Shown: positions 1 through 40,231 of the stretch, in pieces
Layout: the number at the start of each line of letters is the position of its first letter
Numbering within the stretch: position 1 is the first letter of the stretch
Source of the DNA: Desulforadius tongensis
GTDB lineage: Bacteria > Bacillota > Desulfotomaculia > Desulfotomaculales > Desulfohalotomaculaceae
Direction of reading: 5' to 3'
NCBI RefSeq assembly: GCF_016907915.1
Contig: NZ_JAFBCW010000027.1
Location: 1 to 40,231, forward strand
DNA length: 40,231 nt
The notes under the pieces: model-generated
Told to the model about the DNA's origin: nothing
The model's database searches: none
Seen by the model: only the letters and a program-made list of their open reading frames with translations
Made by a program: the position numbers and the translations under genes

Positions 1-93
1 AGGTTTATCAGGAGCCGTATACGAGGCCCGTACGTACGGTTCTGTGAGAGGGATAACGCCGTAGCAAATTACTGCGGCGTTACCCTACTCGAT
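1..93 (+). mobile_element. Group II intron, 3' end only (domains V and VI)
   Basis: Positions 12-42 fold as a domain V: GAGCCGTA (12-19) pairs with TACGGTTC (35-42), a two-base CG bulge sits at 33-34, and an upper stem TACG/CGTA closes a five-base loop. The linker TGTGAGAGG leads into a domain VI hairpin (about 50-85, arms AACGCCG and CGGCGTT) with an A at 82 placed like a branch-point adenosine. The intron appears to end CTACTCGAT at 93, matching the AT/AC end typical of group II introns. The 5' part, including any reverse transcriptase gene, lies outside the window. The subclass cannot be decided from this fragment. Confidence 0.88.
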
Positions 94-374
94 CACACTA
101 GATCCTTCCCTTGGGCAAAACTGTCTTCTTTAGAGTAAATGAGCCGGAAATGAACTTTTTTTTCAAAACTGGACACTAATTTCTTTTCGTTTTGGTGGGT
201 GTAATAAAAGCCGCGGTTGACGGCTTCATCTTTAAACGCAATGACGAAGCACTCCCCGGTTTTCCAATAACGGCAGGTTAAATTTAATTGTTTAGATAAA
301 TTGGTGGCTATTGGAAGGGCTTTTTCAAAATTTTCATTGTCTAATGCAAAAGAGGGATATAAATAATCTTGCAC
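93..374 (-). CDS. Hypothetical protein, possibly truncated by the adjacent intron
   Basis: The product is 93 residues and I do not recognise the family. It is soluble, rich in Lys, Phe and Tyr, with no membrane segment or clear motif. The start is GTG at 374, supported by AAAGGAG about nine bases upstream (rc of 382-389), so translation is likely real. The gene runs toward the left intron. Its TGA stop is made from two exon bases (94-95) and the last base of the intron (93), so the original reading frame may have continued and been cut off when the intron inserted. The intron is antisense to this gene and could not splice out of its mRNA. It may therefore be a C-terminally altered gene or pseudogene. 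It diverges from sfsA across 116 bp. Confidence 0.6.
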   Translation of the reverse strand: MQDYLYPSFALDNENFEKALPIATNLSKQLNLTCRYWKTGECFVIAFKDEAVNRGFYYTHQNEKKLVSSFEKKVHFRLIYSKEDSFAQGKDLV

Positions 375-490
375 AGAAAATACTCCTTTCGTAATGTGTT
401 AACTCCTACTTTATTCAACAATATATTACCGTGCCCTTTATGTAATTGATGGCAGTGGTAGAAGAATCAAGAATTTAGAGGATCTGCTTT

Positions 491-1222
491 ATGGAGAAGA
501 TAACCTTACCCCATAATTTACTTCAGGCTAACTTTGTCAAAAGGATAAATCGTTTTGCGGCTGCGGTGGAAATTGATAAACGGGTTTACCGGGCCTACGT
601 ACCCAGCTCCGGCCGGATGAAGGAATTACTGCTGCCCGGTGCTGTGGTGCTGGTTTCACCGTCCCCTCCCGGCGGGCGTACCGATTACAAACTGCTGCTG
701 GTAAAACACCGGGATACCTGGGTATCGGTGGATTCGCTGCTGCCCAACCGTCTGGTGAGCAAAGCGCTGCGCAGCGGCTGCCTGCCGGAATTTGCCGGTT
801 ACAGCACCGTGTACCCGGAAAAAACCTTTGGCCGCAGCCGGTTTGATTTTTTGCTGCTGGCGGACAATAAGCATGACGCCGGCTGCTATATAGAGGTAAA
901 ATCAGTAACGCTGGTGGAAGACCGGGTGGCAAAATTTCCCGATGCTCCTTCAAAAAGGGGTACTAAACACATTTATGAGCTTGTTGAGGCGGTGAACAGC
1001 GGTTGGCGGGCTGCGGTGATGTTTGTGGTGCAGCGGGATGACGCAGAAAGTTTTGCTCCCAACGGCCGCCGGGACCGGGAGTTTGCTGCTGCGCTGAACC
1101 ATGCTGCGCGTAACGGTGTGGAAGTTTATGCCCGGAAATGTGTTATTGATCCGCCGGAAATAACTTTACATAAAAATATACCCGTAAAATTAGAGGATAC
1201 TTTCATGAAATGTAGAATTTAA
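491..1222 (+). CDS. sfsA: SfsA family protein (sugar fermentation stimulation protein homolog)
   Basis: The protein is 243 residues, the usual family length. SfsA proteins have an N-terminal OB-like domain and a C-terminal domain related to PD-(D/E)XK nucleases. They were named for an effect on maltose metabolism in E. coli, and their biochemical role is poorly defined. Visible here are the N-terminal family stretch YVPSSGRMKELLLPGA (about 36-51), the nuclease-like pair FDF (118-120) and IEVKSVT (134-140), and the conserved segment FPDAPSKRGTKH (149-160). The ATG at 491 follows GAGGAT at the expected spacing. nadD begins about 70 bases after its stop, so the two may be co-transcribed. Confidence 0.9.
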   Translation: MEKITLPHNLLQANFVKRINRFAAAVEIDKRVYRAYVPSSGRMKELLLPGAVVLVSPSPPGGRTDYKLLLVKHRDTWVSVDSLLPNRLVSKALRSGCLPEFAGYSTVYPEKTFGRSRFDFLLLADNKHDAGCYIEVKSVTLVEDRVAKFPDAPSKRGTKHIYELVEAVNSGWRAAVMFVVQRDDAESFAPNGRRDREFAAALNHAARNGVEVYARKCVIDPPEITLHKNIPVKLEDTFMKCRI

Positions 1223-1294
1223 ACACCTGTGCCATTTACGGCACCATCAGAGGATAGGGTATATTTAATATTTTTAATGCAGGTGAATATTTAC

Positions 1295-1897
1295 ATGCGT
1301 TCTCTGGCGATAATGGGCGGGACATTTGACCCCATTCATTATGGACACCTGGTGGCGGCGGAGCAGGCGCGCCACAGCTTTCAATGTGAAAAAGTGCTGT
1401 TTGTTCCCGCTAAAAGCCCGCCCCATAAAGATAATTCCCGGATATCACCGGTGGAGCACCGCCTGGCCATGACGCGCCTGGCGGTGGATACCAACAGGTA
1501 TTTTGAAGTATCTACTTTGGAAATTGAGCGTCCCGGGCCGTCATACGCCATTGATACGGTAAAAGAAGTGAAGAAAATTTACAACCCGGAAAAATTATAC
1601 TTTATTACCGGGGCAGACGCGGTTTTGGAAATAATCAGCTGGAAAAATGTTGAGGAATTACTGTCGGCATGCTATTTTGTAGCTGCCACCCGGCCGGGAT
1701 ACGACATAAGCAACCTGCGGCAAAAATTAAATGTTTTGCCCGCCGAGTATTTAAAAAAAATAATTCCCACTTATATACCGGCACTGGCCATTTCCAGTAC
1801 CGACATAAGAAAAAGGGTTCGTGCCGGCGAGTCCATAAAGTATTTGCTTCCCGAGCCGGTGGAAAGATATATAAAAAATCACCGTCTTTACTTATAG
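1295..1897 (+). CDS. nadD: Nicotinate-nucleotide adenylyltransferase
   Basis: NadD transfers AMP from ATP to nicotinate mononucleotide to give deamido-NAD in cytoplasmic NAD synthesis. The 200-residue product has the nucleotidyltransferase signature GGTFDPIHYGHL (8-19), which includes the HxGH-type motif, and the C-terminal ISSTDIR (166-172) that contacts the nucleotide. I chose ATG at 1295 because AGGTGA lies about nine bases upstream. The frame stays open to 1229 and has another ATG at 1277, but neither has a ribosome site. In many Firmicutes nadD is directly followed by yqeK and rsfS; here a small RRM gene lies between nadD and yqeK. The TAG stop overlaps the first of three 11-bp repeats. 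Confidence 0.95.
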   Translation: MRSLAIMGGTFDPIHYGHLVAAEQARHSFQCEKVLFVPAKSPPHKDNSRISPVEHRLAMTRLAVDTNRYFEVSTLEIERPGPSYAIDTVKEVKKIYNPEKLYFITGADAVLEIISWKNVEELLSACYFVAATRPGYDISNLRQKLNVLPAEYLKKIIPTYIPALAISSTDIRKRVRAGESIKYLLPEPVERYIKNHRLYL

Positions 1898-1928
1898 TGA
1901 GTATTTAGTGAGTGTTTAGTGAGTGTTC
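1896..1928 (+). repeat. Three tandem 11-bp repeats
   Basis: The unit AGTGAGTGTTT occurs three times head to tail at 1896-1906, 1907-1917 and 1918-1928, with one changed base in the first copy and one in the third. The first unit overlaps the TAG stop codon of nadD. Each unit contains TGA or TAG in some frame. Confidence 0.85.
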
Positions 1929-2034
1929 GAATGGTAAATGTTGCCCTTTAATATATTTGCATTACCTCTTTTCGATCTGCAAATAATAACGTCAAGCTGA
2001 TTGAAGAAAGCAGGAAAGAGGTGAAAATAAAGAC

Positions 2035-2283
2035 ATGGTACGCACCCTATATGTGGGCAACATACCGTGGGCAACAACAGCTGAAGATTTAACGGAAGCC
2101 TTTTCAGCCCATGGCCAGGTGATTTCCAGCCGGGTAATAACGGATCGTGAAACCGGTAGATCAAGGGGATTTGGCTTTGTAGAAGTAAGTGACGAAGATG
2201 CAGACAGCATGATTGCCGCGTTAAACGGCACCGAGCTGGGCGGGCGGGTGATTACCGTTAACGAAGCAAAGTCCCGGGATTAA
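2035..2283 (+). CDS. Small RRM-type RNA-binding protein
   Basis: The 82-residue protein is a single RNA recognition motif. RNP2 is LYVGNI (5-10) and RNP1 is RGFGFVEV (44-51), both with the aromatic residues that stack on RNA bases. There is no glycine-rich tail, so it is close to a bare RRM domain. Bacterial single-RRM proteins are known mainly from cyanobacteria and scattered other lineages, and some respond to cold; the target RNA here is unknown. ATG at 2035 follows AGAGGTGA at about 2015-2022. The gene is preceded by a 130-bp non-coding stretch with the 11-bp repeats and followed by its own terminator, so it looks like an independent unit between nadD and yqeK. Confidence 0.92.
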   Translation: MVRTLYVGNIPWATTAEDLTEAFSAHGQVISSRVITDRETGRSRGFGFVEVSDEDADSMIAALNGTELGGRVITVNEAKSRD

Positions 2284-2318
2284 AAATACAACACCGGCGA
2301 AATTAATTTTATTTCCAG

Positions 2319-2350
2319 AACCTCCTCCCCAGGGACGGAGGTTTTGCCTT
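2319..2350 (+). terminator. Rho-independent terminator after the RRM gene
   Basis: AACCTCC (2319-2325) pairs with GGAGGTT (2337-2343) around an 11-base loop, followed by TTGCCTTTTAT. It separates the RRM gene from yqeK. Confidence 0.65.
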
Positions 2351-2377
2351 TTATAAATCATTTGTGAAGGGGAGAGA

Positions 2378-2983
2378 TTGTCACCAGCGATGGATAACAT
2401 AGCGGAGATTAAAGAGCAAATTAAGCGCCAAATGTCTTCACTCAGGTTTAAACATACACTGGGCGTAATGCAGACAGCGGTAAACTTGGCGAAGAGGTTT
2501 CAGGTTAATCCCCGGAAGGCGGAACTGGCTGCGCTGCTGCATGACTGCGCCCGGGATTACACAGATGAACAGCTGCTGCAGCTGGCCCACCGGTTTAATT
2601 TAAAAATAGATCAGATTCAGGAAAGCCTGCCGGCCATGCTGCACGGTCCGGTGGGGGCGGAGCTGGCCAAACAAAAATTTGGCGTTCGGGATGAAGAAGT
2701 TTTGCAGGCCATTGCCGTTCATACCTTTGGTGCTGTAAATATGAGTGATACAGCAAAGATATTAATGCTGGCCGATGCCACCGAGCCCGGCAGGAAATAT
2801 AACGGGGTAGAAGACCTAAGACAGCAAATAAGCGGTGCAGATAATTTAAACCAAGCGGTACTGCATTGTATTGAATTTAAAATCAGAAGTGTGTTAAAAT
2901 GCAAGTGTCTGCTGCATCCCGCGGCGGTGAGTGCCCGCAACCAATTATTACTGAAAATTAATAATCCCAAAGGAACAAATTAA
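2378..2983 (+). CDS. yqeK: YqeK, HD-domain diadenosine tetraphosphate hydrolase
   Basis: YqeK-family HD proteins hydrolyse Ap4A symmetrically to ADP, a role shown for Gram-positive members. The 201-residue product carries the metal ligands expected of an HD phosphohydrolase: His26 (FKHTLG), the His55-Asp56 pair in LLHDCARD, His89 (LHGPVGAELA), His115 (AVHTFGA) and Asp133 in ADATEPGR. The start is probably TTG at 2378 with AAGG at 2367-2370. ATG at 2390 in the same frame is an alternative giving 197 residues. rsfS follows 50 bases later. Confidence 0.9.
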   Translation: MSPAMDNIAEIKEQIKRQMSSLRFKHTLGVMQTAVNLAKRFQVNPRKAELAALLHDCARDYTDEQLLQLAHRFNLKIDQIQESLPAMLHGPVGAELAKQKFGVRDEEVLQAIAVHTFGAVNMSDTAKILMLADATEPGRKYNGVEDLRQQISGADNLNQAVLHCIEFKIRSVLKCKCLLHPAAVSARNQLLLKINNPKGTN

Positions 2984-3033
2984 CAATATATGAGTATAAT
3001 TGTAGTAACTAATTTTTTTAAGGAGGAATGGAT

Positions 3034-3390
3034 TTGAATCTAAGCATCCAGCAAATGGTGGATGAAGCTTGTCGTGCTGCTGAAGAAAAAAAAGCTCATG
3101 ATATTGTGGTGCTGGACATTAGTGGCGTTTCTGTTATCTGTGATTATTTCATCATTTGCAGTGCCAACTCAACTACTCAGGTGAAAGCCATTGCGGAAAA
3201 TATCCAGGATAAAATGGCCAGGCAGGGGGTTGCCCTCAAACACCGGGAAGGTTTAAGAGAAGGAAACTGGGTGCTGCTGGATTACGGTGATGTGGTGGTG
3301 CACATATTCCGGGAGAAAGAGCGCCATTTTTACAATTTGGAACGCCTGTGGGGCGATGCCGAAGTGGTGCATTCTTCTGCGGGAAATTAA
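3034..3390 (+). CDS. rsfS: Ribosomal silencing factor RsfS (Iojap family)
   Basis: RsfS binds ribosomal protein L14 on the 50S subunit and blocks subunit joining when nutrients are short. The product of about 118 residues matches family length and shows the Iojap/DUF143 stretch VVLDISGVSVICDYFIICS, then HREGLREGNWVLLDYGDVVVHIF with the conserved GxWVLxDYGDxVVHIF pattern. AAGGAGG at 3020-3026 lies only one base before an in-frame ATG at 3028 but seven bases before TTG at 3034, so TTG is the likely start. It ends the nadD-yqeK-rsfS group, and a strong promoter for the next transcript begins 15 bases after its stop. Confidence 0.93.
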   Translation: MNLSIQQMVDEACRAAEEKKAHDIVVLDISGVSVICDYFIICSANSTTQVKAIAENIQDKMARQGVALKHREGLREGNWVLLDYGDVVVHIFREKERHFYNLERLWGDAEVVHSSAGN

Positions 3391-3404
3391 AATAAAATTT
3401 GCAG

Positions 3405-3433
3405 TTGACAATCACATATCTTTGCCTTATAAT
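3405..3433 (+). promoter_or_regulatory. Consensus sigma-A promoter of the T-box operon
   Basis: TTGACA at 3405-3410 and TATAAT at 3428-3433 are both perfect consensus hexamers with a 17-base spacer. Transcription should start near 3440, about 30 bases before the T-box Stem I. Confidence 0.9.
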
Positions 3434-3616
3434 AAAATGCGTCACATCGATGAACGCAAAATCGATGAAGAGGAGTAGTAAATGGTGCAGCTCTGCAGAG
3501 AGCCGTCGGTTGGTGCGAGACGGTGAGCGTAACATTGAACTCGCCTCTGAGATGCATGGGGGATATGTACTCCATGACGGTTGGTGGCCGTTATACACGT
3601 CAAGCGGGTAATTCGT

Positions 3617-3692
3617 GGGGCTGTAGCTCAGCTGGGAGAGCGCTTGAATGGCATTCAAGAGGCCAGGGGTTCGAGCCCCCTCAGCTCCACCA
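3617..3692 (+). tRNA. tRNA-Ala (anticodon GGC), CCA encoded
   Basis: This is a complete 76-nt cloverleaf. The acceptor stem GGGGCTG (3617-3623) pairs with CAGCTCC (3682-3688) and includes the G3-U70 pair that marks alanine tRNAs. The D arm is GCTC/GAGC, and the anticodon stem CTTGA/TCAAG holds the loop ATGGCAT with anticodon GGC. The variable loop has five bases, the T arm AGGGG/CCCCT holds TTCGAGC, and A73 and CCA are encoded. It lies between the T-box Stem I/II region and the antiterminator, so it is transcribed from the leader promoter and upstream of the T-box terminator. RNase P processing at 3616/3617 would cut the leader in two. Confidence 0.97.
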
Positions 3693-3728
3693 TTTTACTA
3701 CCAACTAGGGTGGTACCGCGGGAGAAAA

Positions 3729-3760
3729 GCTCTCGTCCCTATAAGGGGCGAGGGCTTTTG
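3729..3760 (+). terminator. T-box regulated intrinsic terminator
   Basis: GCTCTCGTCCC (3729-3739) pairs over 11 bp with GGGGCGAGGGC (3745-3755) around TATAA, followed by TTTT. It lies directly after the T-box sequence and shares bases with the antiterminator, as in classical T-boxes. Confidence 0.92.
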
Positions 3761-3875
3761 GTATTTTTGTGCATTTCCAAAACCAATGACTGTATGCCCC
3801 GGGGTTAAAGAAATTTAAGCATATTTGTGCAGCCGGCTTTTACAGAATATTCTGATTTGCTGAAGGGGGATAGGT

Positions 3876-5546
3876 ATGCAGAAACTTGACAAAGTCACGG
3901 TGGGACAGCTGCTGGAGCAGGTTGCCCGGATGTATCCCGATAACGAAGCGCTGGTGTACAACGACCGGGATTTGCGTTATTCTTATCGAGAGTTTAACCG
4001 GTTATGCCGGGTAGTGGCCAGGGGATTAATGGCCATGGGGATTAAAAAAGGTGACCATATCGCGGTGTGGGCTACCAACGTTCCCGAATGGGTGCTGCTG
4101 CAGTTTGCCGTCGGGAAAATGGGGGCGGTTTTAGTAACTGTAAACACCAACTATAAAACCTTTGAGCTGAAATACTTACTGGAGCAGTCGGACAGTACCA
4201 GCTTATTCATGGCTGCCGGGACAAAAACATCCAGTTATATCGATATGATTTATGAGCTGTGCCCGGAATTAAAGGAGTCTAAACCTGGCCAACTAAATAG
4301 TGATAATTTGCCCTTATTAAAAAATGTGGTTCTTTTAGGTGCTGAAAATTACCCGGGCATGTTTAATTGGAGTGATCTGCTGGCCATGGCGGAACAGGTA
4401 TCGGAAGAGGAGTTAGACGCCCGCATGGCTTCCTTGGATCCTGACGATGTTATCAACATGCAGTATACCTCTGGAACCACCGGATTTCCCAAGGGGGTTA
4501 TGCTGAGCCACACAAACGTGGTAGGTAATGCCCGGAGTATTGCCCAGTGTTTAAAATTTACTTACCGGGACAGGTTGTGCATACCGGTGCCCTTTTTCCA
4601 CTGTTTTGGCTGCGTGCTGGGTACTTTAACCTGTGTGGTGAGCGGTGCCACCATGGTGCCGGTGGAGAGATTTAATCCCCAGGTGGTTTTAGAGGTCATT
4701 GAAAAGGAGCGCTGTACCGCGGTGCACGGGGTACCCACCATGTTTATTATGGAACTGGAGGAACTGGATAAAAGCAATTATGATCTTTCCAGTTTGCGTA
4801 CCGGAATAATGGCCGGTGCTCCCTGCCCCATTGAAGTGATGAATGCGGTTATAAAGCGCATGAATATGAAGGAAATTGTGATAACCTACGGTCAGACCGA
4901 AGCATCACCGGGTATAACCATGACCCGTACTGACGATCCCGTTGAGATACGGGTTAATACTGTGGGCCGGGCGCTGCCCAACGTGGAAATGAAAGTTATT
5001 GACCCGGCCACCGGCCGGGAAGTGCCGCCCGGTGTCCAGGGGGAAGTTTGTGCCCGGGGATACAATGTAATGAAGGGCTATTATAAAGATCCGGCGGCCA
5101 CTGCCCAGGCCATTGATAAAGATGGATGGCTGCACACCGGTGATTTGGGCGTGGCTGACAGCAGCGGTTATTTAAAAATAACCGGCAGGCTGAAAGACAT
5201 GATTATCCGCGGGGGAGAAAATATCTACCCCCGGGAAATTGAAGAGTTTTTATATACCCATCCCAAGGTTAAAGAAGTGCAGGTGATAGGTGTACCCAGT
5301 GTCAAATACGGGGAAGAAGTACTGGCCTTTATCAGGCTCAAAGAGGGTGTCACCTGCAGTAAAGAGGAAATTCAGGAATACTGTGTGGATAAAATTGCCC
5401 GCTATAAAATACCCCGGTATGTACTGTTTGTAGAAAACTACCCCACCACCGCCAGCGGTAAGGTGCAGAAGTTTAAACTGCGTGAGCAGGCCATGGAAAT
5501 GCTGGGGTTAAAAAACAGCGCTGATTTTGATGGGGCGGGGGTATAA
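3876..5546 (+). CDS. AMP-forming acyl-CoA synthetase (fatty-acid/medium-chain type)
   Basis: This 556-residue enzyme belongs to the ANL adenylate-forming superfamily: it activates a carboxylic acid with ATP and transfers it to CoA. The phosphate-binding loop is YTSGTTGFPKGV (about 197-208), followed by YGQTEA (about 338), GWLHTGDLG (about 417), the hinge GRLKDMIIRGGENIYP and the C-terminal catalytic lysine in TTASGKVQKFK (about 528). It resembles FadD/YngI-type ligases; the acid substrate cannot be read from sequence. ATG at 3876 follows GAAGGGGGAT. It lies between a leucine T-box and leuS, with no terminator before leuS, so it is probably controlled with leuS. A link to branched-chain acids is possible but only inferred. 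Confidence 0.92.
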   Translation: MQKLDKVTVGQLLEQVARMYPDNEALVYNDRDLRYSYREFNRLCRVVARGLMAMGIKKGDHIAVWATNVPEWVLLQFAVGKMGAVLVTVNTNYKTFELKYLLEQSDSTSLFMAAGTKTSSYIDMIYELCPELKESKPGQLNSDNLPLLKNVVLLGAENYPGMFNWSDLLAMAEQVSEEELDARMASLDPDDVINMQYTSGTTGFPKGVMLSHTNVVGNARSIAQCLKFTYRDRLCIPVPFFHCFGCVLGTLTCVVSGATMVPVERFNPQVVLEVIEKERCTAVHGVPTMFIMELEELDKSNYDLSSLRTGIMAGAPCPIEVMNAVIKRMNMKEIVITYGQTEASPGITMTRTDDPVEIRVNTVGRALPNVEMKVIDPATGREVPPGVQGEVCARGYNVMKGYYKDPAATAQAIDKDGWLHTGDLGVADSSGYLKITGRLKDMIIRGGENIYPREIEEFLYTHPKVKEVQVIGVPSVKYGEEVLAFIRLKEGVTCSKEEIQEYCVDKIARYKIPRYVLFVENYPTTASGKVQKFKLREQAMEMLGLKNSADFDGAGV

Positions 5547-5592
5547 CAGCTGCATATTATTGTGTATAATGACAAATTATGATAAAATGGGC

Positions 5593-5614
5593 GGGGTAAA
5601 CATATGTTTACCCC
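5593..5614. promoter_or_regulatory. Perfect 22-bp palindrome upstream of leuS
   Basis: The 11-base arm GGGGTAAACAT is followed immediately by its exact reverse complement, centred on CATATG. It has no T-run after it, so it is not a typical terminator. A weak promoter-like pair, TTGTGT (5560-5565) and TAAAAT (5583-5588) with 17-base spacing, would start transcription inside the palindrome. An operator site or mRNA hairpin is possible; no regulator can be named. Confidence 0.6.
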
Positions 5615-5642
5615 CCACGCAACTTTATAGGAGGATGTGACA

Positions 5643-8123
5643 GTGGAAGAGCGCTATCATTTTAAAAATATTGAGCCCAAGTGGCAGCAAAAATGGGAAG
5701 AAGAGAATATTTACTGCACACCGGATTCTTCAGACCGGCCCAAATACTATTGTTTGGAAATGTTTCCTTATCCTTCGGGTAAGCTGCATATGGGTCACGT
5801 TCGCAACTATTCCATTGGTGACGTGGTAGCCCGTTTTAAAACCATGCAGGGCTATGATGTGCTGCACCCCATGGGTTGGGATGCCTTCGGTCTGCCGGCG
5901 GAAAATGCCGCCATAAAACATGGTATACACCCGGCAGATTGGACCTGGGATAACATTGAAAATATGAAGAGCCAGCTCAAACAGCTGGGTTTAAGCTATG
6001 ACTGGCGGCGGGAAGTGGCCACATGCCATCCCGACTACTACCGCTGGACCCAGTGGATATTTTTAAAATTATATGAACGGGGTAAATGCTATAAGAAGAC
6101 TGCTTCTGTTAACTGGTGCCCATCCTGTGCCACGGTGCTGGCCAACGAGCAGGTGGTAGACGGTGCCTGCGAGCGCTGTGATACCAAAGTAGAACAGCGG
6201 CAGCTGGAGCAGTGGTTTTTCCGCATTACCGATTATGCCCAGCGATTGCTGGACGACCTGGAACTTCTCTCCGGCTGGCCGGAAAAAGTGCGCGTTATGC
6301 AGGAAAATTGGATCGGTCGCAGTGAAGGTGCGGAAGTTAAATTTAAAGTGACCGGTACGGACGAGGAGTTGGAAGTATTCACCACCCGTCCCGACACCAT
6401 ATTCGGTGTTACTTATATGGTTTTAGCACCGGAGCACCCGCTGGTGGAAACACTGACCGCCGGAACGGAATATGAAAAAGATGTGGCCGATTTCGTGAAA
6501 AAGGTGCGCAATATGAGCGAGCTGGCCCGTACCACTGCTGAAAAAGAAGGGGTATTTACCGGGGCGCACTGCATTAACCCCTTAAGCGGTGAGCGGATAC
6601 CGATTTTGGTGGGCAACTACGTGCTGTTAGAATACGGTACCGGTGCGGTTATGGGTGTACCGGCCCATGACCAGAGGGACTTTGAGTTTGCCACCAAATA
6701 TAAACTGCCCATAAGGCCGGTAATCCAGCCGGAGGGAAGGGTCCTGCAGGCAGAGGAATTGAAAGAGGCCTACACCGGTGAAGGGGTGTTGATTAATTCC
6801 GGTGAATTCAACGGCATGTCCAATAAAGAAGCCATTAAGGCCATTACCAGGAAATTAGAGGGAAATAACCAGGGCCGTGCGAAAGTCAACTTCCGGCTGC
6901 GTGACTGGCTAATATCCAGGCAGCGCTACTGGGGTACCCCCATTCCCATCATTTACTGTAAAAAATGCGGGGCAGTACCGGTGCCTGAAGATCAACTGCC
7001 GGTGGTTCTGCCCACCGATGTGGATTTTGATCCGTCGGGCAAATCGCCTTTGGTGGACAACCCGGATTTTGTCAACACCACCTGTCCCAAGTGCGGTGGT
7101 GAAGCAAAACGGGAAACGGACACCATGGATACCTTTATAGATTCCAGCTGGTATTTTCTGCGCTACACCAGTCCCCGGGAAACCAAAGGACCCTGGGATA
7201 AAGAGGCAGCAGACCGCTGGATGACTGTGGACCAGTACATTGGTGGTGTTGAGCATGCTATTCTGCACCTGCTGTATTCCCGATTCTTTACCAAGTTCTT
7301 CCATGACCTGGGCCTGATTAACAACCGGGAACCGTTTAAAAACTTACTTACCCAGGGTATGGTATTAAAAGACGGGGCCAAAATGTCTAAATCCAAGGGC
7401 AATGTGGTCAGCCCGGAAGAAATTATAGACAAATACGGTGCAGATACCGCCCGCCTGTTCATTCTGTTCGCGGCCCCGCCGGAGCGCGATCTGGAGTGGA
7501 GCGACCGGGCTGTGGAAGGGTGCAACAGGTTCTTAAACCGGGTGTGGCGGCTGTATTATTCACTGCTGGATGAAATTAAAGACGCTCCCCCGGTGCAGAA
7601 TGCCGCTAAGCTGGTGGGGGTACACCGGGAACTGCGCCGTATTACTCACCAGACCATTAAAAAGGTAAGTGAAGATATAGAGAAACGGTTTAATTTTAAC
7701 ACCGCCATCAGCGCCATTATGGAACTGGTGAACGCTGTCTACACTTATCGGGATAAAGTTCCCCAGGCTGAACGCAACAGCTCTGTACTGAGGGAAGCAT
7801 TAGAAAGCGCGGTGCTGTTACTGGCTCCCTTTGCTCCCCATATAACCGAAGAACTGTGGCAGGCACTGGGATACAGGGAAAGCGTTCACCGCCAAGCATG
7901 GCCTAATTATGATGAAGCGGCACTGGTGGAAAATGAAGTTACCATTGTGGTACAGATTAACGGGAAGGTCCGGGATAGGGTGCTGTTACCGGCAGATACC
8001 GGTGTAGAGGATATGAAAAAATACGTTATGGAACAGCCCAAGGTACGGCAGCTTATTTCCGGTAAAGAAGTGATTAAAGTAATAGCGGTACCGGGGAAAT
8101 TGGTAAATGTGGTTGTAAAATAA
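5643..8123 (+). CDS. leuS: Leucyl-tRNA synthetase
   Basis: LeuS charges tRNA-Leu and is a class I synthetase. The product of about 826 residues has the HIGH motif as HMGH (about 49-52), a zinc-type CPSC...CERC pair, the CP1 editing-domain motif [12 protein letters not shown], a second CPKC element, KMSKS (about 580) and the C-terminal anticodon and tRNA-binding region. AGGAGG at 5629-5634 lies eight bases before GTG at 5643 and only two before an in-frame GTG at 5637, so 5643 is preferred. It is the expected target of the leucine T-box at 3.5 kb, with the acyl-CoA synthetase interposed. A strong terminator follows. Confidence 0.97.
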
Positions 8124-8140
8124 TTCTATAATAAATGAGC

Positions 8141-8188
8141 AGGTTCTCCGCTTTCTGTGTAGAAAAGTTAAGCGGGGGACCTTTTTTT
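8141..8188 (+). terminator. Rho-independent terminator after leuS
   Basis: AGGTTCTCCGCTT (8141-8153) pairs over 13 bp, with G-U pairs, with AAGCGGGGGACCT (8170-8182), followed by a run of seven T. Confidence 0.93.
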
Positions 8189-8222
8189 GCCTTGCCTGGT
8201 TAACATTTGGAGGTGAGCTTTT

Positions 8223-8756
8223 TTGGAAGAAGTGATTTGGGGCTACCTGTTTATATTTTTAGCCCGGGTTTTGGATATGTCCCTTGATGTAATCAGAATT
8301 TTAATGCTTACCAGAGATAAAAAATTTACTGCTTCGCTGATTGGTTTTGTGGAAGTGATAATTTTTATAGTTGCTTTAAATAAAGTTATAGCCGGCGGTT
8401 TGGACGACCCGCTGAAAGTAATCGCTTATGCCGGTGGTTTTGCCACCGGAAACTATGTTGGCGGTTGGATTGAATGCTGTATGGCGGTGGGTTACGTATC
8501 AATGCAGATGTTTCCCCGGCCGGATAAAGCGGGAGATATTATTAACAAACTGCGGGAGGAAGGGTTTGGAGTGACCAGTGTAATCGGGGCCGGGCGCAGT
8601 GGTCCCCAGAATATACTTCATGTGATAGCAAAACGCCGGGATTTAAACAAAGTAATTGCCGTATTAGATGATATCGCTCCCAATACTTTTTTTAACATAT
8701 CCGATGCCCGCAGCATCAGGGGTGGGGTGTTTCCCCAGGCCAGAAAAGGCAAATAA
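8223..8756 (+). CDS. UPF0316/DUF2179 membrane protein (YebE-like)
   Basis: The 177-residue protein has about three hydrophobic N-terminal segments (roughly 4-24, 38-58, 66-90) and a soluble C-terminal DUF2179-like domain (about 100-170) with GFGVTSVIGAGRSGP. Family members such as B. subtilis YebE are uncharacterised. TTG at 8223 is chosen because GGAGGTGA (8209-8216) lies six bases upstream. It follows the leuS terminator and is spaced 67 bases from the next membrane protein gene, so the two may form a short unit. Confidence 0.85.
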   Translation: MEEVIWGYLFIFLARVLDMSLDVIRILMLTRDKKFTASLIGFVEVIIFIVALNKVIAGGLDDPLKVIAYAGGFATGNYVGGWIECCMAVGYVSMQMFPRPDKAGDIINKLREEGFGVTSVIGAGRSGPQNILHVIAKRRDLNKVIAVLDDIAPNTFFNISDARSIRGGVFPQARKGK

Positions 8757-8823
8757 ATGTATATCTACCAACCTTGGCAGCAAATAATAATACGGCTTAT
8801 CTGCAGGAGGTTGGTGATGTTTT

Positions 8824-9495
8824 TTGTGGGAGATTATTTTTCGCACCATAGTGATATATTTTTATGTGCTGATTATTTTAAGGCTGACCGGCAAGAGAGA
8901 AATCGGCCAGCTGTCTCCCTTTGATTTTGTAGTGGCCATTATCATTGCCGAGCTGGCCGCCATTCCCATGGAAAACAACGACCAGCCCCTTTGGCACGGC
9001 TTAATACCAATTACCGTGCTGGGGCTGTTAGAAGTGTTTCTTTCCTGGCTGACAATGATCAGCCGGTCGGTAAGAATGATTATCTGCGGGGAGCCCCAGG
9101 TGATTATAAGGAACGGTAAGCTTTTGCGCAGTGAAATGAGAAAATCAAGATATAACCTGGACGATTTAATGGCTCAGCTGAGAGAAAAGGGGGTTGCCAA
9201 TATTCAAGATGTGGAGTTCGGTGTTTTAGAGAACTCGGGCCGGTTAAGTGTAATCCTTAAATCTCAAAAACGGCCGGTAACCCCTGAAGATTTAAACATA
9301 GCTACTAAGTATGAAGGCCTGCCGGTGGTGGTGGTAATGGATGGGGAAATAATAAAAAAGGCTCTGCAGGAGGTAAATTTAACTGAGGAGTGGTTGTTAA
9401 ACAAGCTGAAAGAAAAGGGTTTCTCCCCCGAAGAAGTGTTGATAGCGGCCTTAACACCGGAGGGGGACCTGTTTGTTAATGAGCGTGATACATAA
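8824..9495 (+). CDS. DUF421 (YetF-like) membrane protein
   Basis: The 223-residue product has the DUF421 signature LRLTGKREIGQLSPFDFVV after the first membrane helix. Two more helices run to about residue 80, followed by a cytosolic region with IICGEPQVIIRNGK and RYNLDDLMAQLREKG. B. subtilis YetF-type proteins are linked to the spore or cell envelope, but their biochemical role is unsettled. TTG at 8824 is the likely start, with AGGAGG (8805-8810) a little distant and GGTGA (8812-8816) nearer. An ATG at 8817 is out of frame. Confidence 0.88.
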   Translation: MWEIIFRTIVIYFYVLIILRLTGKREIGQLSPFDFVVAIIIAELAAIPMENNDQPLWHGLIPITVLGLLEVFLSWLTMISRSVRMIICGEPQVIIRNGKLLRSEMRKSRYNLDDLMAQLREKGVANIQDVEFGVLENSGRLSVILKSQKRPVTPEDLNIATKYEGLPVVVVMDGEIIKKALQEVNLTEEWLLNKLKEKGFSPEEVLIAALTPEGDLFVNERDT

Positions 9496-9583
9496 AATTA
9501 GGAAAAATAAGCATAATCTGAGCAGGAAAATGGCACTTTGTCAAGAACTTTTGCATAAAAAATGAGCTTGGCAGGTGCTTTTA

Positions 9584-10192
9584 ATGTTCACATTGGGGCG
9601 CCGGGAGCAGCTGGTAATATTAATCCTGCTGGCCGCGCTGCTTTTTGGTTCCGGTTATCGCCTGGCAGAATATAAAAATGCCGGCCGGGGACAGCAGCCG
9701 GTGCTGGTGGCAGGAGAAAGGGAAGCGAAAAAATCTGCCCCCCTGCGGGAAACGGTGGTGTATGTCAGCGGGGCGGTAAAAAAACCGGGGGTTTACCGCC
9801 TGGATCAGGGCAGCCGGGTGATTGACGCCTTGCAAAAGGCCGGGGGCCCGAGGGAAGATGCCGATTTAGGCAGGTTAAACTTGGCTGCCCCCTTAGCCGA
9901 CGGCCAGCAGGTTGACGTGCCGGTAAAGGCTGCAGCTGCACCGGAAGGGGATATGAAAAGCACTACCCCTTTTGCACTGCAAAGTTCCAGCGGGGCGGGA
10001 AAAATTAATATAAATACCGCCAGTGAAGCTGAGCTGACCGCACTGCCCGGCATAGGGCCGGCGTTATCCAAGCGGATTGTTGAATACCGCCGGAATAACG
10101 GCGGTTTTAAATCAATTGCGGAGATTAAAAAAGTATCCGGTATTGGGGATAAAAAATACGAAAATTTAAAAGAGATGATATCGGTGTACTAA
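9584..10192 (+). CDS. comEA: ComEA, competence DNA-binding protein
   Basis: ComEA is the membrane-anchored receptor that binds incoming double-stranded DNA during transformation. The product of about 202 residues has an N-terminal membrane anchor (roughly 8-25), an SLBB-type domain starting [15 protein letters not shown], a linker, and two C-terminal helix-hairpin-helix motifs: [18 protein letters not shown] and [22 protein letters not shown] at 9584 has GCAGGTG at 9571-9577; GTG at 9575 in the same frame overlaps that site and is less likely. It is followed by a lytic transglycosylase and comEC rather than comEB. Confidence 0.94.
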
Positions 10193-10226
10193 AAGCGGAT
10201 CTTTCGAACATCTTCTTAAAGGGACG

Positions 10227-10910
10227 GTGAAAATAGTGAATGATATAAACCTTTTCCTGCTAACCGGGTTATTATCCATACAGGCTCAAAACAGCGCGCT
10301 GCCCGGGACTTATACCCGCAAAAGTCAGTTTGCCCCTCTTTTTCCCCTGCTTTTGGCCCGGGCTATCAGCAATAATGGTGCTGGTAAAGCAGCGGCAGGC
10401 ATTACCCAAAACGGCGGCATAAACCGGCCGCCCGCTGTGATGCCGGTAATGGCCGGGGGAAAACAGCAGCTGAATGCTGCCCGGGCCGCGGCGGTATATA
10501 AAAATCACTACCGGGCAGCTGGAAACAAAAATTATGACCGCCTTATTAACCGCCTGGCCCTGGAAGCGGGGGTTGACCCGGCGCTGGTAAAGGCGGTGGT
10601 AAAGTGTGAGTCCAACTATAATCCCCGGGCGGTTTCCAAGGCCGGTGCCCTGGGATTGATGCAGCTGATGCCTCAAACTGCGGCATCGCTGGGAGTAAAA
10701 AATCCCTTTGACCCGGTGCAGAACTTACGCGGTGGAATAAAGTATTTAAAGATGATGCTGGATCGCTATAACGGTAATGAAACCCTGGCCCTGGCGGCCT
10801 ACAATGCCGGCCCGGGAGCGGTGGGCAAATATAAGGGCGTTCCGCCTAATAATGAAACTCAAAATTACGTTCGCAGGGTTATGAGCTTTAGAAGTCAGTA
10901 TTCTGCTTAA
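10227..10910 (+). CDS. Soluble lytic transglycosylase-like protein
   Basis: The C-terminal half (about 105-227) is an SLT domain that cleaves peptidoglycan glycan strands. The catalytic glutamate is in CESNYNP, followed by [13 protein letters not shown] and [12 protein letters not shown], all typical of the family. The N-terminal 100 residues are variable and include a hydrophobic stretch that could be a weak signal or anchor. GTG at 10227 is the start used here; GTG at 10236, with GGTGA just upstream, is about equally good. Its position between comEA and comEC suggests local wall opening for DNA uptake, though this is inferred from context only. Confidence 0.9.
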
Positions 10911-10940
10911 AAATCACCTCTTAAAGGTGATTTTTTAGTT
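10910..10940 (+). terminator. Hairpin after the transglycosylase gene
   Basis: AAAATCACCT (10910-10919) pairs exactly with AGGTGATTTT (10925-10934) around CTTAA, with two further T after it. It starts in the stop codon and may end or attenuate transcription before comEC. Confidence 0.7.
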
Positions 10941-11006
10941 TGTGTTAAAGGTTTATGTTTTAATTTCCCATATAAAATAAACCTCTCCGGCATGTTGGTG
11001 ATAAAA

Positions 11007-13394
11007 ATGAACCGTCCCCTGCTGCAATTTTGCCTCACCTTTATATTAGGTGTTTTAAGCGGCTTTTTATATCCCCTTCCGGCCGGTTTGATACTGGCGG
11101 TATCTGTTTTTCTGTTTGTATCAGCCGTTATTTTTTACCGGTTAAAAAGTAATTTAGTAAACGGAATAATGGTACTGCTCTGTTTTTCTTTGGGCATTGT
11201 TAATGCTTCCGCTGCGGGGGAGGACGGTAATAACCTGCTGGTGAAATTTGCCGGTAAGCCTGTCACCGTTGTCGGTGCGGTGATAAAAGAACCGGATGTG
11301 AGACCGGGAAAAGTCTTTTATTTACTGGAAGTTCAAAAACTGTACACAAGGGATGGGGTGCTCCCTGTCAGGGAGTTAATACGGGTTGCTGCTTATAAAC
11401 CGGAAAAAATTTTTCAATATGGTGATGTGATTAAAATAAAGGGTGAAATAAGGACGGTGCCTTCTCCGGGCAATCCCGGGCAGTTTGATTACCGCCGCTA
11501 TCTGGAGCGCCGGGGAATTTATGCGGTAATGTTTGTTTGGCCGGGACAGAGTATAGAGAAAGTGGGAGCGGCCCATAACACCGGGTTTAAAGGAATGGCT
11601 TTATCCCTGAAAGGCAAACTGCAAACCGTTCTTGACCGCACCCTGCCGCCTGCTCAATCGGCACTGGTGCAGGGGATGCTGTTTGGCAGCAGGGGGATGA
11701 TTGACAATCAAACAGCCGCTGATTTTCAAACGGCCAGTTTAATTCACGTGCTGTGTGTTTCCGGGTTTCATGTGGGCCTGGTGCTGGCTGCTTTTATGGG
11801 CTTATGCTGCCTTCTGCGCCTGCCGCCGGCCTGGGAAGCGCCGCTGGGTACGCTGGTGCTGCTGCTGTACGCCGCCATGACCGGTATGGGGCCGGCGGTG
11901 ATGCGGGCCGCAGTTATGGGCCTGGTGGCGTTGTGGGCCCGGCGGTTGGGCAGAGAACGGGATTGGCCCACCGCCATGGCTTTGGCCGCGGTGATTATTT
12001 TAATTTTTTGGCCGGCGGCACTGTGGGAACCGGGTTTTCAACTGTCCTTTGCCGTTACCTGGGGCATCCTTTATCTCACCCCCCTGGCACAGCAGTTTTT
12101 AAAACCCCTGCCTAAAATTGTTCGCCCGGTGCTGGCGGCAGTGCTGGTGGCGGAATTGACGGCGGCGCCGCTGGTTGTTTATCACTTTAATATGGTTTCG
12201 CTGGTGGGGGCGGCGGCCAACATATTAGCAGCACCGCTGGTGCTGCTGGTGATGCTGCTGAGCGGGATCAGTGTAGTGGTGGGCCTGTTTTCGGCTCCTT
12301 TGGCGCACATTATTAATGCCGCCACCGGTGTGCTGTTAAACTTAATGCTGTGGATGGTGCACAATTTAGCTTCCGTACCCCATGCGGCGTTATTTTTTTC
12401 ATCCCCACCGTGGTGGCTGGTGGCGGCATTTTATTTTCTGCTTGCTTTACTGCCCCGGTGGTTAATGCTCAGCCGGGATGAACGGGACGAAATGCCGGGT
12501 TTACGCCGGTACCGGCTGCTGGTGTTACTGCTGGCTGTAACGGTGCTGTTTGCATGGCCGCTGGGGGGAAATCAATCTCATCTGAGGGTGCACTTTATTG
12601 ATGTGGGGCAGGGCGATGCTGCCCTGGTGCAGACTCCCAACGGCCGGAACGTGTTGATTGATGCCGGGGGCTGGAAGGATGAATTTGACAAAAAAACCGG
12701 GGCGGGCAGCCGGGTGGTATTACCTTACCTTAAAAGCCTGGGTGTAAACCGGTTAGATGTGTTGATACTCAGCCATCCCCATGAGGATCATGCCGGTGGT
12801 GCCACCGGCATAATCGGGCATCTGCCGGTAAGGTTAGTGATTACAGCACCGGTAAAGACAGGCGCTGAAGACGGTTGGGAAATGCCCGATGAAGGGTATA
12901 TGCGTTTGCTGTCCGCTTTTAAAGATAAAGGTGTGCCGGTACAGGCCGCCTGCAGCGGAGATATTTTAAAATTAGATGATGACGTAAATATAAAGATTAT
13001 TGCACCGGATGGGCCTAAAAGCAGCCTTAATGACGGGTCGCTGGTGGTAAAAATAACTTACCGCCGGATCAGCTTTTTATTTACCGGGGACATAGAAGAA
13101 CACCAGCAGCGTCTATTGGCCGGTGATAATATTGATTTAAGTGCTGACATATTAAAAGTTCCCCATCACGGCAGTGGATTTTTTGATGTCCAATTTTTTA
13201 AAGCGGTCAGTCCCCGGGCAGCGGTGATTTCGGTGGGAGAGAATAATAAATTTGGCCATCCCGCCCCGGCCGCCATCAAAGCACTGGAAGATTTGAATGC
13301 GCTGGTGTATCGTACGGATATTCACGGGGCGGTGATTGTCAGTACTGATGGGGAATCGGTTTGGATTGATACCGGGAGAAAATATGAACATTAA
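11007..13394 (+). CDS. comEC: ComEC/Rec2 DNA uptake channel
   Basis: ComEC forms the membrane channel that carries single-stranded DNA into the cell. The product of about 795 residues has hydrophobic helices at the N-terminus, a DUF4131/OB-like region (about 60-170), the ComEC competence membrane core (about 200-500, with HVLCVSGFHVGLVLA), and a C-terminal metallo-beta-lactamase-like domain. The metal motif SHPHEDHAGG is near 590, with FTGDIEEH and VPHHGSG further on, so the nuclease-like domain looks intact. ATG at 11007 has GGTGAT just upstream; ATG at 10992 in the same frame has no ribosome site. Confidence 0.95.
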   Translation: MNRPLLQFCLTFILGVLSGFLYPLPAGLILAVSVFLFVSAVIFYRLKSNLVNGIMVLLCFSLGIVNASAAGEDGNNLLVKFAGKPVTVVGAVIKEPDVRPGKVFYLLEVQKLYTRDGVLPVRELIRVAAYKPEKIFQYGDVIKIKGEIRTVPSPGNPGQFDYRRYLERRGIYAVMFVWPGQSIEKVGAAHNTGFKGMALSLKGKLQTVLDRTLPPAQSALVQGMLFGSRGMIDNQTAADFQTASLIHVLCVSGFHVGLVLAAFMGLCCLLRLPPAWEAPLGTLVLLLYAAMTGMGPAVMRAAVMGLVALWARRLGRERDWPTAMALAAVIILIFWPAALWEPGFQLSFAVTWGILYLTPLAQQFLKPLPKIVRPVLAAVLVAELTAAPLVVYHFNMVSLVGAAANILAAPLVLLVMLLSGISVVVGLFSAPLAHIINAATGVLLNLMLWMVHNLASVPHAALFFSSPPWWLVAAFYFLLALLPRWLMLSRDERDEMPGLRRYRLLVLLLAVTVLFAWPLGGNQSHLRVHFIDVGQGDAALVQTPNGRNVLIDAGGWKDEFDKKTGAGSRVVLPYLKSLGVNRLDVLILSHPHEDHAGGATGIIGHLPVRLVITAPVKTGAEDGWEMPDEGYMRLLSAFKDKGVPVQAACSGDILKLDDDVNIKIIAPDGPKSSLNDGSLVVKITYRRISFLFTGDIEEHQQRLLAGDNIDLSADILKVPHHGSGFFDVQFFKAVSPRAAVISVGENNKFGHPAPAAIKALEDLNALVYRTDIHGAVIVSTDGESVWIDTGRKYEH

Positions 13395-13515
13395 TTATCG
13401 GAGAATTTTCTAAGCCACTTTTTACAGGCCGGACTATTTGGTATACTCAATATGGGTAAAATCTAGAATAAAATTCTGATGCTCAATTTCTTACTGCTTT
13501 AAGGGAGTGGCTGCT

Positions 13516-14406
13516 TTGAAAAAGGCTTTGATTATATATAATCCGACCAGCGGTAATCACAGTTTTCCCCATCAGATTGACCAGGTAACAGAAGCCTGTC
13601 ATTCTTTTGGCTACTTACCAACCTTTTACCGCATCGGGCCGGAGTTAGACTACGACCGGGTTTTTAATACCATAGACCAGTATCAAATACTGTTTATATC
13701 CGGGGGAGACGGTTCGGTGAGCCGGGCGGTAAACCGGCTGCTGCGTGCCGAAGCTGACCTGCCGGTGGGAATTATTCCCTCCGGTACGGCCAATGACTTT
13801 GCCACTGCCCTGGGTTTGGAGCGGCAGCCGGGCACAGCTGTTAGAAGGCTGCTGGCGGGGGATGTGGTTAACGTGGACATCGGCCGCATAAACGACCGTT
13901 ACTTTGTTAATGTGGCCAGTGCCGGTGTGCTTACTACCATATCCCAAGAGGTGAATAACGCTATCAAAAGCCGCCTGGGCATTACCGGTTACTATCTTAA
14001 AGGCCTGGAACATGTGTGGCAGGCATCTCCCATATCGGTAACAATTGAAGGTGAAGGTTTTAAAATAGATGGGGAGATAATGCTGTTTTTAGTTCTCAAT
14101 TCCACCACTGCCGGCAGCATTAGAAATGTTGCCCCCCATGCTGCCATTGCCGACGGTAAGTTGGACTTGGTGGTGCTGAAAAAATGTTCCCCGGCTCAGT
14201 TGGTACCGCTGCTTTTACGGGCTTATGAAGGGCGGGGGGCACACCTGCAGCACCCGCTGGTGGAATACCATCAAACCCGGTGGGTGAAGGTCAGCTCTGA
14301 ACAGAATATTAAGACCGATATAGACGGTGAGCCCGGCCCGGATTTACCGCTGGACATTGAAGTTCTGCCCGGCCGTTTGAAATTAATGACGCCGGCGCTT
14401 AAGTAG
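13516..14406 (+). CDS. YegS/BmrU-type lipid kinase (diacylglycerol kinase catalytic domain)
   Basis: The product of about 296 residues has the DAGK catalytic features NPTSG near the start, the nucleotide loop GGDGSVSRAVNRLL (about 60), and GIIPSGTANDFATALGL (about 88-104). Such proteins phosphorylate diacylglycerol or related lipids at the membrane surface; the substrate here is not determined. TTG at 13516 is the preferred start because AAGGGAG (13501-13507) lies eight bases upstream. A GTG at 13507 overlaps that site. It is distinct from the small membrane DgkA at 37.3 kb. Confidence 0.92.
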   Translation: MKKALIIYNPTSGNHSFPHQIDQVTEACHSFGYLPTFYRIGPELDYDRVFNTIDQYQILFISGGDGSVSRAVNRLLRAEADLPVGIIPSGTANDFATALGLERQPGTAVRRLLAGDVVNVDIGRINDRYFVNVASAGVLTTISQEVNNAIKSRLGITGYYLKGLEHVWQASPISVTIEGEGFKIDGEIMLFLVLNSTTAGSIRNVAPHAAIADGKLDLVVLKKCSPAQLVPLLLRAYEGRGAHLQHPLVEYHQTRWVKVSSEQNIKTDIDGEPGPDLPLDIEVLPGRLKLMTPALK

Positions 14407-14435
14407 TGTTAAAGGATTGGAGGTAATATTATACT

Positions 14436-14750
14436 ATGGCCGTTGTTGAAGTACAGATTATTCCCATTGGTACAGCAGCACCCAGTCTTAGCAGCTATGT
14501 AGCTGGCTGTGTATCGGTGTTGAAAAAATACCGGCACCTGACCTACCAGCTTACTCCCATGGGTACCGTAATTGAAGGAGAATTAAATGATATCCTGGAC
14601 GTTGTACGTGAGATGCATGAAGTACCCTTTGATAATGGAGCGATGCGGGTGGTTACTACCATTAGGATAGATGACCGCAGGGACAAGCAGTTAACCATGA
14701 ACGGTAAAGTGGAATCGGTAACCAGTAAGATGGAGAAGGACAGCCGGTGA
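14436..14750 (+). CDS. MTH1187/UPF0045 family protein (thiamine-binding type)
   Basis: The 104-residue protein has the ferredoxin-like MTH1187 fold signature VVEVQIIPIGT at the N-terminus and ends with VVTTIRIDDRRDK. Some members bind thiamine or its precursor. The role in this organism is unknown. ATG at 14436 follows GGAGGT (14419-14424), slightly far. The stop is one base before the start of holA, so the two genes are probably translated from one mRNA. Confidence 0.88.
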   Translation: MAVVEVQIIPIGTAAPSLSSYVAGCVSVLKKYRHLTYQLTPMGTVIEGELNDILDVVREMHEVPFDNGAMRVVTTIRIDDRRDKQLTMNGKVESVTSKMEKDSR

Positions 14751-14751
14751 A

Positions 14752-15783
14752 ATGCAGTATTATGAAAGACTGGTAAACAGCTTAAAAAGGGGCGTAATTT
14801 CCCCGGTATACCTTTTTTACGGGGAAGAAATCTACCTGCGGGAGCGGGCGGTGGAACGCTTTAAAGAGTTTTTACTGCCCCGGGGAGCGGACTTTAACAT
14901 GGATGTGCTGGATGGTGAAAGCATCACCCCCGCCGAGGTGGTGAGCGCAGCCAGCACTCCCCCTTTTATGGCCGAGCGCAGGTTGGTGCTGGTAAAAAAC
15001 CCCCCCTGGTTTGCCGCTGACAGTGGTAAGGGCGCAGCGGCAAACCGGGAAAAGGAAGCCGCCGGCGTAAAGCCCCTGTTGGACTATTTGGCCAACCCGT
15101 TAACCACAACCTGTCTTATTTTTCAAGGGCAGACCGCTGACCGGAGGAAAAAAATATTTAAGGCTGTGGAAAAGGCCGGCCAGGCCATTAACTTTACGCT
15201 GCTCAAGCCGGCGGAACTGGCAGGATGGTTGGATGAACAGTCCCGTTTGCGGGGTATAAAAATAGACAGGCGGGCTAAAGAACTGCTGATTACCGGTACC
15301 ACCAGCGGTTTGACCGGTTTGATTTCCGAATGGCAGAAGTTAATCACTTATATAGGTGAACGAAAGAGTATTTCGGTGGATGATGTAAATCAAGTGGTGC
15401 ATCGCTCGGTGGAATACAAAATTTTTGACGTGCTGGATGCCATCGGGTCCCGCCGCTGCGGAACTGCACTGGCGGGGATTAGAGATTTGCTGGCCAATAA
15501 AGAACCGCCCCAGGTTATTTTAGCCATGGTGGCCAGGCAGTTTCGCCTGATGCTGCAGGTTAATGAATTGGCCGGCACAGGCCTGCCGGCGGCAGAAATT
15601 GCCAAACAAATCAATGAAAAACCTTACCCGGTAAAAAAGGCCCTTAAATTAGGGAAGAACTTCAGCCGCCGGCAGTTAATAAGTGCGTTAACCGGTTTAG
15701 CCCAGCTTGATGCGGATATAAAAACCGGCCGGGTGGAATTTTACCCCGGCCTTGAAGGACTGCTGCTCAGCATGGTTGAATAA
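14752..15783 (+). CDS. holA: DNA polymerase III subunit delta
   Basis: HolA is the clamp-loader subunit that opens the sliding clamp ring. The 343-residue product begins with the family pattern PVYLFYGEEIYLRERAV (about 18-34), then has SAASTPPFMAERRLVLVKN, the AAA-like lid region and a C-terminal helical collar with ALAGIRDLLANKEPPQVILA. Length is normal. ATG at 14752 lies one base after the previous stop. The gene ends at a convergent terminator shared with rpsT, an arrangement common in Firmicutes. Confidence 0.94.
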   Translation: MQYYERLVNSLKRGVISPVYLFYGEEIYLRERAVERFKEFLLPRGADFNMDVLDGESITPAEVVSAASTPPFMAERRLVLVKNPPWFAADSGKGAAANREKEAAGVKPLLDYLANPLTTTCLIFQGQTADRRKKIFKAVEKAGQAINFTLLKPAELAGWLDEQSRLRGIKIDRRAKELLITGTTSGLTGLISEWQKLITYIGERKSISVDDVNQVVHRSVEYKIFDVLDAIGSRRCGTALAGIRDLLANKEPPQVILAMVARQFRLMLQVNELAGTGLPAAEIAKQINEKPYPVKKALKLGKNFSRRQLISALTGLAQLDADIKTGRVEFYPGLEGLLLSMVE

Positions 15784-15793
15784 CAAAATAAAC

Positions 15794-15823
15794 GGGCGCC
15801 GATACGGTGGGTACCAGGCGCCC
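15794..15823. repeat. Inverted repeat between holA and rpsT
   Basis: GGGCGCC (15794-15800) and GGCGCCC (15817-15823) form a 7-bp stem with a 16-base loop. There is no strong T-run on either side, so its role in termination is uncertain. Confidence 0.6.
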
Positions 15824-15851
15824 TAAAATAATTTAATTAAAACCCATAATT

Positions 15852-15875
15852 AAAAACACCCTTAGGGTGTTTTTA
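15852..15875. terminator. Bidirectional terminator for holA and rpsT
   Basis: AAAAACACCC (15852-15861) and GGGTGTTTTT (15865-15874) are exact complements around TTA. The A-run and T-run give a T-tail on both strands, suiting the convergent genes. Confidence 0.92.
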
Positions 15876-15894
15876 CATTATTTTCGCATTAATT

Positions 15895-16161
15895 CTATCC
15901 GGCTTGGCGATTAAAACGCTTGGTTAAACGGGATTTTTTACGGGCTGCTGTGTTTTTATGTATAACACCCTTGGTTACGGCTTTATCCAGCGCTTTTAAT
16001 GCTTTCTGCAGCGCTGCCTTGGCGTTATCCATGTTTGCCGAAGCCAGAGCCTCTTCAAATCGACGGATTGAAGTACGCATTGCTGATTTAATACGTGCAT
16101 TGCGCAATGTGCGTTTCTTGATTGTGCGTACCCGTTTGGCCGCAGATTTAGTGTTAGGCAA
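15895..16161 (-). CDS. rpsT: 30S ribosomal protein S20
   Basis: The 88-residue basic protein binds 16S rRNA early in 30S assembly. It has the typical start [11 protein letters not shown], a long helical Lys/Arg/Ala-rich body and the C-terminal [18 protein letters not shown] at 16161 is chosen because GGAGGTG lies six bases upstream; the frame stays open further upstream but S20 homologs begin at PNTKSA. It is one of two minus-strand genes in the window and has its own promoter. Confidence 0.97.
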
Positions 16162-16186
16162 TTTATTCACCTCCCCAACGTGCACA

Positions 16187-16215
16187 ATTTTACCACGCTC
16201 ATCAAAAAAAAGCAA
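16187..16215 (-). promoter_or_regulatory. Promoter of rpsT
   Basis: On the minus strand TTGCTT (16210-16215) and TAAAAT (16187-16192) are separated by 17 bases, placing the start about 20 bases before the rpsT ribosome site. Confidence 0.8.
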
Positions 16216-16284
16216 GAACCTAAGGTATATCATTCCCGCAAATGGTTAAATATATAGATAGATTTTTTTGAGGGGGTGAAAAAT

Positions 16285-16617
16285 TTGATTGGATTAATTG
16301 TCAGGTTTATAGTATCAGCTTTAGTTTTGATGGCTGTAAGCTATCTTTCCCCTGGTTTTGTAGTACAGGGTGGATTTACCGGAGCACTTATAGCTGCTAT
16401 TGTAATTGCAGTGCTGGGGTACATAGCAGAAAGTTTGCTTGGTGACAAGATATCCCCGCAGCGTCGAGGAGTAGTGGGATTTATAACCGCGGCAGTTGTA
16501 ATTTACCTGGCCCAATTTATTATTCCCAACCTTTTAAGTGTAAGCATACTGGGAGCACTAATTTCAGCTTTCGTTATCGGTCTTATAGATGCCATTGTGC
16601 CAACTGTGGTGCGATAG
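16285..16617 (+). CDS. Small membrane protein, phage-holin-family/YvlD-like
   Basis: The product of about 110 residues has four predicted membrane helices with short loops, including FIVSALVLMAVSYLSPGFVV, and one polar loop, LLGDKISPQRRGVV. This matches the YvlD group (annotated as phage holin family IV), which in Bacillus is linked to envelope stress or spore functions and is not a true phage gene. TTG at 16285 has AGGGGGTGA five bases upstream; GTG at 16276 overlaps that site. A terminator follows, so it is probably monocistronic. Confidence 0.85.
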   Translation: MIGLIVRFIVSALVLMAVSYLSPGFVVQGGFTGALIAAIVIAVLGYIAESLLGDKISPQRRGVVGFITAAVVIYLAQFIIPNLLSVSILGALISAFVIGLIDAIVPTVVR

Positions 16618-16635
16618 GGTAAAATACATTGGTAA

Positions 16636-16674
16636 GCCTTGAAAAGTAATGGTGCTTTTCAAGGCTTTTGTTTT
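16636..16674 (+). terminator. Rho-independent terminator
   Basis: GCCTTGAAAAG (16636-16646) pairs exactly with CTTTTCAAGGC (16655-16665), followed by TTTTGTTTT. Confidence 0.93.
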
Positions 16675-16735
16675 ATTCATAGGCTTGTTTTCCCCGGCAT
16701 ATCTATAGCAGTAGAAAGGGCTGGGGGGAAAAGTA

Positions 16736-17827
16736 TTGAGCTATACCAGGGCAGTGCGGTATCACCGCCGGCAAATAATTTTAAAAAAAGTTCGCTTGTA
16801 CCTGTACCGTTTGCTGGTGGTGGTCATGCTGCCGGTACTGTGGTGCAACCCCTACCGGCCGGTTGTTGTACAATCCCTGTCCGTGCTGGCCGGCGATTTT
16901 TTAAACGTGGCTGTAAATTATACCGGTAAAACTCCCCGCGGCATTATAGATTATGCTCTGCCGGTAGTTGCCTGGAACGACCAGAGATCCGGCAGTAGAT
17001 CCACCCCGGAAGCGGCCTTGTCTGCCTTTATCACTGCGGCCGGAATAGATATTAAAGAGCCGCAGAATATGTTGAATGCGCAGATACCTCTTTTGGCCGG
17101 TGTGAACCGGAGAAATAGTCAAGGGGTACAGCCGGGAGAGATAAAGCCCGCAGCAGGTGAAAAAGAAAAACAGGCCCTGGCAGATATTGAAAAAGAGGAT
17201 CAAGACCGGGTTATGGCAGATATGAAAAGCCCGCCGTTGGTGGCAGTATACAACACGCACACCGGTGAAACCTATGCTTTGACCGACGGTGTGGAGAGGT
17301 TGAACGGCAAAAGAGGTGGGGTGGTGAAAGTGGCCGCGGCTCTGCAAAAACAACTGCAGCAAAAGTACGGCATAGGGGTTATCCGTTCCGATGTCATTCA
17401 TGATGCCCAATATAACCAATCATACATAGAATCGGAGAAAACAGTGCGCCGGCTGCTGGAGCGGTATAAAGAATTAAAATTGCTGCTGGATATACACCGG
17501 GATGCCGGGCGTTCCCGGGCGGACAGTTATGTAAAAATAAATGGTCAAAAAGTGGCCCGGATTATGATTGTTGTTGGTTCCGATGCCAGAAGACCCTTTC
17601 CCAACTGGCAGCAAAACCTGGCCATGGCCCGCAAACTGACAGAAAAAATGGACCAATTGTACCCGGGGCTTTCCCTTGGTATAAGGGTAAAAGAGGGCCG
17701 GTACAATCAGCAGTATCATACCGGCGCGCTGCTGCTGGAAATAGGGTCGGTAAAAAACAGTACCGAAGAAGCGGTGCTGGCGGCAGAACTGCTGGCCGAT
17801 GTGGTGGCGGCGGTGCTGAATGAATAA
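16736..17827 (+). CDS. spoIIP: Stage II sporulation protein P
   Basis: SpoIIP is a membrane-anchored amidase and endopeptidase that thins peptidoglycan during engulfment, with SpoIID and SpoIIM. The 363-residue product has a basic N-terminus, a membrane segment (about 21-45), a variable linker and a C-terminal SpoIIP domain with VYNTHTGETY, YNQSYIESEKTV, LLLDIHRDAGR (zinc-type His) and ALLLEIGSVKN (Glu). TTG at 16736 follows GGGGGGAA. It is strong evidence that the organism forms endospores. The next gene starts 54 bases on behind a hairpin. Confidence 0.93.
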   Translation: MSYTRAVRYHRRQIILKKVRLYLYRLLVVVMLPVLWCNPYRPVVVQSLSVLAGDFLNVAVNYTGKTPRGIIDYALPVVAWNDQRSGSRSTPEAALSAFITAAGIDIKEPQNMLNAQIPLLAGVNRRNSQGVQPGEIKPAAGEKEKQALADIEKEDQDRVMADMKSPPLVAVYNTHTGETYALTDGVERLNGKRGGVVKVAAALQKQLQQKYGIGVIRSDVIHDAQYNQSYIESEKTVRRLLERYKELKLLLDIHRDAGRSRADSYVKINGQKVARIMIVVGSDARRPFPNWQQNLAMARKLTEKMDQLYPGLSLGIRVKEGRYNQQYHTGALLLEIGSVKNSTEEAVLAAELLADVVAAVLNE

Positions 17828-17845
17828 AGTTATTAAAGCTGTTTA

Positions 17846-17877
17846 AAAAGCACATCCTGTAATTAGGAGGTGCTTTT
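17846..17877 (+). promoter_or_regulatory. Hairpin enclosing the ribosome site of the next gene
   Basis: AAAAGCAC (17846-17853) pairs with GTGCTTTT (17870-17877) and TCCT (17855-17858) with AGGA (17865-17868), with one A-G mismatch. The AGGAGG ribosome site (17865-17870) is inside the stem. It ends in TTTT and may act as a weak terminator or a translation-limiting hairpin. Confidence 0.7.
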
Positions 17878-17880
17878 GGC

Positions 17881-18303
17881 ATGTTAAACCATAAGGTAAT
17901 AAAACTGTGTCTATTTGCGGCTGTGATGGTAATTTTTCTGGCTGCCCATATATCATTACAAAACTTTAATCAAGACACGGGATTTACACCGCCGCTGCAG
18001 ATGGTATCACTGCGGCAGATTGATGACTCCGGTTGGCGCCTGGCGGTTTTGGGACACAGTTATAACTTACAAAGTCAGCAGCTGGATAAATTAAGCCGGC
18101 TGTTAAGCAGATACCACTTCCAAATACCGGCAGAACAGTTATACCAGCTGGTGGAGGTAAAGTGCCGGTTATGGTATAGAAACGGGCAAAACGCTGTGGA
18201 GGAACTGGGGGATAGCTGGCAGAGAGTGTTAGACGGTGAAACACTGCGGGCAGTCAAATGCCGGGCCGCTAATTTAGTTAAAGAGTTTGGCGAAAAGGAT
18301 TGA
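17881..18303 (+). CDS. Hypothetical protein with one N-terminal membrane anchor
   Basis: I do not recognise this 140-residue protein. Residues about 7-26 form a single hydrophobic segment after a basic start, suggesting a membrane-anchored or secreted protein. The remainder is a soluble domain rich in Leu and Gln with VEVKCRLWYRNGQNAVEEL and two cysteines (in VKCRL and VKCRA). ATG at 17881 lies ten bases after AGGAGG. Its location directly after spoIIP and before lepA suggests a possible sporulation link, by position only. Confidence 0.72.
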   Translation: MLNHKVIKLCLFAAVMVIFLAAHISLQNFNQDTGFTPPLQMVSLRQIDDSGWRLAVLGHSYNLQSQQLDKLSRLLSRYHFQIPAEQLYQLVEVKCRLWYRNGQNAVEELGDSWQRVLDGETLRAVKCRAANLVKEFGEKD

Positions 18304-18378
18304 AAGCAGTGAAATTCAGCATAATAAAAAGCGGCACCCTCAGAGGATGAAAAGCTGCGATACCATTTTTCAGGATAG

Positions 18379-18408
18379 TTGCTTAGTGAGGAAATATGGT
18401 GCTATAAT
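18379..18408 (+). promoter_or_regulatory. Promoter of lepA
   Basis: TTGCTT (18379-18384) and TATAAT (18403-18408) are spaced by 18 bases, about 50 bases before the lepA start. Confidence 0.7.
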
Positions 18409-18465
18409 ATATCAATATGCGCGGATATTTATATGCTTTTGTTAATTTGAAGGAGGAAAGTCTTG

Positions 18466-20277
18466 ATGGCAATTAGTCAAGACCGCATTCGCAACTTTTG
18501 TATTATAGCCCATATTGACCACGGTAAATCCACCCTGGCCGACCGCCTGCTGGAGTTCACCGGCACCCTTACCAAACGGGAAATGCAGGAGCAGGTGCTG
18601 GATACCATGGAACTGGAGAAAGAGCGGGGCATTACCATTAAAATGCAGGCCGTGCGTTTAATTTATAAAGACAAAAGCGGCCAGGAGTACATGTTAAACA
18701 TTATCGATACCCCCGGCCATGTTGATTTTACTTATGAAGTTTCACGCAGCCTGGCGGCCTGTGAGGGAGCGCTGCTGGTGGTAGATGCTTCCCAAGGTAT
18801 TGAAGCCCAGACACTGGCAAACGTTTACCTGGCATTGGAACACGATTTAGAGATCATTCCGGTAATAAACAAAATAGACCTGCCCAGTGCCGAACCCGAC
18901 CGGGTAAAACAAGAAATTGAAGACGTGATAGGGCTGGATGCCTCTGATGCTGTACTGGCATCAGCTAAAACCGGCCGGGGCGTGGAAGAAATACTGGAGC
19001 AGATAGTAAAAAAAATACCGCCCCCGGGGGGGAACGATAAAAATCCCTTAAAAGCACTGATATTTGATTCCAACTACGATTCTTATAAAGGGGTCATTCC
19101 TTATATCCGGGTAAAAGAAGGAACCATTAAAAAGGGAATGCAGATTCGCATGATGGCCACCGGGGCCCAGTTTGAAGTTACCGAAGTGGGTATTTTTCGC
19201 CCGGCCCCCACTGTTGTTGATGAATTAAAAGCCGGCCAGGTTGGCTTTATAGCGGCCAGTATTAAAAATGTAAAGGAATGCCGGGTGGGAGATACCATCA
19301 CCGATGCCCACAGACCGGCGGACAAGCCGCTGCCCGGGTATAAAAAGGCCACCCCGATGGTATTCTGCGGCTTATACCCGGTAGAAAATGCCAATTATGA
19401 CAGCCTGCGGGATGCTTTAGAAAAACTCAGCCTCAATGACGCGTCGCTGGTTTATGAACCGGAAACATCCGATGCTTTAGGTTTTGGATTTAGATGCGGC
19501 TTTTTAGGGCTCCTGCATATGGAAATTATACAAGAGCGTTTAGAAAGGGAGTACCGGTTGGAAATTATCACCACCGCTCCCAGTGTGGTTTACCATGTTT
19601 ACACCACCGGTGGCGGGATGGTGCAGGTTGAAAACCCGTCTAAAATGCCCGGTGCCGGTGAAGTGGAACGGGTGGAAGAGCCCTTTGTAAAGGCTACCAT
19701 TATGGTGCCCAAGGATTACGTGGGTGCGGTAATGGAATTGTGCCAAAACCGCCGGGGGATATTTAAAAATATGGAATACATGGGCATGACCAGAGTGATG
19801 CTCACCTATGAGCTGCCCCTGGCAGAAATTATTTTTGACTTTTTTGACCAGTTAAAATCAAGTACCAGGGGCTACGCTTCGCTGGACTATGAAATGAGCG
19901 GATACCGGGAAACCAACCTGGTGAAAATGGATATACTGGTTAACAATGAGCCGCTGGATGCCCTTTCCTGTATTACCCACCGGGATAAAGCGTATCAACG
20001 GGGACGGGCGCTGGTTAGAAAGATGCGCAAGTTGATACCCAGGCATCACTTTGAAATTCCCATCCAGGCGGCCATAGGCAATAAAATTATAGCCAGGGAA
20101 ACGGTACGGGCGCTGCGCAAGGACGTGTTGGCCAAGTGTTACGGTGGAGACGTTACCCGGAAACGTAAACTGCTGGAAAAACAAAAAGAGGGTAAAAAGC
20201 GTATGAAACAGGTGGGCAGTGTGGAAGTGCCCCAGGAAGCTTTTATGGCGGTACTTAGTGTTGATGACGACGAGTAA
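18466..20277 (+). CDS. lepA: Elongation factor 4 (LepA)
   Basis: LepA is a ribosome-associated GTPase related to EF-G, implicated in translation under stress and 30S biogenesis. The 603-residue product has the P-loop AHIDHGKST (about 15-23), the switch sequence [14 protein letters not shown] and SAKTGRG. The EF-G-like domains and the LepA-specific C-terminal domain follow ([20 protein letters not shown]). AGGAGG at 18451-18456 fits ATG at 18466 (nine bases) and also TTG at 18463. The gene is monocistronic by its own promoter and a downstream hairpin. Confidence 0.97.
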
Positions 20278-20321
20278 TAAAGATGAAAAAAGTTATTTTC
20301 AGCGGTTGAGATTAAGCAGAC

Positions 20322-20358
20322 AATGTGCATACATTAAATGTGTGCACATTTGTTTTTA
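20322..20358 (+). terminator. Long hairpin terminator after lepA
   Basis: A 29-base near-perfect palindrome (20322-20350, centre 20336) with arms AATGTGCATACATT and AATGTGTGCACATT, one T-G pair and a single central base, is followed by TGTTTTTAT. The rest of the 246-bp gap to hemW holds two smaller inverted repeats (CCTTAC/GTAAGG around 20391-20418 and CAGGAAAA/TTTTCCTG at about 20471-20507) and no gene that I can see. Confidence 0.75.
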
Positions 20359-20523
20359 TAAGATTAACGCCTTATTAAAACGGTATACCGCCTTACAAAA
20401 GCCACCGGTTTAGTAAGGTAACCTTTTCAGGGCAGCGAACAAATCAGCTGCAGTTTTAAAAACAATTAAACAGGAAAAGCTATGTAATATACCATTGTTT
20501 TTCCTGATAACGGGAGAATAGGT

Positions 20524-21657
20524 ATGGACATTGGATTATATATACATGTACCCTTTTGCCTGCAAAAATGCCGCTATTGCGACTTTGTTTCTTATCCTTA
20601 TAATAAAGATGATGCCCGCAGTTACCTGCAGGCATTGGAACGGGAAATGCAGTATTATGCCCGGCGGTTAACACCCGGCCGCCGAGTGAGCACGGTATTT
20701 ATAGGCGGCGGTACCCCCACCGTTTTGGAAACAGGTGATTTAACCAAACTGCTGGAAAATGCCCGGCGCTATTTTCAGTGGTCAGAGGATGCAGAAGTAA
20801 CAGTGGAAGCAAACCCGGGCACGATAAACAAGCACAAGCTGTATATGCTGCACCAAATGGGAGTAAACCGGTTGAGCCTGGGAGTGCAGGCCTATCAAAG
20901 CAGACTGCTGAACCTGTTGGGCCGGGTTCACGATTACCGGCAGGTTTTACAGGGAGTAAGTGCAGCCCGGCAGGTGGGGTTTAATAACTTAAACTTGGAT
21001 TTGATTTTTGGCATACCGGGCCAGTCCTTGAAAGACTGGCAGGAATCTTTGGCTATGCTGGCGGATCTGCAGCCGGAACACCTGGCCTGTTACAGTTTAC
21101 AGTTGGAAGAAGGAACACCTTTAGCTGCAGCGGTTGAACGGGGAGAAGTAACCCCCTGCCGCGAGGAACTGGAACTGAAAATGTATAACAAATTAATTGA
21201 TTTTTTAACCGCCAGGGGTTACCGGCACTATGAAATTTCTAATTTTTCTAAACCGGGCTGCCAATGCCGGCACAACCTTCTTTACTGGCATAATGGTGAA
21301 TACCTGGGGTTGGGACCGGCGGCGCATTCACATTTGGATATGCAGAGGTGGTCTAATACAGCCAGCATCCGGCAGTACACCGGTCAGGTGCTGAAAAACG
21401 TTCCGCCGGTGACTGAAAGGCACAAGCTGACAAAAAAGGATGTTATGATAGAAACGGCTTTTATGGGCCTGCGGCTTTTGCAGGGACTGGACCGGAATGA
21501 ATTTTACCGCCGCTTTGGTCAAAGGATAACCGATGTATGGCCGGAAGAAGTTAAAAAACTCTGCCACCAGGGTTTACTGGAGCTGACCGATACACATTTG
21601 AGGCTGACAGGTAAGGGGTTAAGGCTGGCTAATCTTGTCTTTAGAGAGTTTGTTTAA
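20524..21657 (+). CDS. hemW: HemW, radical SAM heme chaperone (HemN-like)
   Basis: HemW binds heme and delivers it to respiratory proteins; it is often mis-annotated as coproporphyrinogen dehydrogenase. The 377-residue product starts with the radical SAM cluster motif CLQKCRYC (Cys12, Cys16, Cys19), then has IGGGTPT, VEANPGT, LSLGVQAYQ and DLIFGIPGQS. It lacks the N-terminal extension of true HemN enzymes. The C-terminal winged-helix-like domain ends GLLELTDTHLRLTGKG. ATG at 20524 follows GGGAG. As in many Firmicutes it sits between lepA and hrcA. Confidence 0.93.
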   Translation: MDIGLYIHVPFCLQKCRYCDFVSYPYNKDDARSYLQALEREMQYYARRLTPGRRVSTVFIGGGTPTVLETGDLTKLLENARRYFQWSEDAEVTVEANPGTINKHKLYMLHQMGVNRLSLGVQAYQSRLLNLLGRVHDYRQVLQGVSAARQVGFNNLNLDLIFGIPGQSLKDWQESLAMLADLQPEHLACYSLQLEEGTPLAAAVERGEVTPCREELELKMYNKLIDFLTARGYRHYEISNFSKPGCQCRHNLLYWHNGEYLGLGPAAHSHLDMQRWSNTASIRQYTGQVLKNVPPVTERHKLTKKDVMIETAFMGLRLLQGLDRNEFYRRFGQRITDVWPEEVKKLCHQGLLELTDTHLRLTGKGLRLANLVFREFV

Positions 21658-21693
21658 TTCCAGTAATTGTATTCCATAATTTAACAACAGTCC

Positions 21694-21722
21694 TTGACAA
21701 AAAATTAGTCAGGTGCTATTTT
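21694..21722 (+). promoter_or_regulatory. Promoter of the heat-shock operon
   Basis: TTGACA (21694-21699) and TATTTT (21717-21722) are spaced by 17 bases, just upstream of the CIRCE operator. Confidence 0.82.
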
Positions 21723-21735
21723 AAATTGTAGGTTC

Positions 21736-21762
21736 TTAGCACTCGATGCGGTAGAGTGCTAA
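21736..21762. promoter_or_regulatory. CIRCE operator (HrcA binding site)
   Basis: TTAGCACTC, nine bases, then GAGTGCTAA: an exact match to the CIRCE consensus. It lies between the promoter and hrcA, so HrcA should repress this operon at normal temperature. Confidence 0.98.
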
Positions 21763-21778
21763 CAGGAGGTGGTTGTTG

Positions 21779-22819
21779 GTGAAGATGGATGATCGCAAAA
21801 AGAAGGTACTGGCCGCCATTATTCATGATTATATTCAGACTGCCGAGCCGGTGGGTTCTAGAACAATTTCCCGCAAGTACAAATTGGGAGTAAGTCCCGC
21901 CACCATTAGAAATGAAATGGCTGACCTGGAAGAACTGGGGCTTATTGAGCAGCCTCATACTTCAGCCGGGCGGGTTCCTTCTGATTTGGGCTATCGTTAT
22001 TATGTGGATCATCTAATGGAACCGGAAAAACTAACTCCCAGTGAAGAAGAACTTATAAAACGCAGTTATGAGGATAAATCACAGGAAATTGGCAAATTAA
22101 TCGTTCGCACCGGGCAGCTGCTGTCCCGGTTGACCAATTACACATCGATGGTAATGGGTCCTAAAAGGGGAAGGGTTGCTGCCATTAAGCATATTCAGCT
22201 GGTATCCATGACCCCAACCAAGGCAATGGTTATTGTGGTGCTGGATACGGGTTCGGTACATCACCAGCTTATAGATGTGGCAGAGAATATTACCCAGGCT
22301 GATTTGGATCAGGTATCCAAAATATTAAACGCTAAGTTATCCGGCCTGAATATGAAACGGATTAAAATGACCATTTTGAGTGAAATATACCTGGAACTGG
22401 CTAAATATAAGAGCTTTATGGATGCTGCCCTTGAGCTGCTGCAGGATCACCGGGGGTATGATACCGAGGACAAGATTTACCTGGTGGGGGTATATAACAT
22501 TCTTAATCAGCCCGAATTTCATAATATTGAAAAACTAAAGACGCTGTTATCGCTTTTAGAGCAGGAAAAGCTGCTGCATGAAATTTTAGTTGATAAACAA
22601 AGCGAAGGACTGACTGTGCGCATAGGCGTGGAAAACAGCTGTGATCAAATAAAGGACTGTACCATGGTAACCGCCACCTATCAGATAGATGACCAGATAA
22701 TAGGTTCCATCGGCGTGTTGGGACCTACACGGATGGAATATGCCAAAGTGATAACCATTGTGGATCACATGGCTAAGGTATTAAACAAAACACTGGAAGA
22801 AATGAAAAGATGGAGATAG
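21779..22819 (+). CDS. hrcA: Heat-inducible transcription repressor HrcA
   Basis: HrcA binds CIRCE and represses chaperone genes. The product of about 346 residues has an N-terminal winged helix (DYIQTAEPVGSRTISRKY, then SPATIRNEMADLEELG and PHTSAGRVPSDLGYRYYVD), the central GAF-like region, and the C-terminal GVLGPTRMEYAKVI. Four in-frame starts lie close together: TTG 21773, TTG 21776, GTG 21779 and ATG 21785. AGGAGG at 21764-21769 suits 21776 or 21779. It is the first gene of the operon and autoregulated through the adjacent CIRCE. Confidence 0.96.
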   Translation: MKMDDRKKKVLAAIIHDYIQTAEPVGSRTISRKYKLGVSPATIRNEMADLEELGLIEQPHTSAGRVPSDLGYRYYVDHLMEPEKLTPSEEELIKRSYEDKSQEIGKLIVRTGQLLSRLTNYTSMVMGPKRGRVAAIKHIQLVSMTPTKAMVIVVLDTGSVHHQLIDVAENITQADLDQVSKILNAKLSGLNMKRIKMTILSEIYLELAKYKSFMDAALELLQDHRGYDTEDKIYLVGVYNILNQPEFHNIEKLKTLLSLLEQEKLLHEILVDKQSEGLTVRIGVENSCDQIKDCTMVTATYQIDDQIIGSIGVLGPTRMEYAKVITIVDHMAKVLNKTLEEMKRWR

Positions 22820-22837
22820 AAGGAGAGGAAGGGTAAC

Positions 22838-24409
22838 TTGAGTTTGAAGCAGCAGGCCAGCCAGGGAGCGGAAGTAAATGAGCGACTGGCGGCGTTAATA
22901 ACCAACTCCAATGCTGTACGGGCTATTGCTTCGGCGGTGGAGGGCACCCTGGGGCCCAAGGGACTGGACACCATGCTGGTGGATCGTTTCGGTGAGGTTG
23001 TCATTACCAATGACGGGGTTACCATTTTGAGCATGATGGAAGCCAACCACCCGGCGGCTAAAATGGTGATCAACATTGCCAAATCCCAGCAGGAGGAAAT
23101 TGGTGACGGTACCACCACTGCCACCGTAATGGCCGGTGCTCTGGTTAGTACAGGGGTGGAGCAGGTGTCTAAGGGGGTGCCTGTGGCCCGGGTTATTGAA
23201 GGTTTGAAAATGGGGCTGCAGCGCGCTCAACAATTAATAAAGGAGCAGGCACAACCGGTAAGTGACATTAATGATCCCCGCATACGCCAGGTGGCGTTGG
23301 TGGCAGGGCGGGCGCACCAAGACATCGCTGACCTGGTGGTACGGGCGGCAGTTTTAATTGGTGAGGAAAAATTAAAAGACAGGGCCTTTAAATTGTCAGA
23401 TACCATTTTGGCCGAAGAAGGGGCAGAAAATAGTGTGTTCATGGGCGTTATTATTGGCAAGGAGCGCATGAACCAGCAGATGCCCAAGGATTTAGAGAAT
23501 GCCAAGGTGTTAGTGATAGATGATGCCCTGCAGCCGGAAGAAATCGGCGAAGAGGCGCTGGGTACCGAAAGCGGTTTTGCCCGCTACCTGGAACTGCAGG
23601 AGGAATTTCGCAGGAACATTCAAAAGATCATCGATTTAGGTGTCAAACTGGTGCTGGTGGATCGTGGAGTTGACGATGCAGCTGAAGAGATACTGACGGA
23701 TGCCGGGGTAATGGTGCTGCAGCGGGTGGCCAACAAAGAACTGCGCATGGCGGCCGAGCACTGCGGTGCACGGTTAATTAAGCGTACCGGTTTAAAAAAG
23801 CCCCTGGAAGAACTGGCTAAATATGCAGGCAGCGCTGAGCGGGTAAAAAGCGAGGAAAAATTGGAACAGGTTTGGATAATGGGGGGAAGCGGTAAGCCCA
23901 TGGCCACTGTACTGGTTGGCGCTGCCACTGCGGAAGTGGTGGGAGAGCGCAGCCGCATAGCCAAAGATGCGGCGGCAGCGGTACAGGCAGCGGTACGGGG
24001 TGGAATAGTACCCGGCGGCGGAGCCTTGGAGCTGGCGGTGGCCAGGGAAGTGGAGAAAATGCGCGAGGGCATAAAGGGCATGACTGCCTTTGGTGTTGAC
24101 TGCGTAGTGGAGGCGTTGAAACGCCCGGTATCTCAAATTATAAGCAACGCCGGTTTTAACCCGCTGGAAAAGATAGCAGATGTTAATGCGGCCCAGGTGG
24201 AGCAGGGTAAGGTTTCCCTGGCGGTAAACTGCGATACCGGGGAAGTGGCAGATATGTATGAACTGGGTGTTGTAGACCCTGCGCTGGTAAAAATACATGC
24301 TTTAAAGGCTGCGGGGGAAATTGCCGAAGCCATCTTACGCATAGACACCATTATTAAAATGCGTGACGAAAATAAAGACAGTGAACAAGACGGGGGCTTA
24401 GAAGTTTAA
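22838..24409 (+). CDS. Archaeal-type (group III) chaperonin, thermosome-like
   Basis: The 523-residue product is a chaperonin of the thermosome/CCT type, not GroEL. Evidence is the order of NSNAVRAIASAVEGTLGPKG, TNDGVTIL (58-65), the nucleotide motif GDGTTT (89-94), LVDRGVDDAAEEIL in the apical part, and GGIVPGGGALELAV near 390. This resembles the bacterial group III chaperonins described in Carboxydothermus and related Firmicutes, which fold proteins in a ring with a built-in lid. It lies between hrcA and grpE under CIRCE control, the location I recall for that group. TTG at 22838 follows GGAAGGG. No groES or groEL is seen in the window. Confidence 0.93.
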   Translation: MSLKQQASQGAEVNERLAALITNSNAVRAIASAVEGTLGPKGLDTMLVDRFGEVVITNDGVTILSMMEANHPAAKMVINIAKSQQEEIGDGTTTATVMAGALVSTGVEQVSKGVPVARVIEGLKMGLQRAQQLIKEQAQPVSDINDPRIRQVALVAGRAHQDIADLVVRAAVLIGEEKLKDRAFKLSDTILAEEGAENSVFMGVIIGKERMNQQMPKDLENAKVLVIDDALQPEEIGEEALGTESGFARYLELQEEFRRNIQKIIDLGVKLVLVDRGVDDAAEEILTDAGVMVLQRVANKELRMAAEHCGARLIKRTGLKKPLEELAKYAGSAERVKSEEKLEQVWIMGGSGKPMATVLVGAATAEVVGERSRIAKDAAAAVQAAVRGGIVPGGGALELAVAREVEKMREGIKGMTAFGVDCVVEALKRPVSQIISNAGFNPLEKIADVNAAQVEQGKVSLAVNCDTGEVADMYELGVVDPALVKIHALKAAGEIAEAILRIDTIIKMRDENKDSEQDGGLEV

Positions 24410-24434
24410 TAAGTAAATTAGTGAGGTGTTTTTT

Positions 24435-25022
24435 TTGGCTGATGAGGTTAAAAAAGATGAAAATTTAACAGTTGAACCTCAAGAGGATGTGCTGGAAGAA
24501 GAACAGCAGGGTGAAAACAGTGAAAATGAAGAAGCGGCGGAAGAAAAAGTGCCGGAAACACCCTCTGTTGAGGAACTGCAGCAGAAGTTGATTGAAAAAG
24601 AAGCCCAGGCGGAGGATTACTACAACCGGATGCTGCGGATACAGGCTGACTTTGAAAACTTTCGCCGGCGTTCCCGGCAGGAGAGGGAAGAACTGCTGAA
24701 ATATGCCGGAGAAGAGGTGATAAAGAAACTGCTGCCGGTGCTGGACAATTTTGAAAGGGCACTGGCGTCAGCCGCCAATCCCGGTGATGACTTTGTTTCC
24801 GGGGTAGAAATGATTTTCCGCCAGCTGCAGGAAATATTAAATAAAGAAGGGTTGGAAGTTATACCCAGCCGGGGAGAGCAGTTTGATCCCAACAAACATG
24901 AAGCAGTGATGCAGGTAGAAAGTGAAGAACATGATGAAAATATCATTGTTGAAGAACTGTGCCGTGGTTACATGCTGAAAGGCAAAGTAATCAGACCAGC
25001 AATGGTTAAAGTAGCTAAGTAA
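24435..25022 (+). CDS. grpE: GrpE nucleotide exchange factor
   Basis: GrpE releases ADP from DnaK. The product of about 195 residues has an acidic, probably unstructured N-terminus (about 1-50), a long coiled-coil (RIQADFENFRRRSRQEREEL, about 75-95), and a C-terminal beta domain with FDPNKHEAVMQVES and YMLKGKVIRPAMVKVA. TTG at 24435 has GAGGTG six to nine bases upstream; GTG at 24426 overlaps that site. The dnaK start is 34 bases after its stop. Confidence 0.95.
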   Translation: MADEVKKDENLTVEPQEDVLEEEQQGENSENEEAAEEKVPETPSVEELQQKLIEKEAQAEDYYNRMLRIQADFENFRRRSRQEREELLKYAGEEVIKKLLPVLDNFERALASAANPGDDFVSGVEMIFRQLQEILNKEGLEVIPSRGEQFDPNKHEAVMQVESEEHDENIIVEELCRGYMLKGKVIRPAMVKVAK

Positions 25023-25050
25023 TATTTTACGTATTACGTACAGGAGGTAG

Positions 25051-26895
<1,845 letters not shown>

Positions 26896-26927
26896 TGCAT
26901 AATGTAGTATAATAAAAAGATGGTTTG

Positions 26928-26950
26928 GCAGGGGAGAGTTTCTCCCCTGC
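26928..26950 (+). terminator. Hairpin between dnaK and dnaJ
   Basis: GCAGGGGAGA (26928-26937) pairs exactly with TCTCCCCTGC (26941-26950) around GTT, followed by only GTTTGCG. It may attenuate transcription or protect the dnaK mRNA 3' end. Confidence 0.65.
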
Positions 26951-27017
26951 GTTTGCGTAAAGACGGTTAAATGTACCTTGTTTTAATTATCTAAGTTTAA
27001 GTTAGGTGGTGACACCG

Positions 27018-28142
27018 TTGAGCAAAAGGGATTATTATGAAGTGCTGGGTGTTTCCAAAAACGCTTCTGCAGAGGAAATAAAAAAAGCATACAGGAAGCT
27101 GGCCCGGAAATACCATCCCGATGCCAACCCCGGTGACAAAGAGGCGGAGGCCAAATTTAAAGAACTTGCTGAGGCTTACTCGGTGCTCAGCGACCCGGAT
27201 AAACGGGCCCAATATGACCAGTTCGGTCATGCCGGAGCTGACGGCCAGGGCTTTGGCGGTTTTGATTTTGGTGGTTTTGGGGACTTTGGCGGCCTAAACG
27301 ATATTTTTGATATTTTCTTCGGTGGGGGAGGCAGCCGCCGTACAGGTCCCCAGAGGGGGGCAGATTTAAAAATAAGCCTGGAACTATCCTTTAAAGAGGC
27401 CGCCTTTGGTGTAGAACGGGATATTCAGGTACCCCGCACTGAAAGGTGCGAAACCTGCGACGGTTCCGGTGCCGCCCCGGGCACAGCGCCCAAAACCTGC
27501 GGAATATGTCACGGCACCGGGCAGGTTAAACAGGCGGTGGATACCCCCTTTGGCCGGATAATTCAGTCCCGCACCTGTACCAATTGTCAGGGCAGCGGCC
27601 GGGTGATCGAAAGACCGTGCCCCACCTGCCGGGGATCGGGACAGGTACGCCGCGTCCGCAGCATACACGTTAAAATACCGGCCGGTGTGGACAACGGCAG
27701 CAGAATAAGATTGGCCGGTGAAGGTGAACATGGCGCCGCAGGCGGCCCGCCGGGAGATTTGTATATATTTATTTCCGTACGCCCGCACAAGATATTTAAA
27801 CGGGATGGTAATGATATCTTTTGTGAAGTGCCCATTAACTTTGCCCAGGCAGCGCTGGGTGATGAAATAACGGTACCCACGTTGGATGGTGAAGCGGAGC
27901 TGAAAGTGCCGGCGGGCACCCAAACCGGCACCATTTTCCGCATGCGGGGTAAAGGCATACCCTATATTAACGGTGGCGGGCGCGGTGACCAGCATGTACG
28001 GGTAAAAGTGGTTACTCCCACCAAATTAAGTGAACGCCAAAAAGAACTGTTGAGAGAATTTGCAGCCTTGTCCGGTGAAAAAGTTCCCCAGGGTGAAGAA
28101 AAAGGTTTCTTTAAGAAGGTAAAAGATGCCTTCATTGGATAA
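27018..28142 (+). CDS. dnaJ: Chaperone DnaJ
   Basis: DnaJ delivers substrates to DnaK and stimulates its ATPase. The 374-residue protein has the J domain with HPD (33-35), a Gly/Phe-rich stretch (about 75-105), four zinc-binding repeats ([32 protein letters not shown]) and the C-terminal substrate domains. This is a full class I (DnaJ type) protein. TTG at 27018 is chosen because homologs start with S/A-K-R-D-YYE and AGGTGGTGA lies just upstream; GTG codons at 27006 and 27009 overlap that site. Confidence 0.97.
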
Positions 28143-28170
28143 AAATAACTCCAAAGGGGGATAATTAATA

Positions 28171-29088
28171 TTGAAATGGTTGGAAGCTGCCGTCCACACC
28201 CCGCCAGAAGGGGTGGAAATGGTTGCACTGATATTTGAAGAATTGGGCAGCGGCGGGGTAGCTATTGACGACCCCGCCCTTATTTATAACAAAATGCAGT
28301 CCGGGGAATGGGATGTATGCGAGTACCCGGAAGTGGAATTAAAACAGGAAATGGCGGTGGTTAAGGGCTACTTTCCCCTGGACAGCGGCACCGCCGATCT
28401 GCTGGCAGAGTTGAAAAAGCGCATCAGCAGCGTGGGTATAGAGCCCAAGATTTTTAACAGGGAAGTAAAGGAAGAAGACTGGGCCACCGCCTGGCAGGCC
28501 TACTATAAACCCTTTAAAGTGGGCAGAAAATTTTTAATTAAACCCTACTGGGAAAAGATAACCCCGGAGCCGGGGCGTTTTATTTTGGAACTGGACCCGG
28601 GCATGGCCTTTGGCTGCGGCACCCACCCCACCACCAGCATGTGCCTGGAATTTATAGAAGAATGCATCGGCGGCGGTGAAGAAGTGTGTGATGTGGGCAC
28701 TGGCAGCGGGATACTGGCCGTTGCCGCCGCGAAACTGGGAGCCGCCCCGGTGGTAGCGGTGGATATGGACAAAACAGCGGTTAAAGTGGCCCAAAAAAAT
28801 GTGCGGTTAAACGGTGTGGAAGATAAAGTGCAGGTGCTGCAGGGAGACTTATTATCCGGGTACAGCAGGCAGGCCGACGTGATAATTGCCAACATAGTGG
28901 CGGATGTAATTATTAAACTGGCTCCCGGTGCTGCCAAAGCGTTGAAAGAAAAGGGCTTTTTAATAACCTCCGGGATAATTAATCACCGGGAAGAAGAAGT
29001 TCTCGCGGTGCTGCGGCGGGAAAACTTTGTACTGGAAGATAAAAAATGCAGCGGTGATTGGAGAGCGCTGCTGCTGCGTAAAAAGTAA
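28171..29088 (+). CDS. prmA: Ribosomal protein L11 methyltransferase
   Basis: PrmA methylates ribosomal protein L11 using S-adenosylmethionine. The 305-residue protein has an N-terminal substrate-binding domain (KWLEAAVHTPPEGVEMVA) and a class I methyltransferase domain with DPGMAFGCGTHPTTSMCLE, the SAM loop DVGTGSGILAVAAAKLGA and NIVADVI. TTG at 28171 follows AAAGGGGG. It follows dnaJ by 28 bases and precedes rsmE, a conserved order in Firmicutes, so it probably shares CIRCE control. Confidence 0.95.
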   Translation: MKWLEAAVHTPPEGVEMVALIFEELGSGGVAIDDPALIYNKMQSGEWDVCEYPEVELKQEMAVVKGYFPLDSGTADLLAELKKRISSVGIEPKIFNREVKEEDWATAWQAYYKPFKVGRKFLIKPYWEKITPEPGRFILELDPGMAFGCGTHPTTSMCLEFIEECIGGGEEVCDVGTGSGILAVAAAKLGAAPVVAVDMDKTAVKVAQKNVRLNGVEDKVQVLQGDLLSGYSRQADVIIANIVADVIIKLAPGAAKALKEKGFLITSGIINHREEEVLAVLRRENFVLEDKKCSGDWRALLLRKK

Positions 29089-29130
29089 TTTTAGACCCCC
29101 AGTGGAGGTTTATTTTTAGGAGGAAGTGGT

Positions 29131-29871
29131 TTGGCTCGTTTTTTTGTAGATCCTGCTAACATAACAGAAAAACAAGCTCTTATTACCGGGCCCGATGTGA
29201 AACATATTAAAAAGGTACTGCGCCTAAAAGAAGGGGATAAAATAATCCTTTTGGATGGTTTGGGCCACCAGTATCAAGGGAAGATCAGCCGTCTGGAAAA
29301 GGATGCCGTATGGTGTGATAACCTGGAGCAGACAGAAGCCACCGGGGAACCGCCGGTACACATTACCATGGTGCAGTGCCTGCCCAAAGCGGATAAAATG
29401 GAGCTGGTGATTCAAAAGGGCACTGAATTGGGGGTAAGCCGTTTTATTCCCCTGCAGTGCAGGCGATCAGTGGTGAAGCTGAATGAAGAAAAAAGTGCCC
29501 ACCGGCAGCAGCGCTGGCAGCGGGTGGCGTTGGAAGCGGCAAAGCAGTGCCGGCGCCCGCTGGTACCCCGGGTGGAAAAACCGATGCATTGGCAGGAGGT
29601 ACTGAATGAAGTGCCGGAAGATGCTCTGCTGCTGCTGCCGTGGGAAGACGAAAGGGCGGTATCCCTGCCCAAAGTGTTATCTTCGGCGTGTCTTTGGAAA
29701 AAAGTTTATATAATTATCGGCCCGGAAGGCGGTTTTGAACAGCAAGAAGTGGAGCTGGCCAGGCAGTACGGGGCGAAAAGCGTATCTCTGGGCCCGCGCA
29801 TACTGCGCACGGAAACCGCCGGGCTGGCCCTGGCCAGCATTATTATGTACCTGTACGGGGATTGGAAATGA
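29131..29871 (+). CDS. rsmE: 16S rRNA (uracil1498-N3)-methyltransferase
   Basis: RsmE methylates U1498 in 16S rRNA and belongs to the SPOUT class with a knotted SAM site. The 246-residue protein has a PUA-like N-terminal domain (HIKKVLRLKEGDKI), then QCLPKADKMELVIQKGTELG, and the SPOUT motifs IIGPEGGFEQQEVE and LGPRILRTETAGLA at the C-terminus. TTG at 29131 lies eight bases after AGGAGG. Its stop lies 18 bases before the mtaB start. Confidence 0.95.
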   Translation: MARFFVDPANITEKQALITGPDVKHIKKVLRLKEGDKIILLDGLGHQYQGKISRLEKDAVWCDNLEQTEATGEPPVHITMVQCLPKADKMELVIQKGTELGVSRFIPLQCRRSVVKLNEEKSAHRQQRWQRVALEAAKQCRRPLVPRVEKPMHWQEVLNEVPEDALLLLPWEDERAVSLPKVLSSACLWKKVYIIIGPEGGFEQQEVELARQYGAKSVSLGPRILRTETAGLALASIIMYLYGDWK

Positions 29872-29888
29872 AAAACGGGGGGACAAAG

Positions 29889-31199
29889 GTGCAAAAAACA
29901 GTGGCTATACATACACTGGGCTGTAAAGTAAACCAGGTGGAATCCTCCGCCATTGCCGAAATGTTTAAAGAAAACGGTTATCGCCCGGTGGATTTTGACC
30001 AACCGGCGGATGTTTACATAATTAATACCTGTACCGTTACCCATTTGGGTGACCGCAAAAGCCGTCAATTGATTAGACGGGCGGTAAAAACTAATCCCGG
30101 GGCGCTGGTGGTGGTGACCGGTTGTTATGCTCAAACATCCCCGGGGGAAGTGCTGGAAATACCCGGGGTGGATCTAGTGGTGGGTACCGGGGATAAAAAC
30201 AAAATTGTTAAACTGGTGGAACAGGCTGTTAATAAAAACGCCGGCCCTTTCAATGCAGTGACAGATATATTTAAACAAAATAACTTTCAAGAAATGCCCA
30301 CCGCCGCCGACAGTGGAAAAACCAGGGCCTTTATTAAAGTGCAGGAGGGATGCAACAATTACTGTGCTTACTGCATTATCCCTTACGCCAGGGGCCCGTT
30401 AAGGAGCCGGCAGCCGGAAAGTATAGTTAATGAAGTTAAAAAGTTAATTGCCAACGGTTTTAAGGAAATTGTGCTCACCGGCATTCACACCGGGGCATAC
30501 GGTTTGGACTTTAAAGACGGCACCGAACTTTCCACTTTAGTAAAACAACTGGTGCGGTTGCCCGGTTTGAAGCGGCTGCGGCTGAGTTCGGTGGAACCAA
30601 ATGACATTACAGAGGAATTAATAGCAGTGGCTTCTTCGGCGGAAGTTTTTTGCAGACACCTGCACATACCGCTGCAGAGCGGTGACGACGATGTTTTAAA
30701 ATCCATGCGCCGCCGCTACACCACCGGGCATTTTGCAGGCTTAATAAGCAGACTGCGGGAAAGGATACCCGGCATTGCCATTACCACCGATGTAATTGTG
30801 GGATTTCCCGGCGAAACTGAGCAAATGTTTGAAAACACCTATCAATTCTGCCGGGAGATGGCTTTTTCCGGTATGCATGTGTTTAAATACTCCCCCAGAA
30901 AGGGTACTGCTGCCGCCGATTTTCCCCACCAGGTACCTGCCCCGGAAAAGGAGCGGCGCAGCAAAAAACTTATTCAGCTGGGAGCGGAAATGGCGGCAGA
31001 TTATGCCCTTAAAACAGTGGGAAAAACAGTGGAAGTGCTGGCAGAACAGCAGGTGGAGGGCAGCCCGGGTCATTGGGAAGGGCTGACGGACACATACCTG
31101 CGGGTGGAGTTTCCCTGTGCAGGTAATATCCGGGGCCGGCTTGTTAATGTACAGGTTACCGAATTTAGGCAGGGAAAATTGTATGGTAAAATAAACTAA
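29889..31199 (+). CDS. mtaB: tRNA t6A37 methylthiotransferase MtaB
   Basis: MtaB (B. subtilis YqeV) adds a methylthio group to t6A at tRNA position 37. The 436-residue protein has an N-terminal UPF0004 domain with three cysteines (LGCKVNQ, NTCTVT, TGCYAQ), the radical SAM motif CNNYCAYC (Cys155, 159, 162) and a C-terminal TRAM-like region. GTG at 29889 is chosen because GGGGGGACAAAG precedes it and the protein then begins at the usual QKTVAIHTLGCKVN. ATG at 29868 and TTG at 29862 in frame would overlap rsmE. Confidence 0.94.
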   Translation: MQKTVAIHTLGCKVNQVESSAIAEMFKENGYRPVDFDQPADVYIINTCTVTHLGDRKSRQLIRRAVKTNPGALVVVTGCYAQTSPGEVLEIPGVDLVVGTGDKNKIVKLVEQAVNKNAGPFNAVTDIFKQNNFQEMPTAADSGKTRAFIKVQEGCNNYCAYCIIPYARGPLRSRQPESIVNEVKKLIANGFKEIVLTGIHTGAYGLDFKDGTELSTLVKQLVRLPGLKRLRLSSVEPNDITEELIAVASSAEVFCRHLHIPLQSGDDDVLKSMRRRYTTGHFAGLISRLRERIPGIAITTDVIVGFPGETEQMFENTYQFCREMAFSGMHVFKYSPRKGTAAADFPHQVPAPEKERRSKKLIQLGAEMAADYALKTVGKTVEVLAEQQVEGSPGHWEGLTDTYLRVEFPCAGNIRGRLVNVQVTEFRQGKLYGKIN

Positions 31200-31321
31200 C
31201 TGCAAGAAGGATTTATTATTCACTTGTTGAATATACTCTATTATATAAAAAAGGATGTAATACTTTGTTAAAAAACAGGTTATCATCCTGTGCAGAGGTT
31301 TTTTCGGGAGGAGGTGCAAGT

Positions 31322-31666
31322 TTGGCGGACTGTATTTTTTGCAAAATTGTCAACAAGGAAATACCTGCCGAGGTTATCTACGAAGATGACCGCATTATGG
31401 CCTTTAAAGATATTAACCCGGTGGCACCGACACATGTTCTGCTCATCCCGAAAAAGCATATATCAACACTGCTGGATCTTCAAGCAGGGGACGGCGGCAT
31501 CATGGGGCATATTGTCGTAACCGCTCAAAAACTGGCCAAGGACCTGGGCTTGGAAGAAAAGGGGTTCCGCCTGGTTTCAAACTGCAAGGAAGAAGCGGGA
31601 CAGACTGTTTTTCACATTCATTTTCACCTGTTAGGCGGCAGGCCCTTTGAATGGCCCCCGGGTTAA
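31322..31666 (+). CDS. HIT-family nucleotide hydrolase (HinT-like)
   Basis: HIT proteins of this type cleave nucleoside phosphoramidates and acyl-adenylates. The 114-residue product begins ADCIFCKIVNKEIP with the Cys4/Cys7 pair of the HinT group and ends with the histidine triad HIHFHLLGGRPFEWPPG (His98, 100, 102). TTG at 31322 has AGGAGGTG (31309-31316) five bases upstream; the open frame upstream to 31265 is unlike the family. A 120-bp gap after mtaB has AT-rich promoter-like sequence but no clear consensus. Confidence 0.94.
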   Translation: MADCIFCKIVNKEIPAEVIYEDDRIMAFKDINPVAPTHVLLIPKKHISTLLDLQAGDGGIMGHIVVTAQKLAKDLGLEEKGFRLVSNCKEEAGQTVFHIHFHLLGGRPFEWPPG

Positions 31667-31675
31667 ATCTAGACA

Positions 31676-31705
31676 TTGACTTCTTTGGGAATGTCATTGT
31701 ATAAT
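31676..31705 (+). promoter_or_regulatory. Promoter of rpsU
   Basis: TTGACT (31676-31681) and TATAAT (31700-31705) are spaced by 18 bases, just after the HIT gene and about 75 bases before rpsU. Confidence 0.87.
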
Positions 31706-31779
31706 TTTATAGTATTTTTTAAAAGGGATTGGTTTGATTATGTACTCTCTGGATGGTTTTGGCGGAGGGAGGGAAGAAA

Positions 31780-31968
31780 GTGGCAGAAGTTAGAGTAGGT
31801 AAAAACGAAACACTGGACAGTGCCCTCCGGCGTTTTAAGCGTAGTTGCCAGAAGGCTGGGGTATTGGCCGAAGCACGTAGGCGCGAAACTTACGAAAAGC
31901 CCAGTGTTAGGCGCAAGAAAAAAGCGGAAGCTGCTCGCAGAAATGCAAAACGTCGCTCTTTTAGATAG
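31780..31968 (+). CDS. rpsU: 30S ribosomal protein S21
   Basis: The 62-residue basic protein is S21, which acts in initiation on the 30S subunit. It shows [18 protein letters not shown], then [17 protein letters not shown] and a Lys/Arg-rich tail. GTG at 31780 starts the normal AEVRVGKNE sequence behind GGAGGGAGGG; the open frame from 31753 is only an upstream extension. It has its own promoter and terminator. Confidence 0.96.
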
Positions 31969-31984
31969 TTAAAGACTTTTAAAG

Positions 31985-32017
31985 TGCCTGGTATGCTCAG
32001 CGTGCCGGGCATTTTTT
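31985..32017 (+). terminator. Rho-independent terminator after rpsU
   Basis: TGCCTGG (31985-31991) pairs with CCGGGCA (32005-32011), followed by six T. Confidence 0.85.
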
Positions 32018-32058
32018 AATCTCTGCCGGAACTTATAACCAAATATTAGTAATTATTT

Positions 32059-32101
32059 CCCCTTCTGCGGCATAAAGTTAAGCCGAGGAGGGGATTTTTT
32101 T
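32059..32101 (+). promoter_or_regulatory. Terminator-like hairpin containing the yqfC ribosome site
   Basis: CCCCTTCT (32059-32066) pairs with AGGAGGGG-type sequence (32086-32093) and CGGC (32068-32071) with GCCG (32082-32085), with one bulged G. A run of seven T follows directly, ending at the yqfC ATG. The GAGGAGGGG ribosome site is in the 3' arm. Confidence 0.78.
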
Positions 32102-32386
32102 ATGGCCTGGCAGGACTTCAAAAAGCGCATCAAAAGACAGGTTTCAGATTTTTTAGAAATTCCCAGGGATGTAATGCTGGATCTGCCGAAGATTGTGCTG
32201 GTTGGCAGCCTGCAGGTGTTTATTGAAAACCACCGGGGCATAGTTGAATACACATCGGAAACGGTAAGAGTAATTGTTGGAGACGGAGAAATAAGTATCG
32301 CCGGGGAAAATTTATCCTTAAGAAATATAACGGCGGATGAAATTATAGTGGAAGGCCAAATAAAAAGATTAAACATTGACAACTGA
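32102..32386 (+). CDS. yqfC: Sporulation protein YqfC
   Basis: YqfC is a small YabP/YqfC-family sporulation protein made in the mother cell in Bacillus and of unknown mechanism. The 94-residue product has the family pattern LEIPRDVMLDLPKIVLVG, then FIENHRGIVEYTSETVRV and ends GQIKRLNI. ATG at 32102 follows the T-run of the hairpin described separately. yqfD follows by 21 bases; the pair is conserved in spore formers. Confidence 0.93.
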   Translation: MAWQDFKKRIKRQVSDFLEIPRDVMLDLPKIVLVGSLQVFIENHRGIVEYTSETVRVIVGDGEISIAGENLSLRNITADEIIVEGQIKRLNIDN

Positions 32387-32407
32387 TCGACGGGGGAGGG
32401 AAAAGGG

Positions 32408-33655
32408 TTGTTTTTGTTCAGACTGATGTCCTATCTTTTCGGCCATGTTTCCCTGCTGGTGCAGGGAGAAGCGCTGGAAAAATTTATTAATATGGCTTCC
32501 GGCCGGGGCATTTACCTGTGGGATATTACCAAAGTGGGAGCGGACAAAATAATGGTGCGGGTGAGGCTTTCGGGAATTAAACCCCTAAGACATATTGCCC
32601 GCAGTACGGGCAGCAGGTTTAAAATTGAATCCCGGGAAGGGATGCCTTTTGTTTTCCAGCGGATGAAGAAACGCAAAGTGCTGGTTGTTGGTGCGCTGAT
32701 CTTTCTGGCTGTGCTGTACATGCTGTCATCATTTATTTGGTTTATAGAAGTTACCGGAACCAGCAAACTGGCCCCAAAAGAGGTTTTAAAAGCAGCACGG
32801 CAGGCCGGTTTGGCCCCGGGGGTAATGAAGCGCAGTGTTGATACCTCTGCGGTGGAACGGGCTGTAAAAGATAGATTACCAACGGTATCCTGGGTGGGTG
32901 TATACATTAAAGGGACAAAGGCCGTGGTGGAAATTGTAGAGAAAAAAATACCCGAGGGGGTAGGGAATCAACAACCGGCCCATATAGTGGCTAAAAAAGC
33001 CGGGTTGGTAAAAGAAATTTTAGTGCTGTCCGGCCAACCGGCGGTAAAAGAAGGAGATACCGTGGTGGCGGGCCAGGTGCTGATTTCAGGGGAAATAATC
33101 CCGGCAGAAAAACCGGAAAGTGAACTTAATGACCAAATGCCAGAAGAAATACCTGCTCCCATCGCCCAGCCCAAGTATGTCCATGCCAGGGGGATGGTGC
33201 GGGCCAGGGTATGGTATGAAGGCTATGGAGAAGCACAGCTGGTGGAAAAGGGAAAAAGGCCTTCCGGTAAGCGGGTGGAGCGTGTCTGCATGAAAATTGC
33301 AGGTAAGGAAATAATTTTAAAAGGGCCGCAGGAAATTCCTTTTCAAGAATATGAAACCAAACAAGAGGTTAAAAGCCTGCCAAAATGGAGGAATATTTCC
33401 ATCCCCGTCGAAGTTATTAATATTCAGTACCTGGAATTGGTTCCGTACCGGGACCAGCGCACCCTTTCCGAAGCCCGGAAGCTGGCTGAAGAAAAAGCCT
33501 TATCTGCGGTAAGGGCAAAAATGCCTGACGGGGCAAGAATTTTAGAGCAGAGGGTGGAGCGGGTGGAAACGGGACAGGAAGAAAATCTGGTACGAGTAAA
33601 GGTATTTGTAGAGTCGTTGGAGGAGATAGGGCAGGAGAAGGAGTTTAATCCTTAG
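32408..33655 (+). CDS. yqfD: Sporulation protein YqfD
   Basis: YqfD is a mother-cell sporulation membrane protein needed for efficient spore formation in some species. The 415-residue protein has one clear membrane segment (about 93-112, KVLVVGALIFLAVLYMLSSF) following a basic N-terminal domain. A large extracytoplasmic domain has VTGTSKLAPKEVLKAARQAG and VSWVGVYIKGTKAVVEIVEK. The C-terminus is charged. TTG at 32408 follows GGGAGGGAAAAGGG. It is probably in an operon with yqfC and phoH. Confidence 0.92.
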   Translation: MFLFRLMSYLFGHVSLLVQGEALEKFINMASGRGIYLWDITKVGADKIMVRVRLSGIKPLRHIARSTGSRFKIESREGMPFVFQRMKKRKVLVVGALIFLAVLYMLSSFIWFIEVTGTSKLAPKEVLKAARQAGLAPGVMKRSVDTSAVERAVKDRLPTVSWVGVYIKGTKAVVEIVEKKIPEGVGNQQPAHIVAKKAGLVKEILVLSGQPAVKEGDTVVAGQVLISGEIIPAEKPESELNDQMPEEIPAPIAQPKYVHARGMVRARVWYEGYGEAQLVEKGKRPSGKRVERVCMKIAGKEIILKGPQEIPFQEYETKQEVKSLPKWRNISIPVEVINIQYLELVPYRDQRTLSEARKLAEEKALSAVRAKMPDGARILEQRVERVETGQEENLVRVKVFVESLEEIGQEKEFNP

Positions 33656-33704
33656 CGGCAGTTTTTCGTTTTAATTGATATTCCAGAGGGGGTTATTATA
33701 TATA

Positions 33705-34682
33705 TTGCAGCAGAATACCAGAGCCATGATTACCTTGGATGACATCAGGGAAGCGGCAGAAATATTTGGCCGCCATGATGAAAACCTTGTACATATCGAA
33801 AAAATGTTGGATATTAAAGTGGTGGCCAGGGAGGATAAACTGGTTATTACCGGTGCACCGGATTCGGTGCGTGAGGCGGAGCAGGTGATAGAACAGCTGA
33901 AGGATTATTCCCGGGCCGGAAACCACATCACCCTGCATGATATAAATTACGCGTTAAAGGTGGTGCGCTCCGGCAGGGGGGATAAACTGGCGGATTTAGC
34001 GAAAGATGTAGTGGTGATTACCGCCCGGGGAAAACAGGTTAAACCAAAAACCCAGGGCCAAAAACAATATGTTGATGCCATTAGAAAATACGATGTGGTA
34101 TTTGGCATCGGCCCGGCCGGTACGGGTAAAACTTACCTGGCTGTGGCGCTGGCCGTTGCCGCTTTGCGAAATAAAACGGTATCACGCCTGGTTTTAACCA
34201 GGCCGGCGGTGGAAGCGGGAGAAAAACTGGGCTTTTTGCCGGGGGATCTGCAGGAAAAGGTAGACCCTTACCTGCGGCCCCTGTATGACAGCCTGTATGA
34301 CATACTGGGTTTAGAAACCACTCAAAAATACCTGGAACGAAATATCATTGAAGTTGCTCCTTTGGCTTACATGCGGGGACGTACCTTGGACAACTCATTT
34401 ATTATTTTGGACGAAGCGCAAAACACCACGCCGGAACAGATGAAAATGTTTCTCACCCGGTTGGGATTTGGCTCTAAAGCGGTTATTACCGGGGATATTA
34501 CCCAGGTTGACCTGCCGCGGGGTCAGAGATCGGGGCTTATTGATGCGCAGAAAAAGCTCAGTGATGTTGAAGGATTGACATTTTACCATATGACCGGGGC
34601 AGACATTGTACGTCACCCGTTGGTGTACGAGATAATTAAAGCTTACGACCTGGCAGAGCAGGCGAAAACTGGTGGGGAGTGA
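33705..34682 (+). CDS. phoH: PhoH-like ATPase
   Basis: PhoH-family proteins are cytosolic ATPases related to the helicase core; they are linked to RNA metabolism but not fully defined. The product of about 325 residues has an N-terminal KH-like region, Walker A GPAGTGKTYLAVALA (about 136), RPAVEAGEKLGFLPGD, Walker B FIILDEAQNTTPEQ (about 231) and TGDITQVDLPRGQRSGL. TTG at 33705 is the likely start, with GAGGGGG 12 bases upstream; the frame is open from 33675 but has no ribosome site there. It precedes pgpH and ybeY, the usual order. Confidence 0.93.
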   Translation: MQQNTRAMITLDDIREAAEIFGRHDENLVHIEKMLDIKVVAREDKLVITGAPDSVREAEQVIEQLKDYSRAGNHITLHDINYALKVVRSGRGDKLADLAKDVVVITARGKQVKPKTQGQKQYVDAIRKYDVVFGIGPAGTGKTYLAVALAVAALRNKTVSRLVLTRPAVEAGEKLGFLPGDLQEKVDPYLRPLYDSLYDILGLETTQKYLERNIIEVAPLAYMRGRTLDNSFIILDEAQNTTPEQMKMFLTRLGFGSKAVITGDITQVDLPRGQRSGLIDAQKKLSDVEGLTFYHMTGADIVRHPLVYEIIKAYDLAEQAKTGGE

Positions 34683-34686
34683 AAAC

Positions 34687-36840
34687 ATGATTCCCTTAAA
34701 TAAAGTTGGCGGCACTGTGATGCAGAGCTTGACATTTTTGGTTAAACATCGCAGGGTGCGCCGGGGAAGCGCTGCCGTCTTTTTTATGCTCGTTTTTACA
34801 CTACTGCTGTCTTTGGATTTCTTTACCAGCAAAGTGGATCTGCGGGAAGGGGATGTGGCCCCTTACGATATTTTAGCGCCGAGAAGCGTGGAATATATAG
34901 ATCCTGTAAGCACTGCCGAATTAAGACGCCAAGCGGCGGAAAAAGTAGAAAAAATTTACACCGTAGATGACCGGGTAACACTGGCCGTACAGAGTGAAAT
35001 TACTGATTTAATTGAAAAGATAGTATCGGTACAGATTGATGACACGCTGGACAGGGAAAATAAAATAAAAGCGTTAAAAGAGATTATACCCTTTACACTG
35101 TCGGAAGAAGTTTTAAACAACCTGGCGCTGGCCGCACCGGAAGATGTGAGACTGGTGAAGGATAAGGTCAGCAAGCTGATAGCCGGCAGAATGATAGCGG
35201 GTATTAAAAAAGAAGAACTGGATACTGCCCGGGATGAATTGATTGCCAAAACAGCCAAACTTGGTTTTAGCCCCGGCTTTCAGCAGTTTGCAACGGAATT
35301 GGTACAAAATTACCTGCGGCCCAACCGTTTTTACAACGCGGAGGAAACGGAAGCGAAACGGAAGCTGGCAGCAGAAAAAGTTGAGCCCGTAAAAATTCAA
35401 ATTAAGGCCCAGCAGAAAGTGGTGGAAGCGGGAGATGTGGTAACCCGGCAGGATATTTTGGAACTGCAGGCGCTGGGGCTGCTGCATGCCAAGCAGCCGT
35501 GGACATCCCTGGTTGGACGGGCCCTGTTAGTTGCCGCTTTAATGGCGGCGGTGCTGTTTTATTTAAGGCAGCAGAACCGGGAAATTTATCACAACGTGGG
35601 CCAGCTGTACCTGCTGGGTATAGTGGTATTTATTGTTGTGACGGTATCCAAAGTGCTGGTGGCGATAGAAATTGCCCGCTGGCCGGAACTGGGGGCGCTG
35701 CTGGGCTATATGGCGCCGGTTGCTGCAGCGGGGATGCTGATAGCAATTCTGCTGGAATACCGCCTGGCGGTGCTGATGGTGGCTGTAATCAGCTTGTTTA
35801 TCGGTGTAATGACAGATAATCAACTAAACTTTAGTTTGGTGGGTTTTCTAGGCGGCATGACCGGTGTTTACAGTGTTTCCAAACTGAGCCAGCGAGGGGA
35901 TTTGGCCCGGGCGGGGTTGTATACCGGCATTGCCGTGATGCTGTCCATTATCGTCGTTGGGATGGTGGAGGAAACTCCCTGGCGCTTATTGCTGGTGTCA
36001 GCCGGTGTGCTGGGGTTGTCCAACGGTTTGTTATCCTCGGTACTGACCAATGGTGCCCTTCCCTACCTGGAGTCAACCTTTGGCATTACCTCCTCGGTTA
36101 AGCTGCTGGAGCTGTCCAACCCCTGTCACCCGCTGCTGCGCAAATTACTGACCGAGGCACCGGGAACGTATCACCATTCCATTATTGTGGGCAATCTGGC
36201 TGAAGCCGCCACCGAGGCGGTGGGAGGTGACCACCTGCTGGTGCGGGTGGGCGCCCTTTACCATGATATCGGTAAAGTAAAGAGGCCGTACTTTTTTATA
36301 GAAAACCAGCTGGCCGGCGAAAATCCCCATGAAAAAATCGCCCCCAACCTGTCAACCCTGATATTGACATCTCATGTTAAGGACGGGGTGGATTTGGCCA
36401 GGGAGTACAAACTGCCCCGGCGGGTTATAGATATTATTGAGCAGCACCACGGGACAAGTTTGGTGAGGTTCTTTTACAATAAAGCGCTGGAAGGGGATCG
36501 CGCTGAAACGGTAAAAGAAGAGGATTTTCGCTATGACGGGCCCAAGCCCCAAACCAAGGAAGCGGCTATAGTAATGCTGGCCGATTCAGTGGAAGCTGCC
36601 GTTCGCTCCATGAAAAATCCCACCTCCGGCCAGGTGGAGGGGTTGGTAAGGAAGCTGATTAAACAAAAGCTGATGGACGGCCAGTTAGATGAATGTGATT
36701 TAACATTAAAGGATTTGGATACCATAACTAATAGTTTTTTACAGGTGCTGTCCGGGGTATTTCATTCCCGGATAGAATACCCGGACATGCAGCAGGAAAT
36801 GGAAAGGAGAAAAACCAGAGGTGCCGGTTGTCGTAAGTAA
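34687..36840 (+). CDS. pgpH: PgpH/YqfF-type 7TM-HD phosphodiesterase
   Basis: PgpH-type proteins degrade the second messenger c-di-AMP. The 717-residue product has an N-terminal membrane helix (about 27-45), an extracellular 7TMR-HDED domain (about 50-270), seven membrane helices (about 275-460) and a cytosolic HD domain. HD ligands are visible as [25 protein letters not shown] (His526-Asp527), and [15 protein letters not shown] at 34687 has GGGGAGTG six bases upstream. GTG at 34672 in frame would overlap phoH. Its end overlaps the ybeY start by 20 bases. Confidence 0.95.
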
Positions 36841-37282
36841 TTTACAAAAGGTTATACAGGTGGAACAGCGGTGGGAAAATATGGCGGTAAAGGCAGTTGA
36901 AAGGGCACTGGCTTTGCACAACCGGGCTGATGCCGAAGTCAGTTTGGTTTTTGTGGACGATGAATATATCCACCAGTTAAATCGTGATTACCGGGGGGTG
37001 GACAGGCCCACCGATGTGCTTTCCTTTGCCATGGATGAAGGGGAAGAAATACCGGAAAGTGAAGAGGTGGGCCATGTGCTGGGGGATGTGGTTATTTCAC
37101 TGCCCAGGGCTCAAAAGCAGGCCCAGGAATACAACCATTCCCTGGAACGGGAAATTGCCTTTTTGGCAGTGCACGGTGCACTGCACCTGCTGGGATATGA
37201 TCACCAGACAGAAGAGGATACCAACACCATGCGCCGGCAGGAGGAAGGTATATTATCAGAATTGGGTATAAGTAGGGAGTAG
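36821..37282 (+). CDS. ybeY: Endoribonuclease YbeY
   Basis: YbeY is a zinc-dependent RNase involved in 16S rRNA 3' maturation and ribosome quality control. The 153-residue product has [12 protein letters not shown] and the metal motif [11 protein letters not shown] (His118, His122, His128). GTG at 36821 lies inside the end of pgpH, suggesting coupled translation; GGAG is about 12 bases upstream. dgkA starts three bases after its stop. Confidence 0.95.
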
Positions 37283-37284
37283 CG

Positions 37285-37638
37285 ATGTTATCCCGTTTTA
37301 AATGCAGTTTGGGTTGGGCGGTGGCAGGGATACTTTATGCCGTTAAAACCCAACCCCACATGCGCTTTCATTTGCTGGCCGCCGTGCTGGTAACGATAGC
37401 CGGTTTTTGGTTTCAAATATCAGCCGGTGAATGGCTGCATGTTGCTTCTGCGGTGGCCCTGGTTTGGGTGGCAGAACTGGTGAATACAGCTTTGGAATGT
37501 GCGGTGGATATGTATACCAAAAATTATCACCCGCTGGCCAAAGCGGCAAAGGATGCTGCCGCGGGAGCGGTGCTGGTGGCAGCCGTCAATTCCCTGGTGG
37601 TGGCCGGGATAATATTTTTGCCCCGGATAATTAATTGA
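37285..37638 (+). CDS. dgkA: DgkA-type membrane kinase (undecaprenol or diacylglycerol kinase)
   Basis: The 117-residue product is a small trimeric-type membrane kinase with three predicted helices and the catalytic pattern [12 protein letters not shown] (about 64-75) and [14 protein letters not shown]. In Gram-positive bacteria this family usually phosphorylates undecaprenol. ATG at 37285 comes shortly after the ybeY stop, and the reading frame ends four bases past the first possible Era start, so the cluster is tightly packed. Confidence 0.93.
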
Positions 37639-37655
37639 TTCAGGAGGTGGAAGCT

Positions 37656-38543
37656 TTGGCTCATAAATCCGGTTTTGTAGCCCTGGTGGGCCGCACCAAT
37701 GTGGGAAAATCAACCCTGTTAAACCAAATGATCGGGCAAAAAGTGGCCATCATGTCGGACAAACCCCAGACCACCAGGCATAAAATTCACTCCGTTTTAA
37801 CCAGAGATGATGCTCAGGTGGTTTTTTTAGATACTCCCGGCATACATAAACCGAAGCATAAGCTTGGTGAGCACCTGGTAGAGGTGGCATTCAGCACTCT
37901 GCAGGAAGTGGATTTGGTGCTGTTTATGACCGAGGCCACCGCTTCGCCGGGCCGCGGCGACCGGTATATTTTGGAACAGATGCAGGGATTAAAAACGCCG
38001 GTGTTTTTGGTGCTGAATAAGATAGATTTAATTAGTAAAGACAACCTGCTGCCTTTGATAGACGAGTATAAAGACCTCTATCCCTTTGCCGAAATTGTTC
38101 CGGTATCTGCTTTAAAAGGGGAAAACACCCAAAGATTGATTGATGTGTTAATAGAATATTTGCCTGAAGGGCCCCGCTATTACCCGGAAGGAACGGTCAC
38201 CGACCGCCCGGAAAGATTTATTATGGCAGAGTTGATTAGAGAAAAGGTTTTGCATTTAACCAGCGAAGAAATACCCCACTCGGTAACGGTTGATATTGAA
38301 CGGTTGGAGAAGAAACGTGATGACCTGGTTGTGGTTAGCGCCGTTATTTATACCGAGAGGGAATCGCAAAAGGGGATATTAATTGGCAAAGGCGGCAGAA
38401 TGCTGAAAAAAGTGGGAAAACTGGCCAGGGAGGAAATTGAGAGCCTGCTGGGCTCCCGGGTGTACTTGGAACTGTGGGTAAAGGTTCAAAAAGACTGGCG
38501 CAACCGCCCGGAGCACTTTAAAAATTTTGGCTATACAGATTAG
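37656..38543 (+). CDS. era: GTPase Era
   Basis: Era is an essential GTPase that binds 16S rRNA and assists 30S assembly. The product of about 295 residues has the P-loop GRTNVGKST (12-20), the switch element [28 protein letters not shown] and a C-terminal KH domain with [18 protein letters not shown] at 37656 has AGGAGGTG about eight bases upstream; TTG at 37635 in frame overlaps dgkA and lacks one. It ends the phoH-pgpH-ybeY-dgkA-era run. Confidence 0.97.
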
Positions 38544-38550
38544 CATTTTA

Positions 38551-38579
38551 TTGACATGCTTAATTTTAGCAGATAAACT
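38551..38579 (+). promoter_or_regulatory. Consensus-like promoter between era and the mgtE leader
   Basis: TTGACA (38551-38556) and TAAACT (38574-38579) are spaced by 17 bases. The predicted start is near 38586, only about 13 bases before the hairpin terminator at 38599. A second, weaker pair TTCACT (38621-38626) and TATAAA (38643-38648) lies downstream of that hairpin. Confidence 0.75.
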
Positions 38580-38598
38580 AGCTAGGGGGATCGATTAG

Positions 38599-38624
38599 AG
38601 CCTTCGTTTAAGAAGGCTTTTTCA
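38599..38624 (+). terminator. Rho-independent terminator between era and mgtE
   Basis: AGCCTTC (38599-38605) pairs with GAAGGCT (38612-38618), followed by a T-run. It probably ends the era transcript and may also stop transcripts from the promoter at 38551. Confidence 0.87.
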
Positions 38625-38659
38625 CTGCTGTTTTAGTTTTTTTATAAAATTTTCGGGTT

Positions 38660-38790
38660 GAGGAGGTAAGTAAATGGACGCTGACCCCGGAAGTTTGCGC
38701 AACAACCAAATAATTAAGGAGCGTCTAAACTTACCCCTTCAATTACAGGCGGTAACGATGGGCGCTCCGTAAAGAAAGGAGAGTGCTCAT
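38660..38790 (+). promoter_or_regulatory. Putative translation-attenuation switch of mgtE
   Basis: Four segments can be seen. A (38660-38682) holds the leader ribosome site and start; B is 38718-38739; C is 38761-38768; D (38778-38788) holds the mgtE ribosome site. A and B can form a stem of about 19 pairs. B also pairs with C over 8 bp (GGAGCGTC with GGCGCTCC). C can instead pair with D (GCGCTCC with GGAGAGTGC, one bulge). A:B with C:D would hide both ribosome sites, while B:C would free D. No M-box riboswitch is recognisable here. Pairings were found by eye. Confidence 0.6.
38674..38772 (+). CDS. 32-codon leader peptide ORF upstream of mgtE
   Basis: The ORF has AGGAGGT at 38661-38667 and ATG at 38674, an excellent ribosome site, and encodes 32 residues beginning MDADPGSL and ending TMGAP. 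It stops 18 bases before the mgtE GTG. The acidic and proline start resembles in style the MgtL leader peptide of enteric bacteria (MEPDP), where translation of the leader senses low magnesium; similarity is by pattern, not shown homology. The ORF covers RNA segments that pair in mutually exclusive ways with each other and with the mgtE ribosome site. It is too short to judge by coding statistics, so translation is inferred from the start signals and context. Confidence 0.68.
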   Translation: MDADPGSLRNNQIIKERLNLPLQLQAVTMGAP

Positions 38791-40134
38791 GTGTTAAAAC
38801 CGGAAGAAAGATTAGAAATATTAAAGTGTTTAAATCAGAACTCTTATGCAGAACTGCGCCAGTGTCTGAAGGAACTGCACGCGGCGGATATTGCCGAGCT
38901 GCTTCCCACCCTGGCTCTACCCCAGCGCATTAAAGTTATGCGCCTGGTTGACAAAAGCAAGGCTTCTGATATTCTTTTTCAACTGCATAAAGATGAACTG
39001 CCGCCGCTGCTGGAAGGTCTTGGCCCCAAGCGTACCGCTGAGATAGTGGGGCAGATGTTTACAGACGATGCCGCCGATTTGCTGGGGGAACTGCCGGAAG
39101 AGCAGAAAAACATTTTGCTGGGATTGATGGAAGCGGCAGAGGCTGAAGACATTCGTGAACTGCTGCGTTATGATGTGGACACTGCCGGTGGTTTGATGGC
39201 CACCGAGTATGTTGCCGTGAAAAAAGATATTACTGCGGCGGAGGCCATAAATATACTGCGTAAAATTGCCCCCGATGCCGAAACGGTTTATTATGTATAT
39301 GTTACCAATGAGCGGGAACAGCTGGTTGGAGTAATATCTTTGAGGGAGTTAATCGTAGCCCGGCCCGATACACTTATTGAAGACATTATGCGCACCAAAG
39401 TGATAAGTGTACACGTGCGCACCGACCAGGAAGAAGTGGCCAAAATGATGTCTAAATATGATATTTTGGCCGTTCCGGTGGTCAATGACGACATGCAGCT
39501 GTTAGGTATTATTACCTTTGATGATGTGATGGACGTTATGGAAGAAGAGGCCACCGAAGATATGATGCGCCTGGCGGGCAACATCGAACCCGAAGGGCAG
39601 GAAATGGAGAGCAGTTTTTGGACCAGGGCCGGTAAAAGACTGCCCTGGCTGATCGGTTTATTATTTGGGGAATTGTTAGCGGGAAACGTTATCGGCAGTC
39701 TTTCTGAAACGCTGGAACGTATGACCGCGCTGGCCTTTTTTATCACTGCCCTGGCCGGCGGCCCGGGTAACGCCGCTTCACAATCCCTTACAGTGGTGGT
39801 CAGGGGATTGGCAACCGGAGAAGTAAGCAAAAACAAGATCTTATCTGTGGTGTGGAAGGAAACCCAGGTGGGTCTGCTGGTGGGGGTGGTATGCGGAACG
39901 CTGCTGTCGGTAATGGCTTACATATGGCAGCAGTCAACAATCCTGGGCCTGGTGGTGGGCCTGTCCCTGGCCGTATCTATAGTGATAGCAACTGTGCTGG
40001 GCAGCATGGTGCCGGTGATGATGAACCGCCTGGGAGTGGACCCGGCGCTGGCATCGGGCCCATTCATTGCCACCCTGATGGATATTACCAGTATGATGAT
40101 TTACTTCGGCCTGGCCACGCTTTTAATACTGTAA
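38791..40134 (+). CDS. mgtE: Magnesium channel MgtE
   Basis: MgtE is a magnesium-gated Mg2+ channel. The 447-residue protein has an N-terminal superhelical domain (about 1-125, with ELHAADIAELLPTL and TDDAADLLGELPEEQ), two CBS domains (about 130-250, with TAGGLMATEYVAV), a connecting helix and five membrane helices (about 285-447) with the GGPGNAASQSLTVVVRG pore-region signature. GTG at 38791 has AAAGGAGAG about eight bases upstream. The ATG at 38789 is in another frame and soon stops. The gene looks complete. A minus-strand group II intron ends four bases after its stop codon. Confidence 0.96.
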   Translation: MLKPEERLEILKCLNQNSYAELRQCLKELHAADIAELLPTLALPQRIKVMRLVDKSKASDILFQLHKDELPPLLEGLGPKRTAEIVGQMFTDDAADLLGELPEEQKNILLGLMEAAEAEDIRELLRYDVDTAGGLMATEYVAVKKDITAAEAINILRKIAPDAETVYYVYVTNEREQLVGVISLRELIVARPDTLIEDIMRTKVISVHVRTDQEEVAKMMSKYDILAVPVVNDDMQLLGIITFDDVMDVMEEEATEDMMRLAGNIEPEGQEMESSFWTRAGKRLPWLIGLLFGELLAGNVIGSLSETLERMTALAFFITALAGGPGNAASQSLTVVVRGLATGEVSKNKILSVVWKETQVGLLVGVVCGTLLSVMAYIWQQSTILGLVVGLSLAVSIVIATVLGSMVPVMMNRLGVDPALASGPFIATLMDITSMMIYFGLATLLIL

Positions 40135-40138
40135 AGGA

Positions 40139-40231
40139 ATCGAGTAGGAGGGAGTGATTAACTCCCGTCCTCTCACACCACCGTACGTACCGTTCGGTAT
40201 ACGGCGGTTCATGTTGTGGAACGAAGTTCAT
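40139..40231 (-). mobile_element. Group II intron, 3' end only (domains V and VI)
   Basis: Read on the minus strand, domain V covers 40208-40177: ACCGCCGTA pairs with TACGGTGGT, with a CG bulge and an upper stem TACC/GGTA closing GAAC. GTGAGAGG leads to a domain VI hairpin (about 40170-40147, arms GGGAG and CTCCC). The intron ends CTACTCGAT at 40139, the same end as the left intron. The two copies differ elsewhere, so they are related but distinct introns. The 5' part lies beyond the window. Confidence 0.88.

Follow-up and report, generated by a model that had tools for sequence, protein, structure and literature searches.

A tRNA-Ala(GGC) gene within the Stem III loop of a leucine T-box leader upstream of leuS

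The leuS leader and its neighbouring genes

The window, that is, the whole 40,231-nt stretch analysed (contig NZ_JAFBCW010000027.1 of Desulforadius tongensis), contains a leader region between two protein-coding genes, one rsfS-like and one acyl-CoA synthetase-like (acs); acs is followed by leuS. The features of the locus, all on the plus strand, are as follows.

3028..3390, +, rsfS-like gene, upstream (ORF; a homologue lies upstream in most related loci)
3405..3433, +, consensus promoter TTGACA-17-TATAAT (12/12 consensus matches)
3456..3743, +, T-box leader (RF00230) enclosing the tRNA (cmscan, 127.6 bits, model positions 1-219 complete)
3540..3542, +, specifier codon CUC (Leu) in Stem I (cmscan alignment GAA-CUC-GCC)
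3602..3606, +, purine motif RRRxG (AAGCG) 5' of Stem III (from the sequence; motif as given in PMC7583486)
3607..3611, +, Stem III 5' arm GGUAA (cmscan stem; covariation over 114 leaders)
3617..3692, +, tRNA-Ala(GGC), CCA encoded at 3690-3692 (ARAGORN; RF00005, 64.5 bits)
3698..3702, +, Stem III 3' arm CUACC (cmscan)
3703-3704, +, conserved AA directly after the Stem III 3' arm (from the sequence; AA in 106/114 leaders)
3707..3720, +, T-box sequence AGGGUGGUACCGCG of the antiterminator, with the UGGU bulge at 3711-3714 (from the sequence and cmscan)
3725..3759, +, intrinsic terminator of 16 pairs (terminator search; fold)
3876..5546, +, acyl-CoA synthetase-like gene (acs) between leader and leuS (ORF; a homologue lies in the same place in many relatives)
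5637..8123, +, leuS, leucyl-tRNA synthetase (ORF; aligns to leuS of relatives)

The leader was matched by the T-box model with an E-value of 3.7e-28, its 127.6 bits standing against a curated cut-off of 93. In the cmscan alignment the tRNA interrupts a single stem, lying between its halves just 5' of the antiterminator, so that the model recognised both sides of the tRNA as one leader; the failure to do so that the initial annotation had named as refuting was therefore not seen. According to the initial annotation, a leucine T-box was present intact, and a complete tRNA-Ala(GGC) lay between its sensor stem and the antiterminator, at 3617-3692; both points were borne out by ARAGORN and cmscan, which place the insert in the Stem III loop. 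The extent given there for the leader, 3467-3760, was slightly off: the start of the leader is near 3440-3456, and 3759 is the last position of the terminator stem.

ARAGORN called one tRNA gene in the whole window, tRNA-Ala(GGC) at 3617-3692 on the plus strand, and cmscan found the RF00005 match at 3617-3689 with 64.5 bits. The gene has the cloverleaf, the Ala anticodon GGC and an encoded CCA. It occupies the apical loop of Stem III, the order being AAGCG-GGUAA-tRNA-CUACC-AA. The surrounding sequence has everything expected of a T-box: the full-length RF00230 match, a matching specifier, the RRRxG-Stem III-AA arrangement, and a UGGU bulge with a competing terminator. The CUC specifier agrees with the downstream leuS and with the genome-encoded tRNA-Leu(GAG). 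A search for promoters from Stem I up to the tRNA found none, and that at 3405-3433 is the only strong one before the tRNA. An RNase P site is expected at 3616/3617.

Stem III of the window is weak, with 4 pairs, a mismatch and further pairs. Minimum-free-energy (MFE) folds of the leader favoured other pairings around Stem I and did not reproduce this stem; the leader structure was therefore taken from the covariance model. At the contig edge, positions 10-93 of the window match the end of a group II intron (RF00029, 45.6 bits).

Distribution of the layout

An isotype-blind pattern, consisting of a tRNA T-arm followed within 50 nt or less by the T-box sequence, was used in the survey, with the same pattern read backwards as control. 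The survey covered one phylum. The pattern matched 16/60 relatives, 34/113 genomes of the class (reversed control, 4) and 73/398 genomes across the phylum (reversed control, 8). On these counts the layout is not a chance one. On inspection of the sequences about 69 of the 73 phylum matches were real and the rest chance. All verified loci were called as tRNA-Ala(GGC) by ARAGORN, and those whose downstream sequence was covered all continued into leuS or acs(-leuS). Although the pattern would accept any tRNA, tRNA-Ala(GGC) was the only isotype it found inside T-boxes.

When variants of the T-box sequence were included, the set grew to 114 distinct leaders of this layout from at least 31 families and about 73 genera of the phylum, all with tRNA-Ala(GGC) and, wherever the downstream sequence was covered, with leuS or acs after it. 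Carriers include Peptococcaceae bacterium BRH_c4b (L062), a Thermosyntropha MAG (L124) and Firmicutes bacterium ADurb.Bin153 (L030). A recent insertion specific to the window was rejected because the layout is phylum-wide. Forty of the embedded leaders were tested with cmscan; in 32 the T-box scored above the curated cut-off and spanned the tRNA, and 8 fell below the gathering cut-off, where some switches may be degraded.

A pattern scan of the genome collection returned at least six cases of a tRNA near a T-box, the matches listed being mostly chance in G+C-rich genomes; two candidates, L041 and L054, were set aside as having no T-box context. None of the other T-boxes of the window genome has a tRNA close before the T-box sequence. 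One of them (L005, C19:21973-22313, minus strand) is a 341-nt match with an extra segment, about 100 nt longer than most others there. Group II introns lie near the tRNA-bearing leuS leader in L314 and L205, and L314 also has a c-di-GMP riboswitch. In L204 (genome G257), a scaffolded assembly, a run of N falls within the embedded tRNA. In several families an acs-like gene stands between the leucine T-box and leuS, an arrangement that would make it leucine-controlled, with no evident purpose.

Conservation of the T-box and tRNA parts

UGGU was kept in 113 of the 114 leaders and the AA after Stem III in 106. Among the 89 leaders readable by a simple pattern, the specifier was CUC in 86, CUU in 2 and CUG in 1. 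The arms of Stem III covary across the set: the mean score of an arm with its own partner was 13.7 as against 9.1 with swapped partners, whose maximum in 200 draws was 9.9. On the tRNA side, CCA was encoded in 108/114 leaders; the six embedded tRNA-Ala genes that do not encode it are those of L235, L236, L237, L253, L259 and L260. Position -1 was U, the base preferred by bacterial RNase P (PMC9433436), in 107/114 leaders, and position -2 was G in 62 and A in 50. As judged from these sequence patterns, the T-box half and the tRNA half are both under constraint.

Copy number of tRNA-Ala(GGC)

Pattern search and tRNA survey located exactly one tRNA-Ala(GGC) in the window genome, the embedded one, in a 61-contig draft from which a further copy may have been missed. 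Fifteen of the 16 relatives found among the 60 tested likewise had a single pattern match, the embedded gene; the tRNA of the remaining one, G023, was missed by the pattern. In the phylum sample there was one match per embedded genome, except for two in G247 and in G435 and none by pattern in G485. A second copy near tRNA-Pro was found in G012, of the same class. As a rule, then, no tRNA-Ala(GGC) gene other than the embedded one was found in a genome with this layout. Of 177 Ala codons in seven genes of the window, 73 are GCC, more than any other. The partner of the CUC specifier, tRNA-Leu(GAG), is encoded once in the window genome. Neither tRNA-Ile nor tRNA-Ala(UGC) was found in the surveyed part of the 61-contig assembly, which suggests that an rRNA operon is missing from it.

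Empty sites, separated parts and ancestry

Several leaders, L363 and L373 among them, keep the leuS T-box and have no tRNA. Both of these lie ahead of leuS in members of the same order as the window, and both have a short Stem III loop before the T-box sequence: AAGAG-GGUAAG-AGAUUG-CUUACC-AA in L363 and AAGUG-GGUA-UAUUU-UACC-AA in L373. They confirm what the order of elements in the window shows, namely that the tRNA caps Stem III. The two empty sites also support the initial annotation in its view that the tRNA was inserted into an otherwise normal leader.

The opposite loss was seen as well. In 20 relatives tRNA-Ala(GGC) is still found ahead of leuS (or its operon) and the standard layout is gone. 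In 18 of the 20 a near-consensus promoter stands 10-40 nt upstream of the tRNA, and in 17 a terminator follows it directly. In L271, L275, L277, L284, L290, L294 and others the T-box is lost and the series promoter-tRNA-Ala-terminator-leuS is retained. The terminators of several relatives without a T-box still resemble the terminator arm of a T-box (CTCTCATCC), so that expression of leuS there may require read-through. A decayed T-box surrounds the tRNA in L311. As lineages with only the tRNA and lineages with only the T-box both exist, neither part needs the other.

Two loci may record other stages. In L353 (genome G297) the leuS T-box is directly preceded by tRNA-Ala(GGC) and does not enclose it; this may be a forerunner of the embedded layout or a rearranged form of it. 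L366 (753-1050, genome G052) is a 298-nt leuS T-box leader with a long Stem III loop that begins, with GGGGCUACGGC, exactly at the tRNA start position; a real tRNA-Ala(GGC) is present elsewhere in this genome. Free local alignment of the loop to the tRNA scored 17, which is not significant against shuffled sequences (mean 13.9, maximum 25). Judged by its position alone, the loop is probably a fossil of an embedded tRNA.

On a quick LeuS tree the embedded state was strongly clustered, with 18 changes over 82 rows against a mean of 40 for shuffled states. The embedded layout is not one clade on this tree, and at least 5 of the 18 changes are forced by starred branches; repeated loss or horizontal transfer must therefore be assumed. 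Thirteen T-box-less relatives form one starred group of the window's order among the embedded ones. A single old insertion in an ancestor of the phylum, followed by repeated losses in both directions, is the most economical account though not a proven one, since tRNA, loop and neighbour gene do not differ from case to case. Horizontal transfer of the layout may also have played a part.

A proposed dual function of the leader RNA

From the arrangement of the sequence we consider it likely that one leader RNA does two jobs, serving at any level of leucine as the precursor of tRNA-Ala and, for leuS, as a leucine-tRNA switch. Transcription would start at the consensus promoter before Stem I, and the RNA would be made in the order Stem I/II, Stem III 5' arm, whole tRNA-Ala(GGC), Stem III 3' arm and antiterminator/terminator. 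By analogy with the T-box family, uncharged tRNA-Leu(GAG) would read CUC and pair through its 3' end with UGGU, favouring read-through into acs-leuS, while with charged tRNA-Leu the terminator would remain. This decision is predicted to affect only acs-leuS. As the tRNA (3617-3692) is upstream of the terminator (3725-3759), it should be transcribed in every round regardless of leucine and made whether or not leuS is read, as the initial annotation had already argued. RNase P, with its preferred U at -1, together with 3' processing, would free the tRNA from the short terminated RNA and the long mRNA alike.

If the tRNA is made in either state, the terminator at 3725..3759 would be shared, being both the OFF state of the switch and the 3' end of the tRNA unit; the only tRNA-Ala(GGC) gene of the cell would thereby have the T-box terminator as its own. 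Terminated T-box leaders are thought of as waste. Here the attenuated leader, discarded elsewhere, would become the precursor of a tRNA whose gene is normally the sole one found for a major Ala anticodon. The tRNA would take the place of the Stem III loop, where the sensor appears to tolerate an insert. The recently recognised Stem III discriminator would then tolerate a folded 76-nt domain over long evolutionary times.

How far the insert matters to the switch is a separate matter. The tRNA may simply have landed in a tolerant loop and persisted there only as the sole copy, with no benefit beyond the shared promoter and terminator. We rate this as a serious possibility, if somewhat below even chances. 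The losses are separable in both directions, as it would predict, and Stem III loops are described in a 2020 review as generally variable and carrying insertions (PMC7583486). However, both parts are intact across at least 31 families, which suggests that the shared transcript is at least serviceable, and the tRNA can be relocated, as it has been in many relatives. A closer tie, in which the insert is part of the switch and tRNA-Ala maturation and leucine sensing influence each other, seems unlikely to us; the initial annotation had proposed such a tie through RNase P cutting. It could take several forms: Stem III and an extended acceptor stem might hold back RNase P until the terminator decision; the extra 76 nt might give tRNA-Leu longer to bind; or the RNase P cut upstream of the antiterminator might shape the fate of the leuS mRNA. 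G(-2)U(-1) of the window can pair with A73-C74, giving a 9-pair acceptor stem in the fold, and leader pairing with the RCCA of the tRNA 3' end slows bacterial RNase P (PMC9433436). T-box leaders of B. subtilis thrS and thrZ are, moreover, cleaved upstream of the terminator by RNases J/Y (PMC3997798). Yet position -2 is G in just 62 of the 114 leaders and A in 50, G(-2)U(-1) is common in ordinary tRNAs (18/87 in E. coli; PMC9433436), and the lineages that keep one part only weaken the case for coupling. Equally unlikely is the further proposal that riboswitch and tRNA precursor evolved as one device coupling tRNA-Ala(GGC) supply to leuS control. Its events would run from tRNA-Leu binding through closure of Stem III over the nascent tRNA-Ala and the terminator decision to RNase P cleavage, and if it holds, the processing of one tRNA and the sensing of another constrain each other.

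The remaining readings dispute one of the two jobs. That the embedded tRNA is not a working tRNA, and instead caps the structure or serves the T-box as a ligand in cis by pairing its ACCA with UGGU, is very improbable: UGGU is indeed complementary to the 3' ACCA of tRNA-Ala, and six embedded tRNAs are without an encoded CCA, but the tRNA scores normally (64.5 bits, RF00005), is usually the genome's only tRNA-Ala(GGC) gene, has an anticodon (GGC) at odds with the CUC specifier, and has been kept without change in relatives that lack the T-box. It is hardly credible that the locus is an artefact of assembly or annotation, or that its T-box has decayed and lost the ability to switch. No T-box part is absent from the window leader, against which stand the 8/40 leaders below the gathering cut-off and the clear loss of the T-box in some relatives. 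An assembly error, the other weakness the initial annotation had named for itself, is ruled out by the identical junctions in more than 100 independently assembled genomes. With its empty sites, intact inserts and T-box-less derivatives, this layout is a natural system that lends itself to direct tests of whether tRNA processing or the riboswitch decision comes first.

Relation to known systems

In the metY-nusA and tufB operons of E. coli, tRNA genes are co-transcribed with protein genes. As in the present leader, the tRNA stands in the 5' portion of an mRNA and is freed by RNase P (a prediction in our case). There, in contrast, the tRNA lies outside any regulatory RNA structure, and no switch decides on the downstream gene. 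With the leuS class of transcriptional T-boxes (RF00230) the window leader shares the Stem I CUC specifier, RRRxG-Stem III-AA, the UGGU antiterminator, the intrinsic terminator and the leuS operon downstream; it differs in having a complete non-ligand tRNA gene where the apical loop of Stem III would be.

T-box and tRNA gene are known separately, and their composite appears to be new. The initial annotation knew of no T-box with an internal tRNA gene, and in agreement with this no description of a riboswitch, T-box or otherwise, that encloses a tRNA gene was found in the open-access full-text literature searched. The 2020 review records insertions in every T-box domain, with structure and function unknown (PMC7583486). 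The tRNA-Sec gene of Alphaproteobacteria that is nested in selB (PMC8124441) resembles the present case as a tRNA gene nested in another translation-machinery sequence, but its host is a coding sequence and here it is a riboswitch. In the B. subtilis thrS/thrZ leaders a T-box leader is also cut between sensor and terminator, as predicted here, and the cleavage upstream of the terminator has a regulatory effect (PMC3997798, citing a 1996 thrS study). There, however, RNases J/Y act and no tRNA is produced (PMC3997798), whereas tRNA-processing enzymes would be expected to cut the leader described here.

Follow-up and report, generated by a model that had tools for sequence, protein, structure and literature searches.

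A conserved, putative leader-peptide switch upstream of the magnesium channel gene mgtE in Desulforadius tongensis and other Bacillota

We analyzed a 40,231-nucleotide stretch of Desulforadius tongensis DNA (contig NZ_JAFBCW010000027.1; here, the window). Near its right end the gene order is era, a promoter-like site, a small hairpin followed by a run of Ts, a short leader ORF, and mgtE, which encodes a Mg2+ channel or transporter (Table 1). The leader ORF has a near-perfect Shine-Dalgarno (SD) sequence that is well spaced from its start codon, and its stop codon adjoins segment C and lies 18 bases upstream of the mgtE GTG. The original prediction, made without database searches, had claimed a 32-codon ORF with a near-ideal ribosome site before mgtE, beginning Met-Asp-Ala-Asp-Pro, and this held in the sequence. 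The combination of an SD and MDxDP occurs at a single site in the whole genome (two overlapping matches), and the mgtE paralog of the same genome (40% identity, L002; L numbers are our labels) has no such leader upstream. A Pfam scan gave no match for the leader peptide. At and below gathering scores, an Rfam scan found no family at the leader, only a chance miRNA model (E 0.33), and the M-box covariance model (RF00380) had no match in the window or in this genome.

Table 1. Features of the leader region and mgtE, in window coordinates
Feature	Position	Strand	Remarks
Promoter-like site, TTGACA-17-TAAACT	38551..38579	+	Between era and leader; 10/12 consensus
Terminator-like hairpin, GCCTTC-GTTTAA-GAAGGC-TTTTT	38599..38623	+	Between promoter-like site and leader
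Segment A (leader SD and first codons)	38658..38686	+	Pairs with B in MFE fold
Leader SD, GAGGAGG	38660..38666	+	From sequence; kept in relatives
Leader peptide ORF, MDADPGSLRNNQIIKERLNLPLQLQAVTMGAP, ATG (38674) to TAA, 32 aa	38674..38772	+	Frame and N-terminus kept in three relatives
Asp2-Ala3-Asp4-Pro5 codons, proposed ribosome-destabilizing stretch	38677..38688	+	M-[DE]-x-x-P motif; MgtL Glu2/Asp4 precedent
Segment B	38718..38742	+	5' part GGAGCGUC (38718-38725) able to pair with C
Segment C, anti-SD side	38753..38768	+	GGCGCUCC (38761-38768) pairs with B or D
mgtE SD, AAAGGAG	38775..38781	+	From sequence
Segment D (mgtE SD edge and start codon)	38779..38796	+	Pairs with C in closed state
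mgtE, start GTG 38791	38791..40134	+	Pfam MgtE_N, CBS, MgtE

The terminator-like hairpin was found by script and by eye, and a stricter terminator scan did not report it. Hairpins of this kind are present in other leaders too. It is possible, as an inference, that the hairpin is a leftover M-box expression platform whose aptamer has been lost.

At the other end of the window, a complete tRNA-Ala gene (GGC, 3617 to 3692) lies inside a T-box leader (RF00230, 127.6 bits; 3456 to 3743), upstream of a putative acyl-CoA synthetase ORF. The stretch with the T-box and tRNA is kept at 84 to 92% identity in four other genomes of the family, and a tRNA nested within a T-box is a very odd arrangement. A group II intron match lies at the left end of the window (10 to 93), and the minus strand at the right end (40140 to 40231) resembles, by eye, the 3' terminus of such an intron; both ends of the contig probably fall at intron copies.

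The minimum free energy (MFE) fold of positions 38658 to 38800 consists of helices A:B and C:D, with an energy of -47.1 kcal/mol; shuffles gave -32.0 kcal/mol (z = -3.84), and none of 200 reached the stability of the native sequence. As an alternative, GGAGCGUC in B can pair with GGCGCUCC in C through eight pairs, one of them G-U. Compared with shuffled versions of B, the A:B helix of the window is better than expected (p = 0.014) and the B:C duplex is borderline (p = 0.052); B:C is also not significant in the relatives L055 and L057. The original prediction had proposed exactly these alternative foldings, A:B plus C:D or B:C, and this held, the former as the MFE fold and the latter as a possible duplex. 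Its claim that the first folding hides both ribosome sites held only in part: D spans only part of the mgtE SD plus the start codon. The mean pairing probability of the mgtE SD alone is 0.44.

The same leader precedes mgtE in three relatives: L003/L056 and L004/L055, which belong to the genus of the window, and L057, a genome from another genus of the family. The ORF frame, the MDA(D/E)PG start, and the pairings are kept in all three relatives, so conservation, which had been set beforehand as a test that could refute the original prediction, was passed. The peptide begins MDADPG in the window, L055, and L057, and MDAEPG in L056. In the order window, L056, L055, L057, Pro5 is encoded by CCC, CCG, CCT, and CCA and Ala3 by GCT, GCT, GCG, and GCA, and this synonymous variation indicates constraint at the protein level. 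A 3-base gap among the relatives preserves the leader frame. Over the whole ORF, nonsynonymous codon differences outnumber synonymous ones (12:3, 9:6, and 13:5 in the three pairs of the window, L003, and L004) because the middle of the peptide drifts. The helices A:B, C:D, and B:C are kept in 91 to 97% of cells (95.1% for A:B plus C:D, 96.9% for B:C), compared to 31 to 59% for slid versions. The covarying pairs that had been looked for amount to one double change in B:C, from A-U to G-C; pair counts did not exceed letter shuffles (253 and 239 of 500 were as high), four close sequences being too few. A covariance model built from the four close leaders scores all of them at E 5e-27 or better and, when run against 113 genomes of the order, recovered no others. 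The next match (L074, E 0.006) was rejected, with no transporter nearby.

We also searched 113 order-level and 398 phylum-level genomes for regions upstream of mgtE; a class-level search covered the same 113 genomes as the order search, and the phylum search was cut at E 1e-110, leaving out more distant mgtE genes. From 117 regions we removed a partial duplicate (L116), one with no start found (L096), and one with too little upstream DNA (L104), giving 114. A short ORF with an SD and the start M-[DE]-x-x-P is present in 31 of the 114 regions; after dinucleotide shuffling of these regions the mean is 0.46 and the maximum 3. Other motifs of comparable shape occur in 0 to 2 regions. Expressed as a share of ORFs with an SD, the motif accounts for 31/162 in mgtE regions versus 8/1390 in control DNA. 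Examples are MDGDPSRQ, MDADPSRR, MDSDPKQHS (ending at its stop codon), MESVPWRR, MEGNPRSS, and MDSYPPCS. The motif spans 17 families, although the 31 regions are not independent: some are close (L083/L085/L087, L182/L188, L162/L183), and there are 17 family labels. Because the motif was first noticed in the earlier regions, only the last 40, fetched after it was fixed, constitute a clean test; nine of these have the motif, with a mean of 0.2 and a maximum of 2 in shuffles. The motif is absent from 83 of the 114 regions. In a control of 49 mgtE regions from other phyla, it was found in 3 of 34 ORFs with an SD, which is not significantly fewer than 31/162 (p = 0.21). These three matches (L008, L026, and L052) are Flavobacteriales/Bacteroidetes by title, two are near-identical, and their coding-frame status is unsettled. 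Computation shows that the ORF, the motif, and the pairings exist and are conserved beyond chance, the four-sequence pair counts alone excepted.

For structural comparisons we used 30 leaders, which are the 31 motif regions without L137 (left out by hand). Their peptides are 9 to 34 residues long, and a TTGACA promoter-like site was found upstream of 23 of them by regular expression. The leader ends at most 29 bases from mgtE in 17 of the 30 and 44 to 82 bases upstream in 13. B:C could be scored in 25; L060 has no upstream partner, and B is too short in L085, L146, L157, and L162. In 18 of these 25 evaluable leaders the B:C duplex outperformed duplexes with shuffled B (p ≤ 0.05), and A:B was better than shuffled in 11. 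Mutually exclusive A:B plus C:D and B:C folds are a model prediction, borderline for B:C in the window and stronger across the set. One further leader, L126 (MDSHPEPSDYC...), precedes a distant mgtE; it falls outside the strict set owing to its weak SD, and its B:C-like helix is followed by TTTTT and could act as a transcription terminator.

We modeled ribosome positions as equilibrium folds with blocked bases, without kinetics. With the leader SD and first codons blocked, opening the mgtE SD cost 2.65 kcal/mol less on average across the 25 evaluable leaders; with B shuffled, the corresponding figure was -0.27 kcal/mol. In the window, the opening cost is 5.3 kcal/mol without a ribosome, 1.8 to 3.0 kcal/mol with a ribosome on codons 1 to 6 (1.8 to 2.8 at codons 2 to 6), and again 5.3, equal to the value without a ribosome, on codons 8 to 22. 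At codons 27 to 29 it is about 2 kcal/mol, the mgtE site opening again once C is reached. These folding models of the window leader support the claim that a ribosome on the early codons covers A and favors B:C, with the qualification that a ribosome near the end of the ORF would likewise free the mgtE site. Because the last codons lie within C, full translation could also open that site, and the direction of the response is therefore unsettled by computation. Among long ORFs, an early ribosome lowers the opening cost in 13 of 17 and raises it in one; the effect is weak in short ORFs (lower in 4 of 13, higher in 2 of 13), and absent in the model of L055. At later positions the maximum cost rises above the early value in 16 of 17 long ORFs and in 11 of 13 short ones.

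The original prediction had named M-box riboswitches as the usual control in Firmicutes; relatives often carry an M-box ahead of Mg2+ transporter genes, and none is present at this locus. In many genomes of the order M-boxes lie upstream of mgtE or corA, and some of them immediately follow era; unlike the window leader, they are large metal-binding aptamers. An Rfam scan detected an M-box in 12 of 20 chosen upstream loci, and in five of those 12 (L060, L159, L161, L169, and L185) an acidic or acidic-proline leader lies between the M-box and mgtE. No M-box was detected in 53 of the 113 genomes of the order. Strict leaders and M-boxes are anti-correlated in the order (M-box in 1 of 9 leader genomes and 59 of 104 others, p = 0.012), but this was uncorrected for relatedness and we give it little weight.

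Leaders also precede corA. In nine of 30 loci fetched for their M-box, the stretch from this element to a CorA-like gene contains a short M-E-E-x-P ORF (e.g., MEESPHRR, MEEIPNRR, MEELPNRR); the gene was identified as CorA by Pfam for L192 and by likeness of the protein start for the other loci. M-box loci consequently failed as control DNA: 10 motif ORFs were found there, and nine were leaders between M-box and corA. Other leader starts at M-box/corA loci are MDDPYPG, MEDPYPG, MADPDPAG, MADPEPSG, and MPDPDPSG. A conserved peptide, MEESPHRR...GGDPHDQNLFL and kin, lies between M-box and corA and overlaps the corA start in L192, L194, L196 to L199, L204, L205, and L215; we infer, from sequence alone, that such peptides are a second leader type, placed behind a riboswitch. 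By a motif-free measure, the count of D, E, or P in residues 2 to 6 of the best-SD ORF, three or more were found in 19 of 53 mgtE regions with such an ORF, 10 of 16 corA regions (23 examined), and 20 of 844 control windows.

Two enterobacterial leaders invite comparison. MgtQ, the leader of Salmonella mgtB, carries D2, P4, and E5, of which D2 and E5 are required for MgtB at low Mg2+, and its stem-loops 1:2 and 3:4 (OFF) or 2:3 (ON) form around the mgtB ribosome binding site (RBS) (PMC8092293). This is a closer precedent than any named in the original prediction. Like MgtQ, the window leader is a short ORF with its own strong SD before a Mg2+ transporter gene, has acidic residues among its first five codons (D2 and D4), and is predicted to exchange mutually exclusive stem-loops that free the transporter RBS, a form of translational control. 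MgtQ, however, has eight codons, lies in an operon between mgtC and mgtB, serves the transporter MgtB, and belongs to enterobacteria with PhoP-driven transcription. The leaders described here precede MgtE channel genes in Bacillota, begin M-[DE]-x-x-P, and have 9 to 34 residues, and the window leader has its own promoter-like site; the mgtC-mgtB context is not met, the setting being era-mgtE and the transporter MgtE.

MgtL, the leader of mgtA in E. coli and Salmonella, has E2, P3, D4, and P5; its effect is lost when E2 and D4 are changed (PMC11282234). The comparison with MgtL, drawn in the original prediction, held residue by residue: MDADP and M-E-P-D-P share acids at positions 2 and 4 and Pro5, so that the EPDP-like start is met, and both leaders precede a Mg2+ transporter gene and have mutually exclusive folds (PMC11282234, PMC11552253). 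MgtL differs in controlling Rho-dependent termination of mgtA rather than an RBS (PMC11282234, PMC11552253), the gene downstream here is mgtE instead of mgtA, and no sequence relation between the two systems has been shown for either transporter or RNA. Because the leader appears to work like MgtQ but failed the context tests for both MgtQ and MgtL, we did not file it as a member of either. In the positions of their residues the leaders described here match MgtL, and in the logic of their predicted RNA folds they match MgtQ, but they precede genes for MgtE and CorA. Neither MgtE nor CorA is related to MgtA and MgtB, which are P-type pumps. The mgtE motif SRC-65-1 is also a structured RNA before mgtE with the SD held in a stem, but it is reported only from Thioalkalivibrio and filed as a riboswitch candidate, not as an upstream ORF (PMC11109978). 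We did not find a leader peptide of this kind before mgtE or corA in Firmicutes in the literature searched, which excluded most subscription papers.

We propose a cis-acting translational switch of mgtE driven by an early-aborting leader peptide. In untranslated RNA, A:B and C:D would form and keep mgtE closed at its start (OFF). Once a ribosome sat on the leader start or first codons, A would be covered, and B could displace D from C, exposing the start of mgtE (ON). At low Mg2+, ribosomes would let go early because of the nascent M-D-A-D-P; loading at A would continue while few ribosomes got as far as B, so that B:C would win out and mgtE would be expressed. With ample Mg2+, ribosomes would pass through and cover B, allowing C:D to re-form (OFF).

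Ordinary translational coupling would need no sensing: a ribosome finishing the leader would melt C:D and reinitiate at mgtE, 18 bases downstream. The position of the window stop codon next to C fits this explanation, as do the drop in modeled opening cost with a ribosome on the last codons and the 17 of 30 leaders that end close to mgtE. We nevertheless consider coupling unlikely, given the 13 leaders that end 44 to 82 bases upstream, with ORFs down to 9 codons, the fact that the common part is the N-terminal motif and not the leader end, and the better-than-shuffled B:C in 18 of 25, a helix that coupling does not require. Still less likely is a slow-decoding leader that uses the same A to D switch to sense proline or charged tRNA-Pro, EF-P, or general translation stress. 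Pro5 varies hardly more than the acid at codon 2, and the paper on MgtQ describes a response to charged tRNA-Pro by mgtP, the mgtCBR leader (PMC8092293). Against this, there is mostly only one Pro codon, acidic variants without Pro5 occur before mgtE (MESDDDY and MESEEGD, behind M-boxes), and the leaders we examined sit at Mg2+ transport genes.

It is similarly very improbable that the leader RNA is a metal-binding riboswitch and the ORF merely incidental. A structured, conserved RNA before a Mg2+ channel gene would suit this reading, and M-boxes are common at such genes in relatives; however, no Rfam family is found at the leader, the peptide start is conserved across families whose RNA sequences differ, and the synonymous codon changes mark the leader as coding. 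An SD-like run and hairpins could arise without function, since control DNA alone holds 1390 short ORFs behind such a run, but the conservation, the held-out motif test, and the fold z-score all but rule out chance.

Having weighed these alternatives, we consider it nearly certain that a real, conserved, translated-looking regulatory leader lies before mgtE. Control of mgtE by early abortion of leader translation at low Mg2+ is the best explanation and, in our judgment, a likely one. Leaders of like kind are proven in Salmonella and E. coli, which supports the abort model by analogy; the Mg2+ link is inferred from the position of these leaders before mgtE or corA, sometimes right behind an M-box. 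Against the abort model stand the purely computational nature of the evidence, without experiment, and the many mgtE regions without the motif. The overall interpretation of the original prediction is supported, whereas translation in vivo, ribosome drop-off, the Mg2+ signal, and the response and its direction remain inferred.

A bolder reading, which taken as a whole we favor by only a narrow margin, is that these leaders form an unrecognized class of Mg2+ sensor in Bacillota in which the sensor is the ribosome. Leaders with Asp/Glu/Pro-rich starts would abort at low Mg2+ and free the start sites of mgtE and corA, channel genes unrelated to each other, replacing the M-box in some lineages and acting in series with it in others, and the M-[DE]-x-D-P start would have arisen independently of enterobacterial MgtL. 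In the literature searched, nascent-chain Mg2+ sensing is so far limited to a few enterobacterial leaders. The natural set of leaders provides ready-made sequences for finding the residues that make the ribosome let go. If the reading is true across Bacillota families, the state of the ribosome would be a general, probably convergent proxy for cellular Mg2+, and such leaders may explain how Mg2+ uptake is controlled in some genomes without a detected M-box.
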